64,000 bases of DNA from Methylobacterium organophilum (lineage in GTDB: Bacteria; Pseudomonadota; Alphaproteobacteria; Rhizobiales; Beijerinckiaceae): positions 120,036 to 184,035 of the forward strand of contig NZ_BPQV01000012.1 of the NCBI RefSeq assembly GCF_022179465.1, in the 5' to 3' direction. The notes beneath the pieces were generated by a model that worked only from the letters and a program-made list of their open reading frames with translations, ran no database searches and was not told the DNA's origin. Of the stretch, positions 1 through 64,000 are shown in pieces. The position numbers and the translations under genes are program-made. How positions within the stretch are numbered: position 1 is the first letter of the stretch; each line of letters opens with the position of its first letter.

Positions 1-439
1 CGCCCGGCAGGTTCGAGCCGCGCGCGGCGCTGGCCAGCGACAATCCGAGTCTGATGAGATCATGAACTGGATTACCGATGACCGCTTGATCAAGATCGCG
101 GATCTGGATGTCGACCCGACCATCGGTATCGGCAAGCGGGCCAAGATTACCGAGATGGCAGTCGCCGCAGATCCAGATCGGCGGTCCCTCAGGTAGGGTG
201 CCCCGGGAGAGGCCGTCGAGCCACTCGTAGAAACGCAGCGTGTTGCCCCGGACATAGGCATGCGCCGATCGCGCCATCTTGAGTCTGCGCTGGTGCTCCA
301 GCACGGCCGCTCGTTCGTTCGGCTCACACAGGCCGTCGTGACGCATTCCATGACCTTTTACGCGACGCTGGTTGTGCCTGCGCAGCGAAGCCGTATCCGT
401 TTTCAGTCGAGTGTGCAGGGCAGTAGGAGCCTCCGACAT
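1..439 (-). CDS. DUF2252 family protein (C-terminus beyond window)
   Basis: The visible 146 residues begin MSEAPTALHTRLKTD and continue to the window edge. The stretch RSAHAYVRGNTLRFYEW followed by WICGDCHLGNLG and IQIRDLDQAVIGNP matches the N-terminal half of DUF2252 (COG4320), a family distantly kinase-like in its CGDxHxGN motif; its function is not established. I chose the ATG at 437-439 because the frame is open from there; the preceding GGGAAC is a weak ribosome site. An internal ATG at 277 would be too short for the family. The gene lies about 100 bp from the tRNA-Lys fragment, so it should be the chromosomal neighbour on the left of the island. Confidence 0.75.
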   Translation of the reverse strand, partial: MSEAPTALHTRLKTDTASLRRHNQRRVKGHGMRHDGLCEPNERAAVLEHQRRLKMARSAHAYVRGNTLRFYEWLDGLSRGTLPEGPPIWICGDCHLGNLGPLADTDGRVDIQIRDLDQAVIGNPVHDLIRLGLSLASAARGSNLPG

Positions 440-544
440 ATCACGTTCCCGTCAGCCAGAGTGACAAGGTCCAGGCAACGACATCGGCTCAGCCCCAGAG
501 GCACCGAACACATTGGTCTTACAATCGATTTCTCTTCAGGAATT

Positions 545-587
545 TTTGGTGAGCGCGCTGGGACTCGAACCCAGACCTACAGATTAA
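545..587 (-). repeat. Displaced 3' half of tRNA-Lys (left attachment site)
   Basis: This stretch repeats the 3' half of the intact tRNA-Lys at 12209-12284: the encoded CCA end (547-549 on this strand), acceptor strand, T arm, variable loop and 3' anticodon stem, stopping inside the anticodon loop (AGATTAA). The only internal difference is one missing G between the T stem and the variable loop (CCCAGACC here, CCCAGGACC there). After position 587 the similarity ends abruptly. A tRNA 3' fragment lying downstream of the intact gene in the same orientation is the usual mark left by a tRNA-targeting integrase. The fragment cannot fold into a tRNA. Confidence 0.85.
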
Positions 588-762
588 GTTAATTGCCGAT
601 CGGAAAAAGCAATTATAAATCAATGATCTGTGTGTCCAGGGCAGGCATGACGAACGAGCGAAATCCATATACGAGCGACCTGGGTTTGGACACAGCCTGA
701 GCGCCTCGTAGAGGCCCCTCCCCTATCAGGCCGATCCGGTGGCATGGGTCGCTCGCGCGGCG

Positions 763-1065
763 TCCGACATGCTGGGCGGGTTGGGCGCAGGTCAGATCCT
801 GCTGGGTGATCGGGCCTACGACAGCGACGCGTTGCGCGTCCAGATGGCTGAGCAGGGCGCGTAGGCTAACTTGAGGCCGATGCCCAACCGCAAGCAGGTG
901 CCGGCTTTCAGCCTGTTCCCCTACAAGTACCGCAATCTCGTCGAGCGCTTCTTCAGCAAGATCAATCACTTCCGAGCCGTCGCCACGTGCTACGACAAGG
1001 ATCCCGAGAACTTCCTGGCCAGCGTCAAGCTCGCAGCCGTGCGGGTCTTACTACGAACTTTATGA
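763..1065 (+). pseudogene. IS5-family (IS427-type) transposase, C-terminal remnant
   Basis: The frame reads GDRAYDSDALRVQMAEQGA, a TAG stop at 862-864, then a tail with RNLVERFFSKINHFRAVATC and FLASVKLAAVRVLL. This is the C-terminal part of an IS5/IS427-type DDE transposase; the Asp of GDRAYD and the Glu of VERFF are two of the three catalytic acids. Family members usually carry Trp where the TAG lies, so TGG to TAG is the likely lesion. The N-terminal half, with the first catalytic Asp, is missing. The element is therefore dead. It lies about 175 bp inside the left end of the island. Confidence 0.75.
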
Positions 1066-1382
1066 GTCCCTTACCTATTCCACGACCTATGCAAATTTTC
1101 TGGCAGTGCCAGCTTGGTTGTCGAAGTCTCGGGGAGTCAAAATGGCTCACGCCTCTCAAGCAGTTGGCTATATTAAATCTGTATGTTTTTATATTTTTTG
1201 TTTTCTGGAAAATTATTCTGATTATGTTCGGTCATTGTTGAACTTTGAAAAATCGAGATGATTTTATCGATATTGGTGGCTTTCGTGACGTTGCACACAT
1301 CAATTGCGAGCCGAATGATTCAACTATAACGCGTTCGAACTTAAGCCAGAAACTCGAACGCGCCATCAGAGGAAGAGGTGTT

Positions 1383-1628
1383 ATGAATTATTTTTTAAAT
1401 TCCCCAGAAGCTTTCGAAAATCTAAACGATGCGCAGCTCGATGGTATCGTGGGTGGATGGTCATTTTTTCCTCGCCCAGATATTCACAGAATTGATTGGA
1501 AAGACGGAAAATATGTAACAACTGCCATTCATAAATACAAAGATGGTAAATATGAATTAGATAAAAGTGCGCTTGAAGAGTTGAGGAAAATCAATGGAGG
1601 GATATATACTGGAGCCGTCGGGATATAG
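1383..1628 (+). CDS. Small peptide precursor with double-glycine-type leader
   Basis: The product is 81 residues. A leader (MNYFLNSPEAFENLNDAQLDGIVGG in two pieces: MNYFLNSPEAFEN then LNDAQLDGIVGG) ends in Gly-Gly with the spaced hydrophobic residues typical of leaders cut by C39-peptidase ABC exporters. A mature part of about 56 residues would follow, starting WSFFPRPD. It contains two copies of KDGKY (DWKDGKYVT and KYKDGKYEL). The ATG at 1383 was chosen because AGAGGAAGAGG precedes it; a longer frame from 1245 has no such site. The gene is AT-rich, unlike nearly everything around it, and no exporter or immunity gene is visible. I do not recognise the mature sequence. The leader reading is inference. 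Confidence 0.5.
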   Translation: MNYFLNSPEAFENLNDAQLDGIVGGWSFFPRPDIHRIDWKDGKYVTTAIHKYKDGKYELDKSALEELRKINGGIYTGAVGI

Positions 1629-2707
1629 ATTTTCTACAGAACTATGAGAATAAAAATAAAATATTTCCTGAGTTTGTGACCTCAATCGTGCCTTGGATCG
1701 GGCTTAATGGCAGGTTGCTGCATGTACTAGCTGTAGCTTGCCAAATGGCTCGATCCGAAGGGGCTGCGGTCGATGCCTCGGCTCTCGCCCGATCCGTTAT
1801 CGCGCGCCTGGAATCCACGACCGTTCAGCACGGGGCTGCCCTGCGCCGCGCCATCCTTGCCGCGCCGGTGGTCCGTGAGTGACGAACCGCCCGCCCAGCA
1901 CTTCGAGCGCTACCTGAAGGATGCGGATCGGGCCTGCCGGAGCGCTATCGCAACCTGGGCTGGCCACGACCTCAACCCGCACCGTTTCTCTTCCGGGCCG
2001 TTCTGCGGACAATGAAGCTCATCAATGCTCAGTCGGTCGGGCTTTTAAAATTTCTCCGAAGATATATCCAATTTCGATGAGTACTTTTCTCGGCGCCCTG
2101 CAGGCCATGCATAATTTTCATTTTGCGAATAATTTATTAGTTTGATTGTCAATTCGTGAATATAAGTAATTCATATTATATTTCGTCATCTTTGAGAGAT
2201 TTTGAAGGCAACGCTATCTGCCTTGACTCGATATCTCGCGCAGAAATGCTGGCAGATAAAATTTAATCAGTCCACGAATTGCAGGTTGCAATGTCTCGTC
2301 GTTTTGCCAATCAGGATGCTCGGCTTGGTCGCGCACGCCATCGGTCGCGTGTTGTGCTAGATCGCCCGAGGGCGGTCTGCCTTCTGGACGCGCCCGACGA
2401 TTTACAGCGATCTATCCGGGAGCAGACATTGCAGAGCGGCTGCCTATGCTCAAGGTGCTCACCCGGGGCGTCGCGCTCGTCATCGGTGGTCAGGAGTACA
2501 GGTATCGCCTTCTTAGGGACTTGCCCTCCTCCCTGTTTGACTCCGTCGTCCGGAATATGTGGAGCTAGTCCGTCGTCTCGCAATCCTTGATCTTGCCGAC
2601 CAAGGTCAAACTCTTGGGCAATGCCAGCTTTCAGCCGCTGTCGCTCTCGAAGCGTGCTTTATAGAGTAGCAGCCCGACGGAAGCGAACGCGTATCCATAA
2701 GAGTCTG
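1629..2707. other. Gene-poor, mosaic stretch of the island
   Basis: About 1.1 kb without a gene I can name. Overlapping short frames at 1676-2015 (+) do not resemble any family I recognise and look like decayed coding sequence. Positions 2030-2290 are AT-rich. A 40-residue frame at 2446-2568 (+), starting MLKVLTRGVALVIGGQ, extends upstream without a start codon, so it may be the tail of a lost gene. Nothing here supports an RNA gene. The region separates the peptide gene from the end of the minus-strand uptake operon. Confidence 0.5.
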
Positions 2708-4096
2708 TCACGATCGCAGTGTGATCAATCGGTCCGCGATCCGCTCGGCCATCTCCGCGTCATGCGTGACGAAGAGGATGGCGAGACCGTCACGCTCGCT
2801 TGCCTCGCGCAGCATCCCCGCAACCTGCATCTGGTTGATGGGATCGAGGCGCGACGTCGCCTCGTCCGCGAACAGAAAGACGGGATCGAGCAAGAGCACG
2901 CGTGCCAGGGCGAACCTCTGTAGTTCACCACCTGAGAGTTCACCGGGGCGCTGCTTTCGAAGACGAGGCGACAGCTTCAGGCGAGAGAGCAGCGCCTCGA
3001 CACGCTCCAGGTCCAAGCCATGCCTTCGCGCCAGGTGGTCGAGCGCCCGTCCCATGTTCTGGTGCGGCACGAAAGCCGCCGGAGGATCCTGGTAGAGCTT
3101 CTGGAACCTGTTCGGTGCGGCACCCGGTGCGCGTTGGACCCAGCCGCGATCCGGCCTCTCGGTACCGACGAGGATGTTACCGAGCGTGGTCTTGCCGCTG
3201 CCGCTCGGGCCGACCACGGCGACGATCTCGCCCGCACGGACTTGGACGCTCAGGTCCATGAACAGTCGCCGGCGCCCGAACACTTTCGCCAAGCCCGTCC
3301 CATTGATCACGACGGAGCCTAGCTGCCGCGGCGCGCAGTGCGGCCAGGTGCTCGGGTCGGCGTCGATCAGCGCCCGCGTGTAGGGATGGACGGGCGCATC
3401 GAGGACCTCCGCCGTCGGCCCCGCCTCGACCGCATGCCCGTCGAGCATCACGCAGGTCGTGCCGCCAAGGGCACGGGCCAGCGCGATGTCGTGCGTGATC
3501 GTCAGGAGTAAGCGCCCGGCCGCGACCTCGCGCTGCAGCCGCGCGACGACATCGCCACGCAAGACGCCGTCGAGGCCCTTACTAGGCTCGTCGGCGAGAA
3601 GGATTGGGGCTTCCGCCGCGTGCGCCATGGCGAGTGCGAGGCGCTGGCACATGCCGCCCGACATCTGGAACGGGTAATGCCCATCCGCCTCGGTGAGGCC
3701 GACCTCGTCAAGCCCGGCGGCGGCGTGACGGTCCGCGTCGCGTCGACGGTGCACGTACCGGTGGACCTCGGCGAGTTGCCCCTTAGCCCGCATTGTCGGA
3801 TCGAGGGCGGTCCAGGGCTCTTGGGGGAGGAGACCGATGCGCCGTCCCCATAGGTTCCGTCGCGCCGCGCCGTCGAGGCGCAGGAGATCCGCGCCATCGA
3901 GGAGGATACGGCCGCTCGCGACGAGACCCGGCGGCAAGGTCCCCATGATGGCCTGGGCCACGAGCGACTTGCCCGAACCGGACTCGCCGAGCAGTGTCAG
4001 CGGCTCGCCCCGCCCGACCGCAGCCGAGAAGCCGGAGACCAGAACCCGGCCTTCCGTGCGGATCGTGAGATCCTCGATGCGTAGGGCTGTCGTCAC
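2708..4096 (-). CDS. Double-ATPase subunit of a Dpp/Nik-type ABC importer
   Basis: This 462-residue protein fuses two nucleotide-binding domains, equivalent to DppD+DppF or NikD+NikE. The first has GESGSGKS, signature MSGGMCQR and Walker B ILLADEPSKGLD. The second has GPSGSGKTT, LSGGELQR and FLFADEATSRLD. It would power import through the two permeases encoded just upstream. The GTG at 4096 overlaps the TGA of the preceding permease gene (GTGA), which fixes the start; a longer frame upstream to 4876 is only the shadow of the permease. It is the last gene of the riboswitch-led operon. The substrate cannot be read from the ATPase. Confidence 0.85.
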   Translation of the reverse strand: MTTALRIEDLTIRTEGRVLVSGFSAAVGRGEPLTLLGESGSGKSLVAQAIMGTLPPGLVASGRILLDGADLLRLDGAARRNLWGRRIGLLPQEPWTALDPTMRAKGQLAEVHRYVHRRRDADRHAAAGLDEVGLTEADGHYPFQMSGGMCQRLALAMAHAAEAPILLADEPSKGLDGVLRGDVVARLQREVAAGRLLLTITHDIALARALGGTTCVMLDGHAVEAGPTAEVLDAPVHPYTRALIDADPSTWPHCAPRQLGSVVINGTGLAKVFGRRRLFMDLSVQVRAGEIVAVVGPSGSGKTTLGNILVGTERPDRGWVQRAPGAAPNRFQKLYQDPPAAFVPHQNMGRALDHLARRHGLDLERVEALLSRLKLSPRLRKQRPGELSGGELQRFALARVLLLDPVFLFADEATSRLDPINQMQVAGMLREASERDGLAILFVTHDAEMAERIADRLITLRS

Positions 4097-4929
4097 CGGA
4101 CTGTGCCTCCGCGCGCGGTGAGCTGCAGGCCGAGCACCAGCAGGAAGATCAGGATCCCGGGCATCAGCACTGCCAGCGGCGCCTCGGCGTAGTAAGGCAG
4201 GAGCTCGACGATCATGCTGCCGAGCTCGGGCGTCGGCGGCTGCAGGCCGACGCTGATCGCCGACAGGGTCGAGATCGCCAGGATGGCCGTGCCCATCGCG
4301 AAGGAGGCCAGGGTCAGGAGGAGTGGCGTGATCTCCGGCAGCACGTGGTGGCGCAGGATGTAGAACGTGCCGAAGCCGAGCAGGCGCGAGGCCTCGATCC
4401 GCGGCTCGACGAGCAGACGCGCCGTCGTGGTGCGGGCGACGCGGAAGAACTCGACCCAGAGCGAGAGCGACAGGCCGAGGTAGAGCGGAAGGAAATGACC
4501 CGGCGCGAACGCCAGCAGGAGCAGCACGAGCAGCAGCCCCGGCAGGGCGAGGACAATGTCGGACAGGGCCACGAGGATCCGTTCCGTCACGCCGCCGTGC
4601 CAAGCCGCCAGCACGCCGAGCAGGAGCCCCGGCACCGCGGCGCTCAGCATGGTCAGCAGCGCCATGCCGAAGGAGAGCCGGGCCCCGTGGGCGAGCCGCG
4701 CCAGCAGGCTGCGCCCGTAATGGTCGGCCCCGAGCAGGAAGTCGCCGCCGATCGGCGCCAGGCTCGCGGACAGGTCCTGGCGGGCGGGATCGGCGCTGAC
4801 GAGGACCGGGCCCAGGAGCGCGAAGGCCGCGAGCAGGGTGAGCAGCCCGAGACCGACGCGGCGCGAGATCGGCCAAGGGTCCGAACGCAGAGGCGCCGTA
4901 CCGGCGAGGTCCTGCATCTGGATCGTCAT
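4093..4929 (-). CDS. Dpp/Nik-type ABC importer permease (DppC/NikC-like)
   Basis: The 278-residue product has an N-terminal membrane segment near residues 25-45 followed by about five more, and the BPD_transp_1 layout with the coupling region ending near EASRLLGFGTFYILRHHVLPE (20 residues of it: ASRLLGFGTFYILRHHVLPE). The first periplasmic loop contains DFLLGADHYGRSLLARL, typical of the second permease (DppC, OppC, NikC) of this transporter class. It overlaps the upstream permease gene by four bases and the downstream ATPase gene by four bases, so the subunits are probably made by coupled translation. A more specific substrate name is not justified. Confidence 0.85.
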   Translation of the reverse strand: MTIQMQDLAGTAPLRSDPWPISRRVGLGLLTLLAAFALLGPVLVSADPARQDLSASLAPIGGDFLLGADHYGRSLLARLAHGARLSFGMALLTMLSAAVPGLLLGVLAAWHGGVTERILVALSDIVLALPGLLLVLLLLAFAPGHFLPLYLGLSLSLWVEFFRVARTTTARLLVEPRIEASRLLGFGTFYILRHHVLPEITPLLLTLASFAMGTAILAISTLSAISVGLQPPTPELGSMIVELLPYYAEAPLAVLMPGILIFLLVLGLQLTARGGTVR

Positions 4930-5864
4930 CGGGCGGCCCCCAGGCGAGGGTCGAGGAGCCGGCAGAGCAGGTCGACCCCGAGGTTCAGGAGGACGAACAT
5001 CAGGCCCATGACGAGGGCGGCGCCCTGGACCATCGGCACGTCACGGGCGATGACTGCGTGCACCAGTGCGTGGCCGATGCCCGGATAGGCGAACAGCGAC
5101 TCGACCACGACGACGCCCTCGATGAGGTAGACCGCCTGGAGGCCCAGGTAGGTGACGACCGGTATGGCGGCGTTGCGCAACCCGTGCCGAACGAGCACTG
5201 CGCGCTCGGGCAGGCCCTTGAGCCGGGCGAAGCGGTAGTAGGTCGTGGCCCCGACCTCCGCGACGGCGTCGCGTGTCACGCGGCTCGACACGGCAGCGAG
5301 TCCTAGCGCCAGGGTCAGGCTGGGCAGCGCCATCTCGCGCCAGGTGCCGTAGCCGGCGGGCGGCAACCATTCGAGCCGGATGCTGAAGACCAGCATCAGC
5401 ATGAGGCCGAGGACGAAGGGGGGCAGCGCCCGCAAAGCCACGGCTCCGATCAGCGCGAGGCGGTCGAGGCCCGATCCAGCCCGCAGGCCGCTCACGAGGC
5501 CGAGCGGCAGGCCGATCAGCAGGGACAGGATGAGGGCGCAGGCGGCGAGCCACAAGCTGGGCCCGAGCTGGCTCACGAGTTCTTCCGAGACCGACTCACC
5601 GCTGACCAAGGAGTTGCCGAGGTGTCCCCGGGCGAGTTCGCCGAACCAGCGCAGCAGCAGTTCCGGCCAGGGTCGATCGAGGCCAAGTTCCTGCCGGACG
5701 GCCTCCGCGGCCTGCCCAGTGAGCGCGTCCGGGCCGTAACGGTCGGCGGCGATGCGGAAGGCCCCGTCGCCGGGCAGAACCCTGACGAGGGCGAAGCACA
5801 AGCCGCCGACGACGAGCGCGACGAGCACGGCCTGGACCAGCCGCCCGAGGAGAAGGCGCGTCAT
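4926..5864 (-). CDS. Dpp/Nik-type ABC importer permease (DppB/NikB-like)
   Basis: The 312-residue product starts MTRLLLGRLVQAVLVALVVG, the usual first membrane helix of DppB/NikB permeases. It contains LGLDRPWPELLLRW in the first loop and a coupling segment RFARLKGLPERAVLVRHGLR, plus roughly five further hydrophobic helices. It forms the inner-membrane channel with the next gene product. The ATG overlaps the stop of the binding-protein gene (ATGA), giving tight coupling. Length and layout match the family, and no lesion is seen. Confidence 0.85.
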   Translation of the reverse strand: MTRLLLGRLVQAVLVALVVGGLCFALVRVLPGDGAFRIAADRYGPDALTGQAAEAVRQELGLDRPWPELLLRWFGELARGHLGNSLVSGESVSEELVSQLGPSLWLAACALILSLLIGLPLGLVSGLRAGSGLDRLALIGAVALRALPPFVLGLMLMLVFSIRLEWLPPAGYGTWREMALPSLTLALGLAAVSSRVTRDAVAEVGATTYYRFARLKGLPERAVLVRHGLRNAAIPVVTYLGLQAVYLIEGVVVVESLFAYPGIGHALVHAVIARDVPMVQGAALVMGLMFVLLNLGVDLLCRLLDPRLGAAR

Positions 5865-7435
5865 GGTGTATTCCAGCGCATCTCGGCGAGCCCGTAGCTC
5901 CGTTCCAGGGGATCGGCGCGCACGCCGGCCACGCGCCGGTTGGCGACCACGGCCAACTCGGCCCAGGTCACCGGGATGACCGGCAACTCGGCCTGTAGGA
6001 TCTCCGCCAGCCTGCGCTGCAGTGGTGCGCGCTCGGCCGGATCAACGAGGACGGTGAGCCGGTCGAGAAGGGTGGCGGTTTCGGCGCTCGGCCAGTTCAT
6101 CGCTCCCCAATCACCCCCGTCCGGCCCGAAATCCTGCAGCAGGGTGCCCAGCGGATCCGGGATCATCGCGAAGCTGCGAGAGACCAAGCCAAGATCCAGG
6201 CTGCCGTCGCGATGGCGGGCCGGGATGTCCGAGGTGTTGCCGATCGAGACGGCGAGATCGATGCCGACCTCGCGGGCCTGGGCCTGGATGGCTGCCGCCA
6301 GGGGCGGCAGCTCGGGCCACGCGGAATAGGTGCGCAAGGTGGCCGAGAATCGATGGCCGTCCCGCTCCAGGATGCCGTCCGGTCCTGGCCGCCAGCCAGC
6401 CTGGGCCAGGAGGAGACGCGCCTGGACGAGGTCGCGGGTCAGCGGCGGGAGTCCTTCAGCATGCCAGCCCGCGACGGCGGGCGGGAAGAGCTGGTCGGCC
6501 CCGAGGCCGGCGTTGCGCAGCAAGACCTTGGCGAGGCCGGCGCGGTCGAGGGCGAGGCTCAGCGCGCGCCGGGCGCGCGGGTCGGAGAAGAGCGGAGAGC
6601 CCGCGTTCAACTTCAGGAGCCGGGTCCGGGGTGGCGTGACCGTCTGCACCACGAGCTTCGGGTCGCGGCGCAGACGTGCGAGCGAGACTGGAAGGATCGA
6701 GACCACGACGTCAGCTTCGCCGCTTTCAGCCATCAGGGCGCGCGTCTCGCCCTGACCGACCGCGAGGTAGCGCGCCCGCGCAATGGGGGGGCATCCGCCC
6801 CACCAGCCGTCGAAGCGCTCCAGCTCGATCCGGAGCGGCGGCGCGATCGCGGTGGCGCGATAGGGCCCCGTGCCGATCATGCGGACGACGCGTCCGCTCG
6901 GGTCGTAGGAGGCAGGTGCCAGGATGATCGTGGTGTGGTTCGCCAGGAAGGCCGGCAGCAGCGCGAATGGCCGCTCCAGGTTGACGACCACGACGTCGTC
7001 CTCGGCAGCGATCGCCGCGATGGGGACGCGGGACAGTGGGCCGACATTCGCTTGCGCGCGCCGCAGGCTCCCGGCCGCAGCATCCGCATTCAGGGGCGCG
7101 CCGTCGTGGAACCGGACGCCCGTGCGGAGCGGGAAGCGCCACGTGAGACCGTCCGGCGAGACCGTCCAGCCGGTCGCGAGGCCAGGCGCGGGCGCGCCGG
7201 CGGCATCGACGCCGACTAGGGTCTCGGCCACCTGCAGGCGTGTGAAGGCGTACCCGTTGCTCGACGGATCGAGGCCCGCAACCTCCCAGGGGCCGACGAC
7301 GATCAGCGTGCGCTCGGCTGTGTTCCGATCCTTGGCGGTGCCGGCGGCTGTGGGGACGGCAGCGAGGGCGAGAAAGCCGGCAAGCCTGAGCAGACCGCGG
7401 AGGACGACGCGGCGCTGCCGGTGCGAGAACATCAT
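5861..7435 (-). CDS. Periplasmic substrate-binding protein, SBP_bac_5 family
   Basis: The 524-residue protein belongs to the peptide/nickel/oligosaccharide binding proteins (family 5), with TERTLIVVGPWEVAGLDP-type start of the mature domain and GVRFHDGAPLNADAAAGSL, the conserved 'DG.P..A' stretch. The start at 7435 (or 7432, two ATGs in tandem) gives a signal sequence with an RQRRVVLRG pattern ahead of a hydrophobic run, so export by Tat is possible, although Sec cannot be excluded. It follows the receptor gene by 32 bp. In this family ligands include di- and oligopeptides, haem, nickel or cobalt chelates and opines. The riboswitch upstream favours a cobalt- or corrinoid-related ligand, which is inference. 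Confidence 0.85.
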   Translation of the reverse strand: MMFSHRQRRVVLRGLLRLAGFLALAAVPTAAGTAKDRNTAERTLIVVGPWEVAGLDPSSNGYAFTRLQVAETLVGVDAAGAPAPGLATGWTVSPDGLTWRFPLRTGVRFHDGAPLNADAAAGSLRRAQANVGPLSRVPIAAIAAEDDVVVVNLERPFALLPAFLANHTTIILAPASYDPSGRVVRMIGTGPYRATAIAPPLRIELERFDGWWGGCPPIARARYLAVGQGETRALMAESGEADVVVSILPVSLARLRRDPKLVVQTVTPPRTRLLKLNAGSPLFSDPRARRALSLALDRAGLAKVLLRNAGLGADQLFPPAVAGWHAEGLPPLTRDLVQARLLLAQAGWRPGPDGILERDGHRFSATLRTYSAWPELPPLAAAIQAQAREVGIDLAVSIGNTSDIPARHRDGSLDLGLVSRSFAMIPDPLGTLLQDFGPDGGDWGAMNWPSAETATLLDRLTVLVDPAERAPLQRRLAEILQAELPVIPVTWAELAVVANRRVAGVRADPLERSYGLAEMRWNTP

Positions 7436-7467
7436 GCGGTTCGAGTCTCCACGACGGGAAGCGGGCT

Positions 7468-9693
7468 TCAGAACCTCGCGGCGACGCCGCCCATGATGGT
7501 GCGCGGCGTGCCGGGCGTGGCGTAACGGTTCTGCCAAGCGCGGTCGTAGTAGATGGTGTCGAAGACATTATCGACGTTGAGGTAAACTCGCACGTCTGGC
7601 GTGATCCGATAGTACGAGATCAGGTTAAAAAGCGTGTACTCTGGCAGGTTGAACGTCGAGACTGCCGTTCCGGCGGTGCGCTGACCGACGAAGTTCACCC
7701 CTGCCCCGAGGCCGAGGCCGCGCAGGTCACCCCCCTGGAACTCGTAGACGCTCTGGAGCGCGAAGGCGTTCTCGGGGACGTTGGCGATGTGCGAACCGAC
7801 CGGGATGGTGTTGTCGCGAGTCACGGCGGCGTCGGCGTAGGTGTAGGTTCCGATCACCCGCCAGCCCGGCGCGAGGTAGCCCGCAACGGTGAGATCAAAG
7901 CCGCGGCTGCGGATCTCCCCCGCCGCGACGCTGAAGTTCTGGTCCACGGGATCGGTGGTCAGGACGTTGGTTCGCTTGATCTCGAACAGGGCGGCGGTGG
8001 CATTCAAGCGCCCGTCGAGCAGGTCGAACTTCGCGCCGACCTCGTAGCCCTCGCCCTCCTGGAAGGCGAAGGGCCGGAAGTTGCGGTCCGTGCCGGTGTT
8101 CGGCCGGAACGAGCGGGCATAGTTGCCGTAGACCGAGACCGTCTCGAGGAGGTCATAGACGAGGCCGAAGCGCGGCGTGGCGGCCGTGCCCTGCAGGCTC
8201 GTGGTGCGGTTGGTGATGTAGGAGGTCGAGACGAGGCCGATATCCTCGACGCGCACGCCGACGAGGGCATGCAGGCGTGGAGTGATGTCGATCTGGTCCT
8301 GCACGTAGCCGGCGTAGCTCTGTGTGTTCTCCAGGAGATTGCTGCCCGCCACGGTGAGCGGCGGCAGCACTTGGCCGTAGCGGGGCGCGAACAGATCGAG
8401 GAAGAACGGGTTGGTGGTAGGGTTCGAGCGGTTGATCACCTCACGGTAGCGGTAGCTGTCGTATTCGAGCCCGAGCAGCAGCGTGTGGCGGAACGGGCCG
8501 GTCTCGAACTTGCCCGCGAGGTTGACCTGGAGGTCGACGTCCGACCACGTCAGCTCGCGATGATCGAAAGTGCGCCGGAGCGTGCGCCCATCCGGGAGGA
8601 CGCCCACGGTCTGCACGGCGTCGCCCGCGATGTTGCCGGCCAGCACCTGCGTGCCGGCGGTCAGCACCCAATCGGGGTCGAAGCGGTGCTCGATGCGCAA
8701 CTGCCCGAGGGCATTGTCGTTGCGGAAGGGGGCAAGGCCGGGCTCTCCGATGTAGCGGGTCTGCGGCACGGCGCGCAGGTCGCCACGGAACGGGACGATG
8801 CCGCGGTCGAAGATCTGCCCGGCGCTGATCAATTCGCCTTCGAGCGTGATCGTCGTGTCCGCCGTAGGCTTCCAGGCGATGGCGGGCGCGAGGTAGTAGC
8901 GGTCGCTCCTCCCGAAGTCACGGAAGCTGCCGTTGTCCTCCACGGCCCCCGTGATGCGGGCGAGCACCTGGCCGTTCTCGTCGAGGGCGCCGGTGGCGTC
9001 GAGGGTGCTGCGCTTGGTATTGAAGCTTCCGTACTGCGTGTCGACGGCAAGGGAGCGCTCGGCCAGCGGCTGCTTCGAGACGATGTTGAAGGTGCCGCCC
9101 GGATCCCCCCGGCCGTAGAGGAAGGCGGAAGGACCCTTCAGAACCTCAACGCGCTCGATCGAGGCGATATCGGGCGAGTTCGGGTAGCCGCGGTTGATCG
9201 GGAAGCCGTTGCGGTAATACTCGCCTGTGGCGAAGCCGCGGATGGTGAACTCTGTCAGTCCAAGCCCGGCGAAATTGTTGGCCCGACCGACGCCGGCGAG
9301 GTCAAGGGCGGTGTCGATCCGGGTCGCGGCGGCGTCTTCGAGCACTTGGTTCGGGACGACGACGACCGCCTGAGGCACCTCTCGCAGGGGGGTATCGGTG
9401 CGGGTCGCGCTGACGCTCTGCTTCGCGAGATAGCCATCCGTGACGAGGCGAGGACCGGATTTCCCTTGGACCGTGAGTTCGTCCAGCTGCACCTCCTGAG
9501 TCGCGTCGACGGCCAGTTGCGCAGACGCGGCGATCGGATCGAGGCCGACGGCAAGGTAGGCAGCCAGGGCGACGGTGCACGACCACGCCTGCTTTCGACT
9601 GGGGCCGAACGCGGCAACATAATCGACCCGGCCGCTGGGCTTGCGAGCGAATGGAGATGATTCCGAGAGCGTGAGACCTGACCGGCGCGGCAT
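7468..9693 (-). CDS. TonB-dependent outer-membrane receptor (siderophore-receptor type)
   Basis: About 741 residues. A hydrophobic export segment ends near IAASAQ, followed by a possible TonB box (LDELTVQG). The plug domain contains REVPQAVVVVPNQVLED, FTIRGFATGEYYRNG and VEVLKGPSAFLYGRGDPGG. A 22-strand-type barrel ends in the usual terminal Phe (GGVAARF). The plug is of the siderophore receptor class (FhuE/FpvA-like) rather than BtuB itself. The ATG at 9693 is preferred by family alignment; another in-frame ATG at 9789 lies only about 30 bases from the riboswitch. It heads an operon with a complete family-5 ABC importer and follows a cobalamin riboswitch, so expression should fall when cobalamin is plentiful. 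Confidence 0.85.
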   Translation of the reverse strand: MPRRSGLTLSESSPFARKPSGRVDYVAAFGPSRKQAWSCTVALAAYLAVGLDPIAASAQLAVDATQEVQLDELTVQGKSGPRLVTDGYLAKQSVSATRTDTPLREVPQAVVVVPNQVLEDAAATRIDTALDLAGVGRANNFAGLGLTEFTIRGFATGEYYRNGFPINRGYPNSPDIASIERVEVLKGPSAFLYGRGDPGGTFNIVSKQPLAERSLAVDTQYGSFNTKRSTLDATGALDENGQVLARITGAVEDNGSFRDFGRSDRYYLAPAIAWKPTADTTITLEGELISAGQIFDRGIVPFRGDLRAVPQTRYIGEPGLAPFRNDNALGQLRIEHRFDPDWVLTAGTQVLAGNIAGDAVQTVGVLPDGRTLRRTFDHRELTWSDVDLQVNLAGKFETGPFRHTLLLGLEYDSYRYREVINRSNPTTNPFFLDLFAPRYGQVLPPLTVAGSNLLENTQSYAGYVQDQIDITPRLHALVGVRVEDIGLVSTSYITNRTTSLQGTAATPRFGLVYDLLETVSVYGNYARSFRPNTGTDRNFRPFAFQEGEGYEVGAKFDLLDGRLNATAALFEIKRTNVLTTDPVDQNFSVAAGEIRSRGFDLTVAGYLAPGWRVIGTYTYADAAVTRDNTIPVGSHIANVPENAFALQSVYEFQGGDLRGLGLGAGVNFVGQRTAGTAVSTFNLPEYTLFNLISYYRITPDVRVYLNVDNVFDTIYYDRAWQNRYATPGTPRTIMGGVAARF

Positions 9694-9817
9694 CGTGGGA
9701 GCCCTTGATCGGACAAGGGCAGCTTCAGGCACGCGTGCGCGAGAGCGGGCGGTCAGTGCCTGCCACGGCCATGCGTTCCCTTCGGACACCCCGCCCGAGA
9801 AACAAAAACATCGCCAA

Positions 9818-10005
9818 GGCAGGTCTCCTGGCTCGCGGGTCGTCGCCTCTGCCTGACCTTCCCGGCGCGGGGCGCCAGTGGTCGTTCTCGGCAGCAGCTC
9901 GCCGCTTACAGTTGCGGGGGCAGCTCCGGTCTCACCCTGACGGGCTTCACCGAATTCCCTCTTAGCTCACGGCTACAGGGCCGTGAGAACCTTGACGGTC
10001 GCTCT
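9818..10005 (-). promoter_or_regulatory. Cobalamin riboswitch upstream of the TonB receptor operon
   Basis: Read on the minus strand, the stretch has the ordered landmarks of a class I cobalamin riboswitch: a GGTGAAGCC-like segment, the B12 box GCTGCCCCCGCAACTGTAAG (revcomp of about 9901-9924), an internal GGGAAGGTCAGGCAG element, and the 3' signature CGCGAGCCAGGAGACC ending near 9820. It lies between the divergent promoter region and the receptor gene at 7468-9693. Known members shut off B12, cobalt or corrinoid uptake genes when adenosylcobalamin binds. The exact ends are approximate. Confidence 0.9.
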
Positions 10006-10204
10006 CATCGGTCGTGCAAGTACGGGAGTCAACCTATCGAACGCAGCTTGTCGATACGTCGCGCGTCCGACTCAGGGTCGTCCGTTCTTGTTCGGCAACA
10101 AAGAGAGCCTTTGACTGCAGTGCCCCGTTCATAAGTCGAGGCATCACAGATCAAATATCGCTAATAGATTCTCGTCGATTATTTCCAGTCTCGACGGGTT
10201 TGAG

Positions 10205-10394
10205 TCGAAGTGCCGACGGTATATCGGCGGCGGTTCTCCCTGAAGATCAAAAGGGAGCGCAGTGAGGGTCTTTGCCCCGATACCGCGGCTGCCTCCGCAA
10301 CTGTGAGCGGCGAACCTTCCGCTGCCAACGTCACTGCATGAACCTGATCCGGGAAGACGGTGAGAGGGCAAAGACCTGCGAGCCAGGAGGGGCG
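10205..10394 (+). promoter_or_regulatory. Second cobalamin riboswitch, divergent from the first
   Basis: The plus strand has CGAAGTGCCGACGG, the box GCTGCCTCCGCAACTGTGAG, GTCACTG, ATCCGGGAAGACGGTGAGAG, and the terminal signature CTGCGAGCCAGGAGG. These are the conserved parts of a cobalamin riboswitch, slightly more divergent than the first copy. It points away from the first one, with about 200 bp between them holding both promoters. Downstream is a good ribosome site (GGAGG at 10429-10433) and the broken start of a second receptor gene, so the switch now probably controls nothing useful. Confidence 0.85.
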
Positions 10395-10442
10395 CCGAGG
10401 CCTCGTTCGCGGTGACGTGCCAATGCCGGAGGCTTGTCTCCC

Positions 10443-10705
10443 GTGTCCTTTGCCCTTCGATCCGCTCTGCGGAGCGCACTGGCGCTGTCCTATTGCCGGC
10501 CCTGCTCGCTTCGCCTGCTGTCCAGGCCCAGCAGGTCACCGCACCCTTCGCGAATGAACTGTGCGGCGGCGAGGCCGACGTCTTGCTCTCCGAGATCTCG
10601 GTGCTCGGCCGAGACGGCTTGAGCCGGTGTCGAGGCGCGATCAAATCAATTCATCGGGCACGTAAGCCGCCGACTTGGCAAGTGGCGTTCGCGGGATCGT
10701 TGTGA
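10443..10705 (+). pseudogene. Truncated TonB-dependent receptor, N-terminal remnant
   Basis: A GTG at 10443 sits nine bases after GGAGG. The first frame gives VSFALRSALRSALALS. Around 10490 the reading must shift by one base to continue as LLPALLASPAVQAQQ, which completes a signal peptide, then LLSEISVLGRDGLSRC, the usual segment just after the signal peptide and TonB box of these receptors. Sequence similarity then ends; no plug or barrel follows. So the gene has both a frameshift and a large 3' loss. Its position directly after a cobalamin riboswitch suggests a second B12-regulated receptor once stood here. Confidence 0.55.
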
Positions 10706-10815
10706 ATCGGGATCGGTTGGGCCCGGGCCGCAGCAGGGCTGATAGGATGCCGCCAGCCACTCGCCTCGACACTTGGCTGCGACTATCACGTGCTGCCCCT
10801 ATCCGGAGAAGATGC

Positions 10816-11190
10816 ATGTTCACGCACATCATGATCGGCAGCAACGACCTGGAACGGGCGCGAAGCTTCTACGATGCCACGTTCGCCGCGCTCGGAGGCA
10901 GGTCCGGCAAGATGGATGAGCGAGGTAGGCTGATCTACGCCCACGAGGGCGGCCGGTTGATGATCACGACGCCGATCGATGGCAATCCGGCGACCGCTGC
11001 AAACGGCGGGACCATCGGGATCGCCGCCGCCAGCCGCGACCACGTTCTCGCTTGGCATGCGGCCGGCACGAAGCACGGCGGCACTGCGATCGAGAGCCCG
11101 CCTTCAGAGCGACCGAACGGGGCTTTCGTGGCCTACCTCCGTGATCCAGACGGTAACAAACTCACCGCGCGGACCGTGCCGGCGAAGTGA
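10816..11190 (+). CDS. VOC (glyoxalase/bleomycin-resistance fold) family protein
   Basis: The 124-residue product starts MFTHIMIGSNDLERARSFYD and ends with AYLRDPDGNKLTART, both standard for the vicinal-oxygen-chelate superfamily, whose members bind a divalent metal through paired beta-alpha-beta-beta-beta units. His4 and a Glu-equivalent region are present but the reaction cannot be inferred. The ATG at 10816 is preceded by GGAGAAG. It stands alone in the right part of the island, downstream of the receptor remnant and upstream of a secreted protein gene. Confidence 0.8.
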   Translation: MFTHIMIGSNDLERARSFYDATFAALGGRSGKMDERGRLIYAHEGGRLMITTPIDGNPATAANGGTIGIAAASRDHVLAWHAAGTKHGGTAIESPPSERPNGAFVAYLRDPDGNKLTARTVPAK

Positions 11191-11284
11191 GGAGCCCGGC
11201 CCTCCCTGCCACGCCGGCCGTCCGTGCTATACTGCCAAGCAGCGTCGCGCCCGATTCAGGCCGCGCGCCAGGCAGGACGAGCCC

Positions 11285-11779
11285 ATGAAGGCGATCGCTC
11301 TTGCGGCTCTCACAGCCGCGCTCACGAGTGCAGCACCCGCTGCCGCGCAAACGACGGCCAGCCCCCACGGCTTCACGGTACAGGTCTCCCTCTCGCCCAA
11401 GGCGCTGAAGAAGCTGACCGACCTCTCCGAAAGCGTGACCGTGAGCTCGTTCTACTACTACGAGAGGGCTAGGAAGCCGACGCGCGCCGAGATCAAGCGT
11501 GCGCAGGCTGATGGCCAAGAGCCCGGCGCGTACGAGATCGCGGGCGACACGGTGACCATTCCGGCCGCCGGTGGCCTTGCCGAGATGCCCGGGTTTGGCG
11601 TCAACGCCGCGGATGCGACCTCGATCGACGAGAACCCAATCAAAGTGAACATCAACGTCTACTCCGCCCGCAAGGCGGCGCCGGACAACCTGCTCGACTG
11701 CGACCTTTTCGCGGACACAGTGACCGCCGCCAGGGCCAAGCCGATCAGCATCACCTGCCGACTGATCGGCGAGTCATAA
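11285..11779 (+). CDS. Secreted protein of unknown function
   Basis: The 164-residue product begins with a clear Sec signal peptide (MKAIALAALTAALTSAAPAAAQ, cleavage near residue 22, shown here in parts as MKAIALAALTAAL...PAAAQ). The mature part is rich in beta-forming residues, includes FYYYERARKPTRAE and ends NLLDCDLFADTV...ITCRLIGES, giving two cysteines that could form a disulfide. I do not recognise a family. It lies between the VOC gene and the integrase tail; the 95-bp gap to the VOC gene leaves operon membership open. Confidence 0.65.
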   Translation: MKAIALAALTAALTSAAPAAAQTTASPHGFTVQVSLSPKALKKLTDLSESVTVSSFYYYERARKPTRAEIKRAQADGQEPGAYEIAGDTVTIPAAGGLAEMPGFGVNAADATSIDENPIKVNINVYSARKAAPDNLLDCDLFADTVTAARAKPISITCRLIGES

Positions 11780-11942
11780 GCACAGCCGGTTACTCAGCTC
11801 GACCACCTTCTCAGCACTCGCGTCGTGATCTCTTCTCGGGTGAGCTTGGTGCGCTGACAGAACACGCCGCAAGGCGCGTCTCGGTGCCCGTCCACCCGGA
11901 CGGCCCGCTGCGCTTCCATCACCCTCACGGCCGCGGCCTCGG

Positions 11943-12116
11943 GATACCGAGGCAGAGGTGTCGGCGATCGTGGAAATGTCGGAGCAGATGGTCCGCCACT
12001 ACTCGAAGGACGTGAACAAGCACTGCCTCGCCATCAACGGGATGAAGAAGCTGGAGGAGGCCTGGAAGGAGACCCGCGCCAACCTTTTCGGCTCCGGATC
12101 CGCCTCAGCGCATTGA
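11943..12116 (+). pseudogene. Tyrosine recombinase (phage-type integrase), C-terminal remnant
   Basis: The frame reads TEAEVSAIVEMSEQMVRHYS, then KDVNKHCLAINGMKKLEEAW and a stop at 12114-12116. This matches the end of phage-type integrases, where a helix 'D.E...I.GHS..M..HY' carries the last catalytic His and the Tyr. Here the Tyr of RHYS would be the nucleophile. Just upstream LTAAASG is readable one frame over, so a single-base frameshift lies near 11943. Nothing further upstream resembles the catalytic Arg region. The gene ends about 90 bp from the intact tRNA-Lys, where an island integrase is expected. Confidence 0.5.
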
Positions 12117-12208
12117 GGGGTTTGGACACAGGTTGCGGGATCTTGGACACGCGCTGAGATTGGACATCGCCAATCGAAGGTCCAAGCCACTGTAGAGCAA
12201 GGGTAATT

Positions 12209-12284
12209 TGGTGAGCGCGCTGGGACTCGAACCCAGGACCTACAGATTAAAAGTCCGTTGCTCTACCAGCTGAGCTACGCGCTC
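12209..12284 (-). tRNA. tRNA-Lys (anticodon UUU)
   Basis: Read on the minus strand, the 76 bases fold as a full cloverleaf: acceptor GAGCGCG/CGCGCTC, D arm with AGCTCAGCTGGTAGAGC, anticodon stem ACGGA/TCTGT around loop CTTTTAA (anticodon TTT), variable AGGTC, T arm CTGGG-TTCGAGT-CCCAG, discriminator A and an encoded CCA. Its 3' half is duplicated at 545-587. The gene is therefore the integration target: its 5' half is chromosomal and its 3' half is probably supplied by the island, which keeps the gene functional. Confidence 0.97.
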
Positions 12285-12451
12285 GCATCCCGTGGCACGG
12301 TCTCGTGGCCGCGTCGGTCGGGAGCGTGGCTCGCAATAGGGGCTGGGGGGGGACGGGTCAACTCGGGTTCTGTGGCTCCATGCCCGTTCCGTTGCCCTCT
12401 TCTTCACAAGGGGAGTTCGAGAGCAGCACGCCCTGCCTTGGCCTTGGTTTC

Positions 12452-13501
12452 ATGGCAGCCGCGATCCTCATGGTGACTTCCGCTCTTAATCCACCCGATA
12501 CCCCGCCTCTCTGGCGCGAATTCATCTGTATCTTTCTGGCAGGCGGTGGGGCGCTCGCACTCGCGGTGCTCGGCTTCATCGCGTTGCTCGATCCCTACGG
12601 CCTCCGGGCGGCGCGCCCGATCATGGATAGCGACCAGCGCTTCATGTATCCGCAAATCGCCCGTTCCGGCGCCTTCGACGGAGCCATATTTGGCACCTCG
12701 ACCGCGCGGCTGATCGATCCGCGAGCCCTCGGGCCGGTGTTCGGCGCGCGCTTCGCCAATCTCGCGATCAACGCCGCAACGCCCTACGAGCAGATGCGGC
12801 TCGCCAAGCTCTATCTCGGTGCCACTGCGCCGAAGGCGGTGCTGTTCGCCCTCGACGGGACCTGGTGCGAGGCGGATGCGGACCGGCGCCGCTTCACCCA
12901 GTGGACGTTTCCGGCCTGGCTCTACGACGGCTCGCCCGTCGCGGTGCTGCGGCAGGCGAACTGGCAGGGGCTCGGCATCGCTGCGCAGGGCGCTCTCCAC
13001 CGGCTCGGGCTCGTCCCGGAGCGCATCCGCGGAGACGGCTACGCCGTGTTCACGCCGCCGGAGGTGACCTACGATGCTGCCCGCGCCGCCGCCCATATCC
13101 GGGCTGGCGCCGCGCCCGCGGACATCCCAGGCTTCGAGGTCGAGGCGCCGATGCCCGCGCTGGACTGGCTCGATAGGCTACTCGCGGAAATGCCCCGCTC
13201 TGCCGTCGCGCTTATGACATTCATGCCTGTCCACGTGGCTGCCCAAGGCAAACCCGGAACCCGCCTCGGAGCGCGGGAAGCGATCTGCAAAGCCCGCGTC
13301 GCGGAGATCGGGCGCCGCTTCGGAGCCACGGTGGTGGATTTCCGCATCCCCTCCCCTGTCACGACGCAGGACACGAACTACTGGGATGCTCTGCATTACC
13401 GCTTGCCGGTGGCGGACCACATCGTGGTGGGTCTCGCCGCGGCCCAGGCCACGGGCCGGGACGCGGAAGACGGCTTCTACCGCGTGCTCGCCCACCCTTA
13501 A
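12452..13501 (+). CDS. SGNH-hydrolase-like membrane-anchored protein, function unknown
   Basis: About 349 residues. After a hydrophobic segment (FICIFLAGGGALALAVLGFI) the protein has AIFGTSTARLIDP, resembling the block I GTS nucleophile motif, and ends with TNYWDALHYRLPVAD, resembling the DxxH block V of SGNH/GDSL-type hydrolases and sugar O-acetyltransferases. A periplasmic hydrolase or acyl-transfer role is therefore possible but unproven. The start is uncertain: ATG at 12452 and 12470 are both plausible and neither has a clear ribosome site; a longer frame from 12305 begins too close to the tRNA. It is the first gene outside the island on the right and converges with tgt. Confidence 0.65.
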   Translation: MAAAILMVTSALNPPDTPPLWREFICIFLAGGGALALAVLGFIALLDPYGLRAARPIMDSDQRFMYPQIARSGAFDGAIFGTSTARLIDPRALGPVFGARFANLAINAATPYEQMRLAKLYLGATAPKAVLFALDGTWCEADADRRRFTQWTFPAWLYDGSPVAVLRQANWQGLGIAAQGALHRLGLVPERIRGDGYAVFTPPEVTYDAARAAAHIRAGAAPADIPGFEVEAPMPALDWLDRLLAEMPRSAVALMTFMPVHVAAQGKPGTRLGAREAICKARVAEIGRRFGATVVDFRIPSPVTTQDTNYWDALHYRLPVADHIVVGLAAAQATGRDAEDGFYRVLAHP

Positions 13502-13508
13502 GGCGACG

Positions 13509-14657
13509 TCACGCCTTCTGTGCCGCCTCCGCGCGGGCCCAGCCTTCCTTCGTGGCGCCGATGAAGTCGGCGAGCCGGCCCTCCGCGATGGCCGCCCGCA
13601 GGCCCGCCATCAGGTCCTGGTAGTAGGCGAGGTTGTTCCAGGTCAGCAGCATCATGCCGAGGATCTCGTCCGAGCGGACGAGGTGGTGCAGATAGGCGCG
13701 GGAATAGTCCCGCGCCGCCGGACAGGTGGAGGCCTCGTCGAGGGGCCGGGTGTCCTCGGCATGCCGGGCATTGCGCAGGTTGATGCGGCCGTGGCGGGTA
13801 TAGGCGAGACCGTGGCGCCCGGCCCGGGTCGGCATCACGCAATCGAACATGTCGACCCCGCGCAGGACGGACTGCATCAGGTCGTCCGGCGTGCCGACGC
13901 CCATGAGGTAGCGCGGCTTCTCCGCCGGCAGGTAGGGCTCCACCGTCTCGATCATGGCGAGCATCACCGCCTGCGGCTCGCCCACCGCGAGGCCGCCGAT
14001 GGCGTAGCCCTTGAGGTCGAGAGCGGCCAGCGCCTTCGCGCTTTCGATGCGCAGGTCCGGCAGGTCGCCGCCCTGCACAATGCCGAACAGGGCCTTGCCC
14101 GGCTGCTCGCCGAAGGCGACGCGGCAGCGCTCGGCCCAGCGCAGGGACAGGCGCATGCCCTTCTCGATGGTGGTGCGGTCGGCGGGCAGGCGCACGCATT
14201 CGTCGAGCTGCATCTGGATGTCGGAGCCGAGCAGCCCCTGGATCTCGATGGAACGCTCCGGGCTCATATGATGGGCGGTGCCGTCGATATGCGAGCGGAA
14301 GGTCACGCCCTGCTCGTCGATCTTCCGCAGGGCGGAGAGCGACATTACCTGGAAGCCGCCGGAATCGGTGAGGATCGGCCCGTCCCAGCGCATGAATTTG
14401 TGCAGGCCGCCGAGGCGCGCCATGCGCTCCGGCCCGGGGCGCAGCATCAGATGGTAGGTGTTGCCGAGCACCACGTCGGCGCCGAGGTCGCGCACTTGGT
14501 CGGCATACATCGCCTTCACGGTGGCGGCCGTGCCGACCGGCATGAAGGCCGGGGTGCGGATGGTGCCCCGGGGCATGGTGATGGCGCCGGTACGGGCTTG
14601 CCCGTCCCGGGCATGGACCGCGAAGGCGAAGTCGGAGGAAAAGGGCGTATCGGGCAT
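13509..14657 (-). CDS. tgt: tRNA-guanine transglycosylase
   Basis: The 382-residue enzyme swaps G34 for preQ1 in tRNAs with GUN anticodons. [17 protein letters not shown] places the general-base Asp at residue 98, and [18 protein letters not shown] places the nucleophile Asp at 272. The C-terminal zinc site is unusual: where Escherichia coli Tgt has Cys302, Cys304, Cys307 and His333, this protein has Ser310, Cys312, Ala315 and Asn341 ([19 protein letters not shown] and LLTWNNL). Three of four ligands are lost while the surrounding fold motif is intact. It is the last gene of the queA-nucleotidyltransferase-tgt run, 34 bp after its neighbour. ATG at 14657 starts the family's usual N-terminus. 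Confidence 0.95.
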
Positions 14658-14691
14658 CGTTTCGCGGGGATGGGATCGGAACGGCGTCGGC

Positions 14692-15501
14692 TCAGGCTTG
14701 AGGGCGAGGCGCCGATGCGATGATGAAGTGCATGTAGGCGAGGGCGGCCCTGAGGCTCGCTTGGCTCGTGCGTTTCGGGCCGCCGTCGTGGATCGCAAGC
14801 GCCTCGTTCAGCACGCGATGCCACGACACGGGCGCCGTCCGAAGGCCGAAGCGGCCACCTTCCCTCTTCGAGACGATGTCGTCCGTCGCAAGCGTGCAGG
14901 CGCAGCGCCCGATGCCGAGAACGCCCCAGGCGAGCGCGGCAGCGTTGCAATCCTCGCCCGGCGCCTTGGCGGCGAGCGCGGTCTCTGCCTCGGCGATCCA
15001 GGAGCGCCAGTAGCCGTGCAGGTTCGCGATCTGGTGGGCCCGCAGGACGTCCGTATCGTTGGCGATGCCGAGTTCGGAGGGCGCCGGCCCCAGGATCCGA
15101 CGCCCGTACCGGGCAAGGCAGCGCCAGACGGCGGGATTGAGCTCGCGGCAGAGCTCGCCGGTGCGGAAGCGGCCATCGACGCTGAACGGCATGACCGCCT
15201 CGCCCGGAGCCGGCTCACGAAGCAGGCTGGCGGGCAGATAGACGCCGTCGAAATGTGGGCTGCCCGACCTGGCCAGATCCCCGTGAACGCGTGCGAGGCG
15301 TTCCGAGGTCTCGGTGGACGGCGCCTCGTCGAGGATGGCGACGAAATCGATGTCGCTCGCTCCCGGGCGGAAGTCGCCCAGGGCGATCGACCCAACCAGA
15401 TAGAGACCGCGCGGAGCCGGAACGTGCTCCTCCGCCAGCCGCTCCAGATAGGTGGCGAGGACCGGCTCCGCCTCGGCGGGCAGGACGCCTGCGCGGCTCA
15501 C
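14692..15501 (-). CDS. Aminoglycoside nucleotidyltransferase-like protein (ANT(3'')/DUF4111 type)
   Basis: The 269-residue protein has the nucleotidyltransferase motif [20 protein letters not shown] at about residues 37-56, with both metal-binding Asp residues, and a helical C-terminal part (DUF4111) as in AadA-type adenylyltransferases. FDGVYLP could supply the third acidic residue. The GTG start at 15501 overlaps the queA stop (GTGA). Chromosomal members of this family often have unknown natural substrates, so antibiotic resistance should not be assumed. Its placement between queA and tgt is noteworthy. Confidence 0.75.
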
Positions 15502-16583
15502 CGGTCTTCTCCCGGGAACAGCAGGCTGGAATCGCCATAGGAATAGAAGCGGTACTGCGCTTCAATCGCGTGGGCGTAGGCGCGCCGCATCGTCTCCAGC
15601 CCGGAGAAGGCGGAGACCAGCATGAACAGGGTCGAGCGTGGCAGGTGGAAGTTCGTCATGAGGGCGTCAACCGCGCGGAAGCGGTAGCCCGGGGTGATGA
15701 AGATCTCGGTCGGTCCGGAAAAGGGCTGGATCCGGCCCTCGGCGTCGGTAGCGCTCTCCAGCAGCCGCAGGGCCGTGGTGCCCACCGCGACTAGGCGGCC
15801 GCCCTTCGCCCGGATGGCGTTGAGCGCCTGCGCCGTCTCGGCGTCGATCTGGCCGATCTCCGCATGCATGCGGTGATCGTCCGTATCCTCCGCCTTCACG
15901 GGCAGGAAGGTACCGGCCCCGACATGCAAGGTGACGTGGCGCCGCGCGATGCCCGCGGCATCGAGCGCGCCCAGGAGCGCATCTGAGAAGTGCAGGCCGG
16001 CGGTCGGGGCGGCGACAGCCCCGGGAGCGCGGGCATAGACGGTCTGGTAGTCGGTCGCATCCTGCGCGTCTGTCGGGCGCTTGCCCGCGATGTAGGGGGG
16101 CAGCGGAAGCGCGCCCAAGGCGGCGATGGCCTCGTCCAGGGCGGGGCCGGACAGGTCGAAGCGGAGGGTGACCTCGCCGCCCTCTCCCTTGGCTTCGAGG
16201 GTGGCCTTGAGGCTCGCCAGCCCGCAGGCCCCGCTCGTCTCCTCGCCGAAATGCAGGCGGTCGCCGACGGCGAGGCGCTTGCCCGGCCGGGCGAATGCGC
16301 GCCAGCGATCCGGCGCCTCGCGCAGGTGCAGCATCACCTCCGTGCGCAGGCCCGCGGCGCCGGGGCGATGGCGGAGGCCGTTGAGCCGGGCCGGAATTAC
16401 CCGCGTGTCGTTGAAGACGAGCACGTCGCCCCGGCGCAGCAGCCTCGGCAGGTCACGCACGGCGCGATCCGCCAAGGCCTCCCCGGGCTGCACCACGAGC
16501 AGGCGGCCCGCATCCCGCGGGCTCGCGGGCCTCAGGGCGATCAGGCTTTCCGGCAGGTCGAAATCGAACGCATCCACGCGCAT
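15498..16583 (-). CDS. queA: S-adenosylmethionine:tRNA ribosyltransferase-isomerase
   Basis: The 361-residue enzyme moves the ribosyl part of S-adenosylmethionine onto preQ1-modified tRNA, making epoxyqueuosine. [19 protein letters not shown] is the typical start, chosen over an ATG five codons upstream; [41 protein letters not shown] and [17 protein letters not shown] are the conserved blocks. It begins a minus-strand run that continues with a nucleotidyltransferase and tgt, the enzyme acting one step earlier in the same pathway. Length is normal. Confidence 0.95.
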
Positions 16584-16693
16584 GCCCGCCCTCTGCACGG
16601 ATTGGGGCGCCGAGGCAAATCGCGGGACCAGCCGACGACCACGGGAGCGACGCCCGTGCGGGCGGTCAGAGCGCGGACGCGGCGCGACGATCC

Positions 16694-17311
16694 CTAGGCG
16701 TCACGAACAGGGGGGCGGAAGGCGCGTCGCGCCTCGGCCGCCTCCGCGCGGATCGCGCAGCCTTCCGCATGATCGTTGATCAGGCCCATGGCCTGCATGA
16801 AGGCGTAGATCGTGGTCGGACCGATGAAGGCCCAGCCTCGCTTCTTGAGGTCCTTCGACATTGCGATGGAGGCGGCCGAGACCGAGGTCGTCTGCGGCGC
16901 CGCGAGAACGTCGGCGAAGGGCTCGAACTGCCAGACATAGGCCGCCAGCGACCCGTATTCCCGAACCAGATCCTGCGCCCGCCGGGCATTGTTGAGGACG
17001 GCCTGGATCTTTCCGCGGTGCCGGACGATGCCGGGCTCCCCGAGCAGCCGCTCGACGTCGGCTTGGTTGAAGGCAGCGATCCGATCGATGTCGAAGTCGT
17101 GAAAAGCCGTGCGGAAAGCATCGCGCTTGGCGAGGATCGTGCGCCAGCTCAGGCCCGATTGAAACCCTTCCAGGCAGAGCTTTTCGAAGAGGCGGCGGTC
17201 ATCCGCGACCGGGAAACCCCATTCCCGGTCGTGATATGCGGTGAATTCCGGCGCGGCGGCGCACCAGCGGCAGCGCGACCGCCCATCCGGGCCCGTGAAC
17301 GTCGGGTGCAT
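16694..17311 (-). CDS. tag: DNA-3-methyladenine glycosylase I
   Basis: The 205-residue protein matches Tag: [20 protein letters not shown] at the N-terminus, [19 protein letters not shown] with the substrate-pocket Glu and Trp, and [19 protein letters not shown] followed by HAEGC. The paired Cys/His elements at both ends form the family's structural zinc site. It removes 3-methyladenine from alkylated DNA. The gene follows a YciI-like gene by three bases and a TetR gene before that, so a regulator-led operon is likely. The downstream gap to queA is about 110 bp. Confidence 0.93.
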
Positions 17312-17314
17312 CGC

Positions 17315-17602
17315 TCAGGCTTTCAGGAAGGCGAGCCGGTCGTCCGTCTGGCCTGGCGCGATCTCGAGGATCTCGGCCCCGACCACGCCCTCGGCCACGA
17401 ACGGGTCTTCGGCCAGCCGATCCTCCAGATCCGGACGGGTCAGGTTGTGGGCGAGGATCGCGCCGCCCTCGGGTGGCCGCAGGCTCCCCGCGACGAGGAA
17501 GACGCCGTCCTCGAAGCCGCGCCGGATCCAGGCATTATGCCCCTCCATGAGCGCCGCGGCCCCGTTCCGATGGGCGGAAAATTTCAGGATGACGACGAAC
17601 AT
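17315..17602 (-). CDS. YciI-family protein
   Basis: The 95-residue protein starts MFVVILKFSAHRNGAAALME and keeps the conserved His (EGHNAWIRRGFEDG) and the C-terminal DPFVAEGVVGAEILEIAP of the YciI-like ferredoxin-fold family. The family's function is mostly unknown; some members cyclise or dechlorinate small molecules using the His-Asp pair. It is the middle gene of tetR-yciI-tag, separated by 15 bp from the regulator and 3 bp from tag. Confidence 0.85.
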   Translation of the reverse strand: MFVVILKFSAHRNGAAALMEGHNAWIRRGFEDGVFLVAGSLRPPEGGAILAHNLTRPDLEDRLAEDPFVAEGVVGAEILEIAPGQTDDRLAFLKA

Positions 17603-17617
17603 CGGACGGGTTCTCCT

Positions 17618-18208
17618 TCAGGCTTGGGGGGCATCGGTCCGCGCGGGAGCGGCCGGTGCCAGCGTGGCGAGCCAGGCCCGCATGTCGTCGACCTCCCGGT
17701 GGATGAAGTCTTCGTCGCGAAAGGCGGTGGCCAGGGTCGCGACGCCCTGGCTGCGCGCCAGGAGGTGCAGGGCCAGCGCATTGGCATCCTGCGGGCGCCC
17801 GAGTTGCGCGAAGGCGCATGCGAGCCAGTCGCGGAAGAGCGTGAAGACCTGGTTCGCTCTGTCCTGGGCGATGTGGTCGAGCTTGGCGAGTTCGCTGCAC
17901 AGGGTGCCGACCGGGCAGCCGTGGAGCATGATCTTCGCCCGGTTGGCGATCAGGATCTCGATGAAGCGGCGGATCTTCTCCGCCGGAGTGGCACTCTCGC
18001 TCTGCCACGCTTCCAGCATCGCTCGCGTCCCGGCGAGGCGGAAATCGATCACGGCGTCGAGAATGTCGTCCTTCGTTTTGAAATGATAATAGAAATTCCC
18101 GCGCGAAATCTTCACGGCCGAGGCGATGTCCGAGAACGACGTCGCGTCGAAGCCGCGTTCGTAGAAGAGGCGATCCGCAGCCTCGACGATGTGCTGGCGC
18201 GTCTCCAT
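17618..18208 (-). CDS. TetR/AcrR-family transcriptional regulator
   Basis: The 196-residue repressor has an N-terminal helix-turn-helix (RQHIVEAADRLFYERGFDAT, then SFSDIASAVKISRGNFYYHF) and a C-terminal ligand domain. Two cysteines sit close together in HGCPVGTLCSELAKL (about residues 95-109), a pattern that could sense electrophiles or thiol modification; that is inference. ATG at 18208 gives the standard family start. The gene leads tetR-yciI-tag. Palindromic sites 80-110 bp upstream (18285-18321) are the likely operators, so autoregulation is expected. Confidence 0.88.
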   Translation of the reverse strand: METRQHIVEAADRLFYERGFDATSFSDIASAVKISRGNFYYHFKTKDDILDAVIDFRLAGTRAMLEAWQSESATPAEKIRRFIEILIANRAKIMLHGCPVGTLCSELAKLDHIAQDRANQVFTLFRDWLACAFAQLGRPQDANALALHLLARSQGVATLATAFRDEDFIHREVDDMRAWLATLAPAAPARTDAPQA

Positions 18209-18284
18209 GCTTGTCCCTATCGCGTCGGCTGCTGGCGCGCCTCTCCCGCAATGGGGCCGCGGCGCGGAACGCACGACCTGTTTA

Positions 18285-18321
18285 GGGCAAGCGTCCTAGG
18301 CGCATTTTTGGACGATCGTCC
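18285..18321. promoter_or_regulatory. Tandem palindromic operators of the TetR regulator
   Basis: GGACGATCGTCC at 18310-18321 is a perfect 12-base palindrome, extended on one side by TAG. A related imperfect site, GGGCAAGCGTCCTAGG, lies at 18285-18300. On the minus strand both read CTAGGACG(A/C)T..., so they look like two copies of one operator about 25 bp apart. They lie between the divergent tetR gene and the small gene at 18443. The link to this regulator is inferred from position only. Confidence 0.55.
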
Positions 18322-18442
18322 TAGAGAGGTCAAGCCTACCTTGGATCAGTCGGACGCGCAGGCTTGCGAGGGGCTGGCCGGGTGGGAGCGCTGCGCCAGA
18401 TCAGAAGGACGAGGAAACCGAACCGGAAAGAACCGACGCACC

Positions 18443-18691
18443 ATGAAATGGTACGCGCTGCGCCCCCGCGATCCCACCGATGCCCGGTGGCCTCTGCCCG
18501 ATCGGCCACAGGTGACTCTGAAGGCCGAAGACCCGGCGGATGCGCGCCGGCGCTTCCTGCAGGCTTACAAGAGCGAGCCTTTCGGCAACCCCGTCTCGCC
18601 GGTGCCCGATGCCGGCCGCGGCAGCTTCCTCGGAGACGAGGAGGCTCTTCTCGTCGAGGAGACGCATACGCCTGAAACGCCGAAGGCCTGA
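18443..18691 (+). CDS. Small hypothetical protein
   Basis: The 82-residue product starts MKWYALRPRDPTDARWPLPD and is rich in Pro, Arg and acidic residues, without signal peptide or membrane segment. GGAAAGAACC lies before the ATG. I recognise no family. It diverges from the TetR gene and shares its operator region, so it may be regulated by it. A second small gene follows 38 bp downstream and the two may be cotranscribed. Confidence 0.6.
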   Translation: MKWYALRPRDPTDARWPLPDRPQVTLKAEDPADARRRFLQAYKSEPFGNPVSPVPDAGRGSFLGDEEALLVEETHTPETPKA

Positions 18692-18729
18692 GCCACGTAG
18701 GAACCTGGGCGAACAGAGAGGTTTGGCGA

Positions 18730-18963
18730 ATGACTACGGTTTCCAAGCCGCCGCACGAGACCCTGGACGCCCAGGTCGCCGCTTACTGGGAACGGGAGGC
18801 GGCCCGGCTCGACATTCTGGCAGCCCAAGCGAGCTTCGCCTGGATGATCCGGAGCTACGCCCGCAAGGCTGAGCGCGCCCGCAAGGTCGCTGCGCAGGCC
18901 CGCGGGCGGGAAGCGGCGCGCGGGCGCGGGCCTGTGGAGGGGGAGACGGCCGAGGGCGCATAG
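18730..18963 (+). CDS. Small hypothetical protein
   Basis: The 77-residue product starts MTTVSKPPHETLDAQVAAYW and is largely predicted helix, with charged heptad-like stretches (REAARLDILAAQ) and a basic C-terminal half (KAERARKVAAQARGRE). AGAGAGG precedes the ATG by about nine bases. There is no membrane segment and no family I can name. It follows another small gene by 38 bp and precedes the CDF exporter by about 95 bp. Confidence 0.6.
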   Translation: MTTVSKPPHETLDAQVAAYWEREAARLDILAAQASFAWMIRSYARKAERARKVAAQARGREAARGRGPVEGETAEGA

Positions 18964-19059
18964 CCCGGGCTAAGACCTTTGCCGTGGCCTTGGGGCCGCT
19001 CGGGCGGTTAAGGGGCGGCCCCGCCGGCGCTTGAGCCGGCCTCGTCCCCGATTCCAGCA

Positions 19060-19947
19060 ATGACCCGTACCGAGAAAGCGGCTCTCCTGAGCGCGGCCGT
19101 CGGCGCCCTCGTGACGGCGCTCAAGTTCGCAGCCTACTGGCTGACTGGGAGCCTCGCGCTCTATTCGGATGCCTTGGAGAGCATCATCAACGTGGTGGCG
19201 GCGGCCTGCGCCTTCGTCGCCCTGCGGGTCGCAGCCCAGCCGGCGGATGATCAGCATCCCTACGGCCACCATAAGGCCGAGTATTTCTCCGCCGTGATCG
19301 AGGGCACCCTCGTCATCGTCGCAGCACTCCTGATCCTGCGCGAGGCCTATCACGGCGTCCTCGATCCCAAGCCGCTCGACGCCCCGCTGATCGGCCTCGC
19401 AGTCAATGGTGTCGCCACGGTGATCAATGCGGGCTGGGCGTTCTGGCTGATGCGCCGGGGCCGGGTCTGGCGCTCGCCGGCGCTCATCGCCGACGCCAAG
19501 CACGTCTTCGCCGACGTCTTCACTTCCGGCGGCGTTCTCGTCGGCGTCGCCCTGGTGCTCCTCACCGGCAACTTGGTGCTCGATCCCGTGGTGGCGGGCC
19601 TCGTTGCCCTCAACATCCTGTGGTCCGGCTGGACCATGGTGCGCGACTCGGTGAACGGCCTGATGGACCAGGCCGCTTCCCCCGAGATGGTACAGAAGAT
19701 CCGCGCACTCATCTCCGGCCACAGCGAGGGGGCACTTGAGGCGCACGACGTGCGCACGCGCCATGCCGGCAGCGCCACCTTCGTCGATTTCCACCTCGTC
19801 GTGCCCGGCGAGATGACGGTGGCCGAGTCACACGCTATCTGCGACCGGCTGGAGGCGGCCATCGAAGCCGAGATCGACGGCGCCGTGGTGGTCATCCACG
19901 TGGAGCCCGGCGACGAGGCCAAGCAGCGCGGCGTGCCGGTGATCTGA
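19060..19947 (+). CDS. Cation diffusion facilitator (FieF-type metal exporter)
   Basis: The 295-residue inner-membrane antiporter has about six helices. ALYSDALESIINV carries the helix 2 metal-site Asp, HPYGHHKAEYFS follows helix 3, and AKHVFADVFTSGGVLVG carries the H-x-x-x-D pair of helix 5. A cytoplasmic C-terminal domain (RHAGSATFVDFHLVVPGEMT) ends with a His-rich dimer fold region. CDF proteins export Zn, Fe, Mn or Co in exchange for protons; the metal cannot be assigned from sequence. It converges with lipB, only four bases away. Confidence 0.9.
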   Translation: MTRTEKAALLSAAVGALVTALKFAAYWLTGSLALYSDALESIINVVAAACAFVALRVAAQPADDQHPYGHHKAEYFSAVIEGTLVIVAALLILREAYHGVLDPKPLDAPLIGLAVNGVATVINAGWAFWLMRRGRVWRSPALIADAKHVFADVFTSGGVLVGVALVLLTGNLVLDPVVAGLVALNILWSGWTMVRDSVNGLMDQAASPEMVQKIRALISGHSEGALEAHDVRTRHAGSATFVDFHLVVPGEMTVAESHAICDRLEAAIEAEIDGAVVVIHVEPGDEAKQRGVPVI

Positions 19948-19951
19948 GAGG

Positions 19952-20698
19952 TCACCCCTCCTCGTCCTGCGTCGCGCCGAAGATCGGCACGAAGGCGGCG
20001 CGCAGGGCCATGTCGACCTCCGGCATCGAGACGATCCGGCCGAGATCGGCCAAGCTCGTCACGCCGTGCCGGCTGATGCCGCAGGGCACGATGCCGGTGA
20101 AATGGGAGAGATCCGGCTCCACGTTGAGGCTGAGCCCGTGCAGGCTCACCCAGCGCTTCACCCGGATGCCGATCGCCGCGATCTTGTCCTCGACCGCCTC
20201 GCCTCTCTCCGGCCGTCGCACCCAGACGCCGACACGGTCCTCCCGCCGCTCGGCCCGCACGTTGAAGGTGTCCAGCGTGGCGATGATCCAGGCCTCCAAG
20301 CTCGCCACGTAGGCGCGCAGATCCGCCCGGCGGCGGTTGAGGTCGAGCATCACGTAGGCGATGCGCTGGCCCGGGCCGTGATAGGTGTATTGCCCGCCCC
20401 GCCCGGTGCGGTGGACGGGAAAGCGGTCCGGCTCGACGAGGTCGGCGGTCTTGGCCGAGGTTCCCGCGGTGTAGAGCGGGGGATGCTCCAGGAGCCAGAC
20501 GAGTTCGCGGGCCTCGCCCCGCGCGATGGCCGAAGCCCGCGCCTCCATCGCCTCCACTGCTATCTCGTAATCGACGAGGGTGTCGCTCACCCGCCAAGCG
20601 ACCGGCGGTGCGCCCGGGCGCGGCAGGAAGGTGGCGGGCGCCACCGCGAGCCGGGGCGAGGAGATCGGGCCGTCGTTTACCAAGGCTTCACCATCCAC
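19952..20698 (-). CDS. lipB: Octanoyl-(acyl carrier protein):protein transferase
   Basis: This enzyme loads octanoate from acyl carrier protein onto lipoyl domains. [20 protein letters not shown] is the family signature, [15 protein letters not shown] carries the acyl-accepting Cys, and [20 protein letters not shown] carries the catalytic Lys. The start is not fixed: GTG at 20698 gives 248 residues, and GTG at 20644 is also possible; neither has a clear ribosome site. The gene is divergent from the fliN-like gene, with starts 25-80 bp apart, so the two share a compact promoter region. Confidence 0.92.
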
Positions 20699-20723
20699 GA
20701 GGAATGCTGGCCCGATATCACAG

Positions 20724-21044
20724 GTGGCGTCCCGGGCGGCAGGCGTGGCGGTTCTCGAAGACCTCAAGGTCGATCTCAAGGTCGTTCTCGGCCGCAGCCA
20801 GATGCCGCTGCACATGTTGCTGCGCATGGGCCGCGGCGCGGTGATCGAGCTCGCCGCCACCGAGACGGACATGGTCGAGATCCTGGCCAACGACCACCCG
20901 ATCGCCCGCGGGCAGATCGTGGTCACCGGCAACCGCATCTCCGTGGAGGTGACCGAGCTGATCCGTAAGGCCGAACTGGTGCGCACCCCCGGCGCGACGA
21001 TCGGCGAGGAGGCCTCGGCCCTGGTCGGCGAAGTGCTGGCCTGA
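20724..21044 (+). CDS. fliN: FliN-like SpoA-domain protein (flagellar motor switch type)
   Basis: About 106 residues. [20 protein letters not shown] followed by [12 protein letters not shown] and [20 protein letters not shown] is a clear SpoA (FliN/FliM C-terminal) domain, which forms the switch ring at the base of the flagellar motor. The start is uncertain: GTG at 20724 or 20745. No other flagellar gene is next to it; it sits alone between lipB (divergent) and nasS (convergent). A FliN paralogue or an isolated true fliN are both possible. Confidence 0.8.
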
Positions 21045-21060
21045 GCCGGCTGTCCTTGCC

Positions 21061-22077
21061 TCAGCCCGACAGGGCGGCCATGAATAGATCCGGCCGATAG
21101 AGCGCTGTCGCCCGCTGGGTGACATCTGCCGTCGTCTCGATCTGGCCGCAGGCCGCCATCTGCCCTACCAGCCAGCGCGCCTGGTCCAGCTCGGGCCGGT
21201 GGGTCTCGGCGCCGAGGCGGAGATAGGCGGGTTCGGACCAGGTCGTGCCGCCCGCGTCAACGGTCAGCGCCCCCGCCAGCACCCGCGCGAGCAGCGCCGC
21301 GTCCGGGCCGAGGCCGGCCCTGTCGGCGAGGAGAGCGGCGAGTTCGGTGCGATTGCCCGGATCGGCGCACCAGATGCCCGCCCGGTGGACCGCGCGCACC
21401 AGAGCGAGTCCCGCCTCCGCCTCCGAGGCGGGCAGGGCCAGAACCTTCTCCGGGCAATCCGGCACGATGGCACAGCCGAGCGCCGCAATCCGCCCGATCC
21501 CGGCCTCGACCGCGATGCTGTTCCAGGGGGCGCCGACGCAGAAGCCGTCGATGATGCCGCGCTTCAGTGCCTCCACGGTGTTGGGCGGTGGCACCACGAC
21601 GAGGCGCAGAGCCCGGCGCAGGTCGAGGCCACCCCGTTCGGCGAAGAGCCGGAGCTGGTAGGTGTGGCTCGAGAAGGGATGCACCGTGCCGATGGTGAGG
21701 GGGCGGCCCTCTTCCGCCCGCGCCCGGGCGATCCGGGCGAAGGCCTGCGCCACGTCGTCGAGGGATTCGCTCGCCGGCGCCATCTCCGCCCAGAGGGGAT
21801 TCGACAGGGTGATGGCGTTGCCGTTGCGGTTGAGCGCCATCGGCACGCAGAGATCGGCCTGCGGCCCGGAGCGCCCCAGGGCACTGGCGATGGCCAGAGG
21901 CGCGAGCATGTGGGCGGCATCGAGATGGCCGAGCGCCAGGCGGTCGCGCAGGGTGGCCCAAGACGGCTCCTGCGACAGGGTGATGGTGAGGCCCTCCGCC
22001 CGAGCGAAGCCGCGCTCCGCCGCGGCGATCACGGGCGCGGCGTCCGCGAGCGGGACGTATCCGACGACGAGGCTCAT
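21061..22077 (-). CDS. nasS: Nitrate sensor NasS (NrtA/CmpA-like)
   Basis: The 338-residue protein starts directly at [20 protein letters not shown] without a signal peptide, so it should be cytoplasmic, unlike periplasmic Nrt[19 protein letters not shown] and [20 protein letters not shown], then [11 protein letters not shown], form the nitrate-binding fold of the NrtA/NasS group. NasS holds the antiterminator NasT inactive until nitrate or nitrite binds. Its ATG overlaps the nasT stop (ATGA). No nitrate-assimilation genes are near. Confidence 0.88.
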
Positions 22078-22661
22078 CCGAGCAGATCCGCCGCCGTGAC
22101 GATGGCGCGGGCGATGTCCACGATCTTGCGCTTCTCGTTCATGGCCTGCTTGCGCAGGAGCTTGTAGGCGTCGTCCTCCGAGAGGCCCTTGCGGGTCATC
22201 AGGATCCCCTTGGCCCGCTCGATCAACTTGCGGTCGGCGAGCTCGGAGCGCGCCTCCTCCAATTCGCGCTGCAGCCGCGCGAAGGCGTTGAAGCGCAGGA
22301 TCGCGATATCGAGGATTGGCCGGATGCGCTCGGAGCGCAGGCCGTCGACGACGTAGGCCGAGATCCCGGCATCGACTGCCGCCTGCATCATGCTCTGGTC
22401 GGAGCGATCGACGAACATCGCCACCGGCCGCTCGACATGGCGGCTGAGGCTCGACATCTGCTCCAGGATATCCCGGCTCGGGCTCTCCAGATGCATCACG
22501 ACCACGTCGGGCTTGAGGGCGGCGACACGGGCCTGCAGGTCGGTGCCGTCAGGAATGACCACGACGTTGCCGATGCCGGCCGCGCGCAGTCCCTCCTCAA
22601 GGATGGCCGCGCGGACGTGGCTCGGGTCGACGACGGCGACGGTGAGGCTGGTCTCGGTCAT
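22074..22661 (-). CDS. nasT: ANTAR-domain antiterminator NasT
   Basis: The 195-residue protein has a receiver-like N-terminal domain and a C-terminal ANTAR RNA-binding domain (ERAKGILMTRKGLSEDDAYK, LLRKQAMNEKRKIVDIARAI). The expected phosphoacceptor Asp of the receiver is His57 here (VVVMHLESPSRD), so control by phosphorylation is unlikely. This fits the known scheme in which NasS binding, not phosphorylation, controls NasT. Released NasT would bind the leader of nitrate-assimilation mRNA. ATG at 22661 gives the standard length. nasS follows with overlap. Confidence 0.9.
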   Translation of the reverse strand: MTETSLTVAVVDPSHVRAAILEEGLRAAGIGNVVVIPDGTDLQARVAALKPDVVVMHLESPSRDILEQMSSLSRHVERPVAMFVDRSDQSMMQAAVDAGISAYVVDGLRSERIRPILDIAILRFNAFARLQRELEEARSELADRKLIERAKGILMTRKGLSEDDAYKLLRKQAMNEKRKIVDIARAIVTAADLLG

Positions 22662-22856
22662 CGAGGCCGCAAGGCTCGGGGAAAGGGGCGTCCAGGGCGC
22701 GGTTAGCGTGCTGCGCCGCGTCCGCGCAAGGTGCCCACTGCAAGCGATGTGCCCGACCTGCGCATTCGTTACAAACAGCGACATAACGGCCCAGCTTCCG
22801 CCGCAAACGCGTCCCAACTCTTCCTGCACGCAAGGCCAGAGCGGAGGTGGGTACCG

Positions 22857-23429
22857 ATGCGCAGTCCTGGATCGGATCGCTCCGTCACGGAGACGTTCTC
22901 GACGGGGCGCACGGCCGCCCTCCCCTTCCTGCCGACGCTGCTGAGCGCGGCGGTGATTGCCGGCCTGTCCTTCCTCTGTCAGGAACCCTCCCGAGAGGCC
23001 GGGATGCGCGAGCGGCCGCAGGTCAGCCCCGCTCCGAGCATGACGCTGACCGAGCCGGCTACCACGGGCGCCCTGGCCGAGGTGCCGGTTCCGGCGGCAA
23101 CTGCCTTCGCCCGGGCTTTTCCGGATCCGTCGCCGAGTCTCGCCGCGACGGCGGACGAGGCCGCGGCGCGTCCGGCGCCGGTGCGCACGGCCACGCGGCG
23201 CACCCGCCGCAACACCACTCTGGCCCGCGGTGCGGCTCCCAAACCTGCCGCCGAGCCGGCGGCCGAGCAACGCAGCCTCGCCAACAGCGAGCCCGGGCCC
23301 GATCTGCCGACGGGCGCCCTACCCTTCGCGCCGACCGCCAGCGCGGTCTGGAGCGCCGCCCGCTCCCTCGGCACCGGTGCGGTCAATCTCGGCAGCGCCG
23401 TGGTCGACCTAGTGCCGAGCCTGCGCTGA
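22857..23429 (+). CDS. Hypothetical membrane-anchored Pro/Ala-rich protein
   Basis: The 190-residue product has one hydrophobic segment (ALPFLPTLLSAAVIAGLSFL, about residues 21-42) followed by a long Ala/Pro/Thr-rich tail with a basic patch (RTATRRTRRNTTLARG). GGAGGTGG lies ten bases before the ATG at 22857 and fixes the start against a longer frame from 22731. The tail is probably disordered and periplasmic. No family is recognised. It diverges from nasT by about 195 bp; the next gene, a GH15 hydrolase, starts about 150 bp downstream. Confidence 0.6.
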   Translation: MRSPGSDRSVTETFSTGRTAALPFLPTLLSAAVIAGLSFLCQEPSREAGMRERPQVSPAPSMTLTEPATTGALAEVPVPAATAFARAFPDPSPSLAATADEAAARPAPVRTATRRTRRNTTLARGAAPKPAAEPAAEQRSLANSEPGPDLPTGALPFAPTASAVWSAARSLGTGAVNLGSAVVDLVPSLR

Positions 23430-23580
23430 GCAGGCCGATTGCCGACCCCGTGACGGTGGTCGGTGTGCGCTAGCGCATTCCCCGCGCATCCGCACGGGAA
23501 CGTCGCCGCATCCCGCGTGTTGCGGCCAAGGCTTGCCGCGTCCGACACCCCGCGCGGCGCGCGGCGCTCCGGGAGACGGT

Positions 23581-25410
23581 ATGGCGGGACGGATCGAGGA
23601 TTATGCCCTGATCGGCGATTGCCGGACGGCAGCCCTGGTCGGCCGCGACGGCAGCATCGACTGGCTTTGCTGGCCGCGCTTCGACGCCTCGGCCCTGTTC
23701 GCCGCCCTGCTCGGAACCGAGGAACACGGCTTCTGGAAGCTCGCCCCGACCGCCAAGGCCGCCGAGCATTCCTGGCGCTACCGCAGCGGCACGTTGGTTC
23801 TGGAGACCTACCACAAGACCCACGAGGGCGAAGTCCGCGTTACGGACTACATGCCCGCCGGCGACGGTTCGCACCTGATCCGCCTCGTCGAGGGCCGGAA
23901 GGGCCAGGTCGCCATGCGCATGGATCTCGCCGTGCGCTTCGACTACGGCTCGGCCGTTCCCTGGGTCTCGCGCAACGAGCTCGGGGACCTGCGGGCCATC
24001 GCTGGGCCCCACAAGGTGGTCCTGCGCACCAATGCGCCCCTGCGTGGCGCAGGCCAGACCACGGTCTCCGAATTTACGGTGCATGAGGGCGAGACCGTCC
24101 GCTTCGTGCTGAGCTACGGCGCCTCCCACGAGGAGGATCCGCCCCCGATCGAGCCCCGCCGGGTTCTCGCCGACACGAACCGGTTCTGGCGCGACTGGTC
24201 GAACCACTGCGCCGGGGGCACGCCCTGGGACGACCTCCTCAAGCGCTCGCTGCTGACGCTCAAGGCGCTCACCTACATGCCGACCGGCGGCATCGTGGCG
24301 GCGCCGACCACCTCCCTACCGGAGGATCTCGGCGGTGTGCGCAACTGGGACTATCGGTTCTGTTGGCTGCGCGATTCGACCTTCACCCTGCTGGCGCTGA
24401 TGGATTCGGGCTTCCTCGACGAGGCGCGGGCTTGGCGCGACTGGCTGCTGCGGGCGGTGGCCGGCAACCCGGAACAGGCGCATATCCTCTACGGCATCGC
24501 TGGCGAGCGCCTGCTGCCCGAGATCGAGCTCGACTGGTTGCCGGGCTACGAGGGCGCGAAGCCGGTCCGCGTCGGCAATGCGGCGATCTCCCAGTTCCAG
24601 CTGGACGTGTATGGCGAGCTGTTCGATGCCCTCTACCAGGCCCGCATCCGCGGCATGCTCGGCGACAAGGATGGCTGGCGGGTGGGCCGCGCCCTGCTGC
24701 AGCACTTGGAAACGGCTTGGCGCGAGCCCGACGAGGGGATCTGGGAGGTGCGCGGCGGCCGCCGACACTTCGTGCATTCCAAGGTGATGGCCTGGGTCGC
24801 CTTCGACCGGGCGATCCGCAGCCATAACGAGGACGAGGCGCCCAATGCCCCCGTGGGCCAATGGAAGCGCATCCGCGACGAGATCCATGCCGAAGTCTGC
24901 GAAAAAGGCTTCGACACGGAACTCAACAGCTTCGTGCAGAGCTACGGTTCCAAGGCCCTCGACGCGAGCCTGCTGCTCATCGCCCATATGGGCTTCCTGC
25001 CGCAGGACGATCCCAAGGTGATCGGTACCGTCGAGGCGATCGGCCGCCATCTCATGCGAGAAGGCTTCGTGCTCCGCTACGAGACCGAGAATTCCTCGAC
25101 CGACGGCCTGCCGGGCAACGAGGGCGCCTTCCTGCCCTGCACGTTCTGGTATGCGGACAACCTGATCGGGCTCGGCCGCTGCGACGAGGCGCGGGCGATC
25201 ATCGAGCGCCTGATCGGGGTCTGTAACGACCTCGGGCTCGCCTCCGAGGAGTACGACGTGCGCAAGAAACGCATGGTCGGTAATTATCCGCAGGCCTTCA
25301 CGCACGTTGCCCTGGTGAACACGATCCTCAATTACAGCCGGGCGACAGGCCCCGCGAAGGAACGCGGCGGTGGAACCGACAAGACAGCCCAGGCTGCGGG
25401 GGTGTCGTGA
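23581..25410 (+). CDS. Glycoside hydrolase family 15 protein (glucoamylase/trehalase type)
   Basis: The 609-residue protein begins MAGRIEDYALIGDCRTAALV and has an N-terminal beta-sandwich (about residues 1-240, including GSIDWLCWPRFDASALFAAL). The (alpha/alpha)6 catalytic barrel follows: DLGGVRNWDYRFCWLRDSTF, then ENSSTDGLPGNEGAFLPCTF with a catalytic-type Glu. No signal peptide is present, so it acts in the cytoplasm. Bacterial members of this layout split trehalose or alpha-glucans; which applies here is open. GGGAGACG precedes the ATG. It lies 63 bp before tkt, and released glucose could enter the pentose phosphate genes that follow. Confidence 0.88.
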   Translation: MAGRIEDYALIGDCRTAALVGRDGSIDWLCWPRFDASALFAALLGTEEHGFWKLAPTAKAAEHSWRYRSGTLVLETYHKTHEGEVRVTDYMPAGDGSHLIRLVEGRKGQVAMRMDLAVRFDYGSAVPWVSRNELGDLRAIAGPHKVVLRTNAPLRGAGQTTVSEFTVHEGETVRFVLSYGASHEEDPPPIEPRRVLADTNRFWRDWSNHCAGGTPWDDLLKRSLLTLKALTYMPTGGIVAAPTTSLPEDLGGVRNWDYRFCWLRDSTFTLLALMDSGFLDEARAWRDWLLRAVAGNPEQAHILYGIAGERLLPEIELDWLPGYEGAKPVRVGNAAISQFQLDVYGELFDALYQARIRGMLGDKDGWRVGRALLQHLETAWREPDEGIWEVRGGRRHFVHSKVMAWVAFDRAIRSHNEDEAPNAPVGQWKRIRDEIHAEVCEKGFDTELNSFVQSYGSKALDASLLLIAHMGFLPQDDPKVIGTVEAIGRHLMREGFVLRYETENSSTDGLPGNEGAFLPCTFWYADNLIGLGRCDEARAIIERLIGVCNDLGLASEEYDVRKKRMVGNYPQAFTHVALVNTILNYSRATGPAKERGGGTDKTAQAAGVS

Positions 25411-25473
25411 AACGCGGGGCTGCGCTACAGGCGGCCCCAACGCCGTAAGGCAGGCGAAAGACGGATTTTATCG

Positions 25474-27549
25474 ATGAGCGGTGCAGACACCCCCGCGAAG
25501 ACGGGCCTCAACGAGGCCGATAAGCTGGCGATCGACACGATCCGGACGCTGGCGATCGATGCGGTGCAGAAGGCCAATTCCGGCCATGCCGGTGCGCCGA
25601 TGGCGCTGGCGCCCGTGGCCTACACCCTGTGGAACCGCTACCTACGCTATGACCCGGCCCATCCGCACTGGCCGAATCGCGACCGCTTCGTGCTCTCGGC
25701 GGGCCACGCCTCGATGCTGCTCTACGGCCTGCTCCACCTCGCCAAGGTGGCGGAGAAGGACGGCGGCAACGCCCCGGCGGTGAGTCTCGACGACATCAAG
25801 CAGTTCCGCCAGATCGATAGCCGCACCCCCGGCCATCCCGAGTACCACTTCACCACCGGCGTCGAGACCACCACAGGTCCCCTCGGCCAAGGCGTGGCGA
25901 ACTCCGTCGGCATGGCGATGGGCGGCCGCTTCCTCGGCGAGCGCCTGAACCGGCCCGACCTGCCGCTGTTCGACTACAACGTCTACGCCATCTGCTCGGA
26001 CGGCGACCTGATGGAGGGCGTGGCCTCCGAGTCCGCCTCGATCGCCGGGCACCTGCGCCTGTCGAACCTGTGCTGGATCTACGACAACAACACGATCACC
26101 ATCGAGGGCCACACCACGCTGGCCTTCTCGGAGGAGGTCGCGGCGCGCTTCCTCGCCTATGGCTGGCAGGTGCTGCGGGTCGCCGACGCCAACGACGTCG
26201 ACGCGATCGCCGCTTCCCTGGAGACCTTCCTCCAATCCGCCGACCGACCGACCCTGATCATCGTCAACTCGATCATCGGCTACGGCGCGCCCAAGAAGCA
26301 GAACACGGCCAAAGCCCATTCCGACGCCCTCGGCGAGGACGAGGTGAAGGGCGCCAAGCGCGCCTATGGCTGGCCGGAGGACGCGCAGTTCCTGGTGCCA
26401 GACGGGGTCTACGACACCTTCGCCGAGGGCATCGGCAAGCGTGGCGCGGCTCTCTATGCGCAGTGGGATGGCTTCCTGAAGGAGGCTAAGCAGGCCGATT
26501 CCGCCCTTGCGGAGGACCTCGATGCCTTCTTCGAGGGCCGCCTGCCGGCAGGTTGGGACAAGGACATCCCCGTCTTCGAGGCCGACGCCAAGGGCCTTGC
26601 CACCCGCGAATCATCGGGCAAGGTGCTCAACGCCATCGCCAAGCACGTGCCCTTCCTCCTGGGCGGCTCGGCGGATCTCGCGCCCTCGAACAAGTCGAAC
26701 CTCACCTTCGAGGGGGCCGGCTCGCTCACGCCCTTCGAGCCGGGCGGGCGCAACATCCATTTCGGCGTGCGCGAGCATGCTATGGGATCGATCGTGAACG
26801 GGCTCGGGCTGGTGGGCCTGCGGGCCTATGGCGCGACCTTCCTGGTCTTCGCCGATTACATGCGGCCCCCGATCCGGCTCGCCTCGCTGATGGAGCTGCC
26901 GGTCTTCCACATTTTCACGCACGACTCGATCGGCGTGGGCGAGGACGGACCGACCCACCAGCCGGTGGAGCAGATCCTCTCCCTGCGGGCGATCCCCGGT
27001 CTGGTGACGCTCCGCCCGGCCGACGCCAACGAAGTGGCCGAGGCCTACCGGGTGATCTTCACGCTGAAGAACCAGCCCGCGGTGCTCGCGCTCTCGCGCC
27101 AGCCGCTTCCGACCTTTGACCGCTCGAAGTTCGGAAGTGCCGCGGGCGTGGCCAAGGGCGCCTATGTGCTCGCCGACTGCGAGGGCACGCCGGAGATCAT
27201 TCTGATTGGTACCGGCTCCGAGGTGCAGCTCTGCGTGGGGGCCTACGAGGCTCTGAAGGCGGAGGGCGTGAAGGCCCGCGTGGTCTCGATGCCGTCCTGG
27301 GACCTGTTCGAGCGCCAGGACGAGGCCTACCGAAATTCCGTGCTGCCCCCGGAAGTGCTGGCCCGCGTCGCGGTCGAGCAGGGCAGCGTCATCGGCTGGG
27401 ACCGCTACGCCGGTTCCTCCGGCGCGATTGTCGGTATGCACACCTTCGGCGCCTCGGCCCCGATCAAGGACCTGCTGACCAAGTTCGGCTTTACCGCCGA
27501 GAAGGTGCTGGAGGCGGCGCGCGACCAACTCGCCCGGCACAGGAAATAG
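25474..27549 (+). CDS. tkt: Transketolase
   Basis: The 691-residue thiamine-diphosphate enzyme moves two-carbon units between sugar phosphates. ANSGHAGAPMALAPVAYTLW has the His-Pro-like site region, GPLGQGVANSVGMAMGG and SDGDLMEGVASESASIAGHL bind cofactor and Mg, and HDSIGVGEDGPTHQPVEQIL is the pyrimidine-domain signature. Length is normal. It begins a run tkt, tal-pgi, gnd, pgl all on one strand with 7-100 bp gaps, covering the non-oxidative and part of the oxidative pentose phosphate pathway. Confidence 0.96.
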   Translation: MSGADTPAKTGLNEADKLAIDTIRTLAIDAVQKANSGHAGAPMALAPVAYTLWNRYLRYDPAHPHWPNRDRFVLSAGHASMLLYGLLHLAKVAEKDGGNAPAVSLDDIKQFRQIDSRTPGHPEYHFTTGVETTTGPLGQGVANSVGMAMGGRFLGERLNRPDLPLFDYNVYAICSDGDLMEGVASESASIAGHLRLSNLCWIYDNNTITIEGHTTLAFSEEVAARFLAYGWQVLRVADANDVDAIAASLETFLQSADRPTLIIVNSIIGYGAPKKQNTAKAHSDALGEDEVKGAKRAYGWPEDAQFLVPDGVYDTFAEGIGKRGAALYAQWDGFLKEAKQADSALAEDLDAFFEGRLPAGWDKDIPVFEADAKGLATRESSGKVLNAIAKHVPFLLGGSADLAPSNKSNLTFEGAGSLTPFEPGGRNIHFGVREHAMGSIVNGLGLVGLRAYGATFLVFADYMRPPIRLASLMELPVFHIFTHDSIGVGEDGPTHQPVEQILSLRAIPGLVTLRPADANEVAEAYRVIFTLKNQPAVLALSRQPLPTFDRSKFGSAAGVAKGAYVLADCEGTPEIILIGTGSEVQLCVGAYEALKAEGVKARVVSMPSWDLFERQDEAYRNSVLPPEVLARVAVEQGSVIGWDRYAGSSGAIVGMHTFGASAPIKDLLTKFGFTAEKVLEAARDQLARHRK

Positions 27550-27562
27550 CACGCGCGAAAGG

Positions 27563-27585
27563 CCCTCCCCCTCCGTGGGGGAGGG
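27563..27585 (+). terminator. Hairpin between tkt and tal-pgi
   Basis: CCCTCCCCC and GGGGGAGGG form a nine-pair stem around a five-base loop just after the tkt stop. There is no U-run, so it may be a weak terminator, an mRNA-stabilising hairpin or a small dispersed repeat of the type also seen at 38830-38955. Confidence 0.45.
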
Positions 27586-27651
27586 CGATGCGCGGCGGTC
27601 CGCCCCTCTCTACGGGCGGGAAATGCAAGACTCGATGCGAGGACGACCGAG

Positions 27652-30471
27652 ATGAGTGCGTTGAAGGCCCTCTTCACCGAGCACGGACAGGCGGTCTGGC
27701 TCGATTACGTGGCTCGCGGCTTCCTGGCTAAGGGGGAGCTGAAGGCGTTGGTCGAGAAGGACGGCCTGCGGGGCGTCACCTCCAACCCGGCGATCTTCGA
27801 GAAGGCGATCGGCCATACGGCCGAGTACGACGATGGCCTCAAGACCGTCCTCGATCAAGGCGATGCCCGGGTGGTCGACCTCTATGAGGGGCTCGCCATC
27901 GAGGACATCCAGAACGCGGCCGACGTGCTCCGGCCCGTCTACGAGGCGAGCGACGGCGCGGACGGTTATGTCAGCCTAGAGGTCTCGCCCTACCTTGCCC
28001 TCGACACGCAGGCGACCCTCGACGAGGCGCGCCGGCTGCACGCGGCGGTGAAGCGCGACAACCTCATGGTCAAGGTGCCGGCCACGCCCGAAGGCCTGCC
28101 GGCGATCCGCCAGCTCACGGCGGAAGGCATCTCGATCAACATCACCCTGCTGTTCTCGCAGGAGACCTACGAGGAGGTCGCCAACGCCTTCATCGACGGC
28201 CTCACCGAGTTTGCCGGCAAGGGCGGCGACGTTTCGCGCGTTGCGAGCGTGGCGAGCTTCTTCATCAGCCGCATCGACAGCTTGGTTGACAAGAAGCTCG
28301 ACGAGAAGGGGGGCTTCGACGACCTCAGAGGCAAGGTCGCGATTGCCAACGCCAAGCTCGCTTACCAGCGCTACAAGCGCCTGTTCTCGGGCGAGCGCTG
28401 GGAGGCGCTGGCCGCCAAGGGCGCCAAGGCGCAACGCCTGCTCTGGGCCTCCACCGGCACCAAGAACAAGGCCTATTCCGATGTGCTCTACGTCGAGGAG
28501 CTGATCGGGCCCGACACCGTCAACACCATGCCGCCTGCGACCATGGACGCCTTCCGTGACCACGGCAAAGCCCGGGCCACGCTGGAAGAGGGCATCCCGG
28601 AAGCCGAGGCGGTTATGGTCCGACTGACGCACGCCGGCATCGACATCGAGGAGGTCGCCCGCCAACTCGTCGAGGAGGGCGTGCAGCTTTTCGTGGACGC
28701 CGCCGACAAACTGCTCGGTGCGGTCTCCGACAAGCGCGCCGCCCTGCTCGGATCCCGCCTCGACAGCCAGGCACTCGTGCTCCCCGAGCCGCTGCAGGCG
28801 GCGACCGACAAGGCCCTCGAATCCTGGCGCGAGAGCGGCGCGATCCGCCGTCTTTGGGCGCATGACACCTCGGTCTGGACTGGCCGCGACGAGGACAAGT
28901 GGCTCGGTTGGCTGCGCATCGTCGAGGACGAGCTGGAGAATGTCGGCGCGTACGAGACCTTCGCCGCCGAGATCAAGGCCGAGGGCTTCACCGACGCCGT
29001 GGTGCTCGGTATGGGCGGTTCCAGCCTCGGCCCGGACGTGATCGCCGCGACCTACGGCGCCCGCGAGGGCTTCCCCAAGCTCCGCATCCTCGACTCGACC
29101 GACCCGGACGAGGTCCGTGCCGTCGAAGCCGCGGTGAACCTAAAGACGACGCTCTTTATCGTCGCCTCGAAATCCGGCTCGACGCTGGAGCCGAACGTGT
29201 TCCGCGACTACTTCCTCGGCCGGATGAAGGATGTCGTCGGCGAGAAGGCCGGGCGCCATTTCGTCGCCGTGACCGACCCGGGTTCCGCCATGGAGATGGC
29301 AGCCAAGGACGACGGCTTCCGCCGCATCTTCTTCGGCATGCCGCAGATCGGCGGGCGCTATTCCGTGCTCTCGGCCTTCGGGCTGGTGCCGGCGGCGGCG
29401 AGCGGCATCGAGATCCGGACGTTTCTGGAGACGGCGCGCGCGATGGTCCGCTCCTGCGGCCCCGCCGTGCCGCCCGCCCACAATCCCGGCGTGATCCTCG
29501 GCGCCGCGCTCGGCACGGCCGCGGTCGAGCAGGGGCGCGACAAGGTGACGGTGATCGCCTCCCCCGGCATCGACAGCTTCGGCGCCTGGGCCGAGCAGCT
29601 CATTGCGGAATCGACCGGCAAGGAAGGCAAGGGCCTGATCCCGGTCGACGGCGAGCCCGTGGACGTTCCCGCCGTCTACGGTGAGGACCGCTTCTTCGTG
29701 TATCTGCGCCTCGACCGCCGGGCCGACGCCCGGCAGGACGAAGCCGTGAAGGGGCTGGAGCGCGAGGGCCATCCGGTCGCCACGATCGAGCTCGTCAACG
29801 AGGAGCAACTGCCGCAGGAATTCTTCCGCTTCGAAATCGCCACGGCGGTCGCGGGCGCGATCCTCGGCATCAATCCCTTCGACCAGCCCGACGTCGAGGC
29901 GAGCAAGGTCGAGACGAAAAAGCTCTTCGCGGCAGCCGAGGAGACCGGGGCGCTACCGCCCGAGACGCCGATCTTCGAGGACGAAACCATCGCCCTCTAC
30001 GCCGACTCCGCCAATGCCGGTGCCCTCTCCCAGGCTTCCGGCGGGCTGGAGGCGGCCCTCGCCGCTCATCTCGCCCGGGTGAAGGCCGGGGATTATGTCG
30101 CGCTCCTCGCCTACGTGACCCGCAACGAGCGCCATGCCAGCATCCTGCAGGAGGCGCGCCTTGCCGTGCGCGATGCGAAGGCGGTGGCGACCTGTCTGGA
30201 ATTTGGGCCGCGCTTTCTCCACTCGACCGGCCAAGCCTATAAGGGCGGCCCCGAGAGCGGTGTCTTCCTGCAGATCACCGCTGATCCGTCCAGCGACTTG
30301 CCGATCCCTGGGCGCAAGCTTGGCTTCGGCACGGTGATCGCGGCCCAGGCCCGCGGCGACTTCGCGGTGCTGGCCGAGCGCGGCCGCCGGGCCCTGCGCG
30401 CCCATATCAAGGGCGACGTGGAGGCCGGGCTGAGGCGCATCGCCGCCGCCATCAAGGAGGCCGTGGCGTAG
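27652..30471 (+). CDS. tal-pgi: Bifunctional transaldolase / glucose-6-phosphate isomerase
   Basis: The 939-residue protein is one chain with two enzymes. The first part (about 1-370) is transaldolase: [16 protein letters not shown], the Schiff-base Lys in [14 protein letters not shown], and [13 protein letters not shown]. The second (about 385-939) is phosphoglucose isomerase: [38 protein letters not shown] and [16 protein letters not shown]. Such fusions are known from some Alphaproteobacteria (for example acetic acid bacteria). Fusing them ties fructose-6-phosphate made by transaldolase to its conversion to glucose-6-phosphate, which would feed oxidative pentose cycling. Neither half shows a lesion. 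Confidence 0.95.
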
Positions 30472-30545
30472 CTTCACGCATCCCTCCCCGCCGCGGGGAG
30501 CGACCGAACAAAGCCCTCTGCATATCCGGACAGGAGCGAGACGCG

Positions 30546-31520
30546 ATGCAACTCGGCATGATCGGCCTCGGCCGTATGGGCGGCAACATCGTCCGGCGTC
30601 TCTTGCGGGACGGGCACACGGCGGTGGTCTATGACCGCAATACCGAGGCGGTGGCGACGCTGGAGAAGGAGGGCGCTACCGCGGCCACGAGCCTCGAGGA
30701 TCTCGTCGCCAAGTTGGAGACACCGCGTGCCGCCTGGGTGATGCTGCCCGCCGGTGCCATCACGGAGGAGACCGTCACGCAGCTCTCCGGCCTGATGGCC
30801 GAGGGCGACACGATCATCGACGGCGGCAATTCATTCTGGGGCGACGATGTGCGTCGGGCCGCCGCGCTGAAGGAAAAGGGCCTGCATTATGTCGATGTCG
30901 GCACCTCCGGCGGCGTCTGGGGCCTGGAGCGTGGCTATTGCATGATGATCGGCGGCGACAAGGAAGCCGTCGACCGGCTCGATCCGATCTTCCGGACCCT
31001 CGCCCCCGGCCTCGGCGATGCGCCCCGCACCAAAGGCTGGGACAAGCACGACCCCCGTGCCGAACAGGGCTATATCCATGCCGGCCGCAGCGGCGCGGGC
31101 CATTTCGTGAAGATGGTCCATAACGGCATCGAATACGGGCTGATGCAGGCCTATGCGGAGGGCTTCGACATCCTGAAGAATGCGGCCAGCGGGGCTCTGC
31201 CCGAAGACCGCCGCTTCGACCTCAACGTGGCCGAGATCGCCGAGGTCTGGCGCCGAGGCAGCGTCGTCTCCTCCTGGCTCCTCGACCTGACCGCCGAAGC
31301 GCTGGCTGCGGATGGCGAACTGGAGCATTTCACCGGCAACGTCCAGGATTCCGGTGAGGGCCGCTGGACCATCAACGCCGCGGTCGAGGAGGCCGTACCG
31401 GCACCCGTGCTCTCGGCGGCGCTCTATGCTCGCTTCCGTTCCCGCGAGAAGGAGGTCTTCGCCGACAAGCTTCTCTCCGCGATGCGGAAGGGCTTCGGTG
31501 GCCATGTCGAGCCGAAATGA
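30546..31520 (+). CDS. gnd: 6-phosphogluconate dehydrogenase, decarboxylating (short type)
   Basis: The 324-residue enzyme is the short, GndA/YqeC-like form rather than the 470-residue one. [20 protein letters not shown] is the nucleotide-binding fold, [19 protein letters not shown] a substrate loop, and [20 protein letters not shown] carries the catalytic Lys and following Asn. Short forms often prefer NAD, which cannot be decided here. It makes ribulose 5-phosphate and CO2. It follows tal-pgi by about 75 bp and precedes pgl by seven bases. Confidence 0.94.
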
Positions 31521-31527
31521 GGCCCGC

Positions 31528-32259
31528 ATGATCCCCCTGCCCGAGAACACCAAGCTCCTGCCCGATGCCGAGGCGACGGCGCGGGAGGCGGCCGAGCGCC
31601 TGCTCGCCCTCTGCGTCAATGATGGCAGCGAACGCCTGTCGGTCTGCCTCTCCGGTGGCTCCACGCCCAAGCGTCTCTACCAATTGCTGGCGAGCCGGGA
31701 ATTCCTCGGCCGGGTGCTTTGGCGCAAGATCGACTGGTTTTTCGGGGACGACCGGGTCGTGCCGTGGGACGACCCCCTGAGCAATGTCCGCATGGTGCGC
31801 GAGGCCTTCGGCTCGGGCGAGCCGGTCTCGGCGAGCCGCTTTCACTTCATCCTGACCGAGAAGGGAGCCGAGGCCGGCGCCCGCGCCTACGAAGCAACCC
31901 TTCGCGGCCATTACGGCGCCGACCGGCTCGATCCGCGGCGCCCGCTCTTCGACCTCGTGCTGCTTGGCCTCGGCACGGATGGGCACACGGCTTCCCTGTT
32001 CCCCGGCAAGCCTGAGACGAAGGAGCGCGATGCCTGGGCTGTGGCCGTGCCCGAAGCCGGCATGGAACCCTTCGTGCCGCGCATCTCCCTCACCTTTCCG
32101 GCGCTCGCTTCGTCACGGGAGGTGCTGTTCCTCGTCAACGGAAAGGGCAAGCGCGAGACCCTGCGTCGCTTGGCTGAGGGCGAGGATCTACCCGCCCGTC
32201 ACGTCACGAGCCAGGGCAGGCTGACTTGGCTGATCGATCGGGATGCCGCGGACGCCTGA
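31528..32259 (+). CDS. pgl: 6-phosphogluconolactonase
   Basis: The 243-residue protein has LSVCLSGGSTPKRLYQLLAS, DWFFGDDRVVPWDDPLSNVR and VLLGLGTDGHTASLFPG, the three conserved blocks of the Pgl/NagB-like fold. It opens 6-phosphogluconolactone to 6-phosphogluconate, the substrate of the gnd product. ATG at 31528 follows the gnd stop by seven bases with AGGCCCGC between. The glucose-6-phosphate dehydrogenase gene (zwf), often a partner, is not in this window. Confidence 0.94.
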   Translation: MIPLPENTKLLPDAEATAREAAERLLALCVNDGSERLSVCLSGGSTPKRLYQLLASREFLGRVLWRKIDWFFGDDRVVPWDDPLSNVRMVREAFGSGEPVSASRFHFILTEKGAEAGARAYEATLRGHYGADRLDPRRPLFDLVLLGLGTDGHTASLFPGKPETKERDAWAVAVPEAGMEPFVPRISLTFPALASSREVLFLVNGKGKRETLRRLAEGEDLPARHVTSQGRLTWLIDRDAADA

Positions 32260-32460
32260 ACAAGGACCGACGCCTCCCTGACGCACCTTTCGCACGGGAC
32301 GCGATCCCGCCCTGGTGTGCTGCCCATCGAAGCCGTCAGGCCGCATCCACTTCTCAGCCTTGAATTGCGGGGGAAACTCAAGGTCGAGGCTGGGTTGCCT
32401 CATTTTCGCCGCGGATCCTTCCAGTTCGTGAACGGCTTTCGGCGATTAGGGGGCCGGGCC

Positions 32461-33015
32461 ATGGGCATCGGAGATGAGGAAGCCGCTCACGGGGGCGGAA
32501 GGCGGATCGGCGGCCTCCGTCTGACTCGTCGACGTGGCCTATACCCGGGGCCGCTGCGCTCCCTGGGTGGAAGCGGAGCGATCTGGGCGAAGCGCTGGCT
32601 TGCTGCCCTGCTCGCGGTGACCGCGGCAACATCCAGCTTGCTGGTCGCCTTGCTGCTCCAGAGACAGCCCGTTCCCCGCTCGGCGGCCGCGATCCCGACC
32701 CCGAAGGTGGCGGTGGCGCCCATGCCCATGCGGATCGTGGCGCCTCCTCCTCCGGGTTACGAGATGCCCTCGGCCCCAATGCAGCCTGGGATCCCTGCCG
32801 CTCCGATATCGGTTCCTGCTCCCGCGGCTTCGGATCCTGCCGTGGCCGAACCCGCGGCGATCTCCGCGGAGCCGGCGAGGCCGTTCCAGCTGGAAACCCT
32901 TCCTGTCCTCGAGCAGGATCTTACTGAATTCGATCTCGAACGGCCCGAGACCGCTGTCGCGACGAAGAAGGCTGCCGCGCACAAGCGGCCGCAGCCGCCG
33001 GTATCGGTTCGCTAG
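32461..33015 (+). CDS. Hypothetical single-pass membrane protein with Pro-rich tail
   Basis: The 184-residue product has a basic N-terminus (RRIGGLRLTRRRG), one membrane helix at about residues 46-66 (WLAALLAVTAATSSLLVALL) and a Pro/Ala-rich periplasmic tail ending KRPQPPVSVR. The start at 32461 follows AGGGGGCC and is preferred to a longer frame from 32317. Layout resembles the protein at 22857-23429, but I see no direct similarity. Function unknown. Confidence 0.6.
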   Translation: MGIGDEEAAHGGGRRIGGLRLTRRRGLYPGPLRSLGGSGAIWAKRWLAALLAVTAATSSLLVALLLQRQPVPRSAAAIPTPKVAVAPMPMRIVAPPPPGYEMPSAPMQPGIPAAPISVPAPAASDPAVAEPAAISAEPARPFQLETLPVLEQDLTEFDLERPETAVATKKAAAHKRPQPPVSVR

Positions 33016-33232
33016 AGGGGGCCAGCGAAAAAGGCCGAAGTGCCGAAAGACGATGCATCGGGATGAGGATCCGACGCCACAGTCTGATGCGGCCGGACCG
33101 GATCGGCTCTCACCGCAGAAACGGGGTTGATCGGACCGCAGAGCATGCACTCGCGCTGACCCAAAAGAGATTGCAGCCCCCTCGAAACTGGGCAAACTGA
33201 CGCGTGTTTCGGACGGGGGAGTTCAATTTCGA

Positions 33233-33634
33233 ATGGAGCGGTCGCTCAGCGTCACGCGCAAGCCAAGAGTGCTGATCGTCGAGGATGCCGACCTGCTCCT
33301 GGAGGTCACGATCGCCGCTTTCGGCGATGCCGGTTACGAGACGGTCTCGGCGAGCGATGGGGAGCAGGCCCTCGCTCTCTTGAATGGGCCGACAACCATC
33401 GACCTCCTGCTCACCGATATCCGCCTCCCCGGTTCGATCGACGGCTGGGACATTGCCGAGCGGGCGCGGGAGGCCCGGCCCTCCCTGCCGGTGATCTATG
33501 TCACCGGCTATGACAACAAGGCGCCCCGCCCGGTCGAGAATAGCCTGCTCTTCCTGAAGCCCTGCCGCTCGATGAAGCTCCTCGACGGCGCGCGGAGCCT
33601 CGGCGTCGGCAATGGCTGGGAAGGCCTGAGCTGA
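33233..33634 (+). CDS. Single-domain response regulator (receiver)
   Basis: The 133-residue protein is a stand-alone receiver domain: acidic pocket VEDAD (residues 16-20), phosphoacceptor Asp62 in LLLTDIRLPG, Thr in VIYVTGYDNK and Lys in LFLKPCRS. No output domain is present. GGGGGAG precedes the ATG by 12 bases. No histidine kinase gene is adjacent, so its partner is unknown. It may act in a phosphorelay or by binding a target protein, as CheY- or DivK-type proteins do. Confidence 0.88.
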   Translation: MERSLSVTRKPRVLIVEDADLLLEVTIAAFGDAGYETVSASDGEQALALLNGPTTIDLLLTDIRLPGSIDGWDIAERAREARPSLPVIYVTGYDNKAPRPVENSLLFLKPCRSMKLLDGARSLGVGNGWEGLS

Positions 33635-33725
33635 CGGGGATCACGGTGATGGCGGCTACGCTCGCCCTGGCTCCGCCATGCCACGTGCTCTAGCATCCGC
33701 CCGCGAGGAAACGGACCAGAGGCGG

Positions 33726-34568
33726 ATGACGATCGGGATCGGAAAACGGGGCGGTCTGCGCTGCATTTTGCCGGCGTATGCATGCGCCGCGATCCTGCTT
33801 GGCGACGAAGCTCCTCGCGCGGCGGAGGCCACGGACAGCGTAGGTACCGCCCTCGTCGTTTCAGTCGACGTCTCGGGTTCGGTGGACGAGACCCGCTACC
33901 GCCTGCAGATGGAGGGGATTGCTGGGGCTTTGGAGGACGCGCAGGTCCTGGCTTCGATCGAGGCGAGCGGCGGCATCGCCTTCGCCATGGTCGCCTGGGC
34001 CGACACCGCGAGGCTGGCTGTGGGCTGGCGCCGGATCGCCTCGAAGGCGGAGGCGCAAGCCGCCGCCCGGCTGGTGCGGGCGGTGCCGCGCCAGCCGGGG
34101 GAATTCACCTGCATCGGCCGGATGATGCGCACCGTCGCCGCGACGGTCCTGCCCGCCCTGCCGGTGCCCGCCGACCGCACCGTCGTCGACGTGTCCGGCG
34201 ACGGCATCGACAACTGCACCGACACGGACGACATCCGCGAGCAGCGCCAGAGCCTGGTCCAGGCCGGCGCCACCGTGAACGGCCTGCCGATCCTGGTGCC
34301 GGGGGAGAACGACGTGGTCGGCGTCGGCGCCTTCCGGGCGCCGGGCTACGGCCTGCGCGAACTCCCGAAGCAGGCCGACCGGGACGGCACCACCCTCGAC
34401 GCCTGGTACCGCGAGCACGTGGTAGCGGGTCCCGGCGCCTTCCTGCTGGCCGCCCAAGGCTACGGCGATTTCGCCCGGGCGCTGCGCCAGAAATTCGTCC
34501 TGGAGATCAGCGGGCTTAAGATCGCCCCCGATCGCGGCCTCCCCCCGACCAACGTGGTGAGCCGCTGA
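33726..34568 (+). CDS. DUF1194 protein (von Willebrand factor A-like)
   Basis: The 280-residue protein has an N-terminal export segment (ILPAYACAAILLGDEAPRAA) and then VVSVDVSGSVDETRY, with the MIDAS metal motif DxSxS at about residues 48-52. TVVDVSGDGIDNCTD and NGLPILVPGENDVVG are further DUF1194 landmarks. VWA domains bind partners through a metal ion; the role of this periplasmic family is not known. AGAGGCGG lies right before the ATG at 33726. Its neighbours give no functional clue. Confidence 0.85.
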   Translation: MTIGIGKRGGLRCILPAYACAAILLGDEAPRAAEATDSVGTALVVSVDVSGSVDETRYRLQMEGIAGALEDAQVLASIEASGGIAFAMVAWADTARLAVGWRRIASKAEAQAAARLVRAVPRQPGEFTCIGRMMRTVAATVLPALPVPADRTVVDVSGDGIDNCTDTDDIREQRQSLVQAGATVNGLPILVPGENDVVGVGAFRAPGYGLRELPKQADRDGTTLDAWYREHVVAGPGAFLLAAQGYGDFARALRQKFVLEISGLKIAPDRGLPPTNVVSR

Positions 34569-34615
34569 GCGGCCGCGGGTCGCCGGGGGAAGGAAACAGA
34601 GCTCGGGAGAGGCCG

Positions 34616-34996
34616 ATGCCCCATGTGAACGTCGTCATCGCCGGAAAGACCTACCGCATGGCCTGCGGCGAGGGAGAGGAGGAGCACCTCGCGGCGCTCG
34701 CCGCCGGCTTCGATGCCCGGGTCGCCGAGATGCGCAAGGCCTTCGGCGAGATCGGCGACATGCGCCTGCACGTGATGGCGGCGCTCACCGTCTCGGACGA
34801 GCTGGCCGAGCTGAAGCGCCGGATGGCCGCCCTCGAGGCGGAGGCGAAGCATCTGCGCGGCGCCGCCAAGGCGGTCGAGGCGGCGCAGGAGGCCGAACGG
34901 GCGAGCCTCGCCGAGGGGATCAGCGGCACGGCCGAGCGGATCGAGCGCCTCGCCCGGGCCCTCGGGCGGACACAGCCGGGAAATTCCGCCGCATGA
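34616..34996 (+). CDS. zapA: Cell division protein ZapA
   Basis: The 126-residue protein begins MPHVNVVIAGKTYRMACGEG and has the ZapA pattern of a short alpha/beta head (EEEHLAALAAGFDARVAEM) followed by a long coiled coil (about residues 60-110). ZapA tetramers bundle FtsZ filaments in the division ring. It precedes a 6S RNA-like region and the fau gene, the gene order also known from Gammaproteobacteria. Confidence 0.88.
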   Translation: MPHVNVVIAGKTYRMACGEGEEEHLAALAAGFDARVAEMRKAFGEIGDMRLHVMAALTVSDELAELKRRMAALEAEAKHLRGAAKAVEAAQEAERASLAEGISGTAERIERLARALGRTQPGNSAA

Positions 34997-35019
34997 GGCC
35001 TGCCGCCCCTGGCGCAGGA

Positions 35020-35185
35020 CGGTCCGCGCGTCTACATCTGCCGGGCGGGGCTGCAGAGTTCGTCAGGAGAACTTTCCCCGGGGCCTTATCGACTCCCTAG
35101 GGAGCTGTACCTGGCCTCGTCCGTGGACTTGGCCAACACGGCGCCCACCTACTCTGTAGGTTTCCCGGGATCGACACTCCAACGG
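35020..35185 (+). ncRNA. ssrS: Probable 6S RNA
   Basis: The 190-bp gap between zapA and fau is where the 6S RNA gene lies in many Proteobacteria. The sequence is GC-rich with self-complementary ends (CCCCGGGG near 35076 and TTCCCGGGA near 35162) and an internal hairpin (CCTACTCTGTAGG at about 35148), fitting a long, bulged rod. 6S RNA mimics an open promoter and holds the main RNA polymerase. The ends are estimates and the call rests mainly on gene order. Confidence 0.55.
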
Positions 35186-35190
35186 CTCAC

Positions 35191-35784
35191 GTGGCTCCGC
35201 ACACCACCTCCCCCCACCGTTCCCGCAAGGCCGAGCTGCGCAAGGCGGCGCTGGCCCGGCGCGATGCCCTCGATCCGGAGGCCCGCGCGGCGGGCTCGGT
35301 CGCCGTCGCCGAGACGGTGATGACGATCCCCGCCCTGGCGGAGGCCGCGATCGTCGGCGCCTTCTGGCCGATCCGCTCCGAGATCGATCCCCGCCCGCTG
35401 ATCGAGCGGCTCTTCGCCCGCGGCCAGCGGGTGGCGCTGCCCAAGGTGACGCCGGACGGCCTCGTCTTCCGCGAGTGGAAGGCCGGCGAGGCGCTGGTGC
35501 CCGGCGGCTTCGGCCTGAGCGAGCCGCGGGACGACCTGCCGCCCCTCGATCCCACCGCCCTGATTGTGCCCCTCGCCGCCTTCGACCGGCGCGGACAGCG
35601 CATCGGCTACGGCGCGGGCTATTACGACAAGGCGATCGCCCGCCTCTCCGGCAACGGGCCGGTGCTCACCATCGGCGTCGCCTTCTCCGTCCAAGAGATC
35701 GAACACGTGCCCGCCGAGGCGCATGACCGGCCCCTCGACCACATGATCACCGAGACCGGGCCCGTCCCGCTCCAGCGGGACTGA
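35191..35784 (+). CDS. fau: 5-formyltetrahydrofolate cyclo-ligase
   Basis: The 197-residue enzyme returns 5-formyl-tetrahydrofolate to the folate pool as methenyl-tetrahydrofolate, using ATP. SRKAELRKAALARRDAL has the N-terminal ATP-binding basic residues, GAFWPIRSEIDPRPLIE follows, and RRGQRIGYGAGYYDKAIA is the family signature. The start is GTG at 35191; no stronger start is available. It follows the 6S RNA region and is followed four bases later by the YmdB-like gene. In a methylotroph, folate C1 recycling would matter for carbon flow. Confidence 0.92.
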   Translation: MAPHTTSPHRSRKAELRKAALARRDALDPEARAAGSVAVAETVMTIPALAEAAIVGAFWPIRSEIDPRPLIERLFARGQRVALPKVTPDGLVFREWKAGEALVPGGFGLSEPRDDLPPLDPTALIVPLAAFDRRGQRIGYGAGYYDKAIARLSGNGPVLTIGVAFSVQEIEHVPAEAHDRPLDHMITETGPVPLQRD

Positions 35785-35788
35785 TCCC

Positions 35789-36610
35789 ATGCGCCTCCTC
35801 TTCCTCGGTGACGTCGTCGGCCGCCCCGGACGGCGGGTGGTGGCCGACCGCCTGCCCGCGCTGCGCGAGCGCTGGCGCCTCGACTGCGTGGTGGTGAACG
35901 GCGAGAACGCCGCCGGCGGTTTCGGCATCACGGAGGCGATCTGCGACGAGATCCTCCAGGCCGGCGCCGACGTGGTGACATTGGGCAACCATTCCTTCGA
36001 CCAGCGCGAGGCCCTCGTCTTCATCGAGCGCCAGCCGCACCTGATCCGCCCGGCCAATTACCCGCCGGGCACGCCCGGCCGCGGCGCGGCGGTGATCGAG
36101 ACGGCCAAGGGCGCCCGGGTGCTCGTGGTCAACGCCATGGGCCGCATCTTCATCGATCCCCTGGACGACCCCTTCACCGCCGCCGACAAGGCGCTTTCCG
36201 CCTGCCCCCTGCGCGAGGCGGCGGATGCGGTGATCGTCGATTTCCACGCGGAGGCGACGAGCGAGAAGCAGGCCTTCGGCTATTTCCTCGACGGGCGGGC
36301 GAGCCTGGTGGTGGGCACGCATACCCATACCCCGACCGCCGACCACCGCATCCTGCCGGGCGGCACCGCCTATCTCTCGGATGCCGGCATGTGCGGGGAC
36401 TACGATTCCGTGCTCGGCATGCAGAAGGACGAGCCGATTCGCCGCTTCCTGCAGAAGACGCCGGGCAGCCGGCTCGAGACCGCGCAGGGCGAAGGCACCC
36501 TCTGCGGCATCGCGGTCGAGACCGATGATTCCACGGGTCTCGCCAAGGCGGTCTGGCCTGTGCGCCTGGGGCCGCACCTCGCGGAAACCTGGCCGGAAGC
36601 CTGGGATTGA
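35789..36610 (+). CDS. YmdB-family metallophosphoesterase
   Basis: The 273-residue protein matches the TIGR00282 family: MRLLFLGDVVGRPGRRVVAD, CVVVNGENAAGGFGITEAIC, VVTLGNHSFDQREAL, VDFHAEATSEKQAFGYFLDG and VVGTHTHTPTADHRILPGG supply the Asp, Asn, Glu and His ligands of a two-metal site. Bacillus YmdB is a phosphodiesterase acting on 2',3'-cyclic nucleotides and influencing development; the role here is unknown. It is four bases downstream of fau, so the two are almost certainly cotranscribed. Confidence 0.88.
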   Translation: MRLLFLGDVVGRPGRRVVADRLPALRERWRLDCVVVNGENAAGGFGITEAICDEILQAGADVVTLGNHSFDQREALVFIERQPHLIRPANYPPGTPGRGAAVIETAKGARVLVVNAMGRIFIDPLDDPFTAADKALSACPLREAADAVIVDFHAEATSEKQAFGYFLDGRASLVVGTHTHTPTADHRILPGGTAYLSDAGMCGDYDSVLGMQKDEPIRRFLQKTPGSRLETAQGEGTLCGIAVETDDSTGLAKAVWPVRLGPHLAETWPEAWD

Positions 36611-36738
36611 CCCTCCCCCGCGGCGATGCGGAAGGCCGGGTCGCTTGATCGGGCGGGAGGCACACGACAGAGTGCGCCCCGACCGAAACCAGGAGCGGCG
36701 GCTCCCCGCGAAGCGGCCCGGACGAGAGTAGCAACCCG

Positions 36739-37716
36739 ATGGCGGCCCGTCCCGCGTCCTCGCCCCTCGCCAAACCCACGATCTATCTCGTGCGGATGCT
36801 GGTGTTCCTGATCCTGGTCGGGTTCCTGGCCTTCGTCCTGTTCAAGCAGATCACCCCGGCCTTCCTGGCCAATCCCGGCCTCAACGGCCTGATCCTGGGC
36901 GTGCTGCTCATCGCCGTCCTGCTCGCCTTCGGGCAGGTGGTCCGGCTCTATCGCGAGGTCGGCTACGTCAACGCCGTCGCTTCCGGCGCGCCCACGGACC
37001 GGGCGCGGCCGGCGCTGCTCGACCCGCTCAAGCCCGCGATCCTGGCGCGGCGCGAGGGCACCACGCTCACCGGTACGCGGGCGCTCCTCGACACCGCCCA
37101 TGCGCGCCTCGACGAGGGCCGCGAGATCCTGCGCTACATCGCCGGCATCCTCATCCTGCTCGGCCTGCTCGGCACCTTCTGGGGCCTGATCGACACGCTC
37201 TCGGCGGTGGGCGGGGTCATCACCTCGATGCGCGGCGGCGGGGACGCCGCGGTGATGTTCGACGAACTCAAGAACGGCCTCGCCGTGCCCCTCTCCGGCA
37301 TCGGCCTCGCCTTCTCCGCCTCGCTGTTCGGCCTGTCGAGCTCCCTGGTGGTCGGCTTCCTCGACCTGCAGGCGGGCCAGGCCCATGCCCGCTTCCACAA
37401 CGAGCTCGAGGACTGGCTCGTCTCCGGCGAGCCGCAGGTCGCGCTCTCGGCCGGCGGCGGCGTCTCCGCCCAGGATCCGGAGGCGGCCCGCGCCCTCAAG
37501 GAGGCGGTGGACCGCCTCTCAGCCGTGGTGGCCGAGGGCACCGGCGGCCGGGCCGCGACCCAGGCCATGACCAACCTCGCCGAGGGCATCCAGGGGCTCG
37601 TGCAGCACATGCGGGCGGAGCAGCAGATGATCCGCGACTGGGTCGAGGCCCAGGCGACCCGCGAGCGCGAGCTGAAGCAGGTGCTCGACCGCCTCGCCCG
37701 CGAGAAGGTCGAGTAG
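36739..37716 (+). CDS. MotA/TolQ/ExbB-type proton channel subunit
   Basis: The 325-residue membrane protein has helices at about residues 17-38, 50-70 and two later ones (YIAGILILLGLLGTFWGLID and VPLSGIGLAFSASLFGLSSS), the core of MotA/TolQ/ExbB proton channels. The C-terminus is a cytoplasmic coiled coil (QQMIRDWVEAQATRERELKQ). The next gene, five bases on, encodes an OmpA-type partner, so this is a stator-like pair using proton flow to move or energise an envelope partner. It is not beside flagellar genes, so motility is not assumed. Confidence 0.85.
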   Translation: MAARPASSPLAKPTIYLVRMLVFLILVGFLAFVLFKQITPAFLANPGLNGLILGVLLIAVLLAFGQVVRLYREVGYVNAVASGAPTDRARPALLDPLKPAILARREGTTLTGTRALLDTAHARLDEGREILRYIAGILILLGLLGTFWGLIDTLSAVGGVITSMRGGGDAAVMFDELKNGLAVPLSGIGLAFSASLFGLSSSLVVGFLDLQAGQAHARFHNELEDWLVSGEPQVALSAGGGVSAQDPEAARALKEAVDRLSAVVAEGTGGRAATQAMTNLAEGIQGLVQHMRAEQQMIRDWVEAQATRERELKQVLDRLAREKVE

Positions 37717-37721
37717 CGCCC

Positions 37722-38735
37722 ATGGCCTCCGCCCGCGCGCGCTCCCATCGCGGCCTGAACGTCTGGCCGGGCTATGTCGACGCGCTCGCCACGCTGCTGC
37801 TCTCGGTCGTGTTCCTGCTGACTATCTTCGTGGTCGGCCAGTTCTTCCTGTCGCAGGAGCTGACCGGGCGGGACGCGGTGCTGACCCGGCTCAACCGGCA
37901 GATCGCCGACCTCACCGACCTGCTCGCCCTGGAGCGCTCGAACCGGCGTGCCAAGGAGGACGAACTCGACCAGCTGCGCTCGACGCTGACCGGCACGGAG
38001 AACGAGCGCGACCGCCTGCAGGCCATGGCCGATGCGGCGAGCGCCGCCCAGGGCAGATCCGAGGACGCGGACAAGCAGCTCGCCGCCGAGCGGGGCGCCA
38101 CGACGCGGGCGCAGAACCAGATCGACGTGCTCAACGAGCAGATCCGGGCCCTGCGCCGGCAGCTCGCCGCCCTGGAGGACGCGCTGGCCGCCTCCGAGAC
38201 CCGGGACCGGGAGAGCCAGGCCCGCATCGCCGAACTCGGCAGCCGCCTGAACGTGGCGCTCGCCCAGCGGGTGCAGGAACTGGCCCGCTACCGCTCCGAC
38301 TTCTTCGGGCGCCTGCGCCAGATCATCGGCAGCCGCTCGGACATCCGCGTCGTCGGCGACCGCTTCGTGCTGCAATCGGAGGTGCTGTTCGCGGTGGGCT
38401 CCGCGGCGCTGAAGCCGGAGGCCGGGCCGGAGCTCGACCGGATCGCCGGCGCCATCCTCGACATCGCCAAGGAGATCCCCGCGGACATCCCCTGGGTGCT
38501 GCGGGTCGACGGCCATACCGATGCCCGGCCGATCCAGTCGGCGCAGTTCCCCTCGAACTGGGCGCTCTCCGCCGCCCGCGCCATCGCCGTGGTGCAGTAT
38601 CTGCGCGGCCGGGGCATCCCGCCCCAGCGCCTCCTGGCCGGCGCCTTCGGCGAGTTCCAGCCCCTCGACACCGGCACGACGGACGAGGCCTATGCCCGCA
38701 ACCGCCGGATCGAGATGAAGCTCACCGAGCGCTGA
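37722..38735 (+). CDS. OmpA/MotB-type peptidoglycan-binding partner
   Basis: The 337-residue protein has one N-terminal helix (ATLLLSVVFLLTIFVVGQFF), a long coiled coil (about residues 45-180, with RLNRQIADLTDLLALERSNR) and a C-terminal OmpA domain (VLRVDGHTDARPIQSAQFPS, NWALSAARAIAVVQYLRGRG, AYARNRRIEMKL) that binds peptidoglycan. The plug Asp of true MotB is not obvious: YVDALATLLLSVVF provides an Asp at the start of the helix. It pairs with the upstream proton-channel gene. Confidence 0.85.
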   Translation: MASARARSHRGLNVWPGYVDALATLLLSVVFLLTIFVVGQFFLSQELTGRDAVLTRLNRQIADLTDLLALERSNRRAKEDELDQLRSTLTGTENERDRLQAMADAASAAQGRSEDADKQLAAERGATTRAQNQIDVLNEQIRALRRQLAALEDALAASETRDRESQARIAELGSRLNVALAQRVQELARYRSDFFGRLRQIIGSRSDIRVVGDRFVLQSEVLFAVGSAALKPEAGPELDRIAGAILDIAKEIPADIPWVLRVDGHTDARPIQSAQFPSNWALSAARAIAVVQYLRGRGIPPQRLLAGAFGEFQPLDTGTTDEAYARNRRIEMKLTER

Positions 38736-38829
38736 GAGGGGTTCCGGGCCCCCGGAACAGTCGAGCCGGGCTCCCTTACCCACGCGGCTTTCGGAGACGC
38801 GGATCTCCGCGCATGCCGGACGGGGCACC

Positions 38830-38955
38830 TTTCCTCGCCCCCTGGCGAGGGGGACCGCGCGAAGCGTGGTGGAGTGGGTGGGCCGAGGGCGATGTGGGAG
38901 CCTCGCTGCCCTCTCCGTCCGCTTTGCGGCCACCTCTCCCAGGGGGAGAGGAAAG
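38830..38955. repeat. Intergenic repeat with two hairpins
   Basis: CTCGCCCCCTGGCGAGGGGG and CCACCTCTCCCAGGGGGAGAGG are two palindromes joined by GCGAAGCGTGGTGGAGTGGG-like sequence. Such paired CCTCTCC/GGAGAGG units are common dispersed intergenic elements in GC-rich Alphaproteobacteria. The stretch follows the OmpA-type gene and may also act as its transcription end. No coding frame here is convincing. The family is not identified. Confidence 0.5.
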
Positions 38956-39079
38956 ACGCCGCGGACCTTACCGATCGACCGGAAAGGCTACGAGCGCGCA
39001 CGGCAGGGCCATGGGATCGACACCTGCCCGTATGCGTGGGCATTTTTCCCACACAATCGGGAAACAATCGGGCGGCAGA

Positions 39080-39292
39080 ATGGGGGATCGGAAGACTGGA
39101 ATCGCTGCTGTGCCCGAGAAGAGCCCCTCGCCGCGCCCGACCTCGCCGCGGGAAATCGCCGGGATCGTCGCGATCCTGATCTGGGTCGTCGCCGTGCTGA
39201 CGATCGATCGCAGCCCGCCCCTGGCGCCGCCGGCCGTGCCCTATGGCAAGAGCCCTGTCAGGATCGGCACCGAGACGGCGGCCCTGCGATGA
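39080..39292 (+). CDS. Small hypothetical membrane protein
   Basis: The 70-residue product starts MGDRKTGIAAVPEKSPSPRP and has one membrane helix (IAGIVAILIWVVAVLTI, about residues 27-43) followed by a Pro-rich tail. A longer frame begins upstream in the repeat region, but the ATG at 39080 gives a compact protein. GGGCGGC lies eight bases before it. No family recognised. The gene converges on DUF423. Confidence 0.5.
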   Translation: MGDRKTGIAAVPEKSPSPRPTSPREIAGIVAILIWVVAVLTIDRSPPLAPPAVPYGKSPVRIGTETAALR

Positions 39293-39355
39293 TCCGGATC
39301 AGGCCGCGTCCGAGGCGGATGATGCGTCTGCGCCGGGCGTGCCGGATATGGGCCC

Positions 39356-39730
39356 TCAGGGCCGACGGGCCGGCACCAGGGCGGCCAGGATCGCGAGCGC
39401 CCAGGCGAGCATCAGGATCACCCCGCCGCTGGGTGCCGCCATCGGAAAGAGCGGCGAACCGGAGAGCGCGCGCAGGGACAGGTCGCCCGAGAACAGGGCG
39501 AGGCCGAGGAGCAGGCCGGCCGCCGAAGCCCGGGCCAGGCCGGCTCTGACGGCACCGCCGGCGCCGAGCGCCACGAGGCCGATCACGGCCGGCGCATGGA
39601 ACAGCAGGAATTGCGCGGCAGTGCGCAGGGTCTCGCCACCGGCCGTGTGGGCCGCCGCCGCGCTGGCCGCGACGCCGAGCAGCCCGGCGAGGCCGGCCAG
39701 GGCCAGGAGGGCGCGGTTGAGCCCGCTCAT
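39356..39730 (-). CDS. DUF423 (YgdD-like) inner-membrane protein
   Basis: The 124-residue protein has four hydrophobic helices and the family hallmark AAAAHTAGGETLRTAAQFLLFH near residues 24-45 (as AHTAGGETLRTAAQFLLFH), plus LFPMAAPSGGVILMLAWAL near the C-terminus. The function of the family is unknown. The ATG at 39730 overlaps the engB stop by four bases (ATGA), making it the last gene of the rpmH-rnpA-yidC-engB run. Confidence 0.85.
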   Translation of the reverse strand: MSGLNRALLALAGLAGLLGVAASAAAAHTAGGETLRTAAQFLLFHAPAVIGLVALGAGGAVRAGLARASAAGLLLGLALFSGDLSLRALSGSPLFPMAAPSGGVILMLAWALAILAALVPARRP

Positions 39731-40386
39731 ACGCCGCGTTCCGCCAGCAGCCGCGCCACGCTGGCCCGCAGCTCCGGGACGCCCAGATCCGTCCGGCTGG
39801 AGGTGAGCAGCACCTCGGGATAGGCGGCGGGCCGCTTGGCGAGCGCCGCCTTGATGCCGGCGATGCGGGCCTCCACCTCGGACTTCTTGAGGGCGTCGCC
39901 CTTGGTCAGCACGAGCTGGTAGGACACGGCCGCCTTGTCGAGGCCGTCGAGCAGATCGGTGTCGATGCCCTTCAGGCCGTGGCGCGAATCGACCAGCACG
40001 AAGACGCGGGCGAGATTGGCGCGGCCCTTCAGATAGGCGTGGACCAGCTTGGTCCAGGCCTCGACCTTGGCCTTCTCGACGGCGGCGTAGCCGTAGCCCG
40101 GCATGTCCACCAGGGTCAGCCGGCTGCCGATGCGGAAGAAGTTGAGCTGCTGCGTCCGCCCCGGGGTGTGCGAGGTGCGCGCCAGGGTGTTGCGCCCGGT
40201 GAGCGCGTTGACGAGGCTCGACTTGCCGACATTGGAGCGCCCGGCGAAGGCGATCTCGACCCCTTCCATCGCCGGCAGGGCGCCGAGCGCCGGAGCGGCC
40301 GCGGTGAAGTCGGCGCTGCCCGCGAAGAGGAGGCGGCCGGCTTCGAGGAGATCGGGGGAAGGCGCGTCGGTGTCCGACAAGTTCAT
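39727..40386 (-). CDS. engB: Ribosome biogenesis GTPase EngB (YsxC/YihA)
   Basis: The 219-residue GTPase helps assemble the large ribosomal subunit. FAGRSNVGKSSLVNALTGR is the P-loop, SHTPGRTQQLNFF the G2 region, LVDMPGYGYAAVEKAKVEAW the G3 region and VLTKGDALKKSEV the G4 motif. ATG at 40386 gives the normal length; a longer frame from 40473 lies in the intergenic stretch. It follows yidC by 120 bp and overlaps the DUF423 gene. Confidence 0.94.
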   Translation of the reverse strand: MNLSDTDAPSPDLLEAGRLLFAGSADFTAAAPALGALPAMEGVEIAFAGRSNVGKSSLVNALTGRNTLARTSHTPGRTQQLNFFRIGSRLTLVDMPGYGYAAVEKAKVEAWTKLVHAYLKGRANLARVFVLVDSRHGLKGIDTDLLDGLDKAAVSYQLVLTKGDALKKSEVEARIAGIKAALAKRPAAYPEVLLTSSRTDLGVPELRASVARLLAERGV

Positions 40387-40506
40387 CACCGAACGGTTCG
40401 TCGACGCCTCGTCCCGGAGGGCGAGGCAGGATCGGGGGCTCAAACGAGGGAAAGGGGGCCGGGGCCCCCTCACTGTTTCACGCGGTTCCGGTGCGGGCTC
40501 TCGGCG

Positions 40507-42351
40507 TCAGCCTTTGGCCGCGGCGCTCTTCTCGCTGCGCTTGAAAGTGTTCCTGAGGTTGTCCCACAGCTCCACCTTCACCCCGTTGCGGCGCATGATC
40601 ACGTATTGCTGCAGCACCGAGAGGGTGTTGTTCCAGGCCCAGTAGATCACCAGGCCGGCCGGGAACGAGCCGAGCATGAAGGTGAACAGGATCGGCATGA
40701 AGGTGAAGACCTGCGCCTGGACCGGGTCCGGCGGCGCGGGGTTCATCTTCATCTGGACGAACATCGTGATGCCCATGATGATCGGCCAGATGCCCAGGTG
40801 GATGAAATCGGGCGCCGCGAAGGGCAGCAGGCCGAACAGGTTGAGCAGGCTGGTCGGATCCGGCGCGGCGAGGTCCTGGATCCAGCCGAAGAACGGCGCG
40901 TGCCGCATCTCGATGGTGATGAACAGGACCTTGTAGAGCGCGAAGAAGACCGGGATCTGGATCAGCACCGGCCAGCAGCCGGCGACCGGATTGATCTTCT
41001 CCTTCTTGTACAGCTCCATCGTCGCCTGCTGCATCTTCAGCTTGTCGTCCTTGTACCGCTCGCGGATCGCGGCCTGTTCCGGCTGCACGGCCTTCATCTT
41101 GGCCATGGAGACGTAGGAGCGGTTGGCGATGGGCAGGAAGAAGATCTTCAGGATCAGGGTGACGACGAGGATCGAGACGCCGAAATTGCCGAACAGGTGG
41201 AAGAAGAAGTCCAGCGCGCGGAACATCGGCTTGGTGATGAAGTAGAACCAGCCCCAGTCGATCATCAGATCGAACTGCTTGATGCCGAGGTCGCGCTCAT
41301 AGGCGTTGATCTGGTTGACCTCCTTGGCGCCGGCGAACAGACGCTGGGTCGTGGCCGCGGAGGCGCCGGGCGCGACGGTCGCCGCCTCGCCGCGGATGCT
41401 GGTCTGGTAGACCTTGGTCGCGCCTTCGCTGCGCTCGGTGAAGGAGCCGGTATAGGGCTTGTCCTGGTCGGGGATCGCGGCCGCGGCCCAGTACTTGTCG
41501 GTGATGCCGACCCAGCCGCCGGTCACGTTCGCCCAGGCCTTGCCTTGGGTGTTCGCGCCGCCATAGGCGGGCTCCTTGGCGATCTTGTCGTAGGTGTATT
41601 CCTGCAGGCCGTCGCCGCCGAGCACGCCGATCAGGCCCTCGTGCAGCACGTAGTAGCCCTGGGTGACCGGCTTGCCCCAGCGCGAGACGAGCCCGTAGGG
41701 ATAGAGCGTGACGGGGTTCGCGCCCTTGTTCTCGACCTCGTCGCGCACCGTGAACATGAACTTGTCGTCGACGGCGACGATGCGCTTGAAGACGAGGCCG
41801 GCGCCGTTGTCCCAGGTCAGAGTCGCGGGCTTGCCGGGGGCGAGCACGTCGGTATCGGCCTTCCACACGGTGTCGCCGTTGGGCAGCGGGCCGGCATTGG
41901 AGCCGACCCAGCCGAACTCCGCGTAATACGGGTTCGCGGTTCCGGTGGGGGAGAGCAGCACGATGCGCGGGCTCTCGTCGCTGACCGTCTCGTGGTAGTT
42001 CTTGAGGCTCACGTCGTCGATGCGCGCGCCCTTGAGCGCGAGCGAGCCGTAGAGGGCCGGCGTGTCGATGCGCAGGCGCGCCGAGCGGGCGAGCGCCTCG
42101 TCGCGGGAGACCGGGCCCTGGGCGCCGAGGCCGGGCAAGGTGCCGGGCGCGGGGGCGGCGGGGCCGCCCTCCTGCGGGCTCGGCGCGGGCATGCCGTCGG
42201 GACCGGCGGTCTGCCCGGCGGCGGCCTTGTTCTGGATCGCGGCCTGGCGCTGCTTCTCCGTCATCGGCGCGGCGACGAAGTAGTTCCAGCCGAGCAGGAC
42301 CGCCAGCGACAGCGCGATCGCGACGAACATGTTCGTCTTGTCATTACCCAT
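40507..42351 (-). CDS. yidC: Membrane protein insertase YidC
   Basis: The 614-residue insertase has an N-terminal anchor ([20 protein letters not shown]), a Pro/Gly-rich linker, a large periplasmic domain (about residues 90-370) and the conserved C-terminal membrane core from [20 protein letters not shown] to the [20 protein letters not shown] segment. The hydrophilic-groove Arg lies in [20 protein letters not shown]. It inserts membrane proteins with or without SecYEG. The ATG at 42351 overlaps the end of rnpA by eight bases, so translation is coupled. Confidence 0.96.
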
Positions 42352-42871
42352 CGGTCGATCCGTGCGGCAGGTCTTGGGAACGGGCGGGGCGTCCGGAGGG
42401 ACGCGTGGAAGCGCCGCGCACGCGGGGGGCGCGTGCACGGCTGCGGCCGGCATCGGAGCCGGGCTGATCCGGGGCGGAATGCGGCGCGGCCGGGCGGTCC
42501 TGCCGGCCGGCGGCCTTCGGCTTGGTGACGGCGCCGAAGGCGCGGCGCAGATCCTCGACGATGGCCGCGAAGGGCGCGTCGAGAAGCGGCCGGCGTCCGA
42601 CGATCACCACGTCGGCGGGGAGCGTGGCCGCATCGAGGGCCGCGCGATCCACGGCGCCGCGGAGCCGGCGGCGGATGCGGTTGCGCTCGGTCGCGTGGCC
42701 GACGCGCTTCGTCACCGTGAAACCCACATGGAGACCCTCGGCGGTTTCGCCGCCGCGCGTCTCCTCGGGCGCACGGACACGGCCCTGCGCCGTCATCCGC
42801 TCGGTATGGAAGCGGCGCCCGGCGGCAGCCGCCAGGAAGTCGGGCCTGCGCTTGAGCCGCCGAACCTTCAC
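42344..42871 (-). CDS. rnpA: Ribonuclease P protein component
   Basis: The 175-residue basic protein starts [20 protein letters not shown] and has the RNR signature in [20 protein letters not shown]. It assists the RNase P RNA in trimming the 5' ends of tRNAs. The C-terminal 55 residues are Pro/Arg-rich and longer than in most homologues, probably a disordered extension. The gene lies between rpmH and yidC in the classic order, overlapping yidC by eight bases. Confidence 0.94.
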
Positions 42872-42934
42872 GACCGCTCCGATCGGCCTCGAGACGGGAT
42901 CAAAAGGCGCCGCGCGAGGCGACGCCCGACGGCC

Positions 42935-43069
42935 TCAGGCCGAGAGACGCTTGCGGCCGTGGGCGCGGCGGGCCGCGATCACCTTGCGGCCGCCGGCGGT
43001 GGCCATGCGGGCGCGGAAGCCGTGACGGCGCTTCCGGACGAGCTTGCTCGGCTGATAGGTTCTCTTCAT
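42935..43069 (-). CDS. rpmH: 50S ribosomal protein L34
   Basis: The 44-residue basic protein [20 protein letters not shown]... ends in [10 protein letters not shown] and is an unambiguous L34. It heads the rpmH-rnpA-yidC-engB-DUF423 run. GGAGAC lies before the ATG at 43069 on the minus strand. A longer frame to 43222 is only its upstream extension. Confidence 0.97.
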
Positions 43070-43257
43070 CGTCAGTCTCCAACGGAGGGTGATCGGCCGG
43101 GCGGCGCTCGACGCGCCCAGACCTGCACCCCGCCTCTCGAAATGATTGCAATCACGAAGCGCGCGCGGGATCTCCGGCGGCGCATCACGTCGGCGCGGCT
43201 TATGGCGGATGGGCCCCGTCAAGTCAATTCGGAAGGCGGGGCGGAATGCGCCTCGGG

Positions 43258-43273
43258 TTAACCGGTCATTAAC
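43258..43273. promoter_or_regulatory. CtrA-type full site (TTAA-N7-TTAAC)
   Basis: TTAACCGGTCATTAAC at 43258-43273 fits the CtrA consensus TTAA-N7-TTAAC exactly. It lies in the 550-bp gap between divergent rpmH and rcdA, just before a short terminator-ended stretch. CtrA is the cell-cycle response regulator of Alphaproteobacteria. Binding here is inferred from sequence only. Confidence 0.6.
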
Positions 43274-43367
43274 CTTTCCCGGTTACCAAGAAGACATGTC
43301 CAGGTTTCCTGGATGTCGAGTGGGATTGCTGTCCACTCTGTTTTGATGCCTCCCTGTTGACTCGGTC
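43274..43367 (+). ncRNA. Candidate short transcript ending at a strong terminator
   Basis: Between the CtrA-type site and the terminator at 43368-43393 are about 95 bases with no known gene. They contain a 16-codon frame at 43296-43346 (MSRFPGCRVGLLSTLF) without a clear ribosome site, and two short self-complementary stretches (CCAGGTTTCCTGG near 43300). The strong terminator on this strand has no upstream plus-strand gene to serve, which implies a short transcript of its own: a small RNA or a leader. This is inference. Confidence 0.4.
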
Positions 43368-43393
43368 AAGCCGCCCTCCGGGGCGGCTTTTTT
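43368..43393 (+). terminator. Rho-independent terminator with T6 tract
   Basis: AAGCCGCCC and GGGCGGCTT form a nine-pair stem around TCCG, followed by TTTTTT. It is a textbook terminator for plus-strand transcription. No gene on this strand precedes it within the rpmH-rcdA gap, so it probably ends the short transcript proposed at 43274-43367. Confidence 0.85.
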
Positions 43394-43495
43394 CTGGCCG
43401 CTGTCCGGCCCTCATCCTCCCCCTGCGCGGCCGCATCCTTACTGCCGCACGACGCAACCTTGACCGTTCTGGCGCATTCTAAAGGCCGGGTAAGG

Positions 43496-43511
43496 TTAAC
43501 AGAACGTCAAC
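43496..43511. promoter_or_regulatory. Near-consensus CtrA-type site upstream of rcdA
   Basis: TTAACAGAACGTCAAC matches TTAA-N7-TTAAC except for one base (TCAAC in the second half). It lies about 110 bp before the rcdA start, a reasonable promoter distance. In Caulobacter, rcdA is activated by CtrA, so a site here fits. Sequence evidence alone. Confidence 0.45.
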
Positions 43512-43618
43512 GGCGCGCGGCCGTGGGATCGGCGCTAGGCTTGCGCCATCAATGCGGAAGACGCCGGCGCGGTCCTGATTCGGGACGGTTTCGCTCCAGG
43601 CGCGGCGCAGGAGGCAGG

Positions 43619-44146
43619 ATGAGCGAGCTCGACGTTATGTTCCGGGACGAGCCGGACTGGGTGAATTTCGGGGCGACCTATGTCGGCTCCGAGGCTTTCC
43701 GGGCGCTGTTCAAGGAAGGCATGATGTTGGTGGAGGAGACCGCGGCCTATCTCGACGGCGACGGCCGCACCGAATCGCGGCTGGTCTCCCGGGACGCGTC
43801 CCTGGCCTATGCCAGCGAGAGCATGCGGCTCACCACGCGGCTGATGCAGATCGCCTCCTGGCTGCTCGTGCAGCGCGCCGTCTCGGAGGGCGAGCTCACC
43901 CCCGGCCAGGCGCTGGAGGAGAAGACCCGGGTGAAGCTCAACGCCGCGGAGGCCCCCTCCCCCATGGCCGACAGCTTCTCCCTGCTGCCCCTGCGGCTGC
44001 AGGAACTGGTCCAGCGCTCCCGCCGCCTGCATGCCCGCATCCTGCATCTCGACACCCTGATCGCCGACGACCGCCCGGCGCCGATGGCCGCGCCGAGCCC
44101 CGTCGCCGCCCAGCACGGGCTGCTGATGAGCGCCTTCGGGCGCTGA
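43619..44146 (+). CDS. rcdA: RcdA (DUF1465), adaptor for CtrA degradation
   Basis: The 175-residue protein starts MSELDVMFRDEPDWVNFGAT and contains YASESMRLTTRLMQIASWLL and the helical core ending RLQELVQRSRRLHARILHLD, the DUF1465/RcdA pattern. RcdA is part of the ClpXP adaptor ladder that removes CtrA and other cell-cycle proteins. GGAGGC precedes the ATG at 43619, which excludes the longer frame from 43460. One exact and one near CtrA-type site lie upstream. Confidence 0.88.
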   Translation: MSELDVMFRDEPDWVNFGATYVGSEAFRALFKEGMMLVEETAAYLDGDGRTESRLVSRDASLAYASESMRLTTRLMQIASWLLVQRAVSEGELTPGQALEEKTRVKLNAAEAPSPMADSFSLLPLRLQELVQRSRRLHARILHLDTLIADDRPAPMAAPSPVAAQHGLLMSAFGR

Positions 44147-44212
44147 GCCGGAGCGGGACGGCGCCCCTCGCCGCGGGGGCTGTCCCTGTCCTTCCCCTGG
44201 ACGTGCTAAAGA

Positions 44213-44242
44213 AAAAGGCGGCGCCCGAAGGCGCCGCCTTTT
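44213..44242. terminator. Bidirectional terminator between rcdA and rpmE
   Basis: AAAAGGCGGCGCC and GGCGCCGCCTTTT form a 13-pair stem around CGAA, with T-runs on both strands. It serves convergent rcdA (plus) and rpmE (minus). Confidence 0.9.
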
Positions 44243-44285
44243 CTCTGTCTTCCGGCAGGACGCGGCGCGAGACGCGCCGCCGATC

Positions 44286-44540
44286 TCACTTCTTGCCGAA
44301 GGCGAGGCCGCCGAAGCGGGAGTTGAAGCGGGACACGCGGCCGCCGCGATCCAGCATCTTCTGCTCGCCGCCGGTCCAGGCCGGGTGGGTGGTCGGGTCG
44401 ATGTCCAGGTTGAGGACGTCGCCCTCCTTGCCGTAGGTCGAGCGGGTCATGTACTCGGTGCCGTCGGTCATGACGACCTTGATGAAGTGGTAGTCGGGGT
44501 GCTCGGTGCCCTTGGCCTTGGCGGCTGCGTCTTTTGCCAT
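44286..44540 (-). CDS. rpmE: 50S ribosomal protein L31
   Basis: The 84-residue protein contains [35 protein letters not shown] and [12 protein letters not shown], which match L31. The cysteines of the zinc-binding C+ form are absent, so this is the C- (zinc-independent) form typical of many Alphaproteobacteria. It is monocistronic and ends at the bidirectional terminator. Confidence 0.95.
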
Positions 44541-44683
44541 AACGAAATCCTTGCTCTAGCACGCCGAACGAGACGGGCCCGGCGGGCCGCGGCCATAGAT
44601 CGCGCGAAATCGGATAAGGGCGGGCCTATACCCCAGGCCTGCGACACGAACAAGTGTAGGGACGAAACGGATGACGAGGGACG

Positions 44684-46537
<1,854 letters not shown>

Positions 46538-46645
46538 GGGCGCCCCGCATGCCCCGCCCCGCGCGGCGACGGGGCATGCGGGAACCGGGCCGGCCCGGTG
46601 CGTCTTGATGCTGCACCGGCCGAGCTTGGCCGTGGGAGCGCCGCC

Positions 46646-46798
46646 ATGACCATCACCGTCTCGCATCTCCAGCCGCTGATCGCCATCCTGGCCGGGATCC
46701 TGATCCTCATCGTGCCGCGGCTGCTCAACTACATCGTGGCGATCTACCTGATCGTCGTCGGGGTGATCGGGCTCGGGCTGTTCCGCGGCCTTTCCTGA
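46646..46798 (+). CDS. DUF3096 small membrane protein
   Basis: The 50-residue protein MTITVSHLQPLIAILAGILI... has two hydrophobic stretches, LQPLIAILAGILILIVPRLL and NYIVAIYLIVVGVIGLGLF, which is the DUF3096 pattern of very short membrane proteins. Function unknown. The start at 46646 is favoured over 46598 because the latter adds a non-conserved soluble segment. Confidence 0.75.
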   Translation: MTITVSHLQPLIAILAGILILIVPRLLNYIVAIYLIVVGVIGLGLFRGLS

Positions 46799-47054
46799 GC
46801 GCACGCGACCGGAACCGGCGTCGCCGCCGAGGGATCGACCGCTGCCCGGACGCGGCTCGCGGGCGATCCCGCGGGCTTCCAGGGGGCGGTCCCATCGCGC
46901 ACAATCGGCGATGACAGAATACAATCTCCGTCAGTACCCCCGCTTGCGGGAACGGATGTTCATCTTGCGTTGCGGTGCGGTATGTTCCACGCCCTGACGC
47001 AAGGGCTCTCGCCGGGTCGCCGGCCGCCATTTTCCCGTGAATGGAACGAGACAG

Positions 47055-49733
<2,679 letters not shown>

Positions 49734-49745
49734 GACGGTCCTGGG

Positions 49746-49774
49746 GCGGCGCGGAACCACCGGTTCCGCGCCGC
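49746..49774 (+). terminator. Hairpin downstream of ppdK
   Basis: GCGGCGCGGAACC and GGTTCCGCGCCGC form a perfect 13-pair stem around ACC, 12 bases after the ppdK stop. No U-run follows, so it may halt transcription with Rho or protect the mRNA end. Confidence 0.6.
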
Positions 49775-49958
49775 AACCGTTTCGGGCCGGAACGGCCGTT
49801 TCCCGCTCTGTGACGCGGTGCAAGAAACGAGAGGGTGGAATAATTTAAGTCCGACTCTCGCGAACCGTTGTCGTGCCCGGGCGTTCAATGATAGCGGAAG
49901 TCTGGAGCGCTCGGGGCGCTGCTGGTCGTCCGGCCAGGGTCCCAGCGGGATTTCACCG

Positions 49959-50216
49959 ATGACCGATCCCAGCCCCTCTTCCGCTCTCCTTGTCGCGCGC
50001 CCGCCCTTCCTCGCCCAGCGGGCCGGTCAGCAGGCCCTGATCTGGATCGGGGCGGTTCTCTCCGTCTGCGTGACCATCGTGGCCGTGGCCTATGCCATCG
50101 CCCTGCGCAGCGACCGCGAGGCCGGGCGGATGATCATCGCCTCGCAGAACGGCAGCGGCTATGCGCGCATCGTCGTGAATGGACTGGCCCTGCGCCAGGC
50201 CCAGCCGCTGCCCTGA
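49959..50216 (+). CDS. Small hypothetical membrane protein
   Basis: The 85-residue product starts MTDPSPSSALLVARPPFLAQ and has one membrane helix (ALIWIGAVLSVCVTIVAVAY) with a short periplasmic tail ending NGLALRQAQPLP. The ATG at 49959 is chosen over a longer frame from 49818. No family recognised. It lies between ppdK and the SleB-type gene. Confidence 0.55.
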   Translation: MTDPSPSSALLVARPPFLAQRAGQQALIWIGAVLSVCVTIVAVAYAIALRSDREAGRMIIASQNGSGYARIVVNGLALRQAQPLP

Positions 50217-50307
50217 GACGCTGCGCTCGCGGCGGCCTTAACGCCCCGGCAACCATACCGCGCGATACCTGAAGCCGTGCTCGTGCACGGCGTGTTTCCG
50301 CCATCCT

Positions 50308-51516
50308 GTGCCGCGAGCCTCTGGCATCGGGTACGGGTCGCGTGGCGTGAGGACGAACCGGATACGACGGAAACGGCGGTCGGGTCGCAGCCTGCGCTGG
50401 CTGGGGGCCGCGGTGGCGCCCTGGGCCGGGGCCCTGGGCCTCGTCATCTCCTTCACCGCCGATGCCGGCACCGAGAGCGCGATCGGCTCGAGCCTCGTGC
50501 GGGCGCTGGATGCGCGCGTGGCGCCCCCCCTCCCCGCCGGCACGGTGCTGATCGGCGCCCTCGACGCCGAGGCCCTGGCCGCGCCCTTGCGGCTCGATGC
50601 GAGCCTGCTGCGGGACGATCTCAAATCCCATGCCCGGGTGTTCCCCGTGCCCGCCCGGGAGAGCAAGGGCGATGCGGCGGTCGCGATCGGTGCGAGTTTC
50701 GAGCGGGCCGCCGTCGCCCTGCGCGAGCAGCGCTCCGTCGGCCTGATCACTGGAGAGGGCGAGGGCATCGCGGGGGTGTTCAGCGCCGGCGTCGCCACCT
50801 GGAACCCGGATCTGGAGCCCGAGGGCTTCACCGCCGTGCCGGATCTCGGCCTCGGTCTCGCTCCGGGCGCCGAGGGCGACACCCTGGGCGAGGACGACCT
50901 CGCCGCCTCCGACGGCGCGACGCCGACGGTGCCCCGCGCGGTCGCCCTGTCTTCCACCACGCCGGCGCCGGCCGATGCCACCCCGATCGAGGTGGCCGCC
51001 GCCAGCCTGGCCCTGCCCGGCTATTCCCCGCGCCTCGATGCGGCCCCCTCCCCCGTCCTGCCGGAGAGCGCCCGCCACCGCTATGCCGACCTGATCGCCC
51101 CCGACGCCATGGACCGGGAGCAGCGCTGCCTCGCCGAGGCGGTCTATTTCGAGGCCCGCAGCGAGTCCGAGGAGGGCCAGGCCGCGGTGGCGCAGGTGGT
51201 GCTCAACCGCGTGAAGAGCGGGCTCTACCCGAGCAATGTCTGCGGCGTGGTCTACCAGAACCGCCACCGCTACATGGGCTGCCAGTTCTCTTTCGCCTGC
51301 GAGGGCAAGTCCCTGCGCATCACCGATGCCGGCTCCTGGCAGACCGCCACCCGCATCGCCAGCGCGGTGATCGAGGGCCGGACCTATCTCAGCGAGGTCG
51401 GCGGGGCGACGCATTACCATGCCGACTATGTCCGCCCCGGCTGGTCCCGCCGCCTGCGGAAGATGGACGTGATCGGGCGCCACATCTTCTATCAGCTGAA
51501 GCGCGGGCAGACCTGA
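50308..51516 (+). CDS. SleB-type cell wall hydrolase
   Basis: The 402-residue protein has a basic start, a membrane or signal segment (LGAAVAPWAGALGLVISFTA), a long variable middle and a C-terminal Hydrolase_2 (SleB) domain from about residue 275: EQRCLAEAVYFEARSESEEG with the catalytic Glu, AAVAQVVLNRVKSGLYPSNV, and THYHADYVRPGWS. It should cut peptidoglycan glycan strands in the periplasm. The start is uncertain: GTG at 50308 or GTG at 50347. It stands alone. Confidence 0.85.
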   Translation: MPRASGIGYGSRGVRTNRIRRKRRSGRSLRWLGAAVAPWAGALGLVISFTADAGTESAIGSSLVRALDARVAPPLPAGTVLIGALDAEALAAPLRLDASLLRDDLKSHARVFPVPARESKGDAAVAIGASFERAAVALREQRSVGLITGEGEGIAGVFSAGVATWNPDLEPEGFTAVPDLGLGLAPGAEGDTLGEDDLAASDGATPTVPRAVALSSTTPAPADATPIEVAAASLALPGYSPRLDAAPSPVLPESARHRYADLIAPDAMDREQRCLAEAVYFEARSESEEGQAAVAQVVLNRVKSGLYPSNVCGVVYQNRHRYMGCQFSFACEGKSLRITDAGSWQTATRIASAVIEGRTYLSEVGGATHYHADYVRPGWSRRLRKMDVIGRHIFYQLKRGQT

Positions 51517-51548
51517 CCGCGTGTTTCATTCCATGCTAGGGTGACGCC

Positions 51549-51752
51549 ATGGCGAAGCGCGTGGCACCGGGCCGGGTCGAGGGGCGGGGACGGATCCTCG
51601 GCTTGGCGGCATTCGAGAAGATCAGCGCCGTTGAAAGCCTGACGCTCACCGCTGCCATGAAACGCGATTTGCGCGCGTTCGAGAAGAATAAGACAGCGCC
51701 GGAGGAGCGAACGCGGATCCTTCTTGAAAAATACGGCCGAGCATCGCTCTAA
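51549..51752 (+). CDS. VbhA-like antitoxin (Fic inhibitor)
   Basis: The 67-residue protein ends AAMKRDLRAFEKNKTAPEER, TRILLEKYGRASL, which resembles the C-terminal half of VbhA-type antitoxins. These block Fic toxins with an inhibitory helix carrying (S/T)xxxE(G/N). Here the nearest stretch is EKISAVESLTLT, with Glu but not the canonical Ser spacing or Gly/Asn. Its gene lies seven bases before the Fic gene, as expected for a toxin-antitoxin pair. Confidence 0.65.
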   Translation: MAKRVAPGRVEGRGRILGLAAFEKISAVESLTLTAAMKRDLRAFEKNKTAPEERTRILLEKYGRASL

Positions 51753-51759
51753 TGCGCTG

Positions 51760-52350
51760 ATGTATGAGGCTGCTGCGGATCCTTACTGTTATCCGGGTAC
51801 GACCGTTCTACGAAATATCCCCGGCCTCACATCGCAGGCTGCCCTTGAGCGCTTTGAGATTGTTGCGACTGCTCGGCGGTTCTTGGAGCCAATGCCAGCT
51901 GGACGCTGGACTGCGAGTCATTACTGCGCGCTCCATCATCACATTTTCCAGGACGTCTTCCCATGGGCTGGAAGGATCCGCACTGTTCGGATCGGCAAGG
52001 GCGGACATATGTTCTGCTATCCGGAGTACATCCGCGCCGAACTTCGTCGGGTCTTTAACTGGCTTCGTACGGCTGAGGCGGTTCGAGATCCCGACCCGGG
52101 ATCCTTCGCGAATAAGGCTGCGCACCTGCTCGCGGAACTGAACGCGATCCATGCATTCCGTGACGGCAACGGTCGAACACAGCTTGCTTTCACAGCTTTG
52201 TTGGCAGCCAAGGCCGGCCATCCGCTGGCCCTGGAACACCTTGAGCCCGAAGGCTTTCTGCAAGCCATGATTGCCAGCTTCGCGGGCGACGAGATACCGC
52301 TCGCCCGTCAGGTTCGTGCCCTGCTGAAACCAAGTCTCTCTCACGCCTGA
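51760..52350 (+). CDS. Fic-domain toxin (class I, putative AMP-transferase)
   Basis: The 196-residue protein has the Fic core: HHHIFQDVFPWAGRIRTVRI, the flap region GKGGHMFCYPEYIRAELRRV and the motif HAFRDGNGRTQ at residues 131-141. The catalytic His131 and the GNGR phosphate loop are intact. Two positions differ from the consensus HPFx(D/E)GNGRxxR: Ala for Pro, and Leu142 where the last Arg is expected. Active Fic toxins transfer AMP to proteins such as gyrase. ATG at 51760 was chosen; a TTG at 51724 overlaps the antitoxin end. Codon use is more AT-rich than the neighbours, suggesting transfer. Confidence 0.85.
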   Translation: MYEAAADPYCYPGTTVLRNIPGLTSQAALERFEIVATARRFLEPMPAGRWTASHYCALHHHIFQDVFPWAGRIRTVRIGKGGHMFCYPEYIRAELRRVFNWLRTAEAVRDPDPGSFANKAAHLLAELNAIHAFRDGNGRTQLAFTALLAAKAGHPLALEHLEPEGFLQAMIASFAGDEIPLARQVRALLKPSLSHA

Positions 52351-52620
52351 TCGATGCAGGCGCGTGGGCGGGATGGCCGCTGAGAATCAAGCTGATATAT
52401 CGAGTTTCTAGATTTCTTTCGCGGAAGTTATTCATCCATCACAGATTCAGCGATCACTATGCAATTCTGCGTAGTCTTAGTCATTGGTTAATTTTACCGT
52501 CTTCCCGAATACAGCTTGAACCATCGGCAACTTGACGGCCTCCTGCACGTCGAAGGAAGGCGCGCTGCCGGGCAGCCCGCGTCCCTGTCCGTGCAGCGTA
52601 TCTTTCCGAGGACCACCGTC

Positions 52621-53214
52621 ATGACCGCGCCGGTCGCCCGAACCGCCTTCCTGTCCGCCACCCTTCTCGCGACCGCGTTCCTGGCGAGCCCCGCTCTGGC
52701 CGGCGGCGGCTGCTTCAGCAGCGAGTGCTATCGCCGCGTCACCACCCCGCCGGTGTTCGACACCGTTTCCGAGCAGCGCCTCGTGGCGCCGCCGCGCACG
52801 GTCTACCGCACCGTGCCGCCGGTCTACGACACGGTGTCGGAGCGGGTGCTCGTGGCCCCGGGGGGCCGCCGTTGGGAGACGCGCTACGACGCCTATGGCC
52901 AGCTCGTCGGCTGCTGGGTGACCATTCCGCCGCAATACGCCGTGCGCACCCGCCGGGTCCTCGTGCGTGAGGCTCAAGTGATCCCGGAGACGGTGCCGCC
53001 GGTCTATGCGAGCTATCAGCGCCGGGTGCTGGTGCAGCCCGCCCGTTCCGCCTGGGTGCCCGCCGGCCCCGCCTATGGCGGCCCGGGCCCGATCGGCGCG
53101 ATCGGCGCCGGCATCGGCTCGATCCCCGACGCGATCGGCATCGCCGGCGCCTCCTCCGCGGATGTCGCCGTCGGCCTCGGCTTCTCCACGGGCAGCGTCT
53201 ACGACGGCTACTGA
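52621..53214 (+). CDS. Secreted repeat protein, unknown function
   Basis: The 197-residue product has a signal peptide (cleavage near ASPALA/GGG) and a mature part with three related units: PPVFDTVSEQRLVAPPRTVY, PPVYDTVSERVLVAPGGRRW and PPVYASYQRRVLVQPARSAW, separated by a Cys-bearing segment (GQLVGCWVTIPPQYAVRTRR). The end is Gly/Ala-rich. A periplasmic or surface role is likely. I recognise no named family. A hairpin 20 bp downstream closes the gene. Confidence 0.65.
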   Translation: MTAPVARTAFLSATLLATAFLASPALAGGGCFSSECYRRVTTPPVFDTVSEQRLVAPPRTVYRTVPPVYDTVSERVLVAPGGRRWETRYDAYGQLVGCWVTIPPQYAVRTRRVLVREAQVIPETVPPVYASYQRRVLVQPARSAWVPAGPAYGGPGPIGAIGAGIGSIPDAIGIAGASSADVAVGLGFSTGSVYDGY

Positions 53215-53234
53215 CACCCACCGGACTTGTTCAC

Positions 53235-53262
53235 GGCCCCGGAGGCAGCCGTCTCCGGGGCC
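53235..53262 (+). terminator. Hairpin after the repeat protein gene
   Basis: GGCCCCGGAG and CTCCGGGGCC form a ten-pair stem around GCAGCCGT, 20 bases after the stop at 53214. A short T-pair follows (GCCTTG). Likely transcription end. Confidence 0.6.
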
Positions 53263-53318
53263 GCCTTGATTCGAGGGGCCGCCGCCGTAGCTCACCCCGC
53301 AGAAAACGGGAGGATACG

Positions 53319-54305
53319 ATGGCGACGTTCAAGGCCTGGGTGGTCGAGAAGGGCGAGGGCGGCCAGAGTCTGGCCTTCAAGGATTTCGACGAGGCCGACC
53401 TGATGGACGGCGATGTCACCGTCCGCGTCACCCATTCCGGCCTGAACTACAAGGACGGCCTGGCGATGACCGGCCGGATGCCGGTGGTGCGCCGCTTCCC
53501 GATGATCCCCGGCATCGACTTCGCCGGAGTGGTCGAGCGTTCCGAGCATCCCGATTACAAGTCGGGCGACGCGGTGGTGCTCACCGGCTGGGGCGTCGGC
53601 GAGACGCATCTCGGCGCCTATGCCGAGCGCGCCCGGGTCAAGGGCGACTGGCTCGTGCCCCTGCCGGAGGGCCTGAGCCCGGCCCAGGCCATGGCGATCG
53701 GCACGGCGGGCTATACGGCGATGCTCTGCGTGATCGCCCTCGAAGCGCACGGTCTTTCCCCCGAGGCCGGCCCCGCCGTGGTCAGCGGCGCGGCCGGCGG
53801 CGTCGGCTCGGTCGGCGTCTCCCTGCTGGCCAGGGCCGGCTGGCATGTCTTGGCGGTGACCGGACGTGGGGACGAGGCGGAATACCTGAAGGGCCTCGGC
53901 GCCGCCGAGATCCTCGACCGGGCGGAGCTTGCCGCCGATCCGAAGCCGCTCGCCAAGGAGCGCTGGGCGGCGGGCCTCGACACGGTCGGCTCGAAGCCGC
54001 TCGCCAACTTGCTCGCCATGACCAAGGCCGGGGGGGGCATCGCGGCCTGCGGCAACGCCGCCGGCATGGACCTGCCCTCTTCCGTCGCCCCCTTCATCCT
54101 GCGGGGCGTCTCCCTCTTCGGCATCAACAGCGTGACCACGCCGCAGGGGCCGCGGCGGGCGGCCTGGGCACGGCTCGCCCGGGATCTCGACCTCGACGCC
54201 CTCGCCCGCATGACCACGACGGTGGGGCTGGAGGAGGTCGGCCGGCTCGGCGAGACGATCCTGGGCGGCAAGGTGCGCGGGCGCACGGTGGTCGCGATCG
54301 CTTGA
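53319..54305 (+). CDS. acuI: Acryloyl-CoA reductase-type oxidoreductase (AcuI/YhdH)
   Basis: The 328-residue medium-chain dehydrogenase has HSGLNYKDGLAMTGRMPVVR and PMIPGIDFAGVVERSEHPDY, typical of the AcuI/YhdH subgroup, and the NADPH fold VVSGAAGGVGSVGVSLLARA. No zinc ligands are seen, as expected for this group. AcuI reduces acryloyl-CoA to propionyl-CoA, which detoxifies acrylate and feeds propionate or ethylmalonyl-type pathways. It is monocistronic or reads into the Gre gene, 56 bp downstream. Confidence 0.9.
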   Translation: MATFKAWVVEKGEGGQSLAFKDFDEADLMDGDVTVRVTHSGLNYKDGLAMTGRMPVVRRFPMIPGIDFAGVVERSEHPDYKSGDAVVLTGWGVGETHLGAYAERARVKGDWLVPLPEGLSPAQAMAIGTAGYTAMLCVIALEAHGLSPEAGPAVVSGAAGGVGSVGVSLLARAGWHVLAVTGRGDEAEYLKGLGAAEILDRAELAADPKPLAKERWAAGLDTVGSKPLANLLAMTKAGGGIAACGNAAGMDLPSSVAPFILRGVSLFGINSVTTPQGPRRAAWARLARDLDLDALARMTTTVGLEEVGRLGETILGGKVRGRTVVAIA

Positions 54306-54361
54306 TCGGCACCGGCGCGCCCAAGCGGAACCGTTCTCCTAGCATCCGTGTTGCTCATCGT

Positions 54362-54826
54362 ATGAGCATTGCATTCGTCCGTGAGAAAGAGGGTGGCGAG
54401 GCGTTCGAGGATCTGCCCGACCGCCCCCTCTCGCCGCACACCAATTTCGTGACCCGGGAGGGGCTCGCCCAGATCGAGGCGGAAGTTGCCCGCCTGGAAA
54501 AGGAGGCCTCGGCCCTCGACCCCGAGGACAAGGCGGAGAATGCCCGCGTCTCCCGCGATCTGCGCTACTGGTCCGCCCGCAAGAATTCCGCCCAGCTGGT
54601 CGAGGATGTCGAGGGCGATACCGTGCATTTCGGCGCGACCGTCACGGTGATCCGCGAGGACGAGACCGAGCAGACCTTCCGCATCGTCGGCGAGGACGAG
54701 GCCGATCCCGCCAAGGGCTCGATCTCCTACGTGGCGCCGCTGGCCCGGGCGATCACCGGCAAGAGCGTCGGCGACGTGGTCGAGGTGAACGGCCAGGAGG
54801 TCGAGATCACGGCGATCAAGCGGTAG
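54362..54826 (+). CDS. GreA/GreB-family transcription elongation factor
   Basis: The 154-residue protein has an N-terminal coiled coil (TREGLAQIEAEVARLEKEAS to DLRYWSARKNSAQLVED) with acidic tip residues, and a C-terminal FKBP-like domain ([40 protein letters not shown]). It would rescue backtracked RNA polymerase by stimulating RNA cleavage. The GreA and GreB subgroups are not clearly separable here. It overlaps the end of the convergent LysR gene by 11 bases. Confidence 0.88.
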   Translation: MSIAFVREKEGGEAFEDLPDRPLSPHTNFVTREGLAQIEAEVARLEKEASALDPEDKAENARVSRDLRYWSARKNSAQLVEDVEGDTVHFGATVTVIREDETEQTFRIVGEDEADPAKGSISYVAPLARAITGKSVGDVVEVNGQEVEITAIKR

Positions 54827-55697
54827 GCTGCCGCCCCTCCAGGCGGCTGCGCAGGGGCACCATCGCCTCCGCGAAGACTTCCATGAAGGCCCGCACCCGC
54901 GCGGCGTGGCGCAGATCGGGGTGCGTGAGGATCCAGAGGCTCGAGGCGAGCTCCGGCAGGGGCTCCGAGAGCCGGCGCAGGCCCGGATGCCCGTCGCCGC
55001 TCATGCAGGGCAGCGGCCCGATGCCGAGGCCGGCCGCCACCGCCTCGCGCAGGCCCAGCACGGTGTTGGTGCGCAGCGCGATCCGCTCCGGCGGGGCCCG
55101 CCCCGTCACGAAGCGCCCGAAGGCGCCCCCGCCGACCCCCTCCCCCGGGCAGACCCAGTCCCGCCCCTCGACCGCAGGTCCGTCGGCCTCCCGGCCGTAG
55201 AGCGCCCAGGCGATGCCGGCGAGCCGCCGCCCGAACAGGGTCGGCGTCGGCTCGTTGGTGGCCCGGATCGCCACATCCGCGTCCCGCCGGGACAGGTTCA
55301 GGGCCTCCTCCGCCACGACGAGATCCACCTGCACCGCCGGGTAGAGGCTGCGGAAGCGGGCGAGAACCGGGATCAGCAGATCGGTGGCGAGGGTCGCCGC
55401 CGCGGTGACGCGCAGTTCGCCCGCCAGCGTCTGCGTCTTGCCGGCCAGCTCGCGGCCGAAGCCGACGACGTCGGCCTCCATCCGCGCGGCCGCCGCGATC
55501 ATCGCCGCGCCGGCCGGCGTCGGCACGTAGCCGGAGCGGTGGCGCTCGAACAGGCGTGCATCGAGGGCCTCTTCGATCGCCGCAAGGCGCCGGAAGGCCG
55601 TGGAATGGTTGATGCCGAGATGGGCGGCCGCCTGGGTGAGGCCGCCGCGATCGGCCACCGCCTTCACGAGGCGGAAATCGTCCCAGGGCAGCGGCAT
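54816..55697 (-). CDS. LysR-family transcriptional regulator
   Basis: The 293-residue protein has a winged-helix domain ([40 protein letters not shown]) and a periplasmic-binding-like effector domain ([20 protein letters not shown]). It diverges from wrbA, with about 107 bp between starts, the usual layout for a LysR protein and its target. The ATG at 55697 (second Met of the longer frame) begins the conserved start. The effector is unknown; a quinone or oxidative signal would suit wrbA but is guesswork. Confidence 0.9.
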
Positions 55698-55804
55698 GTC
55701 GGACCTTTGCAAAACGGCAAGGTCGTTCTTGCAGAGCGGGGCATTTTCGCAAGGCCCGAGAGAGGCGATGTTGCCGCCACAATCGTCTTCAAGGAGAGGC
55801 CACG

Positions 55805-56404
55805 ATGGCGAAGATTCTGGTGCTGTACTACTCGTCCTGGGGCCATGTGGAGCAGCTCGCCTACGCCGCCGCCGAGGGCGCCCGCGAGACCGGCGCCGAG
55901 GTGGTGGTGAAGCGGGTGCCCGAGCTGGTGCCGGACGAGGTCGCCAAGCAGTTCCACTACAAGCTCGACCAGGCGGCCCCGATCGCCGACCCGAACGAGC
56001 TTGCCGAGTACGACGCGATCATCTTCGGCACGCCGACCCGCTTCGGCAACATGGCTTCCCAGATGAAGCAGTTCCTCGACCAGACCGGCGGCCTCTGGGC
56101 CAAGGGTGCCCTCGTCGGCAAGGTCGGCTCGGTCTTCACCTCGACCGCCTCGCAGCATGGCGGCCAGGAGACGACGCTGACGAGCTTCCACACCGTGCTC
56201 CTGCATCACGGCATGGTGATCGTCGGCCTGCCCTATTCCTTTCCCGGCCAGACCGGCCTGGAGCAGGTGAAGGGCGGCACCCCCTACGGCGCCACCACCA
56301 TCTCCGATGCCGACGGCTCGCGGCAGCCCTCGCAGGTCGAGCTCGACGGGGCGAAGTTCCAGGGCCGCCACGTTGCCGGCATCGCCGCCAAGCTGGCCGG
56401 CTGA
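55805..56404 (+). CDS. wrbA: NAD(P)H:quinone oxidoreductase WrbA
   Basis: The 199-residue flavodoxin-like enzyme has [20 protein letters not shown] for FMN phosphate binding, [20 protein letters not shown] and [18 protein letters not shown]. WrbA reduces quinones by two electrons, avoiding semiquinones. AAGGAGAGG precedes the ATG. It is divergent from a LysR gene that is its likely regulator. Confidence 0.94.
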
Positions 56405-56422
56405 GCGACGCGGACAAGAAAA

Positions 56423-56446
56423 AAGGCTCGCATTGCTGCGAGCCTT
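56423..56446 (-). terminator. Rho-independent terminator for the tsaC transcript
   Basis: AAGGCTCGCA and TGCGAGCCTT form a ten-pair stem around TTGC. The minus strand continues with TTTTTTC, the plus strand with GGAAGG, so it terminates minus-strand transcription from tsaC; for wrbA it could act only weakly. Confidence 0.8.
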
Positions 56447-56537
56447 GGAAGGAGAAAGGCCATTGGGGGCTGAACTGGCCTTCGTGATCGGACAACCCCC
56501 AGGCCCCTGACCGGTTCCACGGTCGATGCAAAAAAGT

Positions 56538-57536
56538 TCAGCGAGGCGCAGCGGCCCGGGTGAGCCGGTCGTTGATCGCCTCGCCGAGCCCCTCCACCGG
56601 GATCGGTGCCACGGCGATGGTGCCGGCTCCGCTCGCATCGAGCCGCCGCAGGCTCTCGAAGAGCCGTGCGGCCGCTTCGGCGAGATCGCCGGAGGCGCTG
56701 AGATTCACGACGGCCCTGGCCTGATCGAGGCCGGGCAGGTCGGCCCGGCCGAACAGGAGCGCCGCCTCGCCCGGCCGGATCTCCTCCGCATCGAGCCGCA
56801 CCCGCGCCTCCGGGGCGTAATGCGAGGCCAGGAGGCCCGGCCCGATCGGGCGTTCGCCGTCCCCGCCGCTCTCCACATCGCAGCCGAGCACCCGGGCGAG
56901 CGCCGCGCGGGTGACGCCCCCCGGGCGCAACAGGCGGGGCGGGCCGCCGAGGCAGGCGACGACCGTCGATTCGACGCCGATGGCGCAGGCGCCCCCGTCG
57001 AGCAAGGCGGCGATGCGGCCGTCGAGATCGCCGAGCACATGCGCGGGCGTGGTCGGGCTCACCCGGCCGGAGCGGTTGGCCGAGGGGGCCGCGACCGGCC
57101 GTCCGGCCTTCGCGATCAGTGCCCGGGCGAGGTCGTGGCCCGGCACCCGCAGGGCCACGCTCGGAAGCCCGGCCCGGGCGAGGTCGCAGACCGTCCCCGA
57201 GGCGAGGGCCGGCACCACCAGCGTCAGCGGCCCGGGCCAGAACGCTGCAGCGAGCCGCGTCGCATGCGCGTCGAAGGCGCCTTCACGGCGCGCCGCCGCC
57301 GCGTCGGGCAGATGGGCGATCAGCGGGTTGAAGCGAGGCCGCTCCTTGGCGGCATAGATGGCGGCAACAGCCTGAGGGTCCGTCGCGTCGGCGCCGAGCC
57401 CGTAGACCGTCTCCGTCGGGAGCGCGACCAGGCGGCCGGAACGGAGCAGGCCGGCGGCCGTCTCGATGCCGTCCGCATCGGCGGTGAGCCGCAGGGTCGC
57501 TTCGCCTGCGGGCGCGATTGACCCGGGTTCGTTCAT
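56538..57536 (-). CDS. tsaC: Threonylcarbamoyl-AMP synthase (Sua5 type)
   Basis: The 332-residue protein has the YrdC domain (LVALPTETVYGLGADATDPQ, IYAAKERPRFNPLIAHLPDA, PVAAPSANRSGRVSPT, GVESTVVACLGGPPRLLRPG) followed by a Sua5 extension from about residue 225 (GLLASHYAPEARVRL). It makes threonylcarbamoyl-AMP for the t6A37 modification of tRNAs reading ANN codons. Extended Sua5 and short TsaC forms do the same reaction; this is the long form. The gene diverges from the acyl-CoA dehydrogenase operon. Confidence 0.94.
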   Translation of the reverse strand: MNEPGSIAPAGEATLRLTADADGIETAAGLLRSGRLVALPTETVYGLGADATDPQAVAAIYAAKERPRFNPLIAHLPDAAAARREGAFDAHATRLAAAFWPGPLTLVVPALASGTVCDLARAGLPSVALRVPGHDLARALIAKAGRPVAAPSANRSGRVSPTTPAHVLGDLDGRIAALLDGGACAIGVESTVVACLGGPPRLLRPGGVTRAALARVLGCDVESGGDGERPIGPGLLASHYAPEARVRLDAEEIRPGEAALLFGRADLPGLDQARAVVNLSASGDLAEAAARLFESLRRLDASGAGTIAVAPIPVEGLGEAINDRLTRAAAPR

Positions 57537-57692
57537 ATGTGAACTATCTTCCCTGACATCGGAGCGGGCGTAGCGAGGCGCCGACTTCGATCGTATGAAG
57601 CGGCAGGCCGTAGCCGTCCGTGCGACGCGCCGTCAAACGCCGGGGTCGCGCAGAAGTCCGCGGCACCCGCTTCATATCCTGGGGAGGATCGG

Positions 57693-59456
57693 ATGACCTA
57701 TCGCGCGCCCGTGGCGGAGATGGTCCACACCCTGCGCAACGTCGCGGGGCTCGACGCGATCCTCGCGCAGTCCGGCCAGGAGATGACCCCGGAGGACGTG
57801 ACCGCGATCCTCGAGGAGGCGGCCAAGCTCGCGGGCGAGCGGATCGCGCCGCTCAATCGGGTCGGCGACCGCCACGGCACGCCCCTGAAGGACGGTGCGG
57901 TCACGACCCCGCCGGGCTGGAGCGAGGCCTATCACGCCTTCGTGGAGGGCGGCTGGAACGGCCTCGGCGCCCCGGTCGAGCAGGGCGGCCAGGGCCTGCC
58001 CCATCTCCTCGCCGCGGCCTGCACGGAGATGTGGAACGGAGCGAGCCTCGCCTTCGGCCTCTGCCCGCTGCTCACCGCGGGCGGGATCGAGGCGCTCTCG
58101 GCCCACGGTTCGGAGGCGCTGAAGGACCGTTACCTCGAAAAGCTCGTCACCGGCGAATGGACGGCGACCATGAACCTGACGGAGCCCAATGCCGGCTCCG
58201 ACCTCTCCGGCATGCGCACGCGGGCCGAGCCGAACGGCGACGGCAGCTACCGCATCACGGGCAACAAGATCTTCATCACCTATGGCGAGCACGACCTCGC
58301 CGACAACATCGTCCACCTCGTCCTCGCCCGGCTGAAGGATGCGCCCGCGGGCACCCGGGGCATCTCGCTCTTCGCCGTGCCGAAGATCCTGCCCGATGGC
58401 AGCCGCAACGACCTGCGCTGCTCGGGGATCGAGCACAAGCTCGGCATTCATGGCTCGCCGACCTGTTCCATGGCCTTCGGCGACCAGGGCGGTGCCATCG
58501 GCTGGCTGATCGGCGAGGAGAATCGCGGGCTCGCCTGCATGTTCACGATGATGAACTCGGCGCGCCTCAATGTCGGGCTGCAGGGCGTCGGCGTGGCCGA
58601 GGCCGCCACCCAGAAGGCCCTCGACTATGCCCGCGAGCGCCGCCAGGGCCGCGCGCCGGGCGCCTCGGAGCCGGTAAGCGCCATCGTGGCCCATGCGGAC
58701 GTGCAGCGCACGCTCCTGACCATGAAGGCCTATACGGCGGCGGCCCGGGGCATCTGCTACCTCACCGCCGAGGCGCTTGATGCCGCGGACGGGCCTGACG
58801 GCAAGGCCGCCTTCGAGCGGGCTTCCCTGCTCACCCCCGTGGCCAAGGCCTTCTCCACCGACATCGCCAACGAGGTCACCTCCCTCGGCGTGCAGGTCCA
58901 TGGCGGCATGGGTTTCGTCGAGGAGACCGGCGCGGCCCAGCTGATGCGCGATGCCCGCATCCTGGCGATCTACGAGGGCACCAACGGCATTCAGGCGATC
59001 GATCTCGTCACCCGCAAGCTGCCGCTGAGCGGCGGCGACACGGTGCGCCGGCAGATCGCCGGTTTGCGCCGGATCGCGGAGACGCTCCTGAAGGAGGGCT
59101 CGCCCGCCTTCGGCCACGCCGCCCCGCGCCTGCGCGACGCCATCGGCAGCCTCGACCGGGCTACGAGCTACCTGCTCGGGGCGCTGGCCTCGAACCGTCC
59201 CGAGGAGGCGCTCCCCGGCGCCACGCCGTATCTGCGTCTGTTCGGCCTGGTGCAGGGCGCCGGCTGCCTCGCGACCGCCGGCCTCGCCTCGGCCGCGGCG
59301 CTGAAGGCGGGCGAGACCGACCCGGCCCATGCCGCCCGGATCGCGCTTGCCCGCTTCTTCGCCGAGAATCTGCTGCCGGCCGCCTCCGGCCTGGAGCAGG
59401 CCATCCTGGAAGGCGGCGGCTTCGCGGACGAGGCCGCGACGGTGCTGGCGGTCTGA
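57693..59456 (+). CDS. Acyl-CoA dehydrogenase (long, DmdC-like form)
   Basis: The 587-residue flavoprotein has the N-terminal helical domain (EEAAKLAGERIAPLNRVGDR), the middle domain with GEWTATMNLTEPNAGSDLSG and ITGNKIFITYGEHDL, and the C-terminal helical domain containing the conserved VHGGMGFVEETGAAQLMRDA, with Glu915-916-type catalytic base region, then RILAIYEGTNGIQAIDLVTR. A further C-terminal extension resembles the 3-methylmercaptopropionyl-CoA dehydrogenase group. The exact substrate is open. GGAGGATCGG precedes the ATG. It heads a run with enoyl-CoA hydratase and two SDR genes. Confidence 0.9.
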   Translation: MTYRAPVAEMVHTLRNVAGLDAILAQSGQEMTPEDVTAILEEAAKLAGERIAPLNRVGDRHGTPLKDGAVTTPPGWSEAYHAFVEGGWNGLGAPVEQGGQGLPHLLAAACTEMWNGASLAFGLCPLLTAGGIEALSAHGSEALKDRYLEKLVTGEWTATMNLTEPNAGSDLSGMRTRAEPNGDGSYRITGNKIFITYGEHDLADNIVHLVLARLKDAPAGTRGISLFAVPKILPDGSRNDLRCSGIEHKLGIHGSPTCSMAFGDQGGAIGWLIGEENRGLACMFTMMNSARLNVGLQGVGVAEAATQKALDYARERRQGRAPGASEPVSAIVAHADVQRTLLTMKAYTAAARGICYLTAEALDAADGPDGKAAFERASLLTPVAKAFSTDIANEVTSLGVQVHGGMGFVEETGAAQLMRDARILAIYEGTNGIQAIDLVTRKLPLSGGDTVRRQIAGLRRIAETLLKEGSPAFGHAAPRLRDAIGSLDRATSYLLGALASNRPEEALPGATPYLRLFGLVQGAGCLATAGLASAAALKAGETDPAHAARIALARFFAENLLPAASGLEQAILEGGGFADEAATVLAV

Positions 59457-59538
59457 ACCCGGCTCGGCGGCATCGGAGAGGGCGAGATCCGGTGACCGGC
59501 GGATCTCGGGTGAGGCGGATCGTTCGAGGGCCTGAATC

Positions 59539-60309
59539 ATGACAGACGCGATCACCATCCAGGACGCCCCCGGCGGGGTCCGCCTGATCGGGTTCAACAG
59601 GCCCGAGAAGAAGAATGCCATCACCGGTGCCATGTACGACGCCATGCGGGTCGCGCTCGAAGAGGCGGATGCCTCCGAGGCCGTCGGCGCCGTGGTCTTC
59701 GCCGGGATGCCGGGGGTGTTCAGCGCGGGCAACGATCTCGCCGATTTCCTGGCGGGCGCCCGCGACAGCTTCCTCGACGCGCCGCCGCTGCAGTTCATCC
59801 GCCAGCTCGCCCGCACCCGCACGCCGATGGTGGCCGCGGTGGACGGCATCGCGGTCGGGATCGGCGCCACTCTGACCCTGCATTGCGATCTCGTCTTCGT
59901 CGGGTCCTCCGCGCGTTTCCGCATGCCCTTCGTCGAGCTCGGCCTCGTGCCGGAGGCCGCCTCCAGCTACCTGCTGCCGCGCCGGGTCGGCCGGCTCAAG
60001 GCCACGGAGCTGCTGCTGCTCTCCGAGCCCTACGATGCCGATGCGGCGGTGGCCCTCGGCCTCGCCAATGCCGTGATCCCCTCCGACATGCTGGTCGAGC
60101 ATGCCCTCGCCCAGGCCGCCCGCCTCGCCGCCCTGCCCCGCGGCGCGCTCGCCGCCTCGCGGGCGCTGATCCGCGGGGATCAGGCCCAGGTCGAGGCCGC
60201 TCTGGAAGCGGAGGCGCAGGCCTTCGAGGCGCGGCTGCGCGCGCCCGAGGCGCAGGCGGCCTTCCGCAGCTTCCTCGCCCGCTCGGCCAAGCCGGGTTCC
60301 GCCGCGTGA
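59539..60309 (+). CDS. Enoyl-CoA hydratase/isomerase family protein
   Basis: The 256-residue crotonase-fold protein has RLIGFNRPEKKNAITGAMYD, the oxyanion-hole segment VFAGMPGVFSAGNDLADFL and AAVDGIAVGIGATLTLHCDL. The Glu residues needed for hydration are placed as in other members (FVELGLVPEAASSYLLPRRV). It could hydrate the enoyl-CoA made by the preceding dehydrogenase. Its stop overlaps the GTG of the next SDR gene. Confidence 0.9.
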   Translation: MTDAITIQDAPGGVRLIGFNRPEKKNAITGAMYDAMRVALEEADASEAVGAVVFAGMPGVFSAGNDLADFLAGARDSFLDAPPLQFIRQLARTRTPMVAAVDGIAVGIGATLTLHCDLVFVGSSARFRMPFVELGLVPEAASSYLLPRRVGRLKATELLLLSEPYDADAAVALGLANAVIPSDMLVEHALAQAARLAALPRGALAASRALIRGDQAQVEAALEAEAQAFEARLRAPEAQAAFRSFLARSAKPGSAA

Positions 60310-61154
60310 GCCCGCCCGACCTGCGGGGAAAGGTCTGCCTCGTTGCCGGCGCCTCCCGCGGCGTCGGCCGCGGCATCGCCCGGGGGCTCGGCGAGGCGGG
60401 GGCCACGGTGATCGTCACCGCCCGCTCCAGCGAGACCGGGCCGCGCACGGAATCGCGCCCTGAGACCATCGAGGACACTGCCCGGGCGGTCGACGCGGCC
60501 GGGGGCGAGGGGCATCACTATCTCTGCGACCATGTCAGCGAGCGGGCCGTCGACGAGCTGGTCCGCTGGGTCCTGCGCCGCTTCGGCCGCATCGACGTCG
60601 CCGTGGCGAGCGTCTGGGGCGGCAACGAGGGCTATGACGGCGAGCGCTATCCCGACGGGGCCAGCTGGGGCGCCCCGTTCTGGCGCCGCTCGGCCGAGCC
60701 CTTCGCCGGCTTCCTCGGCGGTGGTCCCTACCCGGCCCTGCTGCTCGCCCGTGCGGTGGCGCCGGCCATGGTCTCGGCCCGGCGCGGGCTCCTCGCCTTC
60801 GTCTCCTTCGGGACGCAGGAGAGCTATCTCGGCGACATCTACTACGACCTCGCCAAGGCCGCGACGAACCGGCTCGCCTTCGCCTGCGCGGCGGAGCTCG
60901 CACCCCACGGGGTCTGCGCCCTGAGCCTGTCGCCAGGCTTCGTCGCCACCGAGCGGGTGCGCGAGACCGGGCAGGAGGCGTTCGCCACCGAGAGTCCGCT
61001 CTATGCCGGCCGGGCCGCGGCGGCGCTCGCCGCCGACCCGGAGGCCCTGCGCCATGCCGGGCAGACGCTGCACGTCGCGGACCTCGCCCGCACCTACGGC
61101 TTCACCGACGCGGACGGCACGCAGCCGGAGCGGTTCCGGATCCAGGGGACATGA
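60306..61154 (+). CDS. Short-chain dehydrogenase/reductase (first of two)
   Basis: The 282-residue protein has the SDR nucleotide motif VCLVAGASRGVGRGIARGLG and the active-site YYDLAKAATNRLAFA (Tyr-x-x-x-Lys) with the usual Ser region (LLAFVSFGTQESY). A 'SVWGGNEGYDGERYPDG' insert with Trp-rich sequence marks the DHRS1-like subgroup. The GTG start overlaps the hydratase stop (GTGA); the stop overlaps the next SDR start (ATGA). Substrate unknown. Confidence 0.85.
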   Translation: MSPPDLRGKVCLVAGASRGVGRGIARGLGEAGATVIVTARSSETGPRTESRPETIEDTARAVDAAGGEGHHYLCDHVSERAVDELVRWVLRRFGRIDVAVASVWGGNEGYDGERYPDGASWGAPFWRRSAEPFAGFLGGGPYPALLLARAVAPAMVSARRGLLAFVSFGTQESYLGDIYYDLAKAATNRLAFACAAELAPHGVCALSLSPGFVATERVRETGQEAFATESPLYAGRAAAALAADPEALRHAGQTLHVADLARTYGFTDADGTQPERFRIQGT

Positions 61155-62017
61155 TCATGGCCAGAGATCTCGCCGGCAAAACGCTGTTCATCACCGGCGC
61201 CTCCCGGGGCATCGGCCTCGCGATCGGTCTGCGGGCGGCCCGCGACGGCGCCAACGTCGCCATCGCCGCCAAGACCGCCGAGCCGCATCCCAAGCTGGAG
61301 GGCACGATCCACACCGCCGCGGCGGCGATCGAGGCGGCGGGGGGTAGGGCCCTGCCGATGGTCGTCGACGTGCGCGACGAGGAGGCGGTGAAGGCGGCCC
61401 TCGCCCGGACGGCCGAGACCTTCGGCGGCCTCGACATCGTCGTGAACAATGCGAGCGCGATCTCGCTGACGCCGACGCCGCAGACCGACATGAAGCGCTT
61501 CGACCTGATGCACGGGATCAATGCCCGCGGCACCTACATGGTCTCGAAATACGCGATCCCCTATCTCCAGAAGGCGGAGAACCCGCATATCCTGATGCTC
61601 TCCCCGCCCCTCGACATGGCGGAGAAATGGTTCGCGCCGCATCTCGCCTACACCATGGCGAAGTTCGGCATGTCGCTCTGCGTCCTCGGCCTCGCGGGCG
61701 AGCTGCGGCCCGCCGGCATCGCGGTCAACGCCCTGTGGCCGCGCACCACCATCGCCACCGCGGCGGTGAAGAACCTGCTCGGCGGCGACGCGCTGATGCA
61801 GGCGAGCCGGACGCCGGAGATCATCGCCGATGCGGCCCATGCCGTCTTCGTGAAGCCCGCCCGCACGTTCACCGGACAGTTTCTCATTGACGACAGCTTC
61901 CTGGCCGGGGAAGGCGTCACGGACTTTTCAAAATACCGCGTCACACCCGGCGTCGCTCTTGCGCCGGACTTCTTCGTGCCGGATGCGAGCATACCGCCGC
62001 GCGACGCTCTCGCGTAG
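61151..62017 (+). CDS. Short-chain dehydrogenase/reductase, HSDL2-like
   Basis: The 288-residue protein has LFITGASRGIGLAIGLRAAR, NNASAISLTPTPQTDMKRFD and the active site LSPPLDMAEKWFAPHLAYTM followed by AKFG (Tyr-x-x-x-Lys). This is the HSDL2-type group, associated with fatty-acid metabolism but without a firm substrate. A C-terminal tail (DFFVPDASIPPRDALA) is typical of the bacterial branch. ATG at 61151 overlaps the previous stop; ATG at 61157 is also possible. Confidence 0.86.
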   Translation: MIMARDLAGKTLFITGASRGIGLAIGLRAARDGANVAIAAKTAEPHPKLEGTIHTAAAAIEAAGGRALPMVVDVRDEEAVKAALARTAETFGGLDIVVNNASAISLTPTPQTDMKRFDLMHGINARGTYMVSKYAIPYLQKAENPHILMLSPPLDMAEKWFAPHLAYTMAKFGMSLCVLGLAGELRPAGIAVNALWPRTTIATAAVKNLLGGDALMQASRTPEIIADAAHAVFVKPARTFTGQFLIDDSFLAGEGVTDFSKYRVTPGVALAPDFFVPDASIPPRDALA

Positions 62018-62038
62018 CCTCTCCACCCGAGACTGCCT

Positions 62039-63043
62039 TTGATCTTCATCCACCAGCCCGTCGCCGGCGCCAGCCAGATGATCCTCGAGCGCCGTCCGCT
62101 CGAATTGCAGGAGGCCATCCCCGAGGATTCGATCTGGATCGACATGGTCCGGCCGACGCGGGAGGAGGATCTCAAGGTCGAATCCTTCCTCGGCATCACG
62201 GTGCCGACGCGGGAGGAGATGAAGGACATCGAGCCCTCCGAGCTGCTCTATGTCGAGGCGGGCGCCCGCTACATGACGGGCCGGGTGCTCTCCAAGGTGA
62301 TCGATTCGGACGAGCCGGGGCTCGCCGGCATCACCTTCATCCTGCGCGAGAACCGCCTCGTCACCGTGCGCTACGAGGATCCGCAGGCCTTCCGGATGTA
62401 TACCCAGCGGGCCGGGCGGGCGACGGGCAACGGCCCGGCCATCGCCGCCACCGGCGAGACCATCCTCGCCGGGCTGATCGAATCGGTGATCGACCGGGCG
62501 GCGGACGTGCTGCAGCTCCAGGGTGAGCGCATCGACCGGCTGTCGCGCAAGATCTTCGAGGAGAAGGGCGATCCGACCACCCGCAACACCGCCCTGCAGG
62601 AGACCCTGCGGGCCCTGGGCCGCCACGGCGACCTGATCTCGAAGCAGCGCGAGAGCCTTGTCTCGATGGAGCGCATCTTGCTCTCCCTCTCGGCGACCTA
62701 CCGCACCAACAAGGCGCCGCGGGAGCTGCGCGAGGACATCCGCTCGACGCTGCGCGACCTCCAGTCCCTGGAGGAGCACGCCACTTTTCTCTCAGCGAAG
62801 ATCCAGTTCCTGCTCGACGCGACGCTGGGCTTGGTCAATCTTGAGCAGAACAACATCATCAAGCTGTTCTCGGTCATGGCGGTGGTCTTCATGCCGCCGA
62901 CCCTGATCGCCTCGATCTACGGCATGAACTTCAAGGCCATGCCGGAACTCGAATGGAGTTACGGCTACCCGCTCGCGGTCGGCATGATGGTGGTGGCCGC
63001 GGTGCTGCCTTACGTCTTCTTCCGCTGGAAGCGGTGGCTGTGA
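62039..63043 (+). CDS. corA: CorA-family divalent cation channel
   Basis: The 334-residue protein has the cytoplasmic funnel (IWIDMVRPTREEDLKVESFL, long helices from about residue 140 to 280) and two C-terminal membrane helices flanking the signature YGMNF at about residue 302. It would carry Mg or Co, Ni into the cell as a pentamer. The start is TTG at 62039 (LIFIHQ- or MIFIHQ-like); no ATG gives the full family N-terminus. The 21-bp gap to the SDR gene allows cotranscription. Confidence 0.9.
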   Translation: MIFIHQPVAGASQMILERRPLELQEAIPEDSIWIDMVRPTREEDLKVESFLGITVPTREEMKDIEPSELLYVEAGARYMTGRVLSKVIDSDEPGLAGITFILRENRLVTVRYEDPQAFRMYTQRAGRATGNGPAIAATGETILAGLIESVIDRAADVLQLQGERIDRLSRKIFEEKGDPTTRNTALQETLRALGRHGDLISKQRESLVSMERILLSLSATYRTNKAPRELREDIRSTLRDLQSLEEHATFLSAKIQFLLDATLGLVNLEQNNIIKLFSVMAVVFMPPTLIASIYGMNFKAMPELEWSYGYPLAVGMMVVAAVLPYVFFRWKRWL

Positions 63044-63156
63044 GTCGACCGTCGGAAATATAAAGCTAATACGACAGGCGCGGTGACCAAAAATTAAGCG
63101 AGACCCGGAAGGGTTGTACCGGAGCCGCCATAACGCGCGGCTGCGGATCGCTCCCT

Positions 63157-64000
63157 ATGCGCCTCTCTCTCAAGGCCGTCCTCGTCGCTTCCATCGGCGT
63201 GCTCGCCCTGGCTGCCTCCGGCCAAGGCGTCGTCAGCATCGTCAAGCTGTCCGAGATCGAGGCCAATGCCTCGGCGGTCAAGGACAACTGGCTGCCCTCG
63301 GTCAGCGTGCTGGGGGCGATGAACACCGCCGTGCGCGACACCCGGGTCAAGCTCTACCGCCTGGTGACGGCCTCGGACGACGACCGGATCCTCGCCGAGA
63401 ATCGCAAGGGGCTGGAGACGAGCCTCGGCAAGCTCGCCGCCCTGCGCGCGGCCTACGAGCCGCTGATCAACTCGCCGGAGGAGCGGGCGCTGTACAAGGA
63501 CTTCTCGGAGGCCTGGGCGCTGTACGACAAGGGCCAGGCGCGGGTGGTGGCACTCATGCAGGCCGGCGACAAGGCGGCGGCCTTCGAGCTCCTGAAGAGC
63601 GCCGAAATGGCCCGTCTCAACAACGGCGCGATCCAGATCCTGCAGAAGGACGTGGACATCAACAGCCGGGGCGCGACGGCGACCATCGACGCCACCGTCA
63701 ACGAGGCGATCACCGCGAAGTTCGCCGCCTATCTCGGCATGGCCATCGCCATGCTGGCGGCGCTCGGCGCCATGCTGTTCGCCTGGTTCGGCATTTCCCG
63801 GCCGATCGAGCGCATGACCGCCGCCATGGGGCGGCTTGCCGGGGGCGACGCCACGGTCGCGGTGCCCGGCCAGACCCGGCGCGACGAGATCGGCGCCATG
63901 GCCGCGGCGGTGCAGGTGTTCAAGGAGAATCTCCTGCGGACGCGCGCCCTCGAAGAGGAGACGGCGCTGGCGCGGGCGGGTGCGGAGGCGCAGCGCAAGG
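63157..64000 (+). CDS. Methyl-accepting chemotaxis protein (C-terminus beyond window)
   Basis: The visible 281 residues start MRLSLKAVLVASIGVLALAA (first membrane helix), continue through a four-helix-bundle sensor (VRDTRVKLYRLVTASDDDRI and following helices), a second helix (AAYLGMAIAMLAALGAMLFA) and a HAMP domain (ISRPIERMTAAMGRLAGGDA, RRDEIGAMAAAVQVF). The signalling tip lies outside the window. The gene stays open to the edge. Its signal cannot be inferred. A 113-bp gap separates it from corA. Confidence 0.9.
   Translation, partial: MRLSLKAVLVASIGVLALAASGQGVVSIVKLSEIEANASAVKDNWLPSVSVLGAMNTAVRDTRVKLYRLVTASDDDRILAENRKGLETSLGKLAALRAAYEPLINSPEERALYKDFSEAWALYDKGQARVVALMQAGDKAAAFELLKSAEMARLNNGAIQILQKDVDINSRGATATIDATVNEAITAKFAAYLGMAIAMLAALGAMLFAWFGISRPIERMTAAMGRLAGGDATVAVPGQTRRDEIGAMAAAVQVFKENLLRTRALEEETALARAGAEAQRK

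Follow-up and report, generated by a model that had tools for sequence, protein, structure and literature searches.

Features of the locus

The stretch of DNA analysed (the window) comprises 64,000 nucleotides from Methylobacterium organophilum. A search of the whole window with ARAGORN returned a single tRNA gene, tRNA-Lys(ttt), at 12209–12284 on the minus strand. An earlier note on this DNA had claimed that the 3' part of this gene is repeated at 545–587 in the same orientation, with a single-base deletion, and that about 11.7 kb with accessory genes separates the copies. Both claims were borne out. The 42 nt from the CCA end of the tRNA gene aligned to 547–587 at 41 identical positions (E 1.2e-11 in a genome search); the one gap is a real single-base deletion in the left copy, and two flanking T's carried the match out to 545. 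The interval between the copies contains an IS5 remnant, an AT-rich stretch, a hypothetical gene, an ABC/TonB operon and a VOC protein gene (Table 1). Pfam returned no family for the SGNH-like, hypothetical or small-peptide frames. The names of the SGNH-like gene and of Tgt (13512–14798) are presumptive, coming from visual recognition or from the earlier note.

Table 1. Positions of the features at the tRNA-Lys locus, in window coordinates.
Feature	Position	Strand	Evidence
DUF2252 gene, 5' part; outside island, continues left of window	1..439	-	Pfam PF10009, E 2.9e-66, full protein
Displaced 3' part of tRNA-Lys, left island junction	547..587	-	41/42 identical, one gap
Left arm of the element's attachment site (putative)	588..700		First 60 nt against relatives' arms; site positions near relatives'
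Candidate integrase arm site, inverted (TGTGTCCA)	631..638	-	Counterpart position in relatives
Candidate integrase arm site TTTGGACACAG, left end	685..695	+	Counterpart position in relatives
IS5-family transposase remnant	754..1077	+	NF033580, E 4.6e-14, below model cut-off
Cargo block common to two relatives, elsewhere there	2632..10389	-	86.6% identity to G073; 84.9% to G122 over 2713–9570
Fused two-domain ABC ATPase, oligopeptide/nickel type	2708..4096	-	Family searches
ABC permease	4093..4929	-	Pfam BPD_transp_1
ABC permease	4926..5864	-	Pfam BPD_transp_1
Substrate-binding protein, NikA-like family 5 (start approximate)	5861..7435	-	Pfam SBP_bac_5, E 1.2e-69 on longer frame
TonB-dependent siderophore-type receptor (start approximate)	7468..9789	-	TIGR01783, 344 bits, cut-off 223.5
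Cobalamin riboswitch, upstream of receptor operon	9801..10009	-	Rfam RF00174, 129.5 bits
Second, weaker cobalamin riboswitch	10214..10410	+	65.1 bits in window
VOC/glyoxalase-like protein	10675..11190	+	Pfam PF00903; DNA homology from ~10777
Tyrosine integrase C-terminal remnant, including MVRHYSKDVN	11946..12116	+	Sequence homology; family alignment
Candidate integrase arm site TTTGGACACAG, right end	12121..12131	+	Repeated word
Second right-end candidate arm site (TTGGACAC)	12143..12150	+	21 bp further on from the 12121–12131 site
Intact tRNA-Lys(UUU), right junction	12209..12284	-	ARAGORN; Rfam tRNA 73.4 bits

The TonB/ABC uptake operon under the B12 riboswitch is apparently intact, and its function would be nutrient uptake. 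NCBIfam NikA-type models matched the binding protein below their cut-offs. The second riboswitch stands without the operon that its counterpart in G073 faces, and that counterpart scored 132. The binding protein of the block was sporadic, being present in four of the 112 genus genomes (G000, the genome of the window, included). The VOC gene was common, with homologues at other loci and matches to part of 10620–11945 in 55 of the 112 (G000 again included). The earlier note had named a conserved chromosomal context elsewhere as evidence against an island; for the operon at 2.6–10.4 kb none was found, the surroundings in relatives being different where comparable. No recent transfer of the cargo is proposed: at 86.6%, its identity to G073 only slightly exceeds the 76–83% of long matches in conserved DNA of the window.

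The junctions and the crossover region

To place the left copy among its counterparts, 35 partial tRNA-Lys copies from relatives were compared; a 33-nt match (L133, in G011) was dropped from this count and the duplicates L138, L139 and L172 were counted once as L211, L207 and L216. The match reached position 45 (the 5' edge of the loop CTTTTAA) or beyond in 30 of the 35, and its ends clustered at positions 45–46 in 23. Against these relatives, and only against them, a second deletion of 2 bp (AAAAG to AAG) was visible where the identity ends in the window. Because most of the relatives' copies match through the anticodon loop, the AGATTAA end in the window reflects this deletion, and the crossover therefore cannot be read from it, contrary to the argument of the earlier note. 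The note's placement of the crossover in the anticodon-loop region is still likely on other grounds, namely the relatives and the established behaviour of tyrosine integrases at tRNA genes; the exact point is one that we infer.

At least two copies of the tRNA-Lys 3' end (with up to 3 mismatches) were present in 23 of the 112 genus genomes. Where a single contig carried both copies (13 relatives), about 6 to 69 kb separated one copy from the next; compared with the 11.7 kb of the window, the distance was smaller in one and larger in 12 (all by eye).

The integrase remnant and its family

Homology to an integrase begins at 11946, with 79% over residues 365–416 of a 422-aa protein (E 9e-20). The remnant open reading frame, 11958–12116, encodes 52 aa, so the last 52 residues are all that is left, and the integrase tail that the earlier note saw adjoining the intact tRNA-Lys is homologous to integrase C-termini. 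By this homology the tail is the end of a lambda-type integrase family. Pfam gave no family for it, and neither Pfam nor NCBIfam gave one for a full-length relative, which matched PHROG integrase families. The structural model of this relative matched the lambda integrase fold, on a weak model (pTM 0.41) and with low TM-scores; residues 1–100 had block pLDDT values of 81–91, with predicted strands at 8–12, 18–22 and 35–37 and a helix at 44–54. With an E threshold of 1e-20, a search of G000 for the family gave no hits, hence no full integrase of the kind expected in an active integrative element. No transfer or phage genes were found among the window frames that were family-searched (transport genes, VOC protein, IS5 piece and unknowns, covering some of the small ORFs).

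Of the sixteen loci of the family that were read (one being the query), 11 have an intact tRNA-Lys(UUU) at their end, four a partial copy and one tRNA-Thr. The tRNA-Lys gene appears to be a hotspot for islands of this integrase type, and the earlier note's interpretation of the locus is mostly right. The word TTTGGCAACCG is found both in the tRNA-Thr member and in a tRNA-Lys member, and over the first 60 aligned columns these two are 97% identical. The comparison over columns 111–200 does not show which part of the protein picks the target: there the tRNA-Thr member is 67% identical to G065, no lower than the tRNA-Lys members (59–73% to G065). In the order sample, relatives of the integrase were found in three of 397 genomes besides G055 (E up to 1e-50, at most four candidates scored per genome), twice beside tRNA-Lys(CTT) and once beside tRNA-Thr(TGT). 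No arm-type repeat was seen by eye in their downstream stretch, and the arm rule described below is therefore not extended to them.

Repeated words on the attachment-site arms

In lambda, the integrase binds arm sites in the attachment site through its N-terminal arm-binding domain. In the window, the first 60 nt of the left arm scored above the shuffle maximum against eight of the 35 relatives' arms, the best being G055 (49 versus 24), and not above shuffles against the arms of the family islands G010, G023, G045, G050, G065 and G078. The word TTTGGACACAG and partial copies of it occur on both arms, near the positions found in relatives. Among eight left ends of relatives carrying the same word, seven had the counterpart of 631–638 at 46–47 nt past the core and seven that of 685–695 at 99–101 nt.

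Left and right words went together across 14 islands (observed score 242, best of 100,000 shufflings 235). These were the islands, out of 26, with a right-end repeat; they are related elements and hence not fully independent, and in G023, G057 and G076 the ends lie on different contigs, their pairing being assumed. G099, outside this test, has the window's word on the left and no repeat on the right. Pairing scores did not cleanly separate the TTTGGAAACCG and TTTGGCAACCG types: the right word of G043 scored 16 with its own left arm and likewise 16 with the left arms of G010 and G065. The commonest word was that of the window, TTTGGACACAG (8 of the 14 islands, window included), so that matching ends could also come from two distinct elements of one type.

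The integrase may bind these words. On balance we lean towards a natural arm-site code in the tRNA-Lys integrases of the genus, in which the N-terminal domain would read one word at near-constant positions on both arms and another part of the protein would pick the tRNA. At least four such words, of 10 to 11 bp, would be in use: TTTGGACACAG, TTTGGCAACCG, TTTGGAAACCG and ATGCACACACC.

Flanks and empty sites

The earlier note had predicted an empty site in relatives, with the DUF2252 gene followed after about 100 bp by one complete tRNA-Lys and then the SGNH-like gene. This arrangement was not found in the 268 sequences searched, many of which had only about 1.5 kb of flank and which included no close relative. 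DUF2252 was present in 37 and a tRNA-Lys copy in 180; the four with both were the window's own. Since the DUF2252–tRNA-Lys empty site was absent from these sequences, the left flank is not validated as the ancestral neighbour. In the nearest cases of both on one contig (G055, G100 and G047, by eye), about 22–24 kb lay between them, and DUF2252 was on the opposite side of the tRNA. DUF2252 was likewise absent from seven loci of relatives located by the SGNH-like protein, from which the window's own record was possibly left out. No ORF cluster recurred to the left of tRNA-Lys in more than four of the 24 relative loci compared, some of which carried an island or extended under 8 kb in that direction.

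Filled and empty sites were matched in two pairs of relatives. The left flank of the partial copy in G043 gave a 678-bp alignment at 85% identity with that of the intact tRNA in G018, starting 2 bp out in both. For G046 and G007 the alignment spanned 3834 bp at 83% and started 187 bp out in both, the first 187 bp being unaligned. Both G043 and G046 carry the integrase family of the window; in G046, residues 1–98 were unmatched.

Origin of the island

Based on the repeat, its orientation, the integrase tail and the related islands at tRNA-Lys, the earlier description of a tRNA-Lys-targeted island remnant with both junctions visible is upheld. Very probably, the window holds a decayed island that a lambda-type tyrosine integrase placed at tRNA-Lys(UUU) and that has kept its uptake operon and lost self-mobility. 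The attachment site of an element with such an integrase would have recombined with the 3' half of the tRNA-Lys(UUU) gene, strand exchange probably taking place in the anticodon-loop region. The gene at 12209–12284 would have been restored by the element's own copy of the 3' half, and the original displaced to the far end, now 547–587. The N-terminal domain of the integrase would have bound TTTGGACACAG-type sites on both arms, with 631–638, 685–695, 12121–12131 and 12143–12150 as the surviving candidates. Later, all of the integrase except its last 52 residues, with any other mobility genes, would have been lost, and an IS5 copy, now a remnant, would have entered. The island should no longer excise by itself. 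That the insertion is not recent, as first proposed, agrees with the indels in the left copy, the reduced integrase, the IS remnant and the 11.7-kb size.

Alternatively, related elements could have inserted twice at this tRNA as a tandem array, each insertion supplying one of the two ends, with part of the intervening DNA deleted, which would make the 11.7 kb composite. We regard this as the less probable course, while giving it real weight: tandem copies do occur at tRNA-Lys (G019 has three in order), the commonest word is common to many islands, and the distance between copies is larger in nearly all of the same-contig relatives (by eye). G000 itself has one copy, to which the genome search adds only the left fragment among the matches listed. 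The words at the two ends of the island are of one type and lie close to where they would be expected. Both points speak against two insertions.

It is improbable that the interval is an old chromosomal segment, with a duplication or rearrangement that made the left copy and brought DUF2252 here. DUF2252 does lie elsewhere in the relatives looked at, and the VOC homologues are spread over many genus genomes; against this, a stretch resembling an integrase attachment-site arm adjoins the left copy, the right end has the integrase tail, and the ABC/TonB block has a binding protein that is rare in the genus. Fragments of tRNA genes also occur in genomes, and the left copy could in principle be a chance or pseudogene-like fragment. 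With the E value of its match and the same pattern in many relatives, whose match ends cluster as described, this is hardly credible.

Comparison with known systems

The single island favoured here resembles those of the Islander catalogue of tDNA genomic islands, described as an intact tRNA gene, a same-orientation 3' fragment and a tyrosine integrase gene at one end (PMC4383910). The window has the intact tRNA, the displaced same-orientation 3' fragment at the other end and integrase sequence at one end; unlike those islands it has only an integrase tail, which the integrase filter outlined there would probably reject, and candidate arm sites are described for it in addition. As in the lambda-type sites covered in PMC8138268, short words are repeated on either side of the core in the window's family, and the relative's integrase has a predicted N-terminal strand-strand-strand-helix before its core-binding and catalytic parts. 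Unlike in those sites, the words (TTTGGACACAG and three variants) and their spacing are those of this family, as candidate sites. Islands of Methylobacterium extorquens AM1 and DM4, from the same genus group, include several that adjoin a tRNA and an integrase, as here, according to table entries of PMC2680597; the string tRNA-Lys is absent from the main text of that paper.

The island itself is an ordinary, known kind of mobile DNA; what merits further attention is its arm words. Because both ends have outlasted the integrase, these words can hint at the type of element, and, if the arm-site code is true, left and right ends of decayed islands can be matched by them, as in the window. The relatives supply an integrase family with four word types, one change of tRNA target and matched ends, so that the reading of arm sites, apart from the core, is directly testable. 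The B12-regulated uptake operon was found in differing surroundings in related species.

Structure of the locus and its integrase family

The window, C12:120036-184035 of its source genome, comes from a Methylobacterium-like bacterium. The intact tRNA-Lys(UUU) at 12209–12284 was the sole tRNA found within it. Its 3' part was repeated at 547–587 in the identical orientation, with 41 of 42 positions matching and one gap. An earlier note, made from the sequence alone, had the coordinates of both elements correct. Its reading of a tRNA-targeted island between them was confirmed and sharpened, the locus being a decayed member of this well-known kind; one detail, the crossover position, had to be corrected and one prediction, the empty site, was not borne out. 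Homologues of the SGNH-like gene beyond the intact tRNA were found at seven named loci, all from Methylobacterium or Methylorubrum.

The ORF at 11958–12116 extends a homology starting at 11946, with 79% identity to residues 365–416 of a 422-residue protein of the relative G023. This protein matched PHROG integrase families (best E 4e-26). Its match to lambda integrase by sequence was weak (E 0.005), and its model, which was of low confidence (pTM 0.41), resembled the lambda integrase fold with an E of 7.6e-6 and a low TM-score. The family alignment revealed conserved blocks YTGQR, ARKTG, FHGLRK and MVRHY, which would correspond to the tyrosine recombinase motifs R, K, HxxR and Y. At a threshold of at least 62% identity in at least one piece, 17 loci of this family were present in the 112 genus genomes, the query's own counted. 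Sixteen were read, of which 11 adjoin an intact tRNA-Lys(UUU), four a partial copy and one a tRNA-Thr(CGU); the seventeenth (G065:C7:2606014) adjoins a partial tRNA-Lys copy. At loci L138, L139 and L149 (in G050, G045 and G110, respectively), the integrase adjoined the partial tRNA copy on its inner side, instead of adjoining the intact one.

Candidate arm sites and cobalamin riboswitches in the window
Feature	Position	Strand or orientation	Location or remark
Candidate arm site TGTGTCCA	631–638	inverted	left arm
Candidate arm site TTTGGACACAG	685–695		left arm
Candidate arm site TTTGGACACAG	12121–12131		right end
Candidate arm site TTGGACAC, further copy	12143–12150		right end
Cobalamin riboswitch	9801–10009	−	precedes TonB/ABC block
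Second cobalamin riboswitch	10214–10410	+	65 bits; G073 counterpart 132

Pairing of the left and right ends

With up to two mismatches allowed, GGGTTTGGACACAG matched twice in the window versus 0.14 expected, and two matches were reached in one of 100 shuffles. Relative to the tRNA, the right-end core hexamers of the window have positions −86 and −65. The same positions (once −85/−64) were seen in six of the 13 other integrase-bearing ends examined, while the remaining seven exhibited a different word. On the left arm, an inverted plus a direct hexamer were found in 8 of the 35 partial copies of relatives, at 46–47 and 99–101 past the core in seven of these and at 58 and 111 in G045; those of the window are about 44 and 98 past the core. 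Alternative words occupied the same places, namely TTTGGCAACCG in G023 and G065, TTTGGAAACCG in G010, G043 and G087 (the last seen at the right end alone) and ATGCACACACC in G076 and G019.

The window's left arm exceeded the shuffle maximum against 8 of the 35 relatives' arms (G055, G076, G124, G043, G057, G046, G019 and G099), ranging from 49 against 24 for G055 to barely above for G099. It did not exceed the maximum against family members such as G010, G023, G045, G050, G065 and G078. A right-end repeat 21 bp apart was present in 14 of the 26 islands compared, the window counted. When the right words of these 14 were scored against their own left arms, the sum was 242, against a maximum of 235 over 100,000 shuffled pairings. 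Leaving out the window gave a sum of 225, with p again about 1e-5; the scores fail to split TTTGGAAACCG from TTTGGCAACCG cleanly. Together, the arm words, pairing scores and left-arm similarity suggest that both ends of the window's island probably belong to one element type. Two insertions of this element type could also have given these ends, as 8 of the 14 islands have the window's word type, more than any other. The arm-word pairing is the part of the finding worth following.

Arm words, integrase protein and tRNA target

Eleven intact integrases, falling into four word groups of 4, 2, 3 and 2 members, were compared by alignment columns. Mean identities within versus between word groups were 77 and 47% for columns 1–60, 63 and 44% for 60–110, 76 and 63% for 110–210, and 85 and 74% thereafter. 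The tRNA-Lys-family integrase adjoining tRNA-Thr(CGU) (L137, G078:C1:3898219-3899463) has the arm word TTTGGCAACCG, and across columns 1–60 it was 97% identical to the tRNA-Lys integrase of G065, which has the same word. These data fit an integrase N-terminus that would read the arm words regardless of the tRNA target. Common descent alone could account for part of the pattern, and the word groups are small. Across columns 111–200 the same two proteins shared 67% identity, no lower than tRNA-Lys members among themselves, so the comparison does not locate the region that selects the target. L137, which shares its arm word with a tRNA-Lys member, represents a natural change of target.

Crossover position and empty sites

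The earlier note had placed the crossover from where identity ends in the window's partial copy, an argument that did not hold. The window copy reads GATTAAGTTAATTGCC versus GATTAAAAGTTATTTGCC or GATTAAAAGTTATTGCC in relatives, and seems to have lost two A's besides the G flagged by the earlier note; with these bases apparently gone and the relatives matching further, the crossover cannot be placed from the point at which the window's match stops. In the partial copies of relatives (n = 35), the match reached position 45 or beyond in 30 and ended at 45 or 46 in 23; the anticodon loop (CTTTTAA) has its 5' edge at position 45. The relatives' copies confine the crossover to the anticodon loop or deeper into the 3' half. 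A crossover within the loop itself would be expected from general knowledge of such tRNA-targeting integrases.

Filled and empty sites could be paired in relatives. The left flanks of G043's partial copy and G018's intact tRNA aligned over 678 bp (85%), from 2 bp out on both. For G046 and G109, the flanks aligned with G007 over 3834 bp (83%) and 3820 bp (82%), respectively, starting approximately 187 bp out on both sides, with no alignment over the first 187 bp. As G043 and G046 carry the window's integrase family, empty sites are found for the family, not for the window. The predicted empty site, a DUF2252 gene followed by a complete tRNA-Lys, was not found among 268 sequences (DUF2252 present in 37, a copy of tRNA-Lys in 180); the two occurred together in the window's own sequences only. 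In G055, G100 and G047, DUF2252 was approximately 22–24 kb from tRNA-Lys on its other side (coordinates compared by eye).

tRNA-Lys as an insertion hotspot

At least two matches to the tRNA-Lys 3'-end pattern were present in 23 of the 112 genus genomes, with three mismatches allowed, a setting that the gapped left copy of the window escapes. Inspection of the table by eye revealed neighbouring copies on one contig in 13 genomes, a count from which G065, G078 and G079, with their multiple copies, were left out. In all 13, the additional copy lay towards the CCA end, had the same orientation and was separated from its neighbour by 5.7 to 69 kb; G124 alone had a distance below the window's 11.7 kb. 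In G019 the outermost copy was 100 kb from the intact gene. No conserved left neighbour of the intact tRNA was found, and among 24 loci of relatives an ORF cluster was common to 4 at most. G065, G078 and G079 contained 5, 7 and 3 pattern matches, respectively, many widely separated, and in G065 and G078 copies were in both orientations.

Cargo

Window positions 2632–10389 matched G073:C22 at 86.6% identity and 2713–9570 matched G122:C64 at 84.9%; conserved DNA of the window gave long matches to both genomes at 75–84% identity. No tRNA was found in the matching stretches of G073:C22 and G122:C64. The block consists of a fused ATPase, two permeases, a NikA-like binding protein and a siderophore-type TonB receptor, and the substrate-binding protein was present in 4 of the 112 genus genomes, the window's own among them (E up to 1e-60). 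On the receptor side, the G073 and G122 stretches read had no DNA match in common past the block, apart from a riboswitch-like piece; on the other side, the comparison was bounded by the end of G122's contig. The two cobalamin riboswitches of the window are divergent. In G073 the second is followed by genes resembling btuB, btuF, btuC and btuD (recognised by eye), and this operon is absent from the window. The block likely takes up a cobalt chelate or corrinoid.

Many of the genus genomes contain relatives of the VOC gene, and the left part of the island includes an IS5 remnant. A small ORF at 1383–1628 (+), in an AT-rich stretch, has an N-terminus LNDAQLDGIVGG that by eye resembles a double-glycine leader peptide; its longer frame gave no family match. 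The 62-bp stretch at 1079–1140, which includes the inverted repeat CTGGCAGTGCCAG, was present in many genus genomes at 84–87% identity and repeated in several. Positions 1853–2317 were 83% identical to C16:118756-119223 of the same genome.
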